DNA from: Punctularia strigosozonata HHB-11173 SS5
Taxonomy: Eukaryota > Basidiomycota > Agaricomycetes > Corticiales > Punctulariaceae
Length of the DNA: 64,000 nucleotides
Assembly (NCBI RefSeq): GCF_000264995.1
Contig: NW_006767443.1
Location: 734,170-798,169 of the forward strand
Reading direction: 5' to 3'
In this document: positions 1-64,000 of the stretch, one piece after another
Layout: each line of letters begins with the position of its first letter
Numbering within the stretch: position 1 is the stretch's first letter
Notes under the pieces: model-generated
What the model saw: the letters and a program-made list of their open reading frames with translations, nothing else
Database searches by the model: none
Told to the model about the DNA's origin: nothing
Position numbers and translations under genes: made by a program

Positions 1-1794
1 TGTACGAGAGGTTGAACTTGTCCGCAAGGTCGGCGAGGAGCGCCGAATCGTGCTCTTTCACGGCATCCACGGAGCTGCGTGAGTCGCGTCAGCGTTATAG
101 TTTTCACTCAGAATATAGAAAGAAAACAAAAAAAAAGATGGGGGGAATGGAGCTTACCTGTCGGTCGCGATGCGGTGGTTGACGACGGCCCAGGCCTGCT
201 CCGGCAACGCGTTCGTCTTCACGCCGCCGGAGACGAGGTCGATCGCCTGCGTCGTGCCCGCGAGGCTCTTGAACATCAGATCTTTGAGCAATTCCTCCTC
301 CGCCGCTGCCAGCGCCTTGTCGCACGTCGCGCTCTTTCTAATCGCGCGCTTGAGCCGCTTGGGTATCTCCGGCGCGTGCGCGGCGAGGCACTGCGTGAGG
401 AGGTAGAGCGGCGTGCCGCGCACGAGGTGCGGCGTGTACGGGTTCGCCTCGTACTTGACGAGGAGCTGCGAGAGCGCGCCGATGCTCTGTAGACGTGAAA
501 GACGGACGGGGATCAGGCAATCCGTAGCTGCTGCAGGAGGCGCGGCGAGCGACGTACGGTGTGTTCGGGCGGGATGCTGGAGTGTCCACCGGGCGTGCGG
601 ATCTCGACGCGCACGTCGAGGTAGCCCTTCTCGGCGATGCCCGGGCTGGCGAACACGCCCCCGAACTGCTCGCTGTATCCGCCGCCCTCGTCGACGATCA
701 TCGCGAAGTAATCCTCGCCGAACTTCTCCAGGAGGTAGCTGGCGAGCTTTCCGGCGCCCTGATCGAGGAAGGCCTATGGTGTCGGCGAAAGGAGTGAGGA
801 GGGGCTAGAAGAAGACGTACGCGAGTGCCGCTCACTTCTTCGTCGAAACCGAAGGAGAGCGTGATGGTGCGGGTGGGGGTGAAACCTTGCGAGAGCAGGG
901 TCTCCACGGTGGTCCTGTCGCATGTCAGGCGAGTGAGTGATGACGCAGAGGAAAAAAATAACAGGGCGACGTACAAGATGCCAATGAGACCCGACTTGTC
1001 GTCGGAGCTGCCGCGGCCCCAGATGTTCGAGCCGTCGAAGTAGCCGGAGTAAGGTGGGTGCGTCCACTGGTCAACTGTGGTGGGCTCGACGGGGACAACG
1101 TCTGAAACGCAGGTCAGGAATGATCACGACTATTTCTCAAGACTTGCACACCTTGATGAGCCATGAGCAGGAGCGGCTTGAGTTCCTCCGACGTGCCCTT
1201 CCATGTGTAAACGAGGCCATAGGTGTTCACCTTGACCAGGTCAAGCTTCTCGTGGCTAACAACCGAAGTCAGTGCCCCAGTACAGGCTGTAGAGAACGGC
1301 ACGACTCACACGAGTGGGAAAGCCTCTGCCAAATAGTCGTGGAACGGGCCAAACGCCTCCCAGCGTGGGTCCTCGCCAACCTCATCCATCTTGTCGTAGC
1401 TCTCCGTCGGCACCCGCACTGCGCCGCTCAGCCAGTCGATAGACTTGTTCACGAACGCCTCCGTGCCAATGAGCTGGCTCAGCGTCTCGAACACGTCCGC
1501 GTTCTTCGATGGCACGGTCGCCGGGACTTGCGGGCACAGCTCGGCCGTCGACGCGAGGTCGTGGTGGTGAGGGCGCGCGTGCGGATGTCCCACATCCCGC
1601 GCAGGTTGGCTACCCGAGGCCCAGTGGACGAATCCGGGGTTCGTGCTGCGTAGCAAGAAGATGGAGAGCAGCGCGAACGCGCCGAGGACGCCAAAGGTGC
1701 GTCTGCGGCTCGTCGACGCCGTGGGCGCAGCGGCCGGGGCAGGGCCCTGGTAGAGCGGAATCGCCTTCTCGTCACGGCCTAGGTAGGTGGACAT
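1..1794 (-). CDS. CPS1: Carboxypeptidase S, M20 zinc metallopeptidase (3' end missing)
   Basis: Gly-Xaa carboxypeptidase of the M20 family; in yeast this is a vacuolar di-zinc enzyme delivered through the secretory pathway. The N-terminus (MSTYLGRDEKAIPLYQG) is followed by a basic patch and one membrane segment (VLGAFALLSIFLL), as in a signal anchor. Catalytic motifs appear in order: MAHQ-DVVPVEP, split by an intron at 1151-1102; GRGSSDDK near 1000-1030; FGFDEEVSGT near 825-850, with the Glu-Glu catalytic pair; and RTPGGHSSIPPEHT near 560-600, of the dimerisation lid. Joining the 50-nt intron restores the canonical MAHQDVVPVEP, which supports the model. ATG at 1794 is preferred over the in-frame ATG at 1896 because the shorter start gives the usual cytosolic tail. 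The last exon runs off the window at base 1, so the stop is not seen. Neighbouring DUF6533 gene is divergent. Confidence 0.9.
1102..1151 (-). other. Intron splitting the zinc-ligand motif of the carboxypeptidase
   Basis: This 50-nt GT-AG intron (minus strand, GTGTGCAAG to GTTTCAG) interrupts the codon for the metal-ligand Asp in MAHQ-D-VVPVEP. It is typical in length for the introns of this window and was used to calibrate other splice calls. Confidence 0.85.
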
Positions 1795-2694
1795 GGTGCA
1801 AAGCGAGCAGGGCCGTCGAGTGCTGCGGTTTATATGGTGGGATGACTCTTGCCCAGGCGCGATGGCGAGAGGATTCGGCCGTCGGGAGCTGGCCACATGC
1901 TACGAGATTAGATAGGCAATTGATTCCGGGAGCGTTTGATCGGTTTACCCATCCCTCATCGCAATATCGTTCTAACGAGACCTGCGAAGGATACCTGCAA
2001 GCTATGTAACACATCGGGGACAAGGAAAGGTGAAACGGGAGATGTGTCTTCAAGTCACTGCAACCAACCTCTGACCAGCGCCAACGCGCCTGCCGCCGCC
2101 TGCGAAACTTCTATTGCAATTTATGCTCGTCTTCCGCAATAGTTCATGCCAGTGCAACGTCCTGTTCGCACTCATCACCGCGTCATTCATCGAGGCTAAT
2201 CTTGTCGGCGGGCGCGATTACAACAACAACAATAAAGTGCACCTTGCCCTGTTTGCGGCTCGGGCACATCCATGCGACCCATACCAGTCCGAGCGCTAAT
2301 ACACTTGGCCTCACGCCGGAATACACACCGTAGCCTGGATGTGCCTGCTTCTTTGCGCACGGCGCTCGTTGTCGGGACGAATCCATCAGGGTTGGTTCCC
2401 GGAAGGGCTTTGTGCGGAGGCACGGGACAACTGTCCTGCGGCAACATAGCCTTACCTGGCGATACCTTCGTGTATCGCGGGAGAGGCCAAGCTGATGTCC
2501 GTGCTCGTTACGCTTCCTTTCTGGCGCGCGAACCGGTGAGTACCACCATGTATGGCTCCATTTCACTCCGCGCTGGTTGATGCCAGCTATTGATAGGGAA
2601 CTTCTCACCTCGCTGATGCGGTTTCGTTTATAACGAGCAACCGCTTCATGCAACCACTGCCTATCTAAAGCCAGCATAATACTTACTGTGGAAG
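1795..2694. other. Intergenic region, no gene seen
   Basis: Short overlapping frames on both strands show no family resemblance. The last ~100 bases (about 2590-2694) are similar to the region upstream of DUF6533 copy B (61007-61130, opposite orientation). Copy B has an extra stretch of roughly 60 bases there, so the duplication included the proximal promoter. The region separates two divergent genes and should hold both promoters. Confidence 0.5.
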
Positions 2695-4427
2695 ATGGCG
2701 GTATCAGTGCCCATCAAGGCTGCAGAACAGGCTGATGAAGCCTTGTATGTGGTGTCGATATCAGCTCGCTTCTCGCAAAACTAACTGTATGGCATAGGCT
2801 ATTAGAGCATTGGATCACGATATCCGTGATCGCGTTATTTGCCTACGAATATGGTGCGTGACATATGGTCTTAACAACTACAGAGTCGCGCTTATGGTAT
2901 GATTTCGATGGCCTGTTTGCAGTGATCACACTCAGCGATGAGGTACCCGAAGCGCTATCTTCTGCACAAATTCTGACTGAACACCCTCCGCTCGTCAGAT
3001 CGATCGAGCCTGGAATAAGAGATGGAGTCTCGCTACCGTCTTGTTCTTCTTGAACAGATATTTCTCGATGTTCGAGATATTCTCGGTGGCCATGATATCA
3101 TTCAACCCTGCCTGGTTTAACGCGGTAGGTAGTCATTTCTACGACTATTCATCACCATGTGCGCGCGATTGACCCTGTTCGCGATGTCATAGGTGTCAGT
3201 GGCATACTCTTTTACCAATTTCGCCGGCAGGAAAGCTCACGCCTCTCGCTAGCTGCACGCGCTTCGTCAAGTTTCAAGGCGCCGGCTCTTCGGTAGCTGT
3301 CGGGATCGGCGAAGGTGTGCTACCAAATCGCTCTGTATACCCTGCCTGTGAGCTCACGCCTTACAACGGATAGCGTTGATGATTCTTCGCGTCCACGCAA
3401 TCTATCAGAATCGGCTCGTGGCGATCGTTCTTTCGCTCTGTCTGGCTGGTCAGATCATCCTGCAGAGCGTCGTGGTGTCGCAGGGATCCGGTACGTCTTT
3501 ACCTTGAACGTGCACAGCGCAGCGTGTTCATGAGATTAATATGCGATCGACGAGAAGCTCTCTTCGAGCCGACAGGTGGGTGCGTTCTGGTAACGAAGAC
3601 CTCAGTCTACTGGATCGCACCGCTCGTCACGGAATGCCTGATCTTTATTCTGACGATGTGGCGACTGCGCTTCTACTTCAGCGGAGGGGCATCTATGCCG
3701 TACGTATTGTCCCTTAGTGGCATCCGCGCCTATCGCTGACCATCATCCAGTGCTATGAGATTATTCCTCCGGGTGAGCATGAGCGTTATAACTGAAGGGT
3801 TGATTTCAAGGGGCTTGACTCGCGATCGAGTAGGACGGAGTCGCTTACTTCCTCGTGGTTTTCACGGCGAATCTGATCAACGCCATCGTTTTCCTCGTAA
3901 GCCGCATAACGCAGGCTCTCGCGTATCTCTGCTTACAAGTGCGCTCAGACGGCGCAGCCATCACGCAAGGAGATATTCGCCGCCGTGAGCCAGGTAGTGA
4001 CATCCATAACTGTTTCGAGGTAACCAACCTCTCGTCAATGCCCGTCGATACGAGAGCGACGTCATTCTAAGCAATGGCCCTGATCCCAGATTATACTTGA
4101 ATCTGAAGGGCTTCTACTCTCCGCCCCAAGATGTACCAGACGTCTCTCAGGCGACCGAAAGCGGCCCCATCACCTTTGGGCGACACTCGGAGAAGCAAAA
4201 CGGACAGGATCCGCGAGATTGGCAAACGTTCAACGACTATTATGATCCGTATGCGGCCAACGTCGGTATCGCGTCGGATCCTGGCGAAATTCCACTCACA
4301 ATCATGCGGCATACCCGCTGTTCGGTGAGCGTTTGAGATGCTCCTTCGCTTGTGTGCACTTAGCTTGGCGACTCGATGTAGCATGATCCCGAATCTGACT
4401 CCCCACATACGGGCTGCGTAGTTTGAG
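2695..4427 (+). CDS. DUF6533-domain seven-helix membrane protein, copy A
   Basis: Multi-pass membrane protein of the agaricomycete DUF6533 family; function unknown. Exons were joined by short GT-AG introns. Exon 1 (MAVSVPIKAAEQADEA) splices at about 2751 to LLLEHWITISVIALFAYEY. Then follow ITLSDE joined to IDRAWNKRWSLATVLFFLNRY, the hallmark DUF6533 stretch (acidic residues, W, basic, FxLNRY), ALMILRVHAIYQNRL, WIAPLVTECLIFILTMW and DGVAYFLVVFTANLINAIVF. A hydrophilic C-terminal tail includes SEKQNGQDPRDWQTFNDYY and ends HDPESDSPHTGCVV before TGA at 4425-4427. The order of hydrophobic segments fits the roughly seven helices of the family. A close paralogue lies inverted at 59282-61006 with the same intron pattern. 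The internal intron around 3120-3230 is the least certain. Confidence 0.8.
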
Positions 4428-5252
4428 CCCGCCGCTATCGCCGTGCGTTTATTCCTTCTATGGCCGGTTTGGCCACCGCTGAATAAAAGCAACACCACTT
4501 CACAGGTCGATCGTTTCGGTGACAGCATCACCGTAAACTCCTGGCAGACACGATGGGAGCGCCATGGACCGCCAACCAGGTCTTGAACATGATTGTTGCT
4601 TGCACGTTGCTTGGATGTGTTTCAAGTCTCAAAACAGCTCCACGTCACGAGTGAACAACAACGCAGTGTCTCCGAATTCTGTTCCGCTTCCAGCGTGCCC
4701 GCGCTGATGTTCGGGAAACCGGTGCTGGACACGATGCCGTCCTTCGGCACCTCCACTGAGGACGTGCCCCCTTCGCCGGACGACTTCGCTGTAGATGCAG
4801 TGCCTGCCTTCCGGCCTTACCAGTGCAGCGCACCAATACCGCTCAGCGACCTCGAAGGCGGACGTGAGCGCAGAAGCCGGTTTCGATGACAAGTGGTTCG
4901 ACGAAATGAATGGTTATAGCTAGACAATGGTTTCATGTAATTCATAGTCATACACAACCTTCCAACTTATGTCTAAGGTTATAGCAACTCTGCGACGTAG
5001 ACAGGTTGTCTTCATTGGGCATCAGAGCTTACCGTAATGACATAACACGCCTCAACCGGTACACTACTGGTAGAGAAGTTGCGAGTCGGCATGGTTTGCC
5101 ATTGGTGTCAAAATGATATTAATTTCAATGATCTAATCGGGTTGATGTGTATGCTGAGATCTATTGGCAGGGCGCGGTGGATGGATTCGGTGAACAATAC
5201 TGGACGGTATCTTCGTCATGAGCATTCAGGATGCACTCCGATAGGCCTTGGA
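4428..5252. other. Intergenic region with one unrecognised reading frame
   Basis: A plus-strand frame at 4593-4889 (98 codons) contains PSFGTSTEDVPPSPDDFAVDA and PYQCSAPIPLSDLEGG. An overlapping frame ends DDKWFDEMNGYS with TAG near 4923. This has some coding flavour but no start, splice model or family I recognise. It may be a remnant. The rest up to the GatA stop is AT-richer and looks non-coding. Confidence 0.3.
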
Positions 5253-7120
5253 TTAACACATCGTCTGTTCCACCATTTTTCCGACATACCACAGCATCTT
5301 CTCGCACCCCCACTGTCCCACAATGCTCACGCCCACCGGCCAACCGTCGTCGCCCTCGCCAGCGGGCACGCTGAGAGCTGGAAGCCCCGCGAGCGACGCC
5401 GGTACGGTGAGCACGTCCTGTACGTAAGCGTCCAGCGCATCGGCCGACCCCGATGCACCGCCTGCCCTTTGTAAGGGAGGCGCCGTTCGAATCGCAGAAG
5501 GATGGATCAAGACATCGACTTTGTCCGCGGTATCGGCCGTTTCTCCCGTCCAAGTAAGAGCGTTGGGCACGGTGAAGACACGGTCGAAATCGTGTTTGAT
5601 CAACTGCCGCACGCGTTGGGCTTGAAGGAAGTAGTTATCGAAGGCGCTGCCAAGGTGACGAAATTCAGGGCCGATCGGCCATAAAGTCAATGAATCATGA
5701 CATACTCGGCGGTTAGAGCGTATGTGCCAAGTAGAATGCGTTTCTTCACTTCCGATCCGAACCCTTTAGTGCGTGTATGGGCGTAAACCCTCGAGGTCTT
5801 CGTAATATCACTCCCTGGAGGCGGGATCACGCGTAGACCTGATTAAACACACGTGAGTGCATGATCGTCGGACACGACCCAGTACAAGGGCTCACCATAC
5901 TGCACTCCATCGTACCTTGCCAGATTACTGCTCGCCTCCGCACTCGCGATGACATAGTATGCACTGAGAGCATAAGCAGTGGAAGGTAGCGACACCGGGA
6001 CGATCTCGGCGCCCTGCTCTGCTAACGCTTGGAGAACCCGTCGCACGGGCGACACTACCGACTGAGAGAGCTCGGAGGGGAAGTATTCCTGTGGGATGCC
6101 GATGCGGAGGCCGTGGGCAGGCGTTGGCAGGTCCGAATGAGGCGACATAGTTCGCATCCTGCGATCACAAAACGCGGAGGCACTGCCCCGGGTGCGCATT
6201 GGCAAGGACGTGGGGTCTCCGTGGTCATGACAATTCATGATATCTACGGCAAAGGATGCGATCATTAGCGGACAATCTTTGAAGCCCCACTATATAAACT
6301 GTACCAAAGGTCCGTTCTACTTCAGATATGTTTTTGGCGAGTATACCCACACAGTCCAAGCTATCTGCATACGATACGACGCCTCGTCTATAATATGAAT
6401 CGTCAGCATGAGAATACGCAAGTCGGTAGAATACGCACCTGCTTATTAGGCCATAAGACGGCTTGAACCCAACGACGCCGCAGTAAGAAGCCGGTAAACG
6501 GACAGAACCGCCGGTATCCGTTCCTAGTGCACTATCCTTCAGCTGGCGTCAGACACTGTCGCCAGACGGTCTTATGGGAAGCTTACACATCACACATTCC
6601 CGCACGAACGGCAGCGGCACTACCTCCAGAGCTTCCGCCAGCTGATCTGGGTTCAACGCCGGTCTGGCGATGTTCAGAACCGAGTTTGTACGGGTTGACG
6701 ACGGGTCCGTGCGTTGAATGCACGTTTAGCGAGCTGCATCACCCTTGAGCACGAGGGTTGTATGACTGGGGTAAGATGAACGCACCCCATACCGAACTCG
6801 TCGCAGTTAGTCTTCCCGATGATGTGGGCGCCTTGCTCGCGCAGCAACCGGACGCACGTCGCCTCATATGGAGAGACAAAGTCGGCAAGCATGGCAGAGG
6901 AGCACGTCGTAGGCATTGACGCGGTACAGATGTTGTCCTTGACCGCGACGACAACTCCACCTCGATTCTCGTCTTCGGTCGGTTCCGCGACGTGGACCAT
7001 GGCGTTCACGACGCCATTGAATTTTTGGATGGCTGTCCGATGTCCGGAAGGCCTGATAGGATAATGCCTTGAGCCATGTAGAAGGGGCCGAAGCTTGGCT
7101 ACGCGCAGCGACCTCCGCAT
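5253..7120 (-). CDS. GATA: Glutamyl-tRNA(Gln) amidotransferase subunit A, mitochondrial
   Basis: Amidase-signature enzyme that, with GatB and a third subunit, converts Glu-tRNA(Gln) to Gln-tRNA(Gln) in mitochondria by releasing ammonia from glutamine. The Ser-cisSer-Lys triad is visible: Lys in [10 protein letters not shown], the cis-Ser in the glycine/serine stretch [16 protein letters not shown] near 6600-6650, and the nucleophile Ser in [27 protein letters not shown] near 6470-6530. Further conserved pieces are [25 protein letters not shown] and a C-terminal [16 protein letters not shown] plus [17 protein letters not shown]. The start at 7120 gives a basic N-terminus ([16 protein letters not shown]) suited to mitochondrial import. 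Stop TAA is at 5255-5253. Several short introns interrupt it. It is transcribed away from ARP2, with only 80 bases between the two start codons. Confidence 0.92.
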
Positions 7121-7200
7121 TTACGAGGCAGCGGTCGTGGCGGGACGCAACGCGCGAGTGACTTCATCTTGTGTTCTGCCGTGATCGACCAGCGTCGAAG
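7121..7200. promoter_or_regulatory. Bidirectional promoter region between GatA and ARP2
   Basis: The start codons of GatA (minus) and ARP2 (plus) face away from each other with 80 bases between them. Both 5' leaders and core promoters must fit here or overlap the genes. No clear TATA box is visible. The shared-promoter reading is inferred from spacing alone. Confidence 0.55.
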
Positions 7201-8766
7201 ATGGATCCAACAAAGCCGCTCGTCGTCGACAACGGTACCGGTGTATGCTATATGAAATCCATGGACAAAGTGTCTCTATGCTGATTGACACTCGAAGTTC
7301 GTCAAAGTGGGCTACGCCGGCTCCAACTTCCCCGAGCATGGTGCGCAGCTATCTCCATCAACTGCCCATCGCATTGGCTAAGCGCGGTTCATGGTGAACC
7401 ACAGTATTCCCATCGCTGGTTGGTCGCCCCATCTTGCGCGCGGAGGAGCGTGTCGGGAGCGCCGTGATCAAGGACATCATGGTCGGCGACGAGGCTGCCG
7501 AGAACCGCAACTACCTCCAGGTTACGCAGCCGATGGAGCATGGCATCGTTCGCAACTGGGAGGACATGAAGCATCTGTGGGACTACACTTTCTACGAGAA
7601 GCTTAAGGTGGACCCTGCAGGCAAGAAGGTTCTGTTGACGGAGCCGCCGATGAACCCCAAGGTTAACCGGCAACGCATGTGTCAAGTCATGTTCGAGGAA
7701 TACGGATTCCAGGGAGTTTACGTCGCGATCCAGGCCGTGCTCACCCTCTACGCGCAAGGTGCGTTCGTCCATGTCATATCATGTAATGCGATCGTCTTAT
7801 TGTGCCCCCAGGTCTGACGACTGGTGTTGTGGTCGACTCCGGTGATGGCGTGACACACATTGTCCCCGTATACGACGGGTTCGCATTACCCCATTTGACT
7901 CGTCGTCTGGATATCGCCGGTCGAGATGTTACTCGATACTTGATTAAACTTCTCCTTATGCGAGGATACGCCTTCAATCGAACCGCCGACTTCGAAACGG
8001 TACGAGAGATCAAGGAAAAACTCTGCTATGTCAGGTGCGCTCCAAGTGCCCTTCAAGTGTGATCATCTGTCTGATCAATGCCGCCAGCTATGACCTTGAC
8101 CTCGACACTCGCCTGTCGGAAGAGACAACGGTGCTGGTCGAGAGTTATACGGTATGTTGTCACTTCTCCTTGCAGCCCTTTCATCTATCTGAGGCTTTTC
8201 CAGCTTCCCGATGGCCGGACAATCAAAGTCGGCTCAGAGCGCTTTGAGGCCCCTGAATGCATGTTCCAACCCCACCTTGTGGACATTGAACAACCGGGTG
8301 TGGCAGGTATGCGCATTCTCCACATGCCAATGCAATAGCCAATCACTGACATTTGGTCCGTTCAGAAATGCTCTTCCAAACCATCCAGGCGGCAGCCGTC
8401 GACATTCGCTCCGAGCTTTACAAACACATCGTTCTCTCCGGTGGTTCGAGCATGTATCCCGGTCTGCCCAGTCGACTTGAGAAAGAGATGAAGCAACTCT
8501 ACCTGACTCGGGTACTAAACGGGAACCCCGAGCGGCTAAAAGTGAGATTCTGTCTGCATCTAGTCATCGTTCACTGACGTGACCCCCACGAACAGAACTT
8601 CAAGATCCGCATCGAAGACCCGCCGCGTCGGAAGCACATGGTCTTCCTCGGCGGCGCCGTCCTCGCCGACATCATGAAGAATCGTGAGGAATTCTGGATT
8701 TCCCGCGAAGAATGGTACGAACAGGGCGCGCGGGCACTGGATAAGCTGGGACGCGGCGAGAGCTAG
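7201..8766 (+). CDS. ARP2: Actin-related protein 2 (Arp2/3 complex)
   Basis: Actin-fold subunit of the Arp2/3 complex, which nucleates branched actin at cortical patches and endocytic sites. Exon 1 ([14 protein letters not shown]) splices over a 55-nt intron at 7243-7297 to [14 protein letters not shown], the phosphate-1 loop. Later motifs are [75 protein letters not shown] (phosphate-2 loop), [20 protein letters not shown] and [19 protein letters not shown]. The C-terminus [15 protein letters not shown] and [17 protein letters not shown] matches Arp2, not conventional actin or Arp3. The length (about 390 residues) is usual for Arp2. At least five introns are needed, and reading resumes in frame at each. 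Stop TAG is at 8764-8766. Confidence 0.95.
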
Positions 8767-10018
8767 ATGCATCGTGCGAGAAGTAGGGTTACTTATACGT
8801 ATCGTTGGAAGAGGTGTGCGGTGCTGAGTCTGCAATGTAATGTACGATGGAACACTTGTCAGCACCCTGTGAGATGTCCGAGTCCGCATTGGGTGAACGG
8901 CATCCACGGTACATATGTATCGCTTTACCAGCTTCCATTGTTGAGCGAGCAATAGTTTAACAAGAGCACAAGGACACTTATGCTACAGTCGGTAGTCGTT
9001 ACACAAACTACAATGCTTTGCGAAGTCCTTGCATTGATTACGGCGGTTCTGGATTTGGGTAGTTCTATGACGATCTTTGTTGGACAAAAATACAACAAAC
9101 ATTAAGCCCGATGCCATTCTGTTACAGCCACTGTGTAGTGCTGAGACAGGGCTAGGCCTATCCAATGTATTTAGTGTGCGAGAACTGAGGCAAAATCAGA
9201 GGCTGCCGGAATGGGAGGTAGATTGGATGTAGTAAGGATATGTTATGATGGAACTCGTAGCTAAAACGGGGCGAAAGCGAATGCTAATTGGGATTGCTGC
9301 TCCTCGGAACTACGTACGATGGGCCCTTTATATCCCTACGTGTCCGCTGCGTTCACCCAATCCTGCTTCACCGATCACATTGCGTATCTTGGAATCCGTC
9401 GTGCACCAATCCGCGAGCACCTCGTATTGCGCCAGGGCCGGAGAGTAGGGCGTGGAATGTTGTCAAAGCTGCCGGGAAGCTCTTGCTCGTTGCCGAGGGT
9501 TGTAGTGATCAAAACCGAATGCTCGAGCCCGCGATGATCGAGGTGTTGTCGCGGTCGCTGTGATGCCCAGGTGCGTGCCGGAGTTGCCGCGGTTGTCATG
9601 CCATGAGGGCGTCAGGAACGTGGTGACGTCGTAGGATCAAGCAGTGCGTGTTGCAAGCACGTCGGCGGCCGTCGAGAGGGTGATGGTGGTGGTGGTTGAA
9701 AGCGGCGACAGCAGTGGCGATGTAACGGGTGGTTTGGGGCATAGATAGTGTGGGCAATGAGGCGACAGGTCCAACGAGACACGAGATAAAAACCTTGGAA
9801 GCCCAATGACAGAACAACACTCGTGTCTGGCCACTGCAGCTTCCTAAGGTTCTGGGCCCCTTTGACTCAATGTGCTCACATTGGTTGTCAGGACGGCCCA
9901 GTCTCGGCCTAGTGGCTTGGTGGTGGGGAGAGGAAAGCGACGGCCACGCGATAACGAAGCGGCATACTTGTTTGTGGCAGTGCAGACGTCGGCGGGCGTG
10001 TTCACGTTGGGCGCGCCA
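8767..10018. other. Intergenic region, possible degraded minus-strand coding
   Basis: No intact gene is seen. On the minus strand at about 9370-9745 three frames carry protein-like pieces (MPQTTRYIATAVAAF; NRGNSGTHLGITATATT; YEVLADWCTTDSKIRNVIGE) that cannot be joined cleanly by plausible introns. This could be a decayed gene for a small secreted protein. I do not recognise the family. Bases 8767-9240 are probably the ARP2 3' region. Confidence 0.3.
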
Positions 10019-10404
10019 CAACTGCCTGAAACTTCCGGGAAGTTCTGCTAACTTTGGCTAAGTCTGTGTAACTTCATGAACATACATCCAGGTATGGCGA
10101 CACTCACGTACATTGCTGGACCTTCAGATACTTACCTGAAGGTATGTCTATGTGCATGTAACTCCATGACCTGCTTCAAAGTTCGTCGTACTTTGGCTAG
10201 ACTTGCATGGAATTTGACCAACTTTCTGGGAGTTGCTCGTACTTCAATGGAGCTTCATCGTAGTCCATGAGACTTTGACAAACTTTGTGGGACTTTGTCC
10301 AAAGTACCTCTCAGGAGGTGGCTGTACTTCCATGTAACTTTGCAAAACTTTCACAAAGTTTGTACAACTTTGGCTCCAAGTTTTACGAAGTTTGACAAAC
10401 TCTG
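10019..10404. repeat. Degenerate AACTTTG/CAAAGTT short-motif array
   Basis: Over nearly 400 bases the words ACTTTG, CAAACTTTG, AACTTC and CAAAGTT recur every 10-25 bases on both strands, with diverged spacers such as ACTTGCATGGAA or ACTTCCATG. No long ORF crosses the block. The array fades by 10404, with a single late echo near 10930. It resembles the non-coding part of an old transposable element or a diverged minisatellite. Confidence 0.6.
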
Positions 10405-10477
10405 GTGGTCATTGTTCTGTTCAAATTTGACAGATTTGATGAACTTCTGGATCTGAAGGCAAGAGCAATAATTCCCT

Positions 10478-10640
10478 AATATATGATCCTCAGTCAAAGT
10501 ATAAGGGAAAAGATGGGGTTACGCATGTAGTACCTAATATATGACTACAGAGGCATCATAAGTAAGTTAGGACATAAGGGACATGAAGGAACATGGCAGA
10601 CTCACTCCTCAGTCAAAGTTAAGGGAAAAGACTGAGGAGA
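10478..10640 (+). repeat. Two diverged direct repeats
   Basis: CCTAATATATGA occurs near 10478 and again near 10533. CAGTCAAAGT followed by AAGGGAAAAG occurs near 10492 and near 10611. The units are diverged copies of one sequence about 120 bases apart, in a non-coding stretch. Confidence 0.55.
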
Positions 10641-11568
10641 TGCAGAGGGAGAGCTCCTGGTATATGTGAGGGAGCTCGAGGGAAGCATTTCCACAAAGGG
10701 AACAGAAGAATGTGCCTAAAGTGGTAATATCAATCAGGAAAGATATAAGATTGCAAGGAAGAACACAAGAATAGAACAGGTGAGAGAATATGTACATAAT
10801 AGGTAATGAGCATGTGATATTTCCATATATATATATACGATATACAAAGTTCAACAAGATTATCATCCTCTTGGGGACTTGCCAGAACTTGGTGACATTT
10901 GTCAAACTCCCCCATTGAATCCCACTAACTTTGTCAAAGTTCCTTACCATTACCTATTCCCAACGGCACATCCCACCTCTTCCTCCTCCTTGATTCTACC
11001 CAACTTATCTAGCAATATCACCGATGCCCAACTCTACCTGAGCATGGTGTTTGCACAGTAGATTCATGTAACTGCCCATCATGGCGGTTTGTGAGGGTGT
11101 TATCAGGGCAAGACAAGCTATGCCATACAGTATGTGGTTCCTTATCACCCATGTTGCCCCGCCATTGACCATCGTAGCATCCTAACATCATCGAAGAGCT
11201 TGTCACTGCAATCACTCCTGGCTTCAGCATACACCACTCTACCAATCTATCATGGACCGTCAGTGACCATGAGGGACTTTAGCATCTCATGGGTGTGGGG
11301 GATTCTATGCAGTGATTTCATTCTTTTCATCTTTCCAGGAGCTGATACAATCTGGGACAATGAAATATAGGGCCCAAATACTTGTTGTATGTGCACCGGG
11401 CCATGATCAGCACATGGAATTATACGTAGGTCTGTAATCAAACCCACCCCCAATCTTCCTCGGCTAATTATAGGTAGCATTCTACCCGCTGCATCTCCAC
11501 GGACCCATATAGCACCGGTGACTCAAGCACCCCCTATTACCGCCTTTAGTACTACCCCGCCAGTACAT
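10641..11568. other. Gene-poor AT-rich stretch
   Basis: No gene is recognised. The stretch contains a TATATATATA tract near 10830 and a few short frames without coding character. It forms part of the repeat island from 9 to 21 kb. Confidence 0.5.
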
Positions 11569-12077
11569 ACACTGGGTCTGTAACTGCATTCTTAGACCAA
11601 AGAATAATGTAAAAATCCTATAAAACCTTTAAAACTTCCCATGATTTTATACAGAGGAAATCTTGAACCAGATTAATCATTTTCAACATAGCTAAAAGTT
11701 TCAAACAGAAATCTTATAGATGTATCACTATTTCTTCATTGCATTTTAGGCTCTAGAAGTTTGAAACCATGTATCTCCATAGTTATTTATGATTCTCATT
11801 ATGAGAAAATTGAAACCTGATTCAATAGTTCTTTAATCTTGTTGCTTGGTTAACAGACTGGTTCCAGATTTTTATGGCAGGAAATATTTTACAAAAATCT
11901 TAAAAGAGACAAAGGAATTTTTTCAACATCTAGATCATACTTTTGTGAGTAAAAGTTCAGATGCCAGTTTACCATCTTTACAAAATCCTTTGGGCTAAAA
12001 ATGTTTTAAAGGTTTTGAAGTTGTATAAGATTTTTTCATCACTTTTAGAACCAAAAATGCAGTCACAGACCCAGTGT
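11569..12077. mobile_element. Decayed foldback (TIR) element
   Basis: The left end (ACACTGGGTCTGTAACTGCA at 11569) is the near-exact reverse complement of the right end, which finishes CACAGACCCAGTGT at 12077. Inside the termini, AAAAATCCTATAAAACCTTT on the left resembles the complement of the right half with many mismatches, so the whole ~510 bases can fold back. The element is AT-rich and has no transposase frame. Target duplications are not obvious. It is probably an old MITE. Confidence 0.6.
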
Positions 12078-12485
12078 CAACAATTGTACTTACCACTTGA
12101 TGTCAGATGGAATGTTCCTATACCATCATCCTCCACATGGTTAGGGTCGGATAACTTATCCACATCATACCTGTCGGAGTCCTCATTACTATTGGATGCA
12201 TCATTGGTACCAACAGCACTATTGCCGTCTGATTTCAATATTAGTTATACAATTGCCCGGTCAGTGTGATCCTATCCTGCCTTGCTCTTTCTCCGTAAGT
12301 CTAAGTGACTTCCTCTGAGCTTGCTCTGGTACTCTGAGAAGCTCACATTTTTTTTTCACTCCCTTTTTCACTTCTTACAGCTTTTGCAGAATCCACAAGT
12401 CCTGAGCATGTGGCTTAACAATTGCAAATGGCAGGCCTGTAGAGATACTTGGTGAGACCTTTCCTGACAGGCAGACAGGCTAACT

Positions 12486-14674
12486 TACTCCCAATGCATA
12501 TTTTCTTGGAACCCCTTAGGAAACGATAAAGATGCGTGAGTGGAAGATGTGTTGTTATCCGCTATATCACACCTGCCATTGTTGTCTCTACCTTTGTAAC
12601 TCCCCTTGCGCTCCTTAAAAGGGAGCGCACCACCGGAACCCAAAGGCTCTGTGGTGACATCGGTAACTATTGTGTAAGTTAAATGGCAGAAAAAATTATT
12701 TGGGTGATAACTGATCGTGCCCCACCGATTTTGCCAAAAGATGAGAGTTGACAAATGTGGTAGCAGAAATATAGTCCTTGAGATGTTGAATCTCCTCCTG
12801 CCACTCAGCCATCAACATAGATCCAGTTCCTGCAGGCTGGCTGGTGGGAGCATGAGGCCAGGGCTGGGCTGGGATACAGCTATCTCCGTCACAAATAGAT
12901 ACTGGTCCCAGGAGCTTGTTGGCATTGATCTGGACGTCCCAGTCCTCAGGTAGCCAGTCCTGAGCCATCTTGGTTGTCTGTATGATGGAGCACCCTACGA
13001 GCTCCAGCATAGATCGCTGGTCCATGATGATGAGTTCATGGGATAAGGTACATTGTCGGAGGCACAGACGAGTTTGTGTGCGCTGAAGGATAATATATGA
13101 GAGTCAAATACGTCAAGAGCACACAAAGCTCACCTGTATCCAAGTACAGAAGGATCAATATTGAATAACGAGGTGTTTGGCTTGTGGTGTGGAAATAAAA
13201 TGACTGGAGCAACTCCAAAAGAAATCTTGGGAAGGAGCATAGCTGATGCAGGATTGCCAGACCACCATGGGGCTGATCTGCCTCGCATCTTTTACGCATG
13301 GTGGAGCAGCTGGAGCTTGACCCCCATGTCTAGTGTTTCCATGGAACAGGGTCGATGAGGGATAGTCTAAAAGAACAAAGACACCAATACATACGAAGAA
13401 AAATAGGACACCACTATACCAAAGATCAAAGGAGGGGCAATCAATGGGAATCGGGTCAACCACGTTGGAATGGTTGATTAGAGGAAGATTGGGCTCTTCT
13501 CCTTCTCCAAAAGAAGGGTCAGTGATCATGTCTGACAGCATCCAGGACATATCACCCGGGTCTTTGTGGTTACCCTGGGCTCAGGCCAGAGTATTGGTTT
13601 TCTCGTGTGGTTTGGAATCAGGCTCCAGGAGTGGTGTTGGTGTTCCTATGAAGATTTGCGCCTATGAGAGCCATAACTGGTGGAATGTCTTCCTTGCTTA
13701 CCGGAGCTGTGCAATACTACAGACAATAGGTTTAGCTGCCAAGATGGGTATAGTATGTTCTCATATTGGCCAATCTGCAGTATATTCACAAGTCCTATGT
13801 TACATTCCACGTTACACTGATACGTGGTAGGAGTTGTCTCGATTGCCAGCATGCTCATCTCTGCACATATCTGTCAGGATATAGAGGTGAGTTAAAAGAT
13901 GTGGCAAGAACTTTTTGACATACCCTGATGGTTTTGGCTTGGAAGTTCTTGAACTCCTCCAGGTTGTTCTGCTTGAGATCGTCCATAGGATTGGACATAC
14001 CCGGCTGCTTCTGGATGCTAGCTGAGAGGCTATACACTGGTGGCTCCCTGCCCATACATGTGGGTGGCTGGTTGGGTACCGGTCTAAGGCGCTCAAAATA
14101 TGTGCCGCCTTCGCCCATATTGTTGGGCTTGCCTTGGGTCAGGAACTCCAGATCACCCAGCACAGTCTGAGCTTGTGCTTCTTGAATTTTGCTACCTGCT
14201 CCAGGGACCATATACCCCTTCATCCAAATGAGAGGATTTCCAGACCAAAGATTTAAACAAGATGTACTGATCGTAATGTGCAAATAGCATCACATCATCT
14301 TTGGGTTCGCAAGACCCATGGATGTTGTGCACATAAAACACACATCCTGGCATAACTATCTGCCATCCTAATAAACAGGTTTAGATGGTGCCATATTAAG
14401 GTGATGTATCATGAACCATCCTGTCATACCACCCCTTCTAGTGTAGGCAGCAGCTGGTCCTTGGCGGCCAATGCAAGCCGCTGACAGGTTGGCTGGTCTC
14501 ATCTAAGGACAATGGGTGGACACCGTCATTTCCTATGTACTTGAAAATGGGAAGCATGTAATTGGACTGGTTGGGATTGTCAGGCAAGACCTCCAAGTCC
14601 GCATCAAGCTCATATTGACCTAGAATGGGATGAACAGGCATGGTGAGTTTGGGGGGTGGGAGCAAACAGAACAA
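12486..14674 (-). other. Unrecognised exon-like frames on the minus strand
   Basis: A series of minus-strand frames looks like exons of one or two decayed genes. From upstream to downstream, about 14640 begins MPVHPILGQYELDADLEVLP, followed by NYMLPIFKYIGNDGVHPLSL. Next, 14283-13855 contains SGNPLIWMKGYMVPGAGSK and MDDLKQNNLEEFKNFQAKTI. Then 13550-13155 contains MSWMLSDMITDPSFGEGEEP. Finally 13025-12696 contains MAQDWLPEDWDVQINANKLL and EWQEEIQHLKDYISATTF. Intron-like breaks fall between them. I do not recognise the family. The repeat-rich setting suggests a mobile-element gene or a lineage-specific gene carried with one. Confidence 0.4.
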
Positions 14675-16916
14675 GGAGCAGAAGACTTGTATAAGTGACG
14701 GCTTGGCCTACGGCAGGCGGTGCAAACATAGAACATGGCAAATGCATTCATTGGGCGCTGATGAAATCTTACAGGAATGTAGAAAGAGCATGTACACAAA
14801 CAAGCCAGCACGTCCTCATGTCACGGTTGGTAGTATCAACCTGAGCATTCAGCTCTGTCAGCAAATACTGAACCTCTTTACTTGCATTAGCCCCATGGAG
14901 TAGTGGTTGAAATTGTCCCTGACTGTTAAGCTGTGTGAATGAGAGTAGATTAATGGTACCTGGATCTATTCCCCCTGTAGGTAAACATTCTGCAATTAAC
15001 TGTGGTAGTGCTACTGTGGCAGGCTACCCCTGCCTGGCCCACACCCGTGCTGCTGCCTCTTGACCTGTAACCATGTCACGGGTCGATCATCACCAACCAT
15101 TGCCCATCATCACCGACTGTCCTCTGACGTCTCCTCCGCTCTTTGCCGCTGGTCCTCCAACAGATCTCCGGCAGACTTTTTGTATCTTTGATTCTCCCAT
15201 GTTCCCTTTGTTTGTCCTTGCTCATTTTCACACTGTATTCTTCTCCCTTGTTCCCGGTTTCCTTGGTACTGATCCCCTTTGTGTTCCACATGTACTTGAG
15301 ATCTTCTTCCCTGTTCCCTTTGTCTGTCACATGTCGATCCAGACTGATCTACGCCAATCTGCTCCGCTGATCTTCACCAATCTTCTCCGACTTCTTTGCT
15401 GACATCGATCACACCTTCCCATTTCGGCCAAGAGTGGAATACGCTTATCACATGCACCGGGCCACCGGCGGCTCAACACCCTGGTGGTTCCAGATCTCTG
15501 AACGGATTCAACTCTGACTTTCCTGATTCCTGTTCCCTTTGTCTGACATCATAGTTTCCCTTTGTAGACTTTAGTTTCCTGTCGCTTGCGACGGATCTTT
15601 CGGACCGTTCTTTCTGCCTCTTCTCCAGATATGTTCCCTTTGTATTCCATACGTTACCTGTACCATAGATCTTCAGTTCAAATATCGACTAAGCCTCTCT
15701 CTCTCTCTCCCTGCGGACTCAGAGCGCATAGCAGGCTAGCGCATGAGCTTAGGCTTGGTCCGCATCCGTACTTGACTTCACCGATCTCTCTGGCTTACCA
15801 ACTCAACGCCGACGCGTTGTCAAACAAGTTTTGTGTTGGTGTCGAAGAGGCGAGAGGAATTCTTGAGGCGATGGAGGTGTATCACCGATTCTTCAGCTTC
15901 TTCTGCAAAACTCCTGGGGTCCTGGTCTATCTAAGTCGGGGATTGCTCAGTTGGCCGTCAGTTATTGAACCTGACTTAAATTTGATGAGACAAGCTTCTT
16001 GTGAGCTCGTCGGCGATACCTAAAAAAGGTAAGATGTGAGTAGGCCTAAATGGAAGGCTTGAGGGATCCTGTGTTGAGGTCTTGTGAGACGTGCTGAGCG
16101 CCGAAGTTCCTTAAAAAATAAAGAGAGAGGTCAGCTGTTCCTTTGGTCGCGAAGATGATAGAGCAAGGGAAACAAATTCGAACAGCCTATGGTGGCTGTG
16201 TAGAGTCGATAGAGGAGCTGTCCAGGCACTCAAGGCCTGAAAGAGAGGGTTCAGCAGACAACTGCCAGGCACGATTAGAGTGGAACTGATTGACTGCTCA
16301 TTCATGCCGGTTTGGCTACATTTTATACTCCTTAGCTAGGCCAGTTTTCTGAGTCACATTAGTAATCTTAGCAGTGCTGAGTCAGCTTCTGACTCAGCTG
16401 GGTCACGGTTTGTCATATGCTGACTAAGATCAGGTACTGCTTGGTAATCCTTTCCTGATATGGTCAGACTTTCCTGGGCTAGTTTTAAGGTACACATTTA
16501 GTCTATTCTACTTGAAGTGTATACTACTAAGTGAAATGAAGGCTACAGAATCAATTTAAAATGGAGGTATTTGAGCAATTCCACACCTATTCACTTTAGG
16601 GGCGGGACAGCATCTCTGACTTATCTCATCTCTATCTTTGAGTTCTCCTTTTTGTTTCTTCTTATTCTTTGTCTTTACCTTTTGAACTTCGGTCCTCCGA
16701 CCCTGTTGACCCTTCCGTATTCGTTTTTGACAAAATCCAGGTCAGTTCGCGCTGTCGCGCACCAAATCTGTTTGGTGCTCGGACATAGCCAAAACACACA
16801 AATTCACAACGTATTGTGATCACGTGATTAGAAAGTTGTGACGCGTAGACGCCATGCCCACAACACGTGTTCAGGAATAGGCAACCCCCACTGTACACAC
16901 CAACTACCCAGTCAGC
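14675..16916. other. Non-coding stretch with short repeated motifs
   Basis: No convincing gene. It includes a CT-rich part (15120-15720) with the TTCCCTTTGT cluster described separately. There is also a 10-bp inverted repeat GCTGAGTCAG/CTGACTCAGC with a 3-nt spacer near 16376-16400. A 145-codon frame at 15586-16023 lacks recognisable motifs and runs through pyrimidine-rich DNA. Confidence 0.4.
15202..15643 (+). repeat. Dispersed TTCCCTTTGT decamer cluster
   Basis: The exact decamer TTCCCTTTGT occurs at 15202, 15314, 15533, 15556 and 15634, with near-copies between them (TTCCCGGTTTCCTTGG, CCCCTTTGTGTTCC). A sixth exact copy sits at 17967. The flanks are not alike, so this is not a simple tandem repeat. 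It may be a diverged minisatellite, or protein-binding sites within an element. Confidence 0.5.
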
Positions 16917-17894
16917 ATGCAGGTGTTTAGAGCAATTGCCAAATACATATGGCATAGTCTAATGAAATGGGCGAAGCCCTTTTCTGTTGATCCTCACCCA
17001 CCCGAACACACTCTGCTAGCCGATAACGAGACCACTGCACTTCTCACACAGGCCGAGAGGTCGTCACTCCCTCAGTACATCAGGGTTCTGTTTCTGCAGC
17101 GCCCCAAAAAGGTCAACCACATCGAGGTCCACGTCACTACTACTGTCAAATTCATACCAGAATACCAGACGCGTCGGCCCAGAGCTTCTCCCTACCAGCC
17201 TATTGAGGCAGCCAACCTTTTCCTTCGTGCACCTCCTCTATGTTTGCAGTTCTTAGCACTCAACCCGTGGCTACATGGTCCACAAATCTTCTTCCTACTC
17301 GACGGTCCTCCATTTGCTACCAATATCCTGCAGCCCGGCAACGTAATGTGTTAACGTCTTATGTTCGGAAACAAGATAATGGCCGCTAGTGCCTGTATCT
17401 CTTACATCCTGGAAGAGAAGGTCAGAGACTACATCATCTATGTCACTCGGATGCACAAGAGATACCGCTCGCACAATAATATCTTTGGGCAAATGGCCGA
17501 TGCATACTACCATATCGCCGCTTCAAGAAGCCGTATGCCCATCGATTCAGGAGTAGGGTACCTCGTCGTTGTCGCCAAGTACAGCGACAATAAGCGCGAA
17601 CCACAGCTTCCTCCCATCAAGAAGGAATATGGACCCCTCCCCTTCGGCTGTCCTGTCACCATCGCAAAACTAGTGGTCGCTACCAATGTCACTCTACATT
17701 TACAACGACACTCCCTTCCCCTCCTCCCTCTCAACGATCGACGCCTCCGCCCCAAAAACATACCTGTCAATATGACCCGCTCGTCCCTGTTTATGGGTCA
17801 CCCACACTTATACCCCCTGATAGCTGACTATATCGAGGGGAAGGATAACACTGCTCTCAAAATCTTGGAGGAAGAGTCCCGCGCCGCCCTTTAA
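16917..17894 (+). pseudogene. Hypothetical protein frame with one in-frame stop
   Basis: The 145-codon frame starting MQVFRAIAKYIWHSLMKWAK and the 177-codon frame from 17361 (MFGNKIMAASACISYIL) are in the same phase and separated only by TAA at 17352-17354 plus two codons. Together they make about 325 codons ending KILEEESRAAL at 17894. Either a single nonsense change broke the gene, or a 33-nt GT-AG segment at 17341-17373 is removed, which would restore the frame but is shorter than other introns here. The protein has no motif I recognise. It stands alone in repeat-rich DNA, so it may be a passenger of a mobile element. Confidence 0.45.
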
Positions 17895-18019
17895 ACTAGG
17901 CATCCAGATACTGGACATACCTTTCTTGCAAGAATATTTACGGTTACGATAACCGCACGATAAGATTTCCCTTTGTATAAGTATATTTCTGATCTTGGAC
18001 TAGTGTCGTTTCAGATTTG

Positions 18020-18350
18020 TGTATATTGTTGCCCATTTGTATATTGCTCCCTCCACACTTTGTATATCACCAGGAACTTCATATATCGTCAGGACCCTCG
18101 TATATCGTCAGGAAACTCGTATATCGCCATCATCTAGTAGATCGTTAGTCCCTCGTATATCGTCATTGTCATCGTGCTTGTATATCATCTTAGGCTGTTT
18201 TATGTTTGTGTTTTGTACTAGTACTCAAAGTAGATAGATCACAAGTACCTCGTTTCAATCTCTCGTATATCGCCTATCGCCACCTCGTTTATCAAGTAGC
18301 TCATTCGTTAGAACTAAAGAGTTGTATATGAACTGTCGTATATAGTTCGT
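18020..18350 (+). repeat. Degenerate TCGTATATCGTC minisatellite
   Basis: Variants of CTCGTATATCGTCAGGA recur at least eight times between 18060 and 18275: CATATATCGTCAGGA, CTCGTATATCGTCAGGA, CTCGTATATCGCC, CTCGTATATCGTCATTG, CTTGTATATC and others. They grade into TGTATAT variants at both ends. Spacing is roughly 15-35 bases and irregular. No coding frame crosses it. Confidence 0.65.
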
Positions 18351-18971
18351 TTCAGAAGTAACATAGCCACGACCCAGTAGGTATAAGTACTGTCTTTGTA
18401 GTAGTAATGAGCAAGTACTCTTTTCCCCTCGAATCTGCCCCCTATAGTGCTAAGTTGCACTATATTTGTCTATCCACTGCAATAGTTGCAGTATCGTCAT
18501 CTGCTTTATCTTCTCTTACATTCTCTGGAGCTCACTCGCGGAGCCCATCCTAATTTAGTCTTTGACCTTCCTATTTAGGTCATCTTCTCCACATCTTCTT
18601 CGGCTCTAGTACGCAGCCATTCTACACAACACATCCCTCATCCGAACAAATCAGGCAATCTCCCGAGTCTCTCACAGACCCCGGAAACCTGAGTCTATTG
18701 TGTGTCTACACACATTTATAGCACGACAGCGCTACAGCTCCATGAATCTCTTGAGGGACGTGGATTGAAATGATGCAGGTATGAACAGTGCATCACATGG
18801 ATTGAGCAGGAGCCCTGAGCAGCATATGGATGGACAGTGGAACCTATGTGTATGGGCGCGGCGTCAGTCATGACTCATTGGACGCAAATGGTGTCCTCTC
18901 TGAAGCTTCAGCATACCCGCTTTATCCAGCCTCTGGGAGTCCGTCGCAACTTCGTAGAAAGGCCAGAGGGT
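18351..18971. other. No gene seen
   Basis: Unremarkable non-coding DNA between the minisatellite and the MITE. It includes the complementary pair TAAGTTGCACTATA and CACTGCAATAGTTGCAGTAT as weak hairpin material. No frame has coding character. Confidence 0.4.
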
Positions 18972-19190
18972 TACTGTAGTTTTACGACCTTAGGTTCGTC
19001 TCCTGTCCCCTGGCAGCCCTAACTGAACCTAATTTCCCGGTCCTGAACTGATTGTGGGAATTCTGCTTCTTACTGTGTGAATATTCTAAGCTGACTCCAG
19101 TCAGTTTGCGAACTTCCCATGGCCCTGAACTTGCAGCTGTCCCCTGTCCCCCAGGAGGTGGACCGAACTTAAGGTCATAAAACTACAGTA
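18972..19190. mobile_element. Mariner-type MITE with TA target duplication
   Basis: The segment begins TA-CTGTAGTTTTACGACC (18972) and ends GGTCATAAAACTACAG-TA (19190). About 28 terminal bases pair with two or three mismatches. The outermost TA on both sides fits the dinucleotide duplication made by Tc1/mariner transposases. The inner parts also match in inverted fashion (CCTGTCCCC near 19002 against GGGGGACAGGGG when the right side is complemented). At about 215 bases with no frame it is a nonautonomous element. Confidence 0.7.
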
Positions 19191-19290
19191 TTGAAATGAT
19201 AGGCAGTCCGTTTGAGACACCGAACAGACTCGGAAAATAGAGCCCAGTGAAAAGTGCCTCTATAATACTGAATTGCCTAGAATAGGCTGA

Positions 19291-19644
19291 TGTCATGGCA
19301 CGCCTCCAGTATTCATCTCTCCCTGTTTCCCCCGCATTCCCCACATGCTCTTTTTACCCTTTCAGGTTTCCTAGGAGCTCCCAGATGCTCCTTCTATTCT
19401 TTCAGGTTTCCTAGGAGCTCCATACATTCTTCTATCCTTCCGGGTCTCCTAGGGCCTCCGCACATTGGGTGGCTTTCCTAGGCCGTTCCACTGGTCACGT
19501 GCCGGGCACCCGAGGAGCCTCCCTCTCTCTCATTGGACCATCCCTTGTGTTTCTGATGGATTACTCAGCTACTATATAGTTGCCTGTCGCACCAGGGAGC
19601 AACTCAGACTTGTTCTCTCAGTTGCTTCCCTGCCTTGTGCGACA
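19291..19644 (+). mobile_element. LTR-like sequence, forward copy
   Basis: The sequence starts TGTCATGGCACGCCTCC and ends CCTTGTGCGACA, the TG...CA ends expected of a long terminal repeat. It carries a TATA-like ACTATATAG at 19571-19579. The 3' end (CTCAGTTGCTTCCCTGCC to GCGACA) is repeated once more at 19680-19707. Internally TTTCAGGTTTCCTAGGAGCTCC is partly duplicated (19360-19425). No polymerase or integrase frame is adjacent, so this behaves like a solo LTR. A reverse-oriented relative follows at 19923-20307. Confidence 0.55.
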
Positions 19645-19707
19645 GGTATGTGTATTCATCTCATATCTCTGTATATATTCTCAGTTGCTTCCCTGCCTTG
19701 TGCGACA

Positions 19708-19859
19708 GCGTCTCCACCGCCATCCTGGAGGATCTGCGCCGCTCCTAGGAGCTCCAGCGCGTACTCTGACATTCCGCAAGTACCAAGGCCCGCACTGTCA
19801 GAGTACGCGCTGGAGCTCCTAGGAGCGGCGCAGATCCTCCAGGATGGCGGTGGAGACGC
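19708..19859. repeat. Perfect palindromic core joining two inverted LTR-like copies
   Basis: Bases 19708-19771 reappear as their reverse complement at 19796-19859, leaving a 24-nt loop (19772-19795). The arms then continue into the LTR-like sequences, so the overall inverted repeat spans about 19291-20307. It is perfect or nearly so close to the centre and diverged by very roughly 15 percent (estimated by eye) further out. Confidence 0.75.
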
Positions 19860-19922
19860 TGTCGCACAAGGCAGGGAAGCAACTGAGAATATATACAGAG
19901 ATATGAGATGAATACACATACC

Positions 19923-20307
19923 TGTCGCACAAGGCAGGGAGGCAACTGAGAGAACAAGTCTGGGTTGCTCCCTGGTGCGACAGGCGACTATATAGAAGAT
20001 GAGTAATCCATCAGCGCAACGAAAGATGGTCCAATGAGAGAAGAGGAGGGTCCTCGGGTGCCCGACACGTGACCGGTGGAGCGGCCTAGGAAGGCCGCGC
20101 GAGTGCGGAGGCCCTAGGAGAGCCGAGCGATGGAACAAAATAGGGGAGATGCCAAAAGGAGGGCGCGGGAAGCCTAGGAGGGCGCGGGAGAGCGCGACCG
20201 AATAGGGAGACAGAAGTATTAGGGGGAATGAACGAAATGGGACAGAAGCGGGAGCAGAAAAAGAGAACAATGAGACATGAGGCGAGTGTGGGAGCCGTGC
20301 CCTGACA
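19923..20307 (-). mobile_element. LTR-like sequence, inverted copy
   Basis: Read on the minus strand, it begins TGTCAGGGCACGGCTCC at 20307 and ends TTGCCTCCCTGCCTTGTGCG then ACA at 19923, matching the forward copy end to end. A TATA-like TATATAG lies near 19986. A second terminal block (19860-19887) mirrors the extra one of the forward copy. The distal half differs from the forward copy at many positions, so the two are not a fresh duplication. Confidence 0.55.
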
Positions 20308-20328
20308 CGCACGATGGCGCCAGCAGCA

Positions 20329-21045
20329 TGGACTTTGGCAATGAGCTCGCCTCGCTTATCTCCACCTTGCACCGAACACCGGCGCCAACCTGGGTCCGCA
20401 GCACCAGTCTTCGCACGAGCGGTCCACGAGCGCCTACGCTGATGGCTACCGGCCCCCGACTCACAACATCTTCAACATCTCCGCCACACCAATGCACAAC
20501 CCGCACCTCACCGGCTCGGCGACCTTGTCTGGTGCGCCATTCTCCAAGTCGCACGCCTTCTCCCTCCTGCAGACAATCCACCGCCCGCCCGATCTTGGCG
20601 GCGCGCCCTCGCTCAGGACCCGTCACCACCACCACCACCACCCTGGCTCGCTGCACGACTTCTCCACCCCGGCGCACTTCAACTCGACCCTGCCCACGCT
20701 CAACTCATCCATGTGCTTCGACCCGCACCCACCGCAACCGCACGAGCAACAGCCGTCCTCGCTCGTGTCCTCCTCCTCGCACGTGCCCTCGAGTGCTCGC
20801 TCAACCAGTTGACCTGCTCACTCATGCCCTTGCCCATCACCTCTAATGGCTCCCGGCTGGGCACCAGCATCCCCTCGGACTCAGACTCCCGCTCTCGCTC
20901 CCGGGCACCCTCCAGCGGCCCCAGCCTGACCCGCACGCAGTCCATATCCCACGCCAAGCGCAACTCGATGTCCTCCGGCAGCCCCCAGCCCGGCCCGATC
21001 ATTGTCCCCTGCTCCTCCTCCTCCAAGATTATCTATACAACTGTT
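20329..21045 (+). pseudogene. Frameshifted fragment of a low-complexity protein gene
   Basis: Three plus-strand frames read on from one another only if two frameshifts are allowed. MDFGNELASLISTLHR (20329) is followed by HNIFNISATPMHNPHLTG, FSLLQTIHRPPDLGG, a His6 run and DFSTPAHFNSTLPTLNSSM. Then, in a third frame, come SRLGTSIPSDSDSRSRSRAP and TRTQSISHAKRNSMSSGSPQ. The style (His, Ser/Pro and Arg/Ser tracts) is that of a disordered region of a fungal regulatory protein, but the family is not recognised. It starts 22 bases beyond the inverted LTR-like copy, suggesting that element insertion or transduction truncated it. Confidence 0.45.
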
Positions 21046-21906
21046 GGACAGTGTTGTAGTGTAGCACCGAATAAGAGTGTTTTCTATTCGGATATACCCT
21101 AAGGCCCGATAATTGGCCCACAACAGAAATTCGAAGGGATTCAGGGGAATAAGATGTGCACCCAATACTACCTTCGTATGTGTTTGAATGTGGTGGAATA
21201 ACAGCCCCTCGAAGCACTAGCAATACGACCGTATACCGAGTAATTCATGTGGCAGTGTCAAACAGTGTAAAAATGCACGCATGGCCGAATACCATTGAAT
21301 AAATTGACGGTACCATCGCGAAAAACACCCTCGTCTGTGCTCTCGCTTAGTCTCGCTTATCTTAGCCGGCCGGTCTCACGATTCGAGCAGATTCGAGGAC
21401 ATATATCACATTTTCACCGGGAATAGAGGCCAACATGTATTCCCACGGCACATCTCTCCGAGCTACAACCCCTCATCAGAAAGAACGCGAGGCATTGCCC
21501 TTTCTTAGGTCTGACGATAACAAGTCGTTAGATTGTGAGCTGTAGAGCCGATGGCTAGCCAAGCGCAGCCAAGCTCACCAACCTGCCAGCAGACGCACAT
21601 AACCAATGTGCTCCCCTTCTTGGGGCATACCGCGCTTGACGGGTGAGAACAACATATGCCATTATCAATGAGTAAATTACGTGCATGTTACCACGTCGTA
21701 AAGCAGATCTACGGCAGGCATCTACCGTCTTCGGTATCAGACCGGAGACGTCCGGCAGCAAGCCGGGCGTGCTGCATTCGGAACCGAAGACATCGCAGTT
21801 GCAGGAATAAGAGCCCCGTAACTGGGACGATCACCTTGGACTGTAACAATGCATACAGCGATGCGCGAAATTTGCAGCTTTGATGGGCCTCACCCGGCAA
21901 GGCAGG
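21046..21906. other. Intergenic region, no gene seen
   Basis: No gene or clear repeat is recognised between the broken fragment and the carrier gene's 3' end. Short frames on both strands lack coding character. Confidence 0.45.
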
Positions 21907-23234
21907 TTACGAGAGTGCCCGAACCACGCCCTCGAATGTCGCAAACGTGACCATATTAACCGGGATGGCCCTGTTCATAGTGATCGGTCAGAGCAAAACC
22001 GGGACAGACCAAAGCGGGACGAAATTACCGGATCAGCGTCGGAGCGATGCCTCGGAAGAAGATTCTGGGTCCGTCATCCCGGTACGAATGAACGATCGTC
22101 GACCAGGTATTACGATATTTGCCTCTATACAGATCCCCGCCCTGAGCCTGCGAGGCCTGCACTCGGGTCTTGACGACGTCGAAAGGGAAGGTTGATACCC
22201 AGCTTGCTATGCCTGCGAGGGCACCAGCGAGAAGCAGCGCGGGCCATGAGTGAGAATTGATCTCGGACTCGGCTTGTGAGACGAGGGATGACGCGTCGTA
22301 AGGCTGTTCTTGGCGTTCCCTAGACCCTGATGGTGGTGGAGGCGGTGAGGCTGTAGTGCGTTGAGGCCGAGCAAAGTAACGGCAGGTCGCCTCATACTGA
22401 GCATCCGGGAGGAAAACGATAAGGACTGCGAATTCGTGATCGCAGAGGACGGAGGGCTCACCGCCGCAAAGTATGCGCCGTAGCCACAATCACGCAAAGC
22501 GGTGGACGTGATGCCACGGTAAAGCCCCTTGACACCATGTTGGCGGACAATTTGTCGGGCTACGTCAAGTGCATTGGGTCGGAAGGCAGGGTCGACGTGA
22601 TTCTGTTGGTGAATCTTGATGAGCTCCGTTGGGGTCGTAACCAGCCTATCGAGGGTGGGTCCTGTGTCAGCAGGTCGTCGGAGAGAGGATGCGTAGGAAC
22701 GTACGCGGAGATAATCCCACTCCCCGCGCCGGCCAGGCCGACCTGCCATAACGTCGGAACATCGTCTTCATGAGAGAGCTGAGCTTTCATGAGAAACCGG
22801 TAGGAGGCGAAAACGACGCCATTCAGCAGAGCGCAAGTCGCCTGTCATTGCGAGGATCAGGCCGCTTAGGCCAAACCTCAGGCGGATGCTTTACAATGCA
22901 AGCAGAGAGAATGCGGACCAAAGGTGTCGTTATGCCCTTAAAGAGGCCCGTAAACCGCTCTTCCCGAGTGATGGTAATGAGTGACTGGAAGGTCGAACGG
23001 TACTTCGACGATAATTCGGGGTTCTGGAAGCGGACCTTCACTATGAACGATTAGTTGTGCATTCTATGCTGCCCGCGAACCGATCACGTACCTGTGTCAA
23101 AGGGATATCCAACGACCAAGCCTGCTGCCCCTATGAGAAACAAACAACGCGTAGGACGTCAGCTAGTAATCCAGGCCTATGATAGACCACTCACCGGCGA
23201 CCGTGCCAGCTATGAAATCAGTCGTAGGATCCAT
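21907..23234 (-). CDS. Mitochondrial carrier family (SLC25) transporter
   Basis: Inner-membrane solute carrier with the usual three tandem ~100-residue repeats. Exons join as MDPTTDFIAGTVAG, AAGLVVGYPFDTVKVRFQNPE (first Px[DE]xx[KR] signature), GLFKGITTPLATCALLNGVV, VGLAGAGSGIISA, VTTPTELIKIHQQNH (second signature), GLYRGITSTALRDCGYGAYF, LLLAGALAGIASWVSTFPFD VVKTRVQ (third signature) and IFFRGIAPTLIRAIPVNMVT. It ends VVRALS and TAA at 21909-21907. Each splice restores frame and motif. The sequence style is closest to the carnitine/ornithine/SLC25A45-48 branch, but the substrate cannot be named from the sequence. A basic/proline stretch (PPPPPSGSRERQEQP) separates repeats two and three. Confidence 0.88.
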
Positions 23235-25866
23235 GATCTCCGCTTTACGCAATCATCCACGAGGTGACAGGTGAGATCAACAATCAACGCGAAGAATACA
23301 GGTCCTTGAGAATATCCGTGGTGGAAGGTGTTCGTGAGTAACCTGGTGGGGGAGCCTCTTTGCGTTGCTGCCACGCATGTCCTTGAGCTCCGACCATGAC
23401 GGTCATCTCGGATCTTCTGATGCAGGAGGCTGCGATGCCTAGCTAAATCGATACACGGAGCTGGCGGCTGCTTGCCTAGTCTATTCCGAGTCTCACATAC
23501 TGGCTTCACGCCCAGAAGGCGCGTTATCCGAACAGGTCTTTCGCCACCAGCGTTGTACTCGCGGAGTCGCTACCAGTGCTCCGAGGACGGATCGGATTGG
23601 TTTGGGAACTCTCGGAGCCAGCTGTGAGTGCCGCACAACCACTCTCGACACGAGTAGGGCATTCTCAGGACTCCTACGGAATGGTAAGCTATCATCATCA
23701 TGCCATACGGGCGTAACGCATATGCGGCGCTATGTTGAAACACGCATATAGAGTTCGAACTGTGAAATCCTTGATGAGCAACCACGTCCTCTACGAGAAT
23801 ACCTCGGTCTTAGTGCGGGACGGTCCATCTGGGTTCGTGCGGCGAGCGTTTACTTCACGTTGTACCGCTGGCACCGCAGTCTGAGCGGCTCGCCCTACAG
23901 CATCGATGCCGTTCTGTGGAGCTCCATTGATGTACATGGCTTCAGTGCGCGGGCTTCTTTCGCAGCTCATTTAACACTTGTTTGGTACAGGCGGCAAGGG
24001 TCGTACTTCGATAGCGGCACAGATAGCAATTGAAGCCGCACTTTCCGGAGTCATGCCCTCTCATCAAATCAGATCGCTCAGCTCATTGCCGTGATACCCT
24101 CTCACTCGGAGGAGTACCCCAAGACTTGGTAATCTAGCGGCTTCGAAGCCGATTCATGCTGTCCTGAGTTCAAGCCCAGTTAGTATTTTGATTCATGTGG
24201 ACGTCGCTCGTACTCATCCTTCATCTCCGCGGATAACAGATTTCATGAAACAACGCTTCGCGCGATTCGTGTAGACAACTCGTCATATTGCGCATACGAA
24301 TCAACCACCTACCGACAGTATCACGTACAGGACTCTCAAGATACGGCGAACAGCCTGGATCGCGGGGGTCACCACAGATTGAAGTTATCTGACTATCCAA
24401 TCGGTGGAGATTCGAAGCTACCAATGACTTGGCCGCATCCTCCCAGCATCCAGCAGGACCACGGATCAATCGCCACCTGATACGCAAGGTTCTATGCTGG
24501 CGTTCTTGTCGATCATCGCGCGCGAGAAATCTAGGGCGTCGGAGCTCGACTTTCCATGGCAGGGCACTTCCGGTTTGGAGACCGCTGGATGCTTCATGCA
24601 CAGGTTGATCTGTTGTGCGATCTTCTCCTTGCCGCCCTGTTCGGTGCCTGATCTTGATGCAAAAGTACCAGCATTGCGCCGCCGACCTGCATCCTGACGT
24701 GTGCTGCGCAAACCCTGGATCATTTGCCGCTCGGTGGCGTTGGCTCACGATAGCTTGGCCTTGTTCGGTCCGTATGCTGCCATGGCGCAAATTTTTCTTG
24801 CCTTGGTGGGCGTCCTTCCGCTAATCGTATCTCCGCCTGAAGATCCCATACATGAGTATGTTGACGTAAACGCAGATTCTCCGGCCCGACTGTGATCACG
24901 ACGTGTCTCAGTTACTACCAAAGCCTGCTACATTTTCTCGTCCGTACGCCTTTCATCGTTCTTTGTATACACGCATTTGCTTTTCGCATATATCGTGAAG
25001 CTTTCAGTCCCTCACGAAGGGAACAGCCTCGACCAAGAACCAGGAGGTTGTCTCAGATCTGGACAGAAGTTTGCCAAATCAACGTAAACGTGTAGGCCTC
25101 TTCGCTTCCGCCTCCGCTTCAGCAGTTACCGTGGATGAAACGAAAACTCGTGGCGTCACCTGGCCTCGCAGCGCATGTTGCTGATGCACGTCATCCGGTC
25201 TCATGCAGAAGCGGGTCTTCATTAAATATCACATATGATGGGGCCCTAGATGGTTTCGGCTACATTCGGCCTTTCAAACTACGAAGACACATACGTGGGT
25301 TCAACTGTAGGAACGTTTGAAGGCCGTTATTCTTCATCGTATGTGCGATACTGGCCCGACATGGTGGCGGCCCTATTAGACGACGCGAGTGCCATCGGTA
25401 GGTTGAGCAGCGCTCTCGGTCGGCAATGTGTAGATAATGTGACGCCCAGTAATCTCGATTTGATTGGGCTACAATGGTGATTCGTTACACTGAAGCATCG
25501 CCGCGCTTCTTCTAACGTCGTTAACACAGCTGCCGCACTCACGCCATGACTCAAAGGTCGCGTTCACGGAGCATCGTTAGCGTGTTGAAAGAGGGCACAG
25601 GAGTGCTATGAAGGAGCGCACTCAGCCTTATCATTGAGTAAGGGTCGCGGACATTCCTGTTTGAGATTCGGCAGCTGACGATCGTTTCGCCACCATCGCT
25701 TCGCTACCGACTCTTCCGTGAAATCGGAAAATGATATAAATGGGCGACGTGTGTCTTTAGCGGTCCTTGCCACGAGGCACCGTCGGAGTCCGGGTTTTAT
25801 AAAGACGCTCCGAGGCGGACGCGACGAAGCGCTCCCTGCATCCACCTTTTGCTGTCCCCAACTATC
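23235..25866. other. 2.6-kb region without a recognised gene
   Basis: No family is recognised. Candidates with some coding flavour are a plus-strand frame at 25250-25480 (MVSATFGLSNYEDTYVGSTV, ending DLIGLQW) and a minus-strand frame at 24466-24723 (EKIAQQINLCMKHPAVSKPE). Neither could be extended by credible introns. A tRNA-like stretch near 24110-24185 was examined and not accepted. The region may contain a decayed or lineage-specific gene. Confidence 0.35.
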
Positions 25867-28800
25867 ATGGATCTGTTCAAGAGCGTTCTTTCCCCTCTCC
25901 TTGGTAGTGGAGGCGCACTTCCCGATACCCTCGTGAGCCACCTCCCCGTCCCTGCGCGAGAACGCTGATGCGATCCTGAATGTCAGAAACTGGTCGTCAT
26001 CGGTGGCACCGTAGAGACAGCTCGCAGAGTCTCTGCATCTGCTTGGAACGGCTTCGTAGACTGTTCGTCACCATATACGAACGGACGAACGTGCATGGAT
26101 AACCCCTCATCACAGCTTTCTTCTTGACCGCGCATTTCAGTCAGGACGATTATCCTTATGACTGGTACGCATTCCATTTGGATGTTCAGCTTCCAGAATG
26201 CGTTACTAAAGACTCCTTTAGGCTAATGCATTGGCTTTCGAAGGTGTGCATCTCAATTGATGCATGTGGAGGTTTATGGTACTGAACAAGGGCCCCTGTG
26301 GCAATGGCGTGCAGCAACCCGCGTGGGGACGAAGCCGCGAATTCGATATCACTACACGGTCCGCCGGCCGCTTAGCATCGACCTCGACCGGCGACCTTGA
26401 AGATGACGACGAGGATGAGCTGCATGGCCGCAAGAAACGGAAGGTGGCGTTCCTCCCGAGCATGGGTACGCGTTGATCCCAGTCTTGATTACTAAGCACC
26501 GACTAATTCCGTCTCAAGACACCAGTCATACCATTTACTACCGCGGTCATTGGCTTCGGGTATGCATCTGTTTTACGCGGCGCCAAAGTCGATCATTTGG
26601 CTCAATTGGCGTGTAGATAACGCGCGCGAAACGCTTCCAGGACTACGGACACTGTGCCGAGCTGAAGATCAGGTGCGCCAGAGACTCTCACCGGCTACCA
26701 GCGCTTTCGGAGCTGACGCCCGCCTCCGGTTCTCTTTCTCAGTGTCGTCGCACGCAATAATGATATCCTCAAGAAACTCGTACTGGAAGCGAAGAGGCAG
26801 TATGAGAAGGATGCCGAACACCGCGTGCACATATTCATGGCTGATACGTCCGTATACCTTCCTTTTAGGGAAATTGGCTCCTGACCCGGCCTTCTTAGGA
26901 CGTACGGCGGCTGGAGGTATAGTGGATCGCGCCAGAAACGTCCCATGAGCTCCATTGTACTCGAGCCTGGTGTGAAGGAGATGATCGTGGAAGACTGCAA
27001 AGACTTCCTGCGGTCCGAAGACTGGTGAGTCTTAGCTTGCATTCGTTCATATTGGCGAGTCCTATGACCAACTAATGACCGAATCTCCTTCTCACCGCCG
27101 TTAGGTATGCCGAAAGAGGTGAGTTCATTGATGCTTATGTAACGGTTTCGGTCTGACATTACGTTCCGCATTCAGGGATGTTAGTAGCCCGCTCGTCGTT
27201 TACACACCGGTGGATTGCTAATGTACACACCCAGACCGTTTCGTCGCGGCTATCTCTTACATGGAGTCCCAGGAAGGTTCGTATCATATGTTTCGGACTT
27301 GGAAGTACGACTGATAGCTTTCGCCAGTGGGAAGACGTCTTTGATACATTCGTTAGCGGGCGAGCTTGGTCTGGACATTTACGTCGTCAGCCTGTCTGGG
27401 AAGGGGTGCGGACTTCCAATGTCATTCCAGGAACCCGCCATTCATTCACTTCATTAGGATGAGTGATAACATGTTGACGACACTCATGGGCCATGTACCT
27501 TCTAGGTAATTAATGGCCTCATCTCCATGCCGCGAGTTGCTCACGTTCCTCATAGATGTATTGTGTTGCTAGAGGATCTAGATGCCGCATTTACGCGTTC
27601 CGTGTCTCGGGACAACGGGTCAACGGGTGCCCCTCCTGCTGCTTCGTCGTCAAGCACGGAAACGAACGCGAAGAACACAGAGACTAACGACGGATCTACT
27701 CTTAGCCTGAGCGGCTTATTGAATAGCCTTGATGGTGTCGCAGCTGCGGAGGGAAGGTGGGTGCCCGCTCTCGTTTATTCCATCGCACCGGGTTCTCACC
27801 ATACACCTGGAAACAGATTGCTTTTCGCGACAACGAACCACATCGAGCGACTTGATCCCGCGCTGAGCCGCCCTGGACGAATGGACGTGTGGATCAATTT
27901 CAAGCACGCGACCAAGTGGCAGGCAGAAGGCATCTTCAAGTGCTTCTTCCCCACGAAGAGCTCCTCCGTGTCGCGGAGCGACTCCTGCTCGTCTTCTCTC
28001 GAGTGCTCGCCGACGACGCCTCAAGACCCGTCGCAACAGAACATTCCCGTGCCTAAACGCAAGTCTGCACACTCAATCCCGCTGCTTGACGACGACGAGC
28101 TCTCCGAGCTTGCCAGGAAGTTCGGCGAGGCAATCCCTGAAGACGAATTCAGTGTACGTAGTGGATAGATTTTCGGTGTTTCCATCTCACCGGCCGTGTA
28201 GGTTGCGAGCTTGCAAGGTTACCTTCTGCGCAACAAATCGCGTCCTCGCGAGTGCGTTGACGAGGTTCAGACATGGTGAGGAGGTTTTTCGTTCCGATCA
28301 TCAACAGTTCATTGACCATCCCTCGTAGGATCCAGTCCGAGCGTGAGACGAAGGCGAGGCTGAAGAAGGAAAAAGAAGAGGTTAGTTCGTTGCCTTCATC
28401 GCATTACGGTGCTGACCACCACATCCAGGCCGAGAAGAAAGAGGTTAGTATCACCACCTACATGACAGCGTGAACTTGCCTGACTATCGATTAGGCGGAG
28501 GAGAAAGCCAAGCGAGAGGTTCGTGCTGCAATCTTGATATTGTGATGGTGTGTTGATAGTCTCCTCCTCAGAAGGAAGAGAAGGCGGCGAAGGAGGTGAT
28601 CATCTTCGGCTTTAGAACCGATCAAATTCGTTAACGAATTCGTGTACAGAAAGAGGAGCGAGAAGCGAAGGAGGCGAAAGAGGTACGCCATCTTGATAAT
28701 CTAGATAAGGCGCCGGCGGCGTTGACTGTATCTCTCGCAGCGGGAAGAAAAGGAGAAAGAAGTAAGGCCTCATCTGAGATCTGACAGCCACCGGCGATTG

Positions 28801-29174
28801 ATCTCGCATTATCGTAGAAAACCGAGAAGAAAGAGTCGAGACCCAGACTGAAGAAGTCCTCTCGCGGCGAGCTGCACAAGATCGACACGAGCATGAGCAA
28901 GCCGGCTCCACCGGCAGAGCTTCCGGCGCCTAAACCTCAGCCGGTCAATCAGGCTACGACCTCCGGCTCCAGCTCCAGCTCTGAAGCTGAGTCGAGTTCT
29001 AACACCGGCAACGAGGGGGACGAAGAGAGTGTCACGTCAGAGGAAGAATATATATCGAACCTCGTCAACGCTTCGACGGAATCCAAGGAATGCGACACCA
29101 AGACGAAGGAGAAATGGGTGTCCGTCAAAGGCGAGAGTACGCCCGAGGCTGTACCCGCTGCTGCTGCTGCTTGA
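25867..29174 (+). CDS. BCS1-like AAA ATPase with C-terminal charged microexons
   Basis: AAA ATPase of the BCS1 type; yeast Bcs1 moves the folded Rieske protein across the mitochondrial inner membrane. Fungi of this group carry several paralogues, so the exact substrate is open. Exons read [56 protein letters not shown] and [13 protein letters not shown] (BCS1 N-terminal domain). The Walker [21 protein letters not shown] is split by a short intron at about 27277-27330. Walker B is [12 protein letters not shown] near 27560. Next come [28 protein letters not shown] and [10 protein letters not shown] (sensor and arginine-finger region). The tail [16 protein letters not shown] leads to a Glu/Lys-rich segment made from tiny exons (28329-28830), then a Pro/Ser/Glu-rich end and TGA at 29172-29174. 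It runs tail to tail with VPS1, 279 bases apart. Confidence 0.88.
28329..28830 (+). other. Array of phase-0 microexons in the BCS1-like gene
   Basis: After the 52-nt exon ending [10 protein letters not shown] at 28380 come exons 28429-28443 (AEKKE), 28495-28518 (AEEKAKRE), 28572-28595 (KEEKAAKE), 28650-28682 ([11 protein letters not shown]) and 28741-28761 (REEKEKE), then one from 28818 (KTEKKE). Each sits between an AG acceptor and a GT donor and is a multiple of three long. All junctions are phase 0. The introns are 48-58 nt. Confidence 0.8.
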
Positions 29175-29452
29175 TTTCTATCTATCTACTTCCTCGTTAC
29201 TGTGGTCCTTCGCCTTTTTATGCTTGGGTAACGTCGTCTACTGTGTTTTCTGTCTTTCCCGCTGTTTGTAGACCTGGATTATATCTGTTCCGTACACGTT
29301 CTATAATGATGATAGACCTCAAACCTACCAATAGCTGTTTGCGGTGTTCACTCTGGTCATCGCATGCAAACGGTCTGAATAGCGGAGTGCCATGTATTAT
29401 GTGTAACCGACAACATGATGGATACCAATGCTCTACGAATAGTCCTGAGAAA

Positions 29453-32400
29453 TCATGATGACTTGAGGGTGACCTCGGATAGCGTCCGGAACGCCTCCTT
29501 ATACGCATCGAGGAGCGCCTTCACCCGCGTCCGCTCGGCAACGAGCTCCTCGTCCTCGTTCAGCAAGTCGCCGAACATATCGGGTTTGTACAAGGATGCC
29601 ACGAGGCGATTTTGGACGTGCTGCGACGTGTGGTTGACAAGGAAGTGCATGACGGCTTTCGGGACGAGGTCCTGTATCGTCTGTCGGACGATATTGAAGT
29701 ACGACGCGAGGAGAGTGCGGATGAGGTTCGTCTCCATCTCTTCGCGCATCGTGACTTGTAGGTTACCGTCTGTAGGGATCTATCCAAGCGACTCAGTGAA
29801 GGACTGTAATAGGTTTGACACAACGCCTCTTACCGCTTCAATGTGTTTGCCAAGGCTCTTCATATCAAACGCCGCACCGCTTCCGTCTCGCCTTCCAGCC
29901 ATAATCCCTGAATGCACGCTCGGATCCGGCCCGTTCACGTCGCGTCCAGTGCTGACGATCGCGCCCGGCGCGTCGTGGGCGGAGATCGTGCGTTCTATGC
30001 TCGACGCCGAGATCGGACCAGGCCCGTTTTGCCCGAAGAAGTAGTTGAGGAACGTGTCCTTCGCGGTGCCCGACCCGCCGGACGTGCCGGACGAGTGCCG
30101 CACGGTATGGGAAGAATGGGTGGAATGGTGGTGGCGGGAGACGGTGGCGTTGGCTCCGCGGACCGTGGACCCTGTCGTTGTCCGTGTCCGATCGTGAATG
30201 GTGGATGAAACAGAACGGGCATCGGCATGGCCTCCGAGGCCGTTCACGGCATTCCCATCGACGGATTCGTCGTCATCCGTCGGCGACAGCATGCCGTTGA
30301 TGGGCTCTGTCGACGAAGGCTGACAGGACCTGCGATCAGCCTGGAACACGGGTTATACAAACTAAACGCTTACTCGGGCTGGTGAGACGGCCTTTCGAGG
30401 TGGCTGATGTGAAGTCGTCGCTTCGCGCGCAGCATTGTCGGAGCTGGCGATAAACGCTGGGTGGTTTGTGTTGATGTACGCAACTTGAATATCGATCAGA
30501 CTTTGCGTGTACTCGGACGTAGGGCCGAGTCGTTCCCGCAACAGCTCCGAGACGACGTCCACGATCTGCGCATGTAACCGCGGGAAGCGTTGCAGCTCCT
30601 GCAAGGAAGGAACCATTGAGTTCATGTAGCGTCACCACACTCCAATCAGTACTCGCACTCACCGCACCCGCACAATTGTGGCAGATCTTCACCAACTCCT
30701 CGTACACTAGCTCGACGCACCGCAGGGCCGGGGCCTCGAGCAGCTTGATCTGCGGCTTCACCAGCAGGTCGAAAGCGACTTCGGGGACGAACAGGCTGGG
30801 CCGTGGCCCGGTCGAGTTGCGGATGGCTGTCCGTATGTCCTGATCTTCGAGGTTGGCCGTGGAGTCGATAGAGGCGAGCGCGTGCCCGAAGACGTCATTG
30901 AATATGTAGTAGAGCCGCGCCCCGCCAGAGAGCTCTTTCGTGGATATGTCGGGGTTCGTGCCTTCGATCGAGGAGACGAAATCCCGCGCGAAGGTGGTCA
31001 TCAACCGGAGAACGAGGGAACCTTGCTGCAAAAACGCAAAACGCGAAAGAGGGGAACGTCAGGGCTCCCGGTCCAATGAGAGAAGGATGTTGCCATACTT
31101 GATTCGAGTCTCCGAAGACCGCCGAATCTCCAAAGGAATTGAGTTCTTGTTGCGCTTGACCCATCAGGGTATTCAATCGCGCTTTCATGTCCGGTAACTT
31201 TTCGCGAATATGGTTCATCAAGACCTAGGAAAATAGAAACATCTTCTGTGAGCATCTCCCGTACATTCCATGTCCCGCTCGGACCACATGAAATGTGAAG
31301 GTCACCAGACATGCAGGCAAGTTCACAAGGACGTACATGGTTCAGGGTCTTGGCCAAGTACTTCGTTCCATTCTTATGCGCGATGTTCCTGTACGCAGGA
31401 TGGGTCTTGAAGAACTCCTCCTCGCTCTCCCGTGCTTCAACAAGCTCCTTCCCGACATTAATGTCCTGTTGGCTCCGGTTCACAACGCCAATAAAGCCGA
31501 GCTTTAGCGGATAGACGCGGCCTGTGAGGATGTCGAGTGCGTTGGTACCGGCATCCATCAGGTCGAGTTTCGTGAGAACACCGATGGTTCGTCGTGCCTG
31601 AGGGTCCACAGAACGAGCGAGCTTCAAGGATTCAGAGTTGGCAAGGTCGACGTTGGCGGCAGAGACAGCGAGAATGATGCTATGACGGACGTGAGAAGAG
31701 CATATGCAGGTCTCTCCTGTAGAACGTACCAGTTCGGTTTCGAGATGTAGTCCAGGACCAAATTGCGAATCTGCTTCTCGATGTCGCTCGGTTGGTCTCC
31801 GACAGGGATCTGGACGCAGCATTGAGAACTGGTTCCGCAGGATAGATATCTCCTTTCTACTAACCTTCGTCAAGCCTGGTAGATCCACCAACGTCAAGTC
31901 TAACACGTTTGGGCTGTAAATCCTTAGGTTGATCGGCAACTTGCTGATACCCTTGTTCTGGCCGGCGACCCGAAACGTCTCCTGTTCGATCTCGCGCCGA
32001 ATCTCGTTGAAGTCGGTGAAGCGCTTGTCGATATGCAAGAATTGGCCCCATTCCGTGAACCCGGTCGGCGCGTCGGATGCGGGCTGGTGGATGAGCTGCA
32101 GGACTAGCGGCCGGCGGGTCACGATACCGGAGCCGCGAGGCAGGAAGTCGCGACCGACGATGCTACAGGGAGAAAACGAGTTCAGTATAGTGGAAAGAGA
32201 ACCGACAGAAGGACATCGTACGTCTCGAGCACGCTGGACTTGCCCGCAGATTGACTGCCGACCTACACCGATCCCGAACATATGCTTCAGTTTCAACGAC
32301 AATGTGCACCGAGACCACCGCACGCACCACAGCCAACTGGGGCATGTCCAGCTCCCCTCCTGTCGTCCATAAATCAGCCGCGCATTCCCTGCGCATAAGT

Positions 32401-32472
32401 ACGCTCTGACATACCGAGATTGCTGAACGTGTCTTGAAGCTTGTTCACGAGCTTAATCAAATCCTCGTCCAT
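29453..32472 (-). CDS. VPS1: Dynamin-like GTPase Vps1
   Basis: Large GTPase of the dynamin superfamily, acting in Golgi-to-endosome sorting, endocytic scission and peroxisome division. The N-terminus [20 protein letters not shown] is standard for Vps1. G1 is [14 protein letters not shown] (across an intron near 32220), the switch region [13 protein letters not shown]3 [11 protein letters not shown] and G4 [20 protein letters not shown]. The stalk includes [20 protein letters not shown] and [16 protein letters not shown] hydrophilic insert replaces the PH domain ([20 protein letters not shown]). The GTPase effector domain closes the protein ([20 protein letters not shown], then [19 protein letters not shown]). 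Start is at 32472, stop TGA at 29455-29453. At least seven introns are present. The downstream neighbour is the convergent BCS1-like gene. Confidence 0.95.
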
Positions 32473-32914
32473 GGCGGGCGCGTATATCGTCTCAGAGTCA
32501 GATTAAGAGGTATATCGCAGCAGTCTCGTCCCGCAGACAGTTATGTAGAGCGCAGCGAGGCGGATGGGTGAGGCTGGCGCCGGAAGGACACGGACGAAGA
32601 CGGTATCAATGGCGTTGAAAGGACTTTCGCGTCGCGACGGCTGGGTGCGCCGTGCGTCACAGGAGCCACAGACACGTGAAGCCGGACGCGTACGTTTTCT
32701 CGAGAATGGACATGCAATAGAATATTTTACTGGACAAAGCTCGGGAGTTACGGAAGGGACGTGAGGCCGGACCACGAGGCGCTACGATAGGGTGTCAGGC
32801 TCAGGGTTTCGCGCTGGAGAGACCCTGCATCTACAGCCTGCGGACGGGAGGGAGGGCGAGAAAGCCATAGCATTCCACTCGTCTGTCTACATCACGGCCA
32901 CAGGCAAGACACGT

Positions 32915-33885
32915 CTAGATGGCCTTGCTCTTAACGAGCTCTGTAGAACGGCGTCAGACACGGAAGCACGAGCGAAACATGTTTGCAGCAAAGAACCTAC
33001 GTTCGACCTCTGCGATCGCACCCGCGAGGATCTCCTTCTGCGTCTTCTCGTCCTGGATGCTCTTGAGCACGTTCTCGATGACGTTCTTCGCCAGGTCCGC
33101 CTGCTCGCTCTCCTTCTGCTGCTGCTCATACCGCACCCAGCTGTCGAGCACTGCCTTGACCTCCGCCGCGAGCGCGACCTTCTGGTTCTGCACGAACGCC
33201 TCGGACTCGAGCTTGGCGGTCTCCTGAGTATAGTAAAGTAGCCGCAACAATAATGATGAGTCGTGCAAACACGGATCTGCGGCACTCCAGACGTGCCTTG
33301 GAGAGCGCGAAAAGACCCTCGGTGATCGACACCACGTCCTTCATCTTCTCCACCGAGCCGATGCGGTCCTTCACGGCCTGCGTGTGCTCCGTGCGCGACG
33401 CCTCGAGCACGTCCTTGATGCGCTTGATGTGCCCCTCCGCCCAGTTCTTGTACGGCTCCTTCATGCTCCGCGCGATGAACGTCGCCAGGATCGCGAACCC
33501 GACCGCAAGCACCGTCTCCTCGTTGAGCACGTACAGCTCCTGCGAGATGGCGGTCGCGAGCAGGCCGGTGCCGAGCACGACCGAGCCCGTCTTGGTGACC
33601 AGGCCGGGCGACGAGGGCAGGTTGTTGATCAGCTCGGACGCCTTTTCGGCCGGAGGCTTGGTGGCCATCGTGCGGCTAATCATCAATGGTAAATCTTAGG
33701 TACATGTATGGCCTTGACCGGTAGACTGCATGTGCACGTACGCATGGATTGCGCCCGACACGGCGGGGACTACCCGGCGAGGAGCTGTGACAAGTCCCAG
33801 TCAACGTCGGTGGCTCCCTGAGGAGAGTCTAGTCGGTATACACACCAGCGGCGCGCGCGGCGCTGAGGGCTATTCTAGAGGCCAT
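32915..33885 (-). CDS. ATP4: Mitochondrial ATP synthase subunit 4 (subunit b)
   Basis: Peripheral-stalk subunit b of F1Fo ATP synthase, anchored in the inner membrane by two N-terminal helices. The mature part reads KASELINNLPSSPGLVTKTG, LLATAISQELYVLNEETVLA, VGFAILATFIARSMKEPYKN and WAEGHIKRIKDVLEASRTEH, then a long coiled coil. The last intron (33003 to about 32945) turns an apparent stop into EVEQLVKSKAI with TAG at 32917-32915. Upstream, MASRIALSAARAA at 33885 looks like an import presequence and joins over a proposed 151-nt intron (33845-33695) to DLPLMISRTMATKPPAEK. That first intron is long for this locus and is the weak point. If wrong, translation would begin at 33686 or 33671. A transposon inserted about 180 bases upstream of the start. 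Confidence 0.88.
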
Positions 33886-34059
33886 GAAGTGCTGGCGGAC
33901 ACAGTGAACGGTATGAGTGCGATATTTCCCGAAGTAGAGGAAGAGCTAGGGCAGGCTCGGCTCTAGCTCCGTGGGAAAGATAGCAGTCACGGTTCACGTA
34001 AGCACACAGCCCACATCAATGCTCGGTGCTGTTGTCTACGGGCCTGAACGAGGAAGCTC

Positions 34060-34068
34060 AGAAAGTCG
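34060..34068 (+). repeat. Left 9-bp target site duplication
   Basis: AGAAAGTCG lies directly outside the left terminal inverted repeat and is repeated in the same orientation directly outside the right one (35336-35344). Confidence 0.9.
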
Positions 34069-34285
34069 CAGGCTCCTTAACCAGCCGCTCGTATCGCGTC
34101 GAACTCCCAAATCCTAGGGCGGTAGTCAATGTTGTAACAGAGTAATAGATCATGTGAACTCAGGGGTAAATAATCATGTGATATTTCCTTTTATATCCTG
34201 AGCTTGGGGGAGTACGACGCGATAGAGCGGCTGGCGGATCTCGTATTTCAAATTCTCGGCTTCGCTCGGCATACCCGCTCAAGAA
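34069..34285 (+). repeat. Left terminal inverted repeat (217 bp)
   Basis: Begins CAGGCTCCTTAACCAGCCGC and ends ACCCGCTCAAGAA. It is the reverse complement of 35119-35335 over its whole length. It contains an inner palindromic unit at 34081-34234 bounded by CCAGCCGCTC and GAGCGGCTGG. Confidence 0.92.
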
Positions 34286-34389
34286 CGAGCATGAGGTTGG
34301 AAGAAAGTATGGTGGCTGTGCCACAAATCAAGCCCGTTGTGGGTGCTACTACTGGGGTCCTAACACGTCCACCAAAGCGGCGTATACTG

Positions 34390-34600
34390 ACTGTGTCTCT
34401 AGCAGCACGTGTCAAGGAAGTTCCGAGGTCGTCGAAGTCCTCCTTGGGGATGTTCTGCGCCTTGCTGATCCGGAAGGAGAGCTCGTTCAGTGCGGAGAGG
34501 ACCACGCTCGCGTCGAGCGAGGGCCCTGCGGAAGCGCTGGCTGCGGCCGAGGCGCACATTCTCAATGGGGGTGTTGGACGGGGAAGAACTTGCTGAGGCA
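34390..34600 (-). pseudogene. Gene fragment inside the transposon
   Basis: On the minus strand a frame reads SAAASASAGPSLDASVVLSA then LNELSFRISKAQNIPKEDF and DDLGTSLTR, with strong coding character. It then loses sense after a GC-rich boundary. There is no full gene, and the parent was not found within this window. This is best read as host exon sequence captured by the element. I do not recognise its family. Confidence 0.55.
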
Positions 34601-34659
34601 GCGACGGAGTGTGGGCAATGTACCTATATAGGCTTGCGTGGAAATAACGATTGAACCAC

Positions 34660-34740
34660 AATGACGAAGTGGTTATTGCGTAGTGTTTGAGCTCCTGTTT
34701 TTGCAGGAAGGCACAGGTTCGATCCCCGGCTGTTGCCTCC
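34660..34740 (+). other. tRNA-like (Pol III box B) block 1
   Basis: ACAGGTTCGATCCCCGG matches the internal box B consensus of tRNA genes and sits about 50 bases after a weak box-A-like GCGTAGTGTTTGAGC. A cloverleaf with a proper acceptor stem could not be drawn. It is probably a tRNA-derived remnant or SINE head. Confidence 0.35.
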
Positions 34741-34807
34741 TGTTGTACATTTGTCCAGTGCTATACCTATAAACAAGGTCATATACAATTACGCTCCAAA
34801 CAGCATC

Positions 34808-34900
34808 GATGCTGTGTTAGCTCAGCGGTTAGGCGTCTTTTACTATTGGTTTTGGTGGCAGTCCGCCTCGCGCGTTCGAGTCCGCGCATTGCATCTCTTT
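34808..34900 (+). other. tRNA-like (Pol III boxes A and B) block 2
   Basis: GATGC at the 5' side pairs with GCATC at the 3' side. TTAGCTCAGCGGTTAGG resembles a D-arm/box A, and GCGCG-TTCGAGTC-CGCGC forms a T-arm-like hairpin with box B. The run TCTTTTT follows as a possible Pol III stop. The T-loop is 8 nt and the anticodon arm is unclear, so this is a degenerate tRNA-like sequence, not a confident tRNA. Confidence 0.4.
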
Positions 34901-35118
34901 TTAACAACTGTTTCCTCCTGCTTCCCTCCTCACTTTTGCTCAGGCTGCTTGCTCTCGTACTTAGGGTGCTTACTCTGCTAAGGGAGTGATTTTTACTGTA
35001 ATATGCATTGGACCGGCCTGAACTGTCGAAACTTCTTGCAATTAGGCTGCGGCGGGCCTCGGGGTCCTTGTGGCGGTGCTTTGTATGATGCCGGATTACG
35101 CTTTCGGAATAGGCGTGT

Positions 35119-35335
35119 TTCTTGAGCGGGTATGCCGAGCGAAGCCGAGAATTTGAAATACGAGATCCGCCAGCCGCTCTATCGCGTCGTACTCCCCCAA
35201 GCTCAGGATATAAAAGGAAATATCACATGATTATTTACCCCTGAGTTCACATGATCTATTACTCTGTTACAACATTGACTACCGCCCTAGGATTTGGGAG
35301 TTCGACGCGATACGAGCGGCTGGTTAAGGAGCCTG
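35119..35335 (-). repeat. Right terminal inverted repeat (217 bp)
   Basis: Reverse complement of 34069-34285, read base by base without a mismatch noticed. It is followed immediately by the duplicated AGAAAGTCG (35336-35344). Confidence 0.92.
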
Positions 35336-35344
35336 AGAAAGTCG
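35336..35344 (+). repeat. Right 9-bp target site duplication
   Basis: AGAAAGTCG follows the right terminal repeat directly, matching the copy at 34060-34068. Confidence 0.9.
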
Positions 35345-35409
35345 GAACTGAAGCCAAGGGTCGTAATACATCTACTAATTTAAACAGAACTTGTTTCAGG
35401 ACGTGTATG

Positions 35410-36769
35410 TTACACAGCGTCTAGGCTCCCCAACATGCTAAATCTCTTGCCCAAAAACATTGCACCGAGCTTGAACACAACCGAGTCGTCCACTTGCACG
35501 TCGGCAAGTATCCTCAGCACGTCGTCTATCGCAAGGCGAGGAGGCGAGCTCGTTCGTGACTGATCCACGAGCTTCTCAAGTTTCGACGGTATGTCGACAG
35601 TTGGTGCCCTACGATCGCCAGGTCAATTATCGTCACGGACAACTCGCCGGTGGGTCGAGTACCTTCGGACATCGACAGGATCTGCCAGCAGAAATCCAGC
35701 GTCCTCTTCGACCTTGACCTCGTGAGAGGGACTCCGAGGCACTGGAGAGTTTTGTCGTATGAAAAAGCGGCCACGTCTCCTGGCGCATATCCTCGTGTCG
35801 ACCACGCTGACCACTTGAGTGACCTTCTGCCTGGTGTGCTTGCGCTTGCGCTTCCGCTCTGGCCTGGCATCCCGATCCTCGCGATGTCTCCAGCGCTCGT
35901 CGAGAGCAGGTGTCAATGTGGTCCTTTCCCCGTGCTCGCCAGCGTCATGTTGTCCCAGTCCGTGCAACTCCGATTTGATGTTAGCAAGATCGTATTCGAC
36001 GGGGGCGGAACCGATCAGCGTGCTGCCAGACAAGTCCAGGCTGTTCGACACGTCAGTCCTTTCTCCTGGATTATGTTCCCTGCTCTGGTGCGTCCAAGTA
36101 TCATTAGCCATGGCGGAGTTCGGTTGTACTGCGGTAGCTGAGCCAGTTCCAGGCCTTTGAGCTTGAGCGAAAGAGAGCTGATAGTCCGGCAAATAGCGGG
36201 GAAGAACCTCAGTGAACGGCGCACAAGCATCTACGTCGAAGCCGTCTGGGAAACAGTGGTCCGATGGATCGATAAAACGTGCACTGAGTCCAGATGAGCA
36301 TACCATCTAGCACAAAGGGAGCCAAGCTAGTCGGAAGGCCATCGTCAAGTGATTTGAGGATCCAACCAGCGTGGAATATCTGAAGTATATGCGCCGTGTC
36401 AGCCAGCAACGATAAACTCCTCGTGAGTGCGTTTGATACCACGCGCGACGTAGCGGATAGTCTATGGTAGGCACAAATCAGAGCAAAGATAGGACAAAGT
36501 ACCTGCTATCGGATATTTACGGCTCACTTTTCTAACCATGGATCTCTGGGACCGTTGCAGAAGTACCATTCCGCCGTACTTCGCTGCTCAGCAGTCAAAG
36601 CTATCGTGCCCCCGTGTTCGACTTGATAACGAATATCCGTAAACGCGAAGATATGCAACTGGCCCGCTTTCCCTACCCCATGTATGTTTGACGTATGCCG
36701 GAACCGAGGTACTGAAGCAGGCTGCATATATGCGTACCGTTTAAGGCCAGCGACATTCAAACAGTGCAT
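35410..36769 (-). CDS. Unrecognised protein with basic central region
   Basis: Minus-strand gene with several exons; the family is not recognised. The 3' part is clear. SQREHNPGERTDVSN-type acidic and polar sequence is followed by a basic patch RPERKRKRKHTRQK, a possible nuclear localisation signal. Then comes EVKVEEDAGFLLADPVDVRR, and an intron (about 35668-35620) to APTVDIPSKLEKLVDQSRTS. The end reads RLAIDDVLRILADVQVDDSV then GKRFSMLGSLDAV, with TAA at 35412-35410. The 5' part (RVVSNALTRSLSLLADTAHI; GTIALTAEQRSTAEWYF) is plausible but the joints near 36300 and 36450-36530 are unresolved. Start at 36769 is a placeholder. A nuclear role is inferred only from the basic patch. The stop lies 66 bases from the transposon's target duplication. 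Confidence 0.5.
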
Positions 36770-36912
36770 CAGATTTTATACCCGAGTCACTGAACATCTT
36801 TATCTTGACGAAAAGCCACGAGCGTATTGCGCCGTGCAGCAGCGTGCAGAGAGCTGTGATCGAAGTCCGGTACGAAGAGGCGTCAAGGGTCTCCCTGCTT
36901 CCAACCACCGCC

Positions 36913-37953
36913 ATGTCTGCCTCCGCAGGGCCCTCTACGTCGCGACCCGTACGACCTCAACCTGCTCAAGCGTCTGGAAAAGTATCGCGCTCCAACTCGG
37001 GCCAACAATCCGCATCCGCGATGGCCCAAATGCAGACCGTACGCGGACCGTTCCAGCGCGGGTAGCCCGCACCCACCGATACTTCGATAGGTTTCCGCCG
37101 CGATCCCTCGGGCGAACCGGTACAAAGAGAAGTACGCCAGCGTCTCTAAGACTCTAATCAACCTTCACGGGAATTCTTCTGACGACCCGCCTTTGGCGCA
37201 ACGTTCAGATTCCATTCCCTCCGCGAGCGATACGACCAAGTGAACGCGGTACGTATATCATGCACCTCAATCACCTATTCGCCTTTAGCCCCCCCACCAA
37301 ATCAGGAGAAGCTCACACCCACGTCCTCTCCCCATAGCAACATGAAACGTACGTCCGCGAGCTCGCGACCGCCGACGCCAAAATGAAGCGTCTCCAGGCC
37401 GAATGCGAGTGCGTGTGTGCTCTCGCTCCCCTTTGCTCCCGCCCGTTCGGAGCCGGCCGAGGCGACAATGAAGAGCTGATGTCACCTCCTGCTTCCCTTC
37501 CCGTCGTCTCCACAGGCTACTTTTGGACGCCGTCGCGCTCGCGGCCCCTGCGCAGCCCACGCTCATGCAGTACCTCCTGCCGCCCGACGAGGCGCTCAAC
37601 GGGCACGGCCTCGAGCTCCACGCGGACGTCGAATACGGCGCTCCGCCCCCGAATGGCAGCGCTCCATTCATCCCGGATCCTGAAACCTACCCGCCGCAGC
37701 AGTATCTCCCGTGGTCGCGTCGAGACCACGCGCACCATTCGGACCCGTACTCGAACGGGCGTAACGGGGACACACACCCGGAAGATCGCGCACAGTACCA
37801 GACCGCGTCGGGTCAGGTGCGTGTGTCTGTCCTGGAAGCTTCGCGTTCTCGGCATGAGACTGATGCCTGTCGCAGATGACGCCAGACGGCGTGCACCCGC
37901 CGGGTCGTGAATCGAACGGTAGAGCGCCGTCACAAGACGACGTGCGTCGATAG
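36913..37953 (+). CDS. Coiled-coil protein, possibly INO80 complex subunit E-like
   Basis: Plus-strand gene of about five exons. It starts MSASAGPSTSRPVRPQPAQA, a disordered Ser/Pro/Gln region. It then enters a charged helix RANRYKEKYASVSKTLINLH and HETYVRELATADAKMKRLQA, and an LLLDAVALAAPAQPTLMQYL segment, finishing with a polar tail that includes DRAQYQTASGQ and MTPDGVHPPGRESNGR. The pattern (KYKxKY helix, coiled coil ending LLLDxL, then a P-rich stretch) recalls the short INO80E subunit of the INO80 chromatin remodeller. That assignment is tentative because only the pattern, not a long motif, supports it. Stop TAG is at 37951-37953. Exon-like sequence at 38050-38220 (EYVIGRAMAPTIPFSELEFA) might be a further exon. 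Confidence 0.55.
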
Positions 37954-39213
37954 CCCCGTCCACATCAAGTTCCTCCGTCGGAAAATCCCACTGTGCCCCG
38001 CCTGTCTCTCGTGCTCTTTGTATTGCCCCTGTAACCTAACTGGCGCCACTCATGCGCAATGGATCCATGTCAAGTTCGCGTCGCCCATCGACCCCATTCG
38101 GTCATGAATTGTCCATGGCTCAAATGCTGCCAAACTGTACACGACCGCAGGCTCCCACCCTTCGAGTATGTCATCGGACGTGCCATGGCACCGACAATAC
38201 CCTTCTCAGAGCTCGAATTCGCGAACTGATCCTACGAAGTGCCTCGTGAGACATCACTGCGAGCATCCAACCACCTGCCCAAACGGGTCAATCGTCAACG
38301 ATAGCGCGCGCGGGTCCCGCGATGCGGTCTCATCAACGCCCGCGCCATCAGCTTCGGATTTCCTCTCCCAACGAGGGACTTGGCACGCGTCCGATATTTG
38401 AATGGCAGAACCCGGACATAAGTTTTTTTTTCTCTCTGCAGAATGATAGCGGTACATGCTCGAGGAAGAGGTCTACGTCGTACGGAAACTTGATGGCAGG
38501 TTTTTAGGCGCGCACGCACAGCTGCCCACCCGAGAATAACGTCGGAGTGCCTACGAAAGCAGATGCGATGCGCGCGGTTGTGGTATATGTACGCGGGATC
38601 CGTCGACGAATACAGCGAGCTTGAGAGAGGGTCGAGAGGTTCTTTGAGTTTGCGATAACTCGGTGCGGATCTTGTGGGTGCGTGGCGTGGGCCAGTAAAC
38701 GACAGATTGAAGGGGATTGGACGGATGAGAGAGTATATGGACAGCTATGAAGAACAAAGCGCGACAATGGACGCATGAACACAAATGATGAGGTGTAACT
38801 AATCCAATGGCGAAAGCAGGTAGCAGTTATACATGGGGGGGCAGAAACACAGGAGAAAAGTTGATGGCGACGCATCCTCTAGATCGAGAACGAACGACGA
38901 AAAGTGGGTGGTATGGAGAGAGAGAGAGAGAGCAACAAGCACTGAAACAGGATTCCAAGAGACGATGGGCACGAACCGAAGCGAACAGGAGAATGGCCAC
39001 GAAACGACAGTGATTGTCCAAAGGAAGGGGAGCGTTATGGCTGGGTGAGGACCGAGACGATAACGAAACGAGGCGAAAAGGGGCTGATCGATACAAGAGG
39101 TTGGGCAGGGAGTCCCATGAACGTAGCAGAGGGGAGAAGGATGAAACCATGAAATATAGTTTTCAGCGTCGGCCGAGGGAGCAAGCGGCGGCCTATATCC
39201 CGCCTTCGCATCC
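37954..39213. other. Intergenic region between convergent genes
   Basis: Contains frames that could be an alternative 3' exon of the upstream gene (38050-38225). Otherwise it holds purine-rich sequence (38800-39180) that is likely the 3' untranslated region of the HSF-type gene. There is an (AG)n-like run GAGAGAGAGAGAGAG near 38916. Confidence 0.4.
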
Positions 39214-41621
39214 TCATTGGCCCTTGGACGCAGCAGAGATGGACATCACGCCCGACCCCGTCCCGCTCGCGGGCACCCTCGGCGCCAGCGTCGGCAGCGC
39301 GATATCGTCGCGGCGGCCCGCGACCCTCACAGGCGCGAGCCCGCTCCCGCTCCTCGGCCGCGCGTCCTGGCCCCAGCCCGCGCCGAGCGCGTACCCGAGC
39401 GGCGCCGAGTCGCTCCTGGCGCGCGACAGCGTCTTCTTCAGCGCCATCTCCCCCGGGCCCGCGACGGGCGAGTTGCCCGTGCGCTGGCGCTTCGCGCCGC
39501 CGTGGCGGCCGTCGGCCATCTCTCCCGGCGAGGACGTGGCCGAGTACGGGTCGAGGGGGCCCGGGGACGGCGGGAGCGACGTCGACAACGCGCCGGCGGC
39601 TTCGTACCGCGCGCTCGAGACCGATCCTTGCGTGTACGACGGCGGCGCGGCGTCCGGGCCGTACTGAAGATGCTGGAAGCTGTGGTGCCGCGAGAGCGAG
39701 TGGTGGTGCGGGTGCGGGTGCGGGTGCGGGTGCGGGTGCTGGTGGTACTGCTGCCCTTGGCCGGGCGGGGGGAACTCGGTCGAGGTCGGGCTCCCGTTCG
39801 GGCTAGCCCCTGACGATTGCATCGGGTGCATGGAGGGGTTAGTGAGGACGGGCAGTGCCGGCGGGTGGAAGTGGGCCGCGTGCGGGGTGGCCGTCGAGCC
39901 GAAGGGGTTCATCATGAGATCCGCACTGCTGGGGTCCACGAGGTCTGACGGGAACGGCATGGGCACTGGCGGAGGGAAAGGACGCGGGTCAGTATGACAT
40001 GCAAGCGCAGTGGTCTCTGGAGTAGCGGCAACTTACTCTGGCCTGGCATGGCCTTCGCCATCATATCGTACAACGTTTTCGTAACGTGCGCCAGCCGCTC
40101 GACCTTGGCCTTCTCCGCGTTGAGCGCGTTCGCCACGCGCCTGTTTTCGTCGCGCATCTGCGCCAGCTGGGCGGCGACCTCGCCCGGCAGCTCGACGCGC
40201 TGTTTGATGGACGGGTCGGGATCGAGCGCCTTGCGCTTGATCTCGTCCAGCAGGTCCGGGCGCCCCCTGAGGAACTTGTTGTGCGAGAACTCCCACGTCT
40301 GGGCGTCCGTCGACGTGCGTTGTGCACGCGGTGTCTGCGGGAAAGAACACACACGCACACAGAGTTGGCGTCAGGGGCGGAACCTTAGCTAAACTGGGAC
40401 TGAACGCCCCGTGGGGGGCCTTACCCGATTGATCTTGTGGAACCCGTACATGTTCAATTGCCGCACAAAGCTCGAGAACTGGTGCGCGTACCCATGTCAG
40501 TTCCAAAGTCAAGAAGAAGGGGAAACAGCGGGAAGCGACCCAAAGAGAAAGAAAAGGCTTACGTTGTTGTGCTTGAAATGGGAGCCCAGTATGCTCCGGC
40601 TGAATTCGCCAACATTGGATACAACGAAGCTGGCGACGGAGTCCGCTCAGCCCGAGCACGAATCACAAAGGACGGCGGCAGAGCGCCAAAGGGGGCAGAC
40701 AGACCTGGTGCCGAGATCCGTCCATTGAATAAAGTTTGCCGACTTTGGGTCGTTGATCATCCTAGCGCCACCGGGTTCAGAAAACCAGATTCCTCCTTTC
40801 GTCGGACGCAGCACCGCCACTCACTGGTAAAGCTTGGTGACGAAGTTGTTCGTCCCCGCAGGTTTTCCGAAGATGTTGATGCTGCCGGGCGGTATGCCCG
40901 ACTGCGAGCCGGAGGCGCCAGAGGCGCCGTCGAAGCCCTTGACGTGGTCTTCCTGTTCGCCGCTGCTGTGCTCGTCCACCGGGCTCGCGTCCATGTGGGG
41001 GTACCCACCCATCTCCGCCTCGTCGTACGAGCCCGAACCGTTGATGTCCATCATCGTCGCCGGGTTGTCGTACTCCTCCATGGGGCTGAGGTTGGGCCCG
41101 CTGTTGTGGGTGAAGCTCCGTTTCTTCGGGATGGACGACGACTTGTCGGAGCTGCTGGCGGACGAGCGTCCGCTGGACTCGAGGCGCCGGCCGTGCACGT
41201 CGTATTGCGGTTGCGGGTCGTCCCCATGAGTGAACGTGAACTGCGGGGGAATCGGCTGATGGTGGGCCCCGAACGGGTGCTGCGCCGGGCTGATGGGCGT
41301 GATGGGGGACATGGTGCTCGCGCTGGAGGGGAGCGCGGAGGGGTGGACGGGGGACACGTTGTTGCTCGAGGACGCGTTGACGGAGAGGCCGGACATGTTC
41401 AGCGAGAGCGGGCCTGGGCCGTCTTGTGTGCTGCTAGTGGTAGCGCCCGGCGGGGGTTGGTACCATGGCGGGTACTGGTTGGGTTCGCTCAGCGTGGAGG
41501 AGGGGGAGACGGGTGACGGGAACGAAGACTGGTTCGCGACGGGGACCTGGAGGTGCAGCGCCGGCGTCCACTGCTGCGGCTTGGACGACGAGGGGGCGTA
41601 GTGGACGTCGCCTGAAGACAT
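39214..41621 (-). CDS. Heat-shock-factor-type transcription factor
   Basis: Nuclear DNA-binding protein of the HSF/SFL1 group. A long Ser/Pro-rich N-terminus (MSSGDVHYAPSSSKPQQWTP) leads at about residue 255 into the winged-helix domain, split by introns: TNNFVTKLYQ, MINDPKSANFIQWTDLGTSF, VVSNVGEFSRSILGSHFKHN, FSSFVRQLNMYGFHKINR, TWEFSHNKFLRGRPDLLDEI. The recognition helix SSFVRQLNMYGFHK is intact. A heptad region (QLAQMRDENRRVANALNAEK to KTLYDMMAKAM) should trimerise it. The C-terminus is low complexity: a His/Pro tract and a basic AKRQRTG patch. The first intron starts at 40824, where CA|GTGAGT joins G|ATGATC. Start is at 41621 and stop TGA at 39216-39214. The long 5' intergenic space (3.7 kb) fits a heavily regulated gene. 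Hsf1 and Sfl1 identities cannot be separated here. Confidence 0.92.
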
Positions 41622-44600
41622 GGTCGGAGGCAGAGCGTCGGAGGGGGGTTGGGCCGAGGTGGATTCCGGACGGGTCGGAGGAAGGAGGGAGGCCGGGATA
41701 TACTGCTCAGCACCGCGGTGGGCGCTGGAAGGCTGTGGGCGGCGTCTCGGGTGGTTTTAGCGGCTGATGGGCTCGGGCGGGGGTGGTAGTCTAGTGTCGC
41801 ATGTATGTCGAGCGAGGTTGCAATGATGGAAGGTAAGGAGCGGAAGGCGGTTACGAGCGTTTGAGCGGCGCTGGTCCTCGTTGGTCGCAAGTGAGCGAAG
41901 TCTGGATCTCCGATCAGGCTCGAAACGGTGCGGCGAACACGAGCCCTCTCGGCGAAATGAACGACGAACGACGGACAACTGAGAACGCGCCGCGCTCTGT
42001 GAATTCAGCTCAAGTGCGCAGCGCCGGGGATGGATGGACGGTAGTAGAAAGAAAGTGGCGAAATATCCCTTTCCCCCTCCCCGAATCAGCCGTTGCGACG
42101 CATCCGCCCCCTGCCATCGCCATTTTACCTTTTTGCCATATGCGGACGCCCCCGGACAGCCACCGCGAATGGGAACAAGCTCTGCCTCGCTATCCTCGTC
42201 CCCTCCATCATCCTGATCATCACCGCACGCCCCGGGCGAACAGGTGGTCTCAACGCGCAGCTCATCACCCATGCAAAAGGGTCGTCGCATGCCGCACCGT
42301 ATCCGTATCGCACCCAAGTCCCCTTCGAGCCCCATCGCCGTTTCGCGCCAGTTGCGTACGAGGCACAAGGAGATTCGGAGCCTTCGGCAATGATAACAGA
42401 GCCCAGGATAACATCTCGGCGCGAACCCGAACCTTGATGTTGGGTGTCCCAGCCTCGCGCGCAGCGTGGGCTCTCATCCCCACATCTCCTTCTTTCCCCC
42501 TTGAACCAGTCCGTACCCACCGGCTCGCGGTCGTGCCCGTAGCCGGAGCCGGGACACGCGACCGGCCCGACCGGTACGTCCGCTCGTCTCGTCGGTTTGG
42601 GGGGGGGTGCGAATTGCCACACCCAAATTCCTACCCTGGGGCCTGCTTTTTGTGTGCGACGGGGACGGAGAACGAGAGCGCCACGAGCAGTCAGTACACG
42701 TACGCCGCCCCCGTCCTGCACTTCCTCGCGCGGTCAAGCGCACCCGTAGGGGTGTGCAGTCCGACCCGGCCTCCAATTACATCCCATATCATGCTCTGAG
42801 CTCATACGCCGTCTTAGTAAATGCAAATGGTACCCCTTCCTCGTGTTCGACCGGCTGGTCTCGTGCAGGACTCCTCGAGACCCTCCGGCGGCAAGGATAT
42901 ACCACCCGAGCGACATTGCTTCTGATCTGTATTCGTCATGCCAAAGGGGGGCCATGAAGCCGCATGTCATGGTCGTGCAGTGGGTCATGGCCACACCTTC
43001 GATCTCATAGCGACCCCGCTGACCCGTGACGGTCAGGAGAACTGTACGGTAGTCAGTATAGTACTACATAGTGTCCCGATCACGCACGATGTACCCGTTC
43101 TTATCACTCGTACCTACCAAAAAGCTGGTAACATAAATCCGAGATTGTCACCCTCCGTAATCGCGTGGGCACTCGCCGCAGTCGCGCCGTACGTAACAAG
43201 GTTGCGGTCAATCGCACTCGAAAGAAGGATATTGCAATAATCGGTTCGAACCCTCATCGCTATTGTGATTTCGATGGCAAAGCGGCCGAGAGCGGTTCCG
43301 AGTGGGGGGTGTCTTCGAGGTTCGAACGACAGCGACCCGCTGACCGGGTCCAATATTACTATATTCGCGTCCCAGCGCGAGTCGTGCTCGCGATGTACGG
43401 TCGATATGACTTTTTTTCCTTTGATGTCAAGACTCGCGGTGGGGACAATCGATCCTCTTCCGGTCACAGAGAGTCCCAGCTGATCATATGCCGTTCGAGG
43501 CCGTCATCCACAAGATCTAGCGAGAGATAAGGAAGGATCAGAGTTTCACGAAAACCGTCGAGCTGCTTGGCACGCTGTCGACTGCACGAGTGGCGTACGT
43601 GCAGCGCAGCAACCGGCTGTTCCGCTACCGGGACCTCGTCGGCAATCTACCTACCTACCTACCTAAGCAACAAAGCCCAAGCCAGAGGACGAGAACATGA
43701 TACGCAGTGATCATGACACGTGGGTACGTCCAAGCTGCAGTCGTCGTCCGCAAATCGGCATTTGGAACATCAACGCGACAGCTTATACAACCGGTAAGAA
43801 ACGGTCATACGGAAAAACTCCCCGCGTCAAGAGGTTATGTTCGGCGTTATCGTCGTCGTCAACCACGAACACGACAAGATCCCCATACTAACCCATGGTC
43901 GGCGCTCACATGAATTGTCAAGCCGAACATCCTTACGCAAGGTCGCCTGGCCATGTATAATCCAGCTACAGAGAACTCAGAGAAACAGCAAGATACTGCA
44001 AGGACGCATATGTTTATGGATATCCATCCAAGCTTCGCGTTCTTGCCCCTGGCCTCAAACACGCTAAACCACCTACCTATACTTGACTGGGCAGTGAGAG
44101 CGTTGATGTTTACATAGCCATCTGCCGCATGCGTGTAAGCCCATCGTTCACGATTTGGGACGCGCACGAGCATCCAGGACAGACGTCGGTACGTACGCTT
44201 GCCCAACGATGCGCCCGAAGAGGAAGAGAGAGCGTCCGGGGGGCCCAGGCTCAGTGCTCAGCGCTCAGCGACGATCAAGCCCGCGAACGCCGGTCGTCGA
44301 GAGACAGAGAGACAGGGACGTCGGCCGTGTTAACGCTGGTCGCTACACCAGTCGCGAGTCAGCGGCCCGGAGGCGCGCGAGGTTCCCCCGACGCGGGTTC
44401 GGGAGGGGGATTGGGCTCCTTCCCGCGCACTAAGCCTCGAACCCGCACGTTGTCGTCATACTGCTACTCGCAGACACCCGTAGAATTTTGCCGAGACGTG
44501 GAAAGGCAGAGCGAAGTTGGAGCCAGGATGCTGCTTGAGAATACACTCGAACAACGTAAGTGGTGCCCAGGGGTGCTCAGACGCCCCGCAGGCTCGTTCG

Positions 44601-45338
44601 AAAGGCCCGAGCACGCTGAAACGGGTACAAAAAAAATGCGCGGCAGCGGGTTGAGCCCATCGGACCATCGCGTCGCACGTGCACGTACATCCGTCGCTCT
44701 CGGCGCCATCGTATGTACGTGCGCACATACATCCCCATATGCATACACCAGTTTTCACGAACGCCGGTGGAGATTATTAACGCAGTCGCTGGCTAAAAAC
44801 AAAACGGCGCGGCGTCCCCAGGCGATTCAGCGTCCAAATCCGGCCGAGCGTTCAACGGACACGCAAAGGTTCCGGTGCGTCCGCAGTACGTTCAGTGGAT
44901 GCGGCGATGCGAAGGCGCCCGTCTCCGAGTATGTGCGGTGGGATGCGGTGCCCCAAGGAGGGTAGACGGATACCCACAGATCCGCTACCACGTAACGGTC
45001 TGACTCTTGAGGCGCCGGCCCAGCCGCCACACCCGTCGTCCTGGCGTATGGATGTATCCTGTAACGAGACGCGGCACAGCCAGAGCGCGCCAGCCATCAC
45101 CCGGCGTGATGAAGGTGACACATCCCGAACGGAAGGTTAGCCTTTCGTATCCTTTCTTATCGGAAACGGAGTCTTCGGAGGCGTCCGAGCTGATATCGGC
45201 GTGCTCTCTCTCGGCCGCGGGATTCCAAAAACATCTCGTTATCGAAGGGCATGCACGTAAGCATAGGTAAAACGTCGATGGCTGGAGACAGCTCTCCATT
45301 CGCATCGCATCTCAAGACGGCAGGTCACCATGCGAATC
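41622..45338. other. 3.7-kb intergenic region upstream of the HSF-type gene
   Basis: No gene is recognised. Long open frames here (for example 41861-42799 plus, 44129-44965 plus) are Arg/Pro/Ser-rich GC-driven frames without motifs or intron structure. A short CTAC microsatellite lies at 43648-43665. Presumably it holds the HSF-type promoter and the 3' region of the AIM6-like gene. Confidence 0.5.
43648..43665 (+). repeat. (CTAC)n microsatellite
   Basis: Four to five tandem CTAC units (CTACCTACCTACCTACCTA) in intergenic DNA. Confidence 0.85.
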
Positions 45339-46702
45339 TCAAAACCTCTGCGCCGCTGGCAGATCGTCCACATTCAGCCAGTCGACGCCTTCATCCAGCA
45401 GCATCTGCCAAACGGTGTTTCTGGAGAAAAACCAACCATACCGTCAGACACCTCTCCGCGAAAACGGTACCACAATGGGTGGCGATGAAGAAAGGGTAAA
45501 CCGGGCGCGAGCGACCCACCTGCCAGCGACCTTCAACGTCGGCGTGTGCCAGAACCTGGCCTGTATCCCCCGCTCGTGCGCGGCGTCGACGAGCGTTTTT
45601 ATCTTTCGCCGCCCGATCAGCGGCACCGTCCAGCTCGCGCCGACGCTCTTCTGGAAATCGGAGCTCGCGAGCGGGCACACCGTCTTGTCCAGCACCCCGA
45701 GGCTGTCGTCCGGGATCAGGTCCAGCACGGCGTCGAGGAAGATCGTGCGCGGTCTTTCTTTGGTTTGCCCGAGGGACTGGACGGAGGCGAGCGGGGTGTT
45801 GCCGGTGCCGATGACGGTGATCGGGCCCGGGGTGAGGGAGGAGGAGGGGGTGGTCCAGGTGGAGAGGTAGCCCGCGGCGCGGAGGGGTTCGAGGACTTCG
45901 TATAGCTTGTTAAAGGTGCTGGATGCGGAAGGCGACTGAGTTTTGCGATGTGAGAGGAGACGTTAGTGGCGCACCTGGGGCCATCCGTCTTGATGTCGAT
46001 CAGGAGGTGAAGGCTCAACGACGGCGCAGTCTCGAAAACCCCTCTATCAGACGTTCGTAAGGGAGGTATATGCTATATGGAGAGGTGGTAGGACCTGCCT
46101 CCAGGCGGATCCGGTGTGCTTATCCGGCGCGTTCGCGGCCTCGAGTATGGCGACGAGCGGGTCGAGGTAGAGGGAATTGAGCGTCTTGCCCGGCGTGATG
46201 TCCGAGTAGTCATGCGCGATCTGGGCACCGCAACTGAGCAAACGTTCCCAAAACGAATAACGCGAACGAGACGGAAACGCACGTATAGCTCGTCGTCCAC
46301 CAGCCATATATCCGCCTCGATGCTCGCCGCCCCGTAGCTGAGCGCTTTTAACAAGGGCACGCTCTGCACATCTGCGTGTTTCTTCCCACTATCACTCGCA
46401 ATTCACTTTGAAAGGAGTGCGATGACGAGCCACGTACAGTCGTTGTGCGAATGAAAGCGCTTGGGCACGACGCCCGCCGTCAGCGGCACCGTATACGAGC
46501 GCAACGGACTGTCCGCCGGCGCAAGCTGAAACAGCAGCTCGTTCGAGGCCGAGTGCGAGCTTCCGGCGGGCACGAGGGACTTCAGGCCCCGGATGCCGAC
46601 GTACGCGATGGGCAGCCAGGGTAGAAGGGGGAAGAAGAGCGCTGTGAGCGTTCGGTGCAGTTTCCGGATCCACATCGAGATCGCGACCGTGGCGGACATC
46701 AT
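45339..46702 (-). CDS. AIM6-like PLC-type phosphodiesterase
   Basis: Membrane-anchored TIM-barrel protein of the GDPD/PI-PLC-like superfamily, resembling yeast Aim6 (altered inheritance of mitochondria). The substrate is unknown. A single membrane helix near the N-terminus (ALFFPLLPWLPIAYVGI) is followed by the first catalytic motif HSHND, split by an intron so that D-Y-VQSVPL restores HSHNDYVQSVPL. Then come GAASIEADIWLVDDELYV (metal-binding Glu/Asp), IAHDYSDITPGKTLNSLYLD, LSLHLLIDIKTDG, VIGTGNTPLASVQSL and ASWTVPLIGRRKIKTLVDAA. The end is WQMLLDEGVDWLNVDDLPAA with TGA at 45341-45339. Start MMSATVAIS is at 46702. The gene is divergent from the DUF3632 gene. Confidence 0.82.
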
Positions 46703-47106
46703 GGCGGCCGGCGATCCCGCAGAGGTTTTTCAATGGATCCCGACTTCCGAGTAGCGGTCGTCGCGACGGTCAAGGACGGCGAGCGCAGGGTGGCTGTAGA
46801 AGGTCCTGGTGGGGGAGCCTAAACGCACGTTTCATTGTGGCGGAGACGGCGCCCAACGGCCTCGAAAGGGAAGTGACGCACGGCTGGACCCTCAGCTTGC
46901 TACTTTCACACGCTCTCACTAACTACACCGAAGTCGCAGTCGATGCCAAGCCACGCCGCGCATTACACAGCGCAGCTTTCAGCCACCACGGCTCGAAGTA
47001 TATATCTCTGACTCCTTGCTTCCCAATCTGATGTCCATGACCATGCGGTACCACAATATGACGCTCTATCTCTCGAGGGAGTCTTCTCGGCAAACTGCTT
47101 TTACCC

Positions 47107-48309
47107 TTGCCCGTAGCACCGCGCCTCCGTGATCGGGCAGAGGCGTTCCCGACTCGGACGACTGCCCACCCCGAAGCCGCACAATCGATGAAACAGCACC
47201 TCAAGACCACGATCTCAGCTCTGGCCAACGGCGCTATATCACCCGCCGAGGCGGTGACCGCCGTCGTCTCCACCGGATTAGCCCGCGTCGCGACGCAATC
47301 CAGCGACTCAGTTGGCTGCGAAGGCGACACCCCCGGCGCGGAGTCCTTCTTCTGGACGCTCTGGGCCGCGGTCCTGGATGCGGTCAGAGAAGGCTCGGTT
47401 GACGATGAGGCCTCGCGGGCACGGGTCGATCGAGCCGTCGCCTTCGTCGCAGCTATGAAGGCGCTCCCGCCTGACGACGGCTCGCCCAAGTGGACGCTCT
47501 GGGGCGAGGCGCAGACATGGCGCGACCTGCCGTTGCTGGGCCCCACCGTTCGCGAGAACTACAACGGTGAGCAGAAAAAACAAAAAAAAAAACAAAAAAA
47601 CGACATTCAGCCGCACAACCGCCCCCCCCCCTACTCCGCGGTCCTATCCACGGTCCTGATGCCCAAAAACTCCCTGATTTTAGGCCCGTTCCAGAACAGG
47701 CTGAGAGACGCCAACGCGCTGTACATCTCGGAAGAAGGACAGGCCGCCATCGCACGGGCCCACCCAACGATCGGGGCGGATGGTGCACCGAACGGCGACC
47801 TGGCCGACGTCCAGCGGTCCTGCGAAGCCTGGCTGCTGCTCAACCTCTTCCTCGCTCGGCTATGGCGCGCGGGCGCCGTCGACTGGGCGGCGCTCTACGC
47901 GCTCTGGGCGCTGCGTTCCGGGCTGGAAGACGCCCCGTCGCCCCTGCCCCGCCCCTCCGCCTCCCCCGTCGACGCGTACGTCTCGCTCGCGGTCGAGGTC
48001 GCGTCGCTCTGGCTGCAGCACGCCGCCCCGCTCGTTTACCGGTGCACGGACGTCTGGGGCCCGAACGGCCGCGCGGACTGGCCCGGGAACCGCGGGGCGC
48101 CCGGGCGCGGCGGGAGGCGGTGGACCGGCGTGGACGGGTTCGATGCGGAGCACGCGAGGTGGGCGCTGTGGAAGAGCGTGCTGCGAGAGGTGGCGCGGTG
48201 GTGCGAACAGGTGGAGGGGGAGGGACGTATGAAGGGTTGGAAGATCGGGCAGGCGACGGAGAAGGCTCTCGAGGCGATGGAGGCCGCTGAGCACAATGCA
48301 GACGTGTGA
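47107..48309 (+). CDS. DUF3632 family protein
   Basis: Soluble protein of the fungal DUF3632 family, function unknown. The N-terminal part (MKQHLKTTISALANGAISPA) begins at 47188. The in-frame ATG at 47107 adds 27 residues, and the choice is unsettled. An intron of about 120 nt from GTGAGC near 47570 to TTTTAG near 47683 lacks an in-frame stop, so an unspliced frame also stays open. Splicing joins VRENYNG to PFQNRLRDANALYISEEGQ. Family-like features are CEAWLLLNLFLARLWRAG, WAALYALWALRSGLED, and tryptophans near the C-terminus (EHARWALWKSVLREVARW). It ends EAMEAAEHNADV, TGA at 48307-48309. The central intron is rich in A and C tracts. Confidence 0.72.
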   Translation: MPVAPRLRDRAEAFPTRTTAHPEAAQSMKQHLKTTISALANGAISPAEAVTAVVSTGLARVATQSSDSVGCEGDTPGAESFFWTLWAAVLDAVREGSVDDEASRARVDRAVAFVAAMKALPPDDGSPKWTLWGEAQTWRDLPLLGPTVRENYNGEQKKQKKKQKNDIQPHNRPPPYSAVLSTVLMPKNSLILGPFQNRLRDANALYISEEGQAAIARAHPTIGADGAPNGDLADVQRSCEAWLLLNLFLARLWRAGAVDWAALYALWALRSGLEDAPSPLPRPSASPVDAYVSLAVEVASLWLQHAAPLVYRCTDVWGPNGRADWPGNRGAPGRGGRRWTGVDGFDAEHARWALWKSVLREVARWCEQVEGEGRMKGWKIGQATEKALEAMEAAEHNADV

Positions 48310-48518
48310 TGTCTGTAGAACATTCACGGCGATGATGTATACCTTGTTGCGACTACCTCGATGACCCCGTGCCCTCTATCAACTTGATTGGCACGTACTC
48401 GAGACTGGGTGTTCTCTTTGTATGCTCATGATTTCCAAGCGGAAGCAGGGATCATGTCGCGGGGCTTTGTCACTCTCTGTGGAATTGAGGTTGTATTGCT
48501 TTACGAAAGGCAATGACT

Positions 48519-48610
48519 GGACCGGTCGCGTAGCCCAGCTTGACCCAGCTTCTGGGACGGGATGAATCGGATGCGGTTCGAACCCCGCTCAGACCGGTTC
48601 CTATTTTTTT
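48519..48610 (+). other. tRNA-like hairpin element 1
   Basis: The ends GGACCGGTC and GACCGGTTCC are complementary. Inside are the small hairpin CCCAG-CTT-CTGGG and a perfect box B, GCGGTTCGAACCCC (48573-48586). A run of eight T follows (48603-48610), as at Pol III stops. The D and anticodon arms do not fold canonically, so it is called tRNA-like and not tRNA. Confidence 0.45.
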
Positions 48611-48955
48611 TCGCATTCGTCCACTTTGAAGCACTTGTACGGTGCCCGTAAGTCTGCAGTCAACAAGTGTCAAATTGCCTGCCCTCAGGCAAGCTTCGTA
48701 GCCCCATCATGCGCACGCCCGGAACCCCTCAAGCACGCGGACAGGACTGGCTCCTCTATCCCCCCAGGGTTGCATTCCCTTGGCGTCTGGAAGATCGTAC
48801 CCTCCTACCCCGTGTTCCGTGTCGTTACCTCGACATTGAGCTCAACGTGCTGGGTGAGTGCTTCCTAGGTGATGAGAGAGACCTTCACTTTGCATGCATT
48901 CGCTGCCTGCAAATCAGTCAAGGATGTATGCGATGCTCTGAGGAAGAAAGGAATT

Positions 48956-49065
48956 GGACCGGTGGCATAGCTAAACCGTAGATGTGGCGCAGAACTGCGC
49001 CCACATCCACTCCTACCTTCTCTGCAATGCGATTCGTTTGAAACGTAGTCAGACCGGTTCCATCC
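48956..49065 (+). other. tRNA-like hairpin element 2
   Basis: Same termini as element 1 (GGACCGGTGGCATAGC ... CAGACCGGTTCC) with a long perfect hairpin at 48981-49007 (GATGTGGCGCAG / CTGCGCCCACATC, one bulge) and a CCTTTT tail. The interior differs from element 1, with box B decayed to GATTCGTTTGAAAC. Confidence 0.4.
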
Positions 49066-49304
49066 TTTTCGCGCTTTTTCGCCGTTGGACTGTATGTTAA
49101 GACGGAAACCACTCAAGTATTACATGCACCACGTCAACTTTTGAACGGCGCTCAACGTTATATTCCGTAATATATACAACGCCAAAGCGCCTGCCCTCAG
49201 GCAAACCGCGTGGTTTCCCATTCGGTAAAGTCTCGCGTCGACCGCAACACGGCGTCCCACTTGTCAGTACTGGCTATTGAACTCCTCGAGCAACTTCCTC
49301 AATC

Positions 49305-50065
49305 ATGGCTGCACCTATCCACATATCGACTCCCAAAGGCGTGATACCAGAATGCTCGCCCAACCTCATGCCGTTCAATATCAACTTCACCGGCCCGGCC
49401 CCGATATCGACGTACTTCCGCCCCAGACCGTCCACCTCCCAACTCCCCTGCGCGTCGTCGTCGTCTTCAGCTTCTTCAACACAGTCTCCTCCGCAGCGAG
49501 CGGACACGCAGGCGCAACCACCACCGGACACGGACGAAGCGCCGATACCTCTCGCGTCCGGAATCGTCAACCCTCAGGGTATCACAAAGAAAGAGCGCCC
49601 GCGCTACACGGCCGCGTTCCGCGGTCGAGCAGTCCAAGGGGTCAAGGTCGAACTTCCTCCAGGATACGCCGGTCTCGTCCTCAAAGAGCCCTCCGCGCGT
49701 GCCACTCCATCGACGTCCAAGGACACGGCCGCGACGAAGAAGCGGACGCCAACAGCGCGTCGACGTCCCGCGCGACGAGCGAGCGCGATGGATCTCGACG
49801 AGGACGTCATCGACGTGGACTCCGAGAACGCCACAGCAGAAGAAGGCGCCGGGTCCGTGCCCCCCAAGGTACTCGCACCAAGCGCACAGTTCTCGTCGTT
49901 CGTGCTGTGGAATCCGGACATCCAGGTGGACGAAGGGCAGGACGAGTACCTGCGGAGCTTAGGAGAGTGGATAAAGCTCGCTCACGAGGTCAGTACCCAC
50001 CGACGTTTGAGAGCGCTGTTTCTGAAACGTTGCTCGTGTAGATACATCACTACGAGGATGAGTAG
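49305..50065 (+). CDS. RNH203: Ribonuclease H2 subunit C
   Basis: Non-catalytic subunit of RNase H2, which removes ribonucleotides embedded in DNA and RNA-DNA hybrids in the nucleus. MAAPIHISTPKGVIPECSPN leads to NLMPFNINFTGPAPISTYF, then a Ser/Pro linker, ERPRYTAAFRGRAVQGVKVE and LPPGYAGLVL (the FRGR...G.. core of the Ylr154/RNaseH2C domain). A basic/acidic insert (ARRRPARRASAMDLDEDVID) precedes FSSFVLWNPDIQVDEGQDEY. A final 56-nt intron (donor GTCAGT near 49989, acceptor at 50041) gives the tail HEIHHYEDE, TAG at 50063-50065. The protein is about 235 residues. It runs tail to tail with Abp1, 137 bases apart. Confidence 0.88.
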
Positions 50066-50202
50066 CATAGAACTACCCTACGACACCACCTGTAGACATT
50101 GGATAGCGCTTCCCTGCCCGTGGTAGCATGGAAGAAGCGGGATTTTGAACGACAGTCCTTGGTATATATCAATGCAGTGGCCCAGTACGAATCAATGCCC
50201 CT

Positions 50203-52763
50203 TTACTCTTGTCCTTCGAGTTGCACGTAGTTCGCTGGCACCGCATGTATCAGCGATCACATTCCTCCGCAAAAGAGCCCAATTCGTGCATACCTGGGAA
50301 CAGCCCAACCTCGCCTCGCGAGTTCCTTCCCTGCCACCAGTCGTCCGACGCAGCTTCGATCTCCGTGATGCGCTCGCCCTCCGTGAACGACAGCTCATTG
50401 TCTTCGGCTGCCTCGTAGCTGAGCGGGCGGGCCAATCAGGCATGGACAACGAGTACAAACGCGACGGGGACTCACTCGTACAAAGCGATCGCGGTCGCTC
50501 CCTCGTCAGCCGCGGGCTCGGGCTCGGGCTCCGGAGCGGGAGGCGCCGGAGGAGCAGCAGGAGCAGCCGGGGCAGGCGGCTACATCCATATCGTCAGTCA
50601 ACAAAGGCGTCACGTCTATGACGCTGGAAATCGGCGTACCGGAGGTGGCGGAGGTGGAGGTGGAGGCGGCGGCGGCGGAGCAGCGGCCTCTGGCTCCGGC
50701 TCGGGTTCCGTCTCGATGACCTCCACATAATTGGCGGGGAACATGCCCGCCTTGGAGCCGTCCGCACCAATGCCGGACCACCAGCCCTCGTCGAGCTGCT
50801 CGATCTGTTCGATGACTTCGCCTTCGACCAGGTTCATCTCGTTCTCTTCCGTTGCCTAGAATCATGCGAGACGTCATATGAGGGGCACGAGGGTCGACTC
50901 TTGGGGGGCTGACCTCGTAGTCGTACAGCACTACGGCACAGAGACCTTGGCCCTTGTGGGCGGATGGAGCAGGAGGCGGGGCAGGCGCTGGTTCTGGCTC
51001 GGGTTCTGGTTCAACGCTGAGAGCTGCCATCTGTACCACCGGCGGAGGCGGTGGTGGCGGTGGTGGCTGGGGGGTGGATGAGCACTCCGGCCAATTCACC
51101 GACATGATTCAGAACATACAGGAGGCGGTGGCGGGGGAGCAGCTGCCTCGGGTTCAGGCTCCGGTTCCGGCTCTGAGCGATTGTCACGCGAAGGCATCGG
51201 AGGCGCCGGCGGGGCAGGCGGTGCCGGGGGCGCAGGGGGCGGCGCGGACTGCAAAGGAAGCGGTCAGGTATACGTCGCAATAACAACCAAAATCGCGTTA
51301 CAGGCTCCGCCGTGCTCTCGTCCCAATCCTCGTCCGCCTCTTCCTCTTCCTTTTCGAGCATCATCTTGCCCACCGCGCCGACGGTCGCGCCGCCCACGAC
51401 CGCCGCGCCGGCGACCTTGCTCGTGTCGAGCCCCGCACGCGCCGCGGTAACGTTCGTCGCCGCTCCGGGCACGACGCCGGCTCCCAGCCTGGTCGCGGCC
51501 GACCCGGGCGTGCTGACGGGGGCCGCGGGCGCCTTCCAGCCCGCCGCACGGCTGCGCGCCTCGTCCTCCTCCGCGCGCTGCTTCGCGAGCGCCTGGCGCT
51601 CGCTCCACGACAGCCCCGTCTTCTTGGATGCGGGGGCGGCGGGGGCAGCTGGCTGCTGCTGCTGTTGCTGTTGCATGGCCTCGAACGGGTTCTTGAGTTT
51701 CTTCGGCGCGGGGAGCGAGACGGGCGTGTAGGCGGTTCCGACGGGGGCGATTCGGTCATCTTCCGCGGGCTTAGTCGGCACGTTTGAGGAGGCGGTCGGC
51801 GCAGGGGCGGATGGCACGGGTCTGGTTGAGGCCTGTCAGACGCCGGAGGTTGTGAGCTGAACCGAAAGGGCTGGAAGCTATGCTCGTGAAACATACCGCA
51901 GGTGTTGGGCGCGGGGCGCTAGGGATGGAAGGCGGAGGCGCGGGCGCGGCGGGTTTCTCCTCGGGCCAGGCGTCGCTTGGGGCAGGGCCGGGGCGGGCAA
52001 AACCTGCGGCGGGCCTCGGAGCAGACGGGATGGCGGGCGGCTTGGATGGGGCCGTCGGAGTGGTGACGGGCGTGGTCTTGCGCAGCGCGTTCATGTCGAC
52101 CTTTCCCACCGGGGTGTAGCTCGTGCCGACGGGCGTTATCGGCTCGTACGCCCGGGGCTTCTCCTTCTGAACGGAGTATTTGGCACCGGACGCGGCCTCG
52201 ACGCGCTTCATGATCACATCTGGAGCGACGTCGGACTGAGTGAAGGTTAGCGGTAAAGTGACAGTGCGGGTTGGGATGGACGGTTACCTCGTTGCGAGCG
52301 GAGATCACTACGTGAGCACCACGAAGGAAGTTGGCTACGGCGGACGAGTGGGTGTGGAACAGGCCTTTCCTTGCGACGGGAACGCCATCGCCGCACCAGT
52401 TGATCTGCACGAACTTGGGCAACTGGCTCTGCATTGCGTATATCGGTCAGTCATGGACATGATCAGACCCGTGTTGGACTGGGACATACATTGGGATCCT
52501 TGACGCGAACGAAGGCATACTGCATTCTAAGCATCGCAGTCAGTTCGTCGTCGAGTTTTGTGTCTATCCTCGGCTGTCACACACCTTCCATCGGAGAATT
52601 CGTCTTGTAGTTCCTCCAGCCCTCCATCGCCCGTCGATTGCACCTTCAGATCATTGGAGCCTCTCTCGTACGTGAACAAGCACCAGTCGATGTTGCGCGC
52701 GTTGAGGACATCCTGGTAAGCGGTGTATAACTCTTTGCTGGACAGGTTCACCTGCAAAGACAT
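50203..52763 (-). CDS. ABP1: Actin-binding protein Abp1 (ADF-H and two SH3 domains)
   Basis: Cortical actin patch adaptor that binds F-actin and activates Arp2/3, also encoded in this window. The N-terminal ADF homology domain reads MSLQVNLSSKELYTAYQDVL, NIDWCLFTYERGSNDLKVQS, PKFVQINWCGDGVPVARKGL and AVANFLRGAHVVISARNE. A long disordered middle carries repeated xITPVGTSYTPV and IAPVGTAYTPV motifs, GLSWSERQALAKQRAEEDEA, poly-Gln and poly-Pro tracts and EPEPEPEP runs. Two C-terminal SH3 domains follow: AVVLYDYEATEENEMNLVEG with GWWSGIGADGSKAGMFPANY, and AIALYEYEAAEDNELSFTEG with DWWQGRNSRGEVGLFPANY. A last intron (about 50319-50262) joins LFP to ANYVQLEGQE. TAA is at 50205-50203. Fungal Abp1 proteins carry one or more SH3 domains, so two is not unusual. 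Confidence 0.92.
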
Positions 52764-53054
52764 GGTGGTCCGAGACGACCCGGGTTGAAGGTCCGCAAGT
52801 GTCGAGAGTGCGGTGATGGCGGCTGCGGCGCTTTCGTGACGCCATGGGCGTTTGCCGAGCCACAGGCTTTGGTTTTTACATACGATCGTCGTCGTCGTCG
52901 ACGCCGCCGTGCCTAACTATCACTAGGATATGTTTCAGGCACATATAGGCAACCGCGACGACCAAGTTCGTAGAAAGGACGCGCAGGATTGATATGTTAT
53001 GCACATGTAAATCGAGACCTAGTTTCCACTGCAGCGCAATCATGAACGGTGTCC

Positions 53055-53619
53055 CTACGCCGACAGGTAATCGTCCAGACACTCGATAACGACCTGATGG
53101 TCCTCGTTCTGCGCGAGACCGCTCACGACGACCACCCCGACGACACCCTCCACGCCCTTTACCCTGATCGGCACCCCGCCGCCATGGATCGCGTACTCTC
53201 CCGCCCTTTCCCCCAATCCGTACTTACGCGCGAACGCGTCCTCGTCGCCCTTGAACTTGTTGTGCATGTACCACGTGCTGCACCCGAAGCGCAGGACCGT
53301 GTTGCGCTTCCGCGCGACCCAGTGGTCGTTGTCCGGCGCCGTGCCCGGGTGGGTCGCGCAGTGGAAGAGCAGATGCGAGCCGTTGGCGGTCGCGATCGAG
53401 ATGACCACCGGCGTCTGCGTCGCCTTAACCAGCCGTTCCCGTAAAAGAACGCCGATCTCCCATGCGGTATCGGCGGTGAAGGACGGAAGCGTCACTCGTT
53501 GTTCTTGCGACGCTATATCACTAGGCTGCCGTGGTCACTGTTGAGCGCGCATCGGCGCGCAGTGCAATGGAATGACTTACTTCCGTTGGAGCTTCAGCTT
53601 TCGTGACGGAGGGCGCCAT
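53055..53619 (-). CDS. UPF0303 / haem-degrading-fold (GlcG-HbpS-like) protein
   Basis: Small protein of the UPF0303 family, with the GlcG/HbpS (haem-degrading) fold. The role in fungi is undefined. Exon 1 MAPSVTKAEAPTE (53619) splices at GTAAGT to PSDIASQEQRVTLPSFTADT, with acceptor CGGCAG. The core has LLRERLVKATQTPVVISIAT, HCATHPGTAPDNDHWVARKR, TVLRFGCSTWYMHNKFKGDE, YAIHGGGVPIRVKGVEGVVG and VVVSGLAQNEDHQVVIECLD. These match the conserved HWxxRKR, S/T-xxM and GGxxPI features. TAG is at 53057-53055. It lies between Abp1 and STT3 on the same strand, each separated by about 250-290 bases. Confidence 0.82.
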
Positions 53620-53874
53620 GATGGTATAACGTAGGGACGCAACTCGTCAGATGTGGTAATCAGTCTAATCAGTCAGGTGTGGTAATCAGTCTGAGTGCTC
53701 GGCAGCCGGATAAACCGATGTCGCGGGTTGCAATACGTCGTAGGTGCCAGCTCACTAGTCTTGGTAGTTAGATTCAGAGCCAACACCAGGAAAACGCAGA
53801 TGCGGCTCTCATGCAACAGCGAAGCAAATCGAAAGCAGCAAATTTGTTAGCAGGCGCAGCGACAGGTACTGGTT

Positions 53875-56708
53875 TTACACGGCGGCCCTCCGCCTCGTCA
53901 GCGGCTTGCTCCTCTTCCGCTTCTTCCCCTGCGCGAACGCGTTCGCAGTTTTCAGATCTCGGCCGAGCGCGTCCTCCTTCTTCACCTCGTAGATGCGCAC
54001 GATCCAGTTTTCCGAGGTGAAAGCCTCCTCTGCAAACCGACGAAGGTCAGGAGACGTTCGCGCACATATGGAGCGCTCGATCACTTACGGAGGTAGTCAA
54101 GAGTGGGTCCGTCGCGCGGCATTTGCTGCTGGCGAACACGGTCGACCGCCTGCGCTCCGCCAAACAGCTCGGAGAAGCTAAAGCATAAGAGAGAAAACAC
54201 CACGCTCAGCGTCACGCGAGCGAGTCAGATTCGGACGCCCACTGACCGGTAGTACGACATCTTGTACATCAAGCTGTCCTTCATCGTCTGCGATGCCCGG
54301 TCGTCGACGCGGTACTCGCCCTGCGGCGTAAAGTAGTTCGGCTCCTGGATCTCGTCCGGCCAGACGCCCTGCGCGATGCGGACCATCCACAAGAACTTGT
54401 TGATATCGTCGCCGGAGTAACCGAGCAAACCGCCGAAGATCACGAGGACGTAGTCGACGTCGTGCTTCCGCAGGATGGGGTACGCCACCTCCTCGCTGCT
54501 GGACATCGCCTTTCCGACGGTGGCGATGTGAGCTGGACAAGGGCGAAACACGTCAATCTCCCATGCGCGCGAGGGTAGGGTACGGAACAAGAGACGACTG
54601 ACTGTTGTTCCAGGTATTGTTGTCCACCAACGTCGGCCTGTCCGCGAACCCGGCGATCTGGTAGCCATAATCCCACCAGCTCATAACGACCGCATCCTCG
54701 GGCGTGTTCTGCCTCAGCCAGTAGTACGCCTCGCGGAAATCGTCGATGATGTTCTGGCTCCCGTCCGGATTGTGGGATGCGAGCACGACGGACGGGGACG
54801 AGTACGCGGTCGAGGTCACGTATGTGCAGTGCAGCACGAAGAACCAGAGCATGCACAGCGCGTTGAACACCACGATCAGCCGCGTGTCGATCCCGAACAC
54901 GCCGCGTGCTTTGGGCTTCTTCGCGGCCGTGACGGCCGTGGCAGCAGACTGCGCGACGCCGGTAACGAGGCTGCCAACGACGCCCGGCGCCTCTTTGCTC
55001 GCGGACGCCTCGGGGGCGGCTTCCGGCTCCGTCGGGTCCAGGTAGGTGTCCAGCAAATGCGAGAAAGCGACGGCGGCGGCAACGCAGACGCAGGGAGTGA
55101 GCGTCAGCATGAGCCGGACCATGACGCCCGCAAAGTAGCTGCCCATGAGCGCATACACGATGACGAAGATGTGCTCGTCGCGCAACTCGCGGAAGCAGAG
55201 GACGACGCCGGCCGGGAAAAGGAAGACGAGGAACTGGAGGTCCATGAAGAACGAGGGCCAGGCCGTCGGCTGGTGCTCGGAAACGGAGGCGATGATGGGG
55301 ATGTATCTGCAAAAACGCCATCAGCATCAAGCTCACCGCAACACGGCCACACCGCTCACTTTTTAGCGTAGCCGGTGTCCCACAGGGAGTAGAAACGGCC
55401 CGTCCACGGTGCGATCCATCCCTTGTAGGTCAGGCCGACAATAGCGAACGTCCCGAGTATGCCCGCGGCAATGACCGAACCCAGAAGCAGGTTTTGGAAC
55501 TGTTTTGATGACAGGTGGGAGCGCACGAGCTGTGCGAATGCGATGATTTGGAGTAGACCAAAGACACCTGCGAACGGCGGTCACTGCTTGTGACCTCACA
55601 GCAGAAACAGTGACCACTCACCAAGGGCAGCCATATGTTCGCTTGTGCGCACAGGTTGGAAGCCGACGAAGGGTACCTGCATGCTGGCAAGAGTACCAAT
55701 GGCATACCACGACGAGTATGCGACATATAGGCGACTTGTGAAGCGGCCCATGAGGATGAGGATAAGCGCATGCAAAGGGATCATGTTCGTGATGAAAGCA
55801 TAACCACCTAAGCAAGGGTCCAGATCAGCCTCAGCCGGTGTGAGCTCCCGGTGCGTATAGTAACGTACCCCAAGCGGCGACCATGTAGAAGTAGAAGATG
55901 GCAGCGCCAGTTCCATAGAGCGCGCTGCCTAGCTTCAATGCCTTGATCCAGAGGTAGAAGGTGAACATGAGGATAAAAATGGCGATCGCCTCGTTGTCGT
56001 AGGAACCTGCGACTGAACGGGAGATGTAACCCGGCACGATGCCAATGAAGGCAGCTGCGAGGAGGCCGGCGCTCTCATCCTTCAGTTCCTTGGTGAACCT
56101 GTGACGATTTCAGCATAGTTGACGGCATAGGACGGAGAACTAACATGTAGGTAGCCCATGCAGTGAACGCGCTAAACCCGGGGGCGAGAAGCACGCAGAT
56201 GTTGCGAATGTCGACGGGTAGGTTCAGACCGTGAAGAATGTTGTGGATGACGCCGCTCGTGGCCATGAGGCCAGGATAGATGGTTCCGCCAACGACACGG
56301 CCGAGTGGGTACCATGCTGTAGGGTCGAACCAGTTCCAGAATTCCTGTGTTCGTAGAGGTTAGTCGGACGACGTGAGCATACTGCAGCTTCAACACTCAC
56401 ATAGAATCCACGGGAAGTCAATACTCGGGTGGCACGGCTAACATGGACGTTATTGTATGTCATCCACAGATGGTACGGAGCATACTAGTTGAACCACGGG
56501 TCGCTAAGATGGAATGAGCTTGGATTCAAGATGACATACAATCTGCTCACAATTCATGGATGATACTCTCGAAATTGACGACAGCAAAGAGACGAGACGC
56601 AATTGCAGCAGCTGAGATCAGACCTAGCGCGACGATGCGTAGCAAGGACGCGGTATTGGTGACCGTCGCCTGCGAAAGGTCCGAAGGGATCACGTAGGCC
56701 TTCGACAT
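53875..56708 (-). CDS. STT3: Oligosaccharyltransferase catalytic subunit STT3
   Basis: ER membrane catalytic subunit of oligosaccharyltransferase, transferring dolichol-linked glycan to Asn-X-Ser/Thr. It starts [20 protein letters not shown]. The first lumenal loop carries the catalytic Asp motif [20 protein letters not shown], assembled across two introns from an 18-nt exon (56486-56503). Next come [40 protein letters not shown] (second acidic motif), multiple hydrophobic helices and the signature [20 protein letters not shown]. After [10 protein letters not shown] follows a DK-type segment [20 protein letters not shown], then [20 protein letters not shown] and a basic tail [12 protein letters not shown], with TAA at 53877-53875. 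Many introns are present. WWDYGYQI and FDPWFNY are decisive. Confidence 0.95.
56486..56503 (-). other. 18-nt microexon carrying the STT3 catalytic Asp
   Basis: CGACCCGTGGTTCAACTA lies between a TTAG acceptor and a GTATGC donor. It supplies D-P-W-F-N-Y when joined to flanking exons ending TT and starting C, giving FDPWFNYRAT. Confidence 0.85.
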
Positions 56709-57216
56709 GGCCGACGTGTTGGGCGTCCGGCCTCTAAAGTCCTTCAGTTGGGTTGAAGGAGGGGATAACGGTGAGTATTGGAGGTGCTGGCAATACGCTC
56801 CCGTCGCAGCGCTCGGCGGACGTGTCAATGTTAGCGACCACGTGACTGTTCTAAAATCGGCACTCCTGCCAGGATACTGTCTGGACACCGCTGCGTAGGG
56901 ACTTATGAATGTTGTGGCAACACAGATCTCGTACTGAGCGCCCATTGGAGAGAAAAAATATATCTTCTCGGACCGGAATAACAGCTCAAACGATCGACAT
57001 CGCATGCACTGGAACGAGTTACTTCGAATTATAGGCACAATTACAGGTATGTCAGATTTACAAGCACAACTAGCAGCCACATTCCAACGACGTCGCTAAC
57101 CAAATCACGAAGCGAGCATCGGTCGGAAAGTGGCGCTATGCTACGTCAATCAATACTCTGGCACGAGGAACGATAGTCTTTCGCGAAGCTTACATCCTAC
57201 ACGATCGTGTCGTGAT

Positions 57217-57459
57217 CTATTTCTTCTTGCCGCCGCTGACGGGCTTCTCTCTGGGCACACCCTTAGCAGGGGCGGTCTTCTCGGCGGGCTTTGTCTCGGC
57301 TGCTTTCGCAGCGGGCGGGGAACGCGCAGGGACGGATTCCTTGCCAGCTTTGGGCTATTGGGACGGGATCGACCTCAGCCAGCGCATCGAGAGTAGCATG
57401 TACGCTCTGACACACACCTGAGGAGCAGGGACACCGGCCTTCTTGGTACCGACGGGCAT
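57217..57459 (-). CDS. Small basic Lys/Ala/Pro-rich protein
   Basis: Two exons join MPVGTKKAGVPAPQ (start 57459) over an intron (GTGTGT near 57417 to CCCAATAG near 57355) to PKAGKESVPARSPPAAKAAE then TKPAEKTAPAKGVPREKPVS and GGKKK. Stop TAG is at 57219-57217. The product is 59 residues, highly basic and disordered, reminiscent of a histone H1 tail or a small nucleic-acid-binding protein, but no family is recognised. A proper intron and a clean start and stop argue for a real gene. Confidence 0.6.
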
Positions 57460-57978
57460 ATTGAATTGTGAATGGGATTGGGATGGGGTGGTGAAGCGGA
57501 AGCGACTGCACTGGGGGTCTCGTACGACCATTCGGCCCCTTTTATACCTCTTTGCTACTCATTGCGTGCAAGGACAGGCGAAGACTTCGAGATAAGGCGC
57601 GTTCGTGTCAGTCGGGCAAACAGCGTATGTTGCTCAATACATTGATTTCGGATCTGCGACGGCGAAACCACCGCAGCTAAGCGGTCTCAACGCGTCGCCT
57701 TCCGATTCGCCTCGAGACTGCACGTTCGTTCATGTCGACATACCGCATGCATGCTTCTTCGCTGTGGCTCGGGACGAGGTAGCCGTATCGGGTAGCAGAG
57801 GCGCGATACGAGATTCATCGGCGCATCAGGGTAGATCTCGTACAGTGTTTCTTTTGAATGAACACATTCCAGTTGCGGAGCAGTGCCTGATCTTCTCAAC
57901 CGCTAGAGCCAGGAGCAGCTACTGTCATCGACGCCGGCAGGGTCGTGCAGAACCGCGCATAGAGACGTCCAGGGTCCT
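57460..57978. other. Intergenic region, no gene seen
   Basis: Probable promoter of the small basic gene, with TTTTATAC near 57540. A 139-codon plus frame at 57605-58024 shows no motif and no intron. Confidence 0.4.
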
Positions 57979-58670
57979 ATGTCGCGTGACCAAGGGCCAA
58001 ATAGCACAAAGCAGCACAGAGTAGCAACGATCTGCGTGTACTCGACACCGAGATATAACCCTGTTACTGGAGCGCTGATCAATCGTACCCAAAGGCGCGC
58101 GACACTCGATCGCCTCGCGTTGATCCGCTCTCTCATCCTGCCACCTCGTGCCACGCTTTTATTGGGACCTGGCAGGAGCACAGGTGATGAAGACATGTTA
58201 TCAGCTTTCGAACATCTTTGGAATAGTGGAACAAGACACCGACTGCGGATCCCCAACGATGGGGACATCAAACTTCAGATATCACATTTGTCATTCGAGG
58301 ACAGGTTACGGATGCTTTGCGCTGTCCTCGACGAGTCGGGTGCACATGTGTACCAGCTCATTCTCAAGTCTACCGCTCGTTCAAGGCTGCAGCCCACCGA
58401 AATATGCACCAAGCTAGCTCCTCAGTCGATAGAATTGGAGCCCACGGCCATTTCCATCCATGACATGTCCGCGTACGATTCGCCAACCCAATGGCCTATG
58501 ACGCTCTCCGGATATTCTCGTGTTCTGGAAGACAATGGGGGGTTTGGACGCCTGTGAAGATATCTTGAACGCGACACTCCGCCCTACAATCGAGCATATT
58601 CGTTATTTTCCGAGTCTCTCGACTCTCATCATAGGCGAAGATCTCGCGATACAGGGTCGAGCGTTGGAGC
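57979..58670 (+). pseudogene. F-box/LRR-like protein remnant
   Basis: The frame from 57979 reads RLALIRSLILPPRATLLLGP and GDIKLQISHLSFEDRLRMLC, the style of the C-terminal part of agaricomycete F-box proteins (a beta-strand leading to LPPxxxLLLGP). Near 58510-58550 the protein-like signal jumps by one frame to MGGLDACEDILNATLRPTIE and HIRYFPSLSTLIIGEDLAIQ, ending at TGA about 58668. No F-box domain or normal start is found upstream. A frameshifted, 5'-truncated copy is the simplest reading. Confidence 0.4.
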
Positions 58671-59281
58671 ATTGATTGGAGCTTGTGGAGAGCCGCAATG
58701 TGACCGGTGAAAACACGAAGACTCAGCAGGAAAGCCTGACATGGATAGGGTCGATCACATTCTCCGGTTGGTTGTGTGTTGAACGATATGAAGAGTGCAA
58801 GCAGTTGAAAGCACGGGTGCGGGTTGTGGTGGATAATCCCAATGATAGGTGAATGCCGGTGGTAATTGGCAATTTGGCTTCGTGACGACACGCTCAGTGA
58901 CAAATGGAATATTCTCGGTTGCCAAACGTTTGCCGCTATATCTAGATAATAGCAGTCTATAGGTCACTACATGTGGTGGAGTCCAGCAATACAGGCAGGG
59001 GTTGATATAAGTATGTCATCGGGGTCACAACTGGCGCGCAACGGGCTCCGCCTATGGCCACAGTTACGACTGAGGTCGGCGTGCAGATGCTTCGTCCTGA
59101 TGCAATCGACCAGCAACCAGGCAGGGGTATCATATGTGATAGAGGCGCAGGACGAGTTGTCCTCGGGTTTCCCAGAGCGGTGTACTAGGCCCAGCATGCG
59201 TCCACAACTGTCGAAGATAAGAGGTCCAGTCTCCCTTTGCCATGACGGGGCTCCTCAATCGCCAAAACACCAAAAAAGTCT
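58671..59281. other. Intergenic region, no gene seen
   Basis: No gene recognised. It separates the F-box-like remnant from the 3' end of DUF6533 copy B. Similarity to the region beyond copy A stops shortly after the stop codon. Confidence 0.45.
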
Positions 59282-61006
59282 TCACACTACGGAGCCCGTG
59301 TGCGGCGAGTCGGATTCGGGATCATGCTGGACCAAACAAGCTGAGTGAGCCGTCATGCCAGAGAGAATCATGATCCCTCACCGAACGGGTATGTCGCATG
59401 TTGGTGAGCGGGATTTCGCCAGGTTCCGATGCGATACCGACGTTCGCCGCGTACGGATTATAGTAATCATTGAATGTGTGCCAATCTCGTGGGTCTTGTT
59501 CGCTTCGCTTCTCTGAGCGGCGACCAAAGGTGATGGGACCGCCTTCGATCGCCTGAGAGACGTCTGGTAAATCTTGGGGCGGAGAGTAGAAGCCCTTCAG
59601 ATTCAGGTATAATCTGGGATCGGGGCCATTGATTAGAATGACGTCGCTTTCGTATCCACGGGCATTGACGAGAGTGTGATTACCTCGAAGCAGTTATGGA
59701 TGTCACTACCTGGCTCACCGCGGCGAATATTTCCTTGCGTGATGGCTGCGCCGTCTACATGCACTTGTGAGCAGAAATCCGCGAGAGCCTGAGTTACGCT
59801 CCGTACGAGGAAAATGATGGCGTTGATAAGATTTGCCGTGAAAACCACGAGGAAGTAAGCGACTCCGTCCTACTCGAGCGTGAGTCAAGCACCTTCTTGA
59901 AATCAACCCTCTAGATATAACACTCATGCTCACTCGGAGAAATAATCTCATAGCACTAGATGATTGTCAGCGATAGGCGCGGGCGCCACTAAGGGACAAT
60001 ACGTACGGCATAGATGCCCCTCTCCTGAAGTAGAGGCGCAGTCGCCACATCGTCAGAATAAAGATCAGGCTTTCCGTGACGAGCGGTGCGATCCAGTACG
60101 CCGAGGTCTTCGTTACCAGAACGCATCCACCTGTCGGCTCGAAGAGAGCTTCTCATCGATCGCAGGTTAGCATCATTAGTACGTGACACTGCACCTGCAA
60201 AGTAGACGTACCGAATCCCTGCGACACCACGATGATCTGTAGGATGATCTGACCCGCTAGACAGAGAGAAAGAGCAACCGCAACGAGCCGATTCTGATAG
60301 ATCGCGTGGACGCGAAGAATCATCAACGCTATCCGATGTTATGTGTGAGCTCGCAGGCAGGGCATACGAAACGAACTGATAGCACACCTTCGCCGATCCC
60401 GACAGCTACTGAGGAACCGGCGCCTTGAAACTTGACGAAGTGCGTGCAGCTATCTGGAATCGTGAGCTATCCCGTCGGTGACATTGGCAGGAGAGTAAGT
60501 CACTGACACCTATGACATTGCGGAAAGGGTCAATCGCGCGCATCCAGGAAAGGACACAGAAATAACTACCCACCGCGTTGAACCAGGCAGGGTTGAACGA
60601 TATCACGGCCACCGAGAATATCTCGAACAAGGAATAATATCTGTTCAAGAAGAATAAGATAATAGCGAGACTCCATCGCTTATTCCAGGCTCGATCGACC
60701 TGACAGGAGGAGAAATTTCAGCCTGGATTTGCCCCGGAGATACCACCTCAGGTACTACCTCGTCGCTGAGTGTAATCACTGAAAACAGGCCATCGCGGTC
60801 ATAGCATAAGCACCACTCTGTAGTTGGCAAGACCATATGTCACGCACCATACTCGTAGGCAAATAACGCGATCACGGATATCGTGATCCACTGCTCTAAC
60901 AGCCTATGCCATACAATAAGATCCGCGAGAAGCGAGTTGATGTTGACACCACATACAAGGCTTCATCAGCCTGTTCTGCAGCCTTGATGGGCACTGATAC
61001 GGCCAT
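59282..61006 (-). CDS. DUF6533-domain seven-helix membrane protein, copy B
   Basis: Inverted paralogue of the gene at 2695-4427, aligning exon by exon with the same intron positions. The start (MAVSVPIKAAEQADEA) is at 61006. LLLEQWITISVIALFAYEY is followed by ITLSDE joined to the IDRAWNKRWSLA-type segment (here SLAIILFFLNRYYS). Then come ALMILRVHAIYQNRL, VFTANLINAIIF, the tail ILINGPDPRLYLNLKGFYSP, and EKRSEQDPRDWHTFNDYYNP. It ends HDPESDSPHTGSVV, TGA at 59284-59282. It differs from copy A by scattered substitutions and small indels, including one codon in the last exon junction (TRS versus TRCS). Both copies look intact where checked. Confidence 0.78.
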
Positions 61007-61874
61007 CTCCCACACAGTAGGTATTATGCTGGTTTTAGATAGGCAGTGGTTGCATGAAGCGGTTGAGGGCAAAGCTGAAACTCGGGGTGGTGAGCTCTCA
61101 AGTCTTTATATTCGGAAAGGTTTGAATGCTCTTTATGATCGAAACCACATCAGCGAGATGTCCCTATCAATCATACCGTCAACGAAAGTAGGTTTGCTCG
61201 TGTCTCGTTACTCTCTCTCGGTCACGGCGCTGATTAAGTACATTCAAGACATCGAGGTGGATGCTTTCTTGGAGATGATTTGGTTCTTCACGGCACTGAA
61301 CCTCAACGTCGACGAGGCGGAGCTGTAGACTTTGCACTCGACATATCAAAACAGGAGTAGCACGATCATGAGGATTCGATTATGTGGATCAATCTTGCAC
61401 CCAAATCTGACCCAAATGGCGACTTTCCGAAAAGACGGGAGGTGCTAGATACATATATGGGCCCGTGGGAAGATTGGGCCACTTAATCTGAGATCCTGTC
61501 GAGAAGGCATCCCCACTGGTGCAGCTGGCTCATGTGAGTATCCCTGACCCGCAAGAGTACCACTCAACACAAGCTCAACCCCATAGAACATCATCTTCCA
61601 GAATGTCGTAGATGCTTGACATGAAGCTGAACAAAAGCGTTGCGGGACAGGGTCAAGGACGAGCCTGGACGAGCTCCAATGAAATAAAAGTCCGCCAGGC
61701 ACAAGTTTGACGGCGCGGTCCCGACTTTTCGCATCCTCCAGGCACAGCGAGCGGATCGACGGTGGACATATCAGAGACGACCAGCAAGACCCTCGACCCA
61801 CCTGCGGCTTTGGATACGTTTCGTTCTGCTGTTCTTGACTTGCGCCAGCTCCCTGCAAGTTTCATAGAGTAGAA
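61007..61874. other. Intergenic region upstream of copy B and of the secreted protein
   Basis: The first ~120 bases are similar to the region upstream of copy A. A plus frame (60906-61328) overlaps the copy B start in antisense and is not accepted as a gene. The remainder holds the promoter of the secreted-protein gene. No TATA box is evident. Confidence 0.45.
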
Positions 61875-62888
61875 ATGTTCTCCACTCGCCGTACCCTTGC
61901 CATCCTGCTCATCCTCGCTTTCGGGCTTGTCGCCGTCCAGGCTTCCCCAAGCGGCACGTTCTCCTCCAACGCGGACCGGCTCAAGCGCGGTCTCCCGCCC
62001 GCCAAACCCGCACGTCTGTTCGGCTCGCGCACCGACAGCGAACGGCGCTCCATCCCTTCGACCACGCCTGGCTACACTTACACGAGCCCCATCGCCATCT
62101 GGCCGTCGGGTTCCTTACCCTCGCGCAAGCGCGACGGCGTGCCCCTTGGCTACCTCGGGGCCTACGGCGTCACTAACCTCGCGAGCGCGTGGACGTTCAC
62201 GTATACCGAGCCTGAAATCGCCACGAACGTCGTGCAGTTGCCGCATCCGGGGACCCCCTACAGATTATCCGGAGTTGCCATCCGCTCGGGCTCGCAGGTG
62301 ACGCTCGGCCCCGGGTACGTTGCTTCATCGAGCCAGCTCCTCAGGGCTTGAGGCTGACAGCTGTCGTGGCGGTTGCAGGAATACCATCTATCTTGAGCTG
62401 CAGAATACTCGGGCTTCCAGTACGCGTTTGCTTTACTTCGCTCTGCTCTCTCATCCGTATGTGCTGACCCCTCGTGCGTGCTGTAGCGCCCGCTGGATCT
62501 ACCACGCCCACCTACGTGTATGACACTTACGCTATTGGCTACGCCCAGACGACAATAGTGAGCACTGACCTTCTGCACGGCATCAATGCAGACGATCCTG
62601 ATTGTATTCCGCAGTTTAGCGTGGACCCAGCCACCGGTAAGGTCACGGTGAAGTGGGTAAACCCGGATGGCAGCACGCCGACGACGTACCTTGTGAGACT
62701 CCCTGCGCCAATCCATTCACTGGATTGCAGTTTGATGATGCGCATCTCGCTTTCTCTCCCCCCAGGCCGTCTCAGGGACTGGCATTTACGTCACCGGCGA
62801 CGTTTCGGCTTTGCAGTCTCAGCTCGGATCTTCTGCGACGCTGACTCTCGTCGTACGTGCATTGAACGATGCATCCACCCCACCGTGA
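61875..62888 (+). CDS. Secreted protein of unknown function
   Basis: The N-terminus MFSTRRTLAILLILAFGLVA with VQA just before SPSGTF is a clear signal peptide. KR pairs (DRLKRG, SRKRDG) could be processing sites. Four exons were joined: the first ends VTLGPG; then NTIYLELQNTRAST; then PAGSTTPTYVYDTYAIGYAQ, STDLLHGINADDPDCIPQFS and VDPATGKVTVKWVNPDGSTP; and finally AVSGTGIYVTGDVSALQSQL and ATLTLVVRALNDASTPP. TGA is at 62886-62888. Each splice keeps frame. The second half is rich in Thr/Val/Gly strands, suggesting a beta-sandwich. No catalytic motif or known family is recognised. It is likely extracellular or cell-wall associated. Confidence 0.75.
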
Positions 62889-63846
62889 CGAAGCTAATGG
62901 GCATCCCCTAGGACATCTACCTATCGGCCTAAGCTGGAAACGGTCCAGGCGCGCCACAAATGCTGTCAACACCTCCATCTGGAATCTAGACTTTGAGTAA
63001 CCCGCTAATGAATTGCACAACGTGCTCCCATGCACACCACGGTCGTTACCTGATTGGGCAGGATATCTTTCCTTAGACGTGCTTCTAATCTTGGAGTTTG
63101 AGCTCGCTGTATCGTAGAACACTGGTAATAACGTGTATGTCCTGTCGTTACTGAATGCATCCACCAGGCTGCGCTTGTAATCCATCGTGAAGAATCTGGC
63201 GTCGCAAACCACGTACAACAGAAATAGAGCCCGCGCTGGAATTATCTGAGCTCCATCGAATCGAGGGTAGGCGCGTTCCAGCAGGTCAGCTATTGATGCG
63301 TTGATTGAAATGAACGATCGAGTTATCGCGGTGTCGTTGCGAACAAACCTCGCGGCATCTGAGTGTTAAGCGGTGGCGGAGGTAACGCGCAAGCCGCTGT
63401 CGTCGTAGGGCTCGAACCCAGTGTAAGTAGTCCTGGAAGACGTCCTGAAAGGCGTGCGCGATATCGTCTCCTTCACTACGTTACCTGAGCTTGTCTCAGG
63501 TATCTCCCGGCCCGTAATTAGTAAGCATCGCTAACTGTGACGCGGGCAAGCTGTCTTAGTCAGCGAGGTGCGTTCACACGGTTACTCGGGCTCAAAGAAA
63601 GACAGGGGTAAGCTGTAGTTCGATGCTCGCAAGTAAGATACAGGCAGAGGTCGACTGAGCAGTCCTTATGTACGATAGAATTGTCCAACCCTGCGCCCAT
63701 GCCCTTAGCCCGAGGCAGAGGGTAACGGCGCCCTGATACCCGATTAGGCAGTCGCGCCCCGGGACGGGACGAAGCCGAGACCCGCTCCGTTACATCCGCC
63801 CTCCTGGGACGGGCACCGTTCCAACCAATCGGGCATCGTATGCGAC
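62889..63846. other. Intergenic region, no confident gene
   Basis: On the minus strand near 63360-63480 a frame reads TPFRTSSRTTYTGFEPYDDS then GLRVTSATA and stop, which could be a short 3' exon. The same bases contain GGGTTCGAGCCC, a box-B-like word, but no tRNA fold was found. Nothing else is seen. Confidence 0.35.
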
Positions 63847-64000
63847 CTAAGCGTCGCGGTCTTCCCGAGCGCGTCTCTTCTCCTTACGCTCCTTAATAGC
63901 CTCGCGCCGCAGATAGTCGCGCCGCATTGCATCATCGGCCAAACTGGCCAGAGCACGTTGAGCGACGCGCTGAGTGTACTGCTCGTCGTCGAAGTATCCC
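63847..64000 (-). CDS. C-terminal end of an unidentified gene (5' part outside window)
   Basis: The minus-strand frame entering from the right edge reads GYFDDEQYTQRVAQRALASL then ADDAMRRDYLRREAIKERKE and KRRAREDRDA, with TAG at 63849-63847. The end is a strongly charged helix typical of a nuclear or structural protein tail. The family cannot be named from 50 residues. Confidence 0.55.
   Translation of the reverse strand, partial: GYFDDEQYTQRVAQRALASLADDAMRRDYLRREAIKERKEKRRAREDRDA

Follow-up and report, generated by a model that had tools for sequence, protein, structure and literature searches.

A non-autonomous Pack-type transposon in Punctularia strigosozonata, probably derived from an AcademH-like rather than a Mutator-type element

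The AcademH lineage of the Academ superfamily was reportedly described by Kojima in 2020 (Mob DNA 11:15). According to the portion of PMC10045372 that cites Kojima 2020, AcademH elements have target duplications of 9 or 10 bp and AcademX elements of 3 or 4 bp, a difference that is related there to helicase and nuclease. An excerpt of PMC10799480 names AcademH as a source of helicases, present in low copy number in Basidiomycota, Ascomycota and Mucoromycota. Putative non-autonomous Mutator-like elements (MULEs) and Academ elements are noted side by side in the Marasmius oreades genome, in an excerpt of PMC8290104. A literature search of limited scope returned nothing for Punctularia strigosozonata together with transposon and terminal inverted repeats.

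Analysis of a 64,000-nucleotide stretch of P. strigosozonata HHB-11173 SS5 (the window) revealed an element of 1267 bp at positions 34069-35335, with the following features.

34060-34068, no strand: left copy of the target site duplication AGAAAGTCG, 9 bp, from junction comparison
34069-34285, plus strand: left arm, 217 bp, terminus CAGGCTCCT, from arm comparison
34092-34108, plus strand: subterminal motif, inverted relative to 34208-34224 within the same arm (17 nt, 94%), from a repeat search
34188-34197, minus strand: TATA-like motif reading outward (CCTTTTATAT on the plus strand), from motif reading
34286-35118, no strand: interior, 833 bp, from sequence comparison
34425-34557, minus strand: host-gene-derived fragment, 133 bp, about 43 codons, from 78% identity to a gene at C14:110.8 kb
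34662-34679, plus strand: A-box-like TGACGAAGTGGTTATTGC, from a motif search
34717-34726, plus strand: Pol III B-box-like GTTCGATCCC, from a motif search
34818-34831, plus strand: A-box-like TAGCTCAGCGGTTA, from a motif search
34874-34883, plus strand: second B-box-like GTTCGAGTCC, with TTTTT downstream at 34898-34902, from a motif search
35119-35335, minus strand: right arm, 217 bp, reverse complement of the left arm without mismatch, from arm comparison
35336-35344, no strand: right copy of the target site duplication AGAAAGTCG, 9 bp, from junction comparison

The arms are reverse complements at 217 of 217 positions, with 0 mismatches, and complementarity ends on both sides, with a mismatch at offset -1 and from offset 217 inward. 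An exact copy of AGAAAGTCG abuts the element directly on either side, the chance of nine bases agreeing at a given junction being 4^-9, or about 4e-6. The left flank (33700-34068) matches the genome only once, at itself. The sequence-only reading had described a complete non-autonomous transposon with identical 217-bp arms, a 9-bp duplication and no transposase inside, and the arms, the duplication and the dispersed copies described below bear this out. No transposase was seen: of nine listed ORFs of at least 50 aa, the Pfam scan took in the longest (137 aa, partly in the arm) and gave no match at E ≤ 1. The two subterminal motifs, whose core AGAGCGGCTGGC is present too in the C5, C14 and C15 arms, are putative transposase-binding sites. 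The TATA-like motif, which recurs in the C15 arms and in the A-type arms of the long elements C7 and C1, is a putative promoter. The neighbourhood contains a mitochondrial ATP synthase b-chain gene (window 33126-33686, minus strand; PF05405, E 3.6e-24), whose ORF starts about 380 bp from the insertion and towards which the left-arm TATA-like motif points, and a dynamin-family gene (31001-32323, minus strand; PF00350, PF01031).

A search of this one genome (33.57 Mb) with positions 34060-34400 gave 13 matches, resolving into the window copy, two long elements and four further insertions, as the sequence-only reading had proposed to look for. A second complete copy lies at C4:807.5-808.7 kb with its own exact 9-bp duplication GATCGGCGT. 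A compound insertion at C9 (L011 1052-3183) consists of a partial copy, a 388-bp unread stretch and a whole copy, with a single 9-bp duplication, GCCATTGTG, at its outer ends. The C19 copy, interrupted by an unread stretch, is readable at one end, and the C31 copy, which the end of its contig truncates, likewise has only one. Other copies do carry 9-bp duplications, whose absence that reading had named among the findings that would refute it. Among nine elements of the window and related kinds with both ends read, a set that leaves out the C2, C14 and C19 DUF6589 elements, six have an exact duplication (window, C4:807 kb, the C9 outer ends, C7, C1 and the C4:249-255 kb DUF6589 element), the C15 sister element has one alike at 8 of 9 bases, and none was found at two, the C5 DUF6589 element and an inverted-repeat pair at C4:1150-1156 kb. 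The duplications differ from site to site and are unrelated in sequence.

Arms are identical within each of the three copies with both arms readable (C11, C4 and C9), while these copies differ from one another at 1, 4 or 5 of 217 positions, with the same differences in both arms. The C9 and C19 arms do not differ, and the C31 arm shows 1 to 6 differences from the remaining copies. In the interior, identity to the window copy is about 95% for C4 and 93% for C9. Since the copies differ mutually yet identically in both arms, arm identity is no clock here, and the earlier suggestion of recent movement is a weak one; the pattern points to arm homogenisation, or to the mode of copy-making, as much as to age.

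The long elements provide a view of possible parents, their gene content being read from their edges only; the unread interiors may carry additional genes. C7 is 6788 bp in length (L013 1196-7983) with an exact 9-bp duplication ATGTCAAGC, and C1 is 7657 bp (L014 1067-8723) with an exact 9-bp duplication TGTCGCCTC. One edge of each corresponds to the start of a RecQ-like helicase: a 60-residue peptide from the C1 edge matches C1, C7 (100% over 59 residues) and a gene in the C5 DUF6589 element (63% over 48). By itself this peptide matches Pfam DEAD weakly (E 0.095); the C5 gene passes the DEAD cut-off and also matches RecQ models and WRN/BLM. At the other edge of C7, 43 residues match the N-terminus of DUF6589 proteins, starting at the first residue (E 1.8e-6). 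This was one match among 118 peptides of at least 20 residues, taken in six frames from the four edges and the window element, and its score of 21.9 bits compares with at most 11.3 in 1000 shuffles. A DUF6589 start was not seen at the readable C1 edges.

The two ends of C7 are about 75% alike, as are those of C1. The window arm matches one of them, the 'A' end of C7 and C1, at 198 of 215 aligned bases (92%), and the other end of C7 at 154 of 204 (75%), the distinction being sharpest at arm positions 61-125 (49/54 against 14/44); the derivative therefore has two A ends. Apart from about 17 bp adjoining the arm, its interior (34286-35118) matches nothing in the edges of the long elements that could be read. 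The C7 and C1 edges agree left with left and right with right as far as arm position 205 (203/205 and 194/196), and from position 206 to 465 they agree crosswise (C7 left with C1 right, 250/250; C7 right with C1 left, 226/230). An inversion of the core through a segment of about 80 bp common to both arms would give this pattern at the readable edges. The two cores differ in length by about 0.9 kb.

PF20231 (DUF6589) has 13 matches at seven places in the genome. At six of these (C5:326, C4:252, C2:730, C14:638, C4:1153 and C19:60 kb) a helicase gene or piece adjoins DUF6589 in convergent orientation; at C5:310 kb none was found in the readable part. The C5 element is 6685 bp in length, with arms 98-99% alike over two blocks and CAGGCTCCT at both termini, as in the window element, and CAGGCTCCT also forms the right end of the C14 element, insofar as that end can be placed. 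The element at C4:248891-255006 has arms of about 240 bp, 98% alike, termini (TAGTCTCG) that differ from those of the window element, and an exact duplication GCGTCGCGG, found by testing 18 shifts and so carrying a chance of about 7e-5. The longer ORF of the C4 helicase matched nothing in PDB at 0.01 or in NCBIfam at 0.1. XPG nuclease is a mark of AcademX, as opposed to AcademH; of the 24 ORFs listed for the C5 element, six were domain-scanned and no XPG nuclease was among those six. A highly repetitive Gly/Asp-rich frame overlaps and follows the RecQ-like helicase of that element (L053 1693-2979) and has no Pfam match.

Predicted models of DUF6589 show a DDE-like fold, nearest to P element and hAT (Hermes) transposases, with 10-14% sequence identity in the structural alignments. 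A profile search against PDB sequences gave chance matches only (E at least 0.22), and Foldseek alone gave no match for the models at E ≤ 0.001. One search returned 634 DUF6589 proteins at E ≤ 0.001.

A sister family at C15 has arms 70-78% like the window arms, over parts. The sister arm matches the genome 11 times, twice at the sister itself and otherwise at C1, C8, C9, C10 and C14; of the latter, one (C14:646.6 kb) was read. The 1.3-kb sister (L061 749-2046) lies within a MULE-type element with 36-bp ends (L061 655-5813), around which no 9-bp duplication was found. A MULE paralogue at C3 (L062), 91-93% identical in long blocks, lacks the sister and is continuous at the site, with a single target copy one base off from the C15 left copy. 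At C15 the target stands on both sides of the insertion, 8 of 9 bases alike; at least the C15 sister was therefore inserted with a 9-bp duplication.

Interior positions 140-272 of the window element (window 34425-34557) match 142 bp of PUNSTDRAFT_107380, the gene at C14:110.8 kb, with 78% identity over 142 columns and 60% across the 43 codons that align. A database search with this gene gave 37 matches at E ≤ 1e-3, of which 29, counting its own entry, are named fungal proteins, so that the fragment likely moved from host gene to transposon. The fragment is also found in the C4 and C9 copies, which with the window copy are all those spanning the region, and it is therefore older than their spread. 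Since 133 bp between the arms derive from a host gene, the "Pack" label given earlier is right.

Each interior of the two non-autonomous families contains two B-box-like sites (GTTCGANYCC; window 34662-34902, and about 1200-1600 of L061 at C15), preceded by A-box-like sequence, the second site being followed by a T run. Two such sites were reached in 1 of 2000 shuffles for the window and 0 of 2000 for C15, the pattern having been picked after the sequence was read; the motifs are above chance, yet unexplained. tRNA genes were rejected as an account of the window interior: ARAGORN found none at default settings and, at relaxed thresholds, only weak overlapping folds in or near the arms among the matches listed. 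Rfam gave no tRNA match at E ≤ 5 for the window interior or at E ≤ 10 for the C15 element and C9 interior, its matches there being chance lncRNA matches only.

We consider it likely that the window element, non-autonomous and of Pack type, derives from an AcademH-like DNA transposon. This reading is based on the helicase and the 9-10 bp duplications, which match AcademH as described: the window element itself has no helicase, and one is present at the C7 and C1 edges and beside DUF6589 at the six places given above. AcademH-like is thus the best name, with DUF6589 as the presumed Academ transposase, and the element most likely borrows transposase and helicase from its larger relatives in the same genome. 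Alternatively, the DUF6589 and RecQ elements could form a separate, unnamed DDE superfamily that also makes 9-bp duplications, with the window element as its Pack-type derivative. Pfam lists DUF6589 as a family of unknown function, a literature search of limited scope did not find it named, and its predicted fold lies nearest to P element and hAT; we regard this as unlikely, because AcademH, described as having a helicase, duplications of 9-10 bp and fungal hosts, accounts for these elements with no new superfamily needed.

The sequence-only reading had called the element Mutator-like, and long arms with a 9-bp duplication do invite that label, MULEs having duplications of 8-11 bp and terminal inverted repeats often hundreds of bp long (an excerpt of PMC6446971). 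A true Pack-MULE, moved by a MURA-type transposase, has three PF10551 places in this genome to draw on. However, none of these, with 7.2-7.6 kb read at each, is part of an element bearing these arms; that at C15 has 36-bp ends of other sequence and contains the sister as an insert. PF00872 has no match in the readable genome sequence. PF10551 and PF00872 were accordingly rejected as the transposase source, and the proposed MURA-type gene bordered by the same arms did not appear in the readable sequence. At their edges, the long elements that do share these ends encode the start of a helicase, and C7 that of DUF6589 as well. Long arms and a 9-bp duplication are not confined to MULEs: the independent C4:248891-255006 element, with helicase and DUF6589, also has both. 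The window element is probably not Mutator-type, and we give a Pack-MULE rather poor odds. An 8-bp repeat was observed 10 bp outside 29-bp inverted repeats at the PF10551 place on C10.

KolobokH, a further lineage of fungal DNA transposons that carries a RecQ helicase, is a far more distant candidate. It encodes RecQ and has been found in fungi only, and in a red-alga Kolobok RecQ lies on the opposite strand, comparable to the convergent arrangement here (an excerpt of PMC9587614). Against it, the helicase and DUF6589 genes converge in the elements here, and the 9-bp duplications are of unrelated sequence. Kolobok, in contrast, targets TTAA. An assembly artefact or chance palindrome, for which nothing was found in favour, is practically out of the question given copies at five places with differing flanks, duplications that differ wherever both sides are readable, and the empty site of the sister element.

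For the AcademH-like derivative, a mechanism can be proposed. A parental element would supply DUF6589, a DDE enzyme by predicted fold, and a RecQ-like helicase, both acting in trans on the CAGGCTCCT... ends and the inverted subterminal motifs; the element would then be cut out and joined to a target with a 9-bp stagger. The family probably arose when a broken parental copy was under repair, one parental end ('A') being copied to both sides and other DNA, such as the host-gene scrap and tRNA-like pieces, probably being filled in between the two A ends. Trans-mobilisation, DDE activity and the role of the helicase are here inferred. As a tentative generalisation, which we hold to be possible but doubtful, DUF6589 may serve as DDE transposase either to a superfamily of its own or to AcademH, Pfam not having recognised it as such. 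Its elements would nearly always come with a RecQ-type helicase gene in convergent orientation and make duplications of 9 bp; recombination between the arms of one element could swap its two sides; and they would give rise to Pack-type derivatives in which one end is present twice, together with host DNA that was captured and with Pol III-like boxes. In that case, fungal elements filed as MULEs solely on long arms and 9-bp duplications could be misfiled.

In this genome, the structure that suggests a MULE goes with helicase and DUF6589. If the AcademH-like reading is true, a Pfam family of unknown function would gain one, gene capture by a helicase-bearing cut-and-paste element would be seen in a fungus, and a test would be offered of the role of RecQ-type helicases in DNA transposition.

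Among known systems, the P element and hAT (Hermes) transposases are the best structural matches of the DUF6589 models; unlike the DUF6589 elements, they make 8-bp duplications and have no helicase. The window element resembles Pack-MULE and Pack-TYPE elements as a non-autonomous terminal-inverted-repeat element with a piece of a host gene, and differs in that its likely parent is not a MULE and its captured piece is short and old (78% identity, in three copies spanning it). The insertions of Marasmius oreades, another agaricomycete, present a similar ambiguity between the two non-autonomous kinds, although the excerpt of PMC8290104 mentions neither gene capture nor DUF6589. AcademH, likened here by description rather than by transposase sequence, differs from the window element, which codes for neither helicase nor transposase, has long arms without mismatch and carries a piece captured from a gene; as far as the excerpts cited above describe it, it shares the helicase of the parental elements, the 9-10 bp duplications and an occurrence in basidiomycetes.
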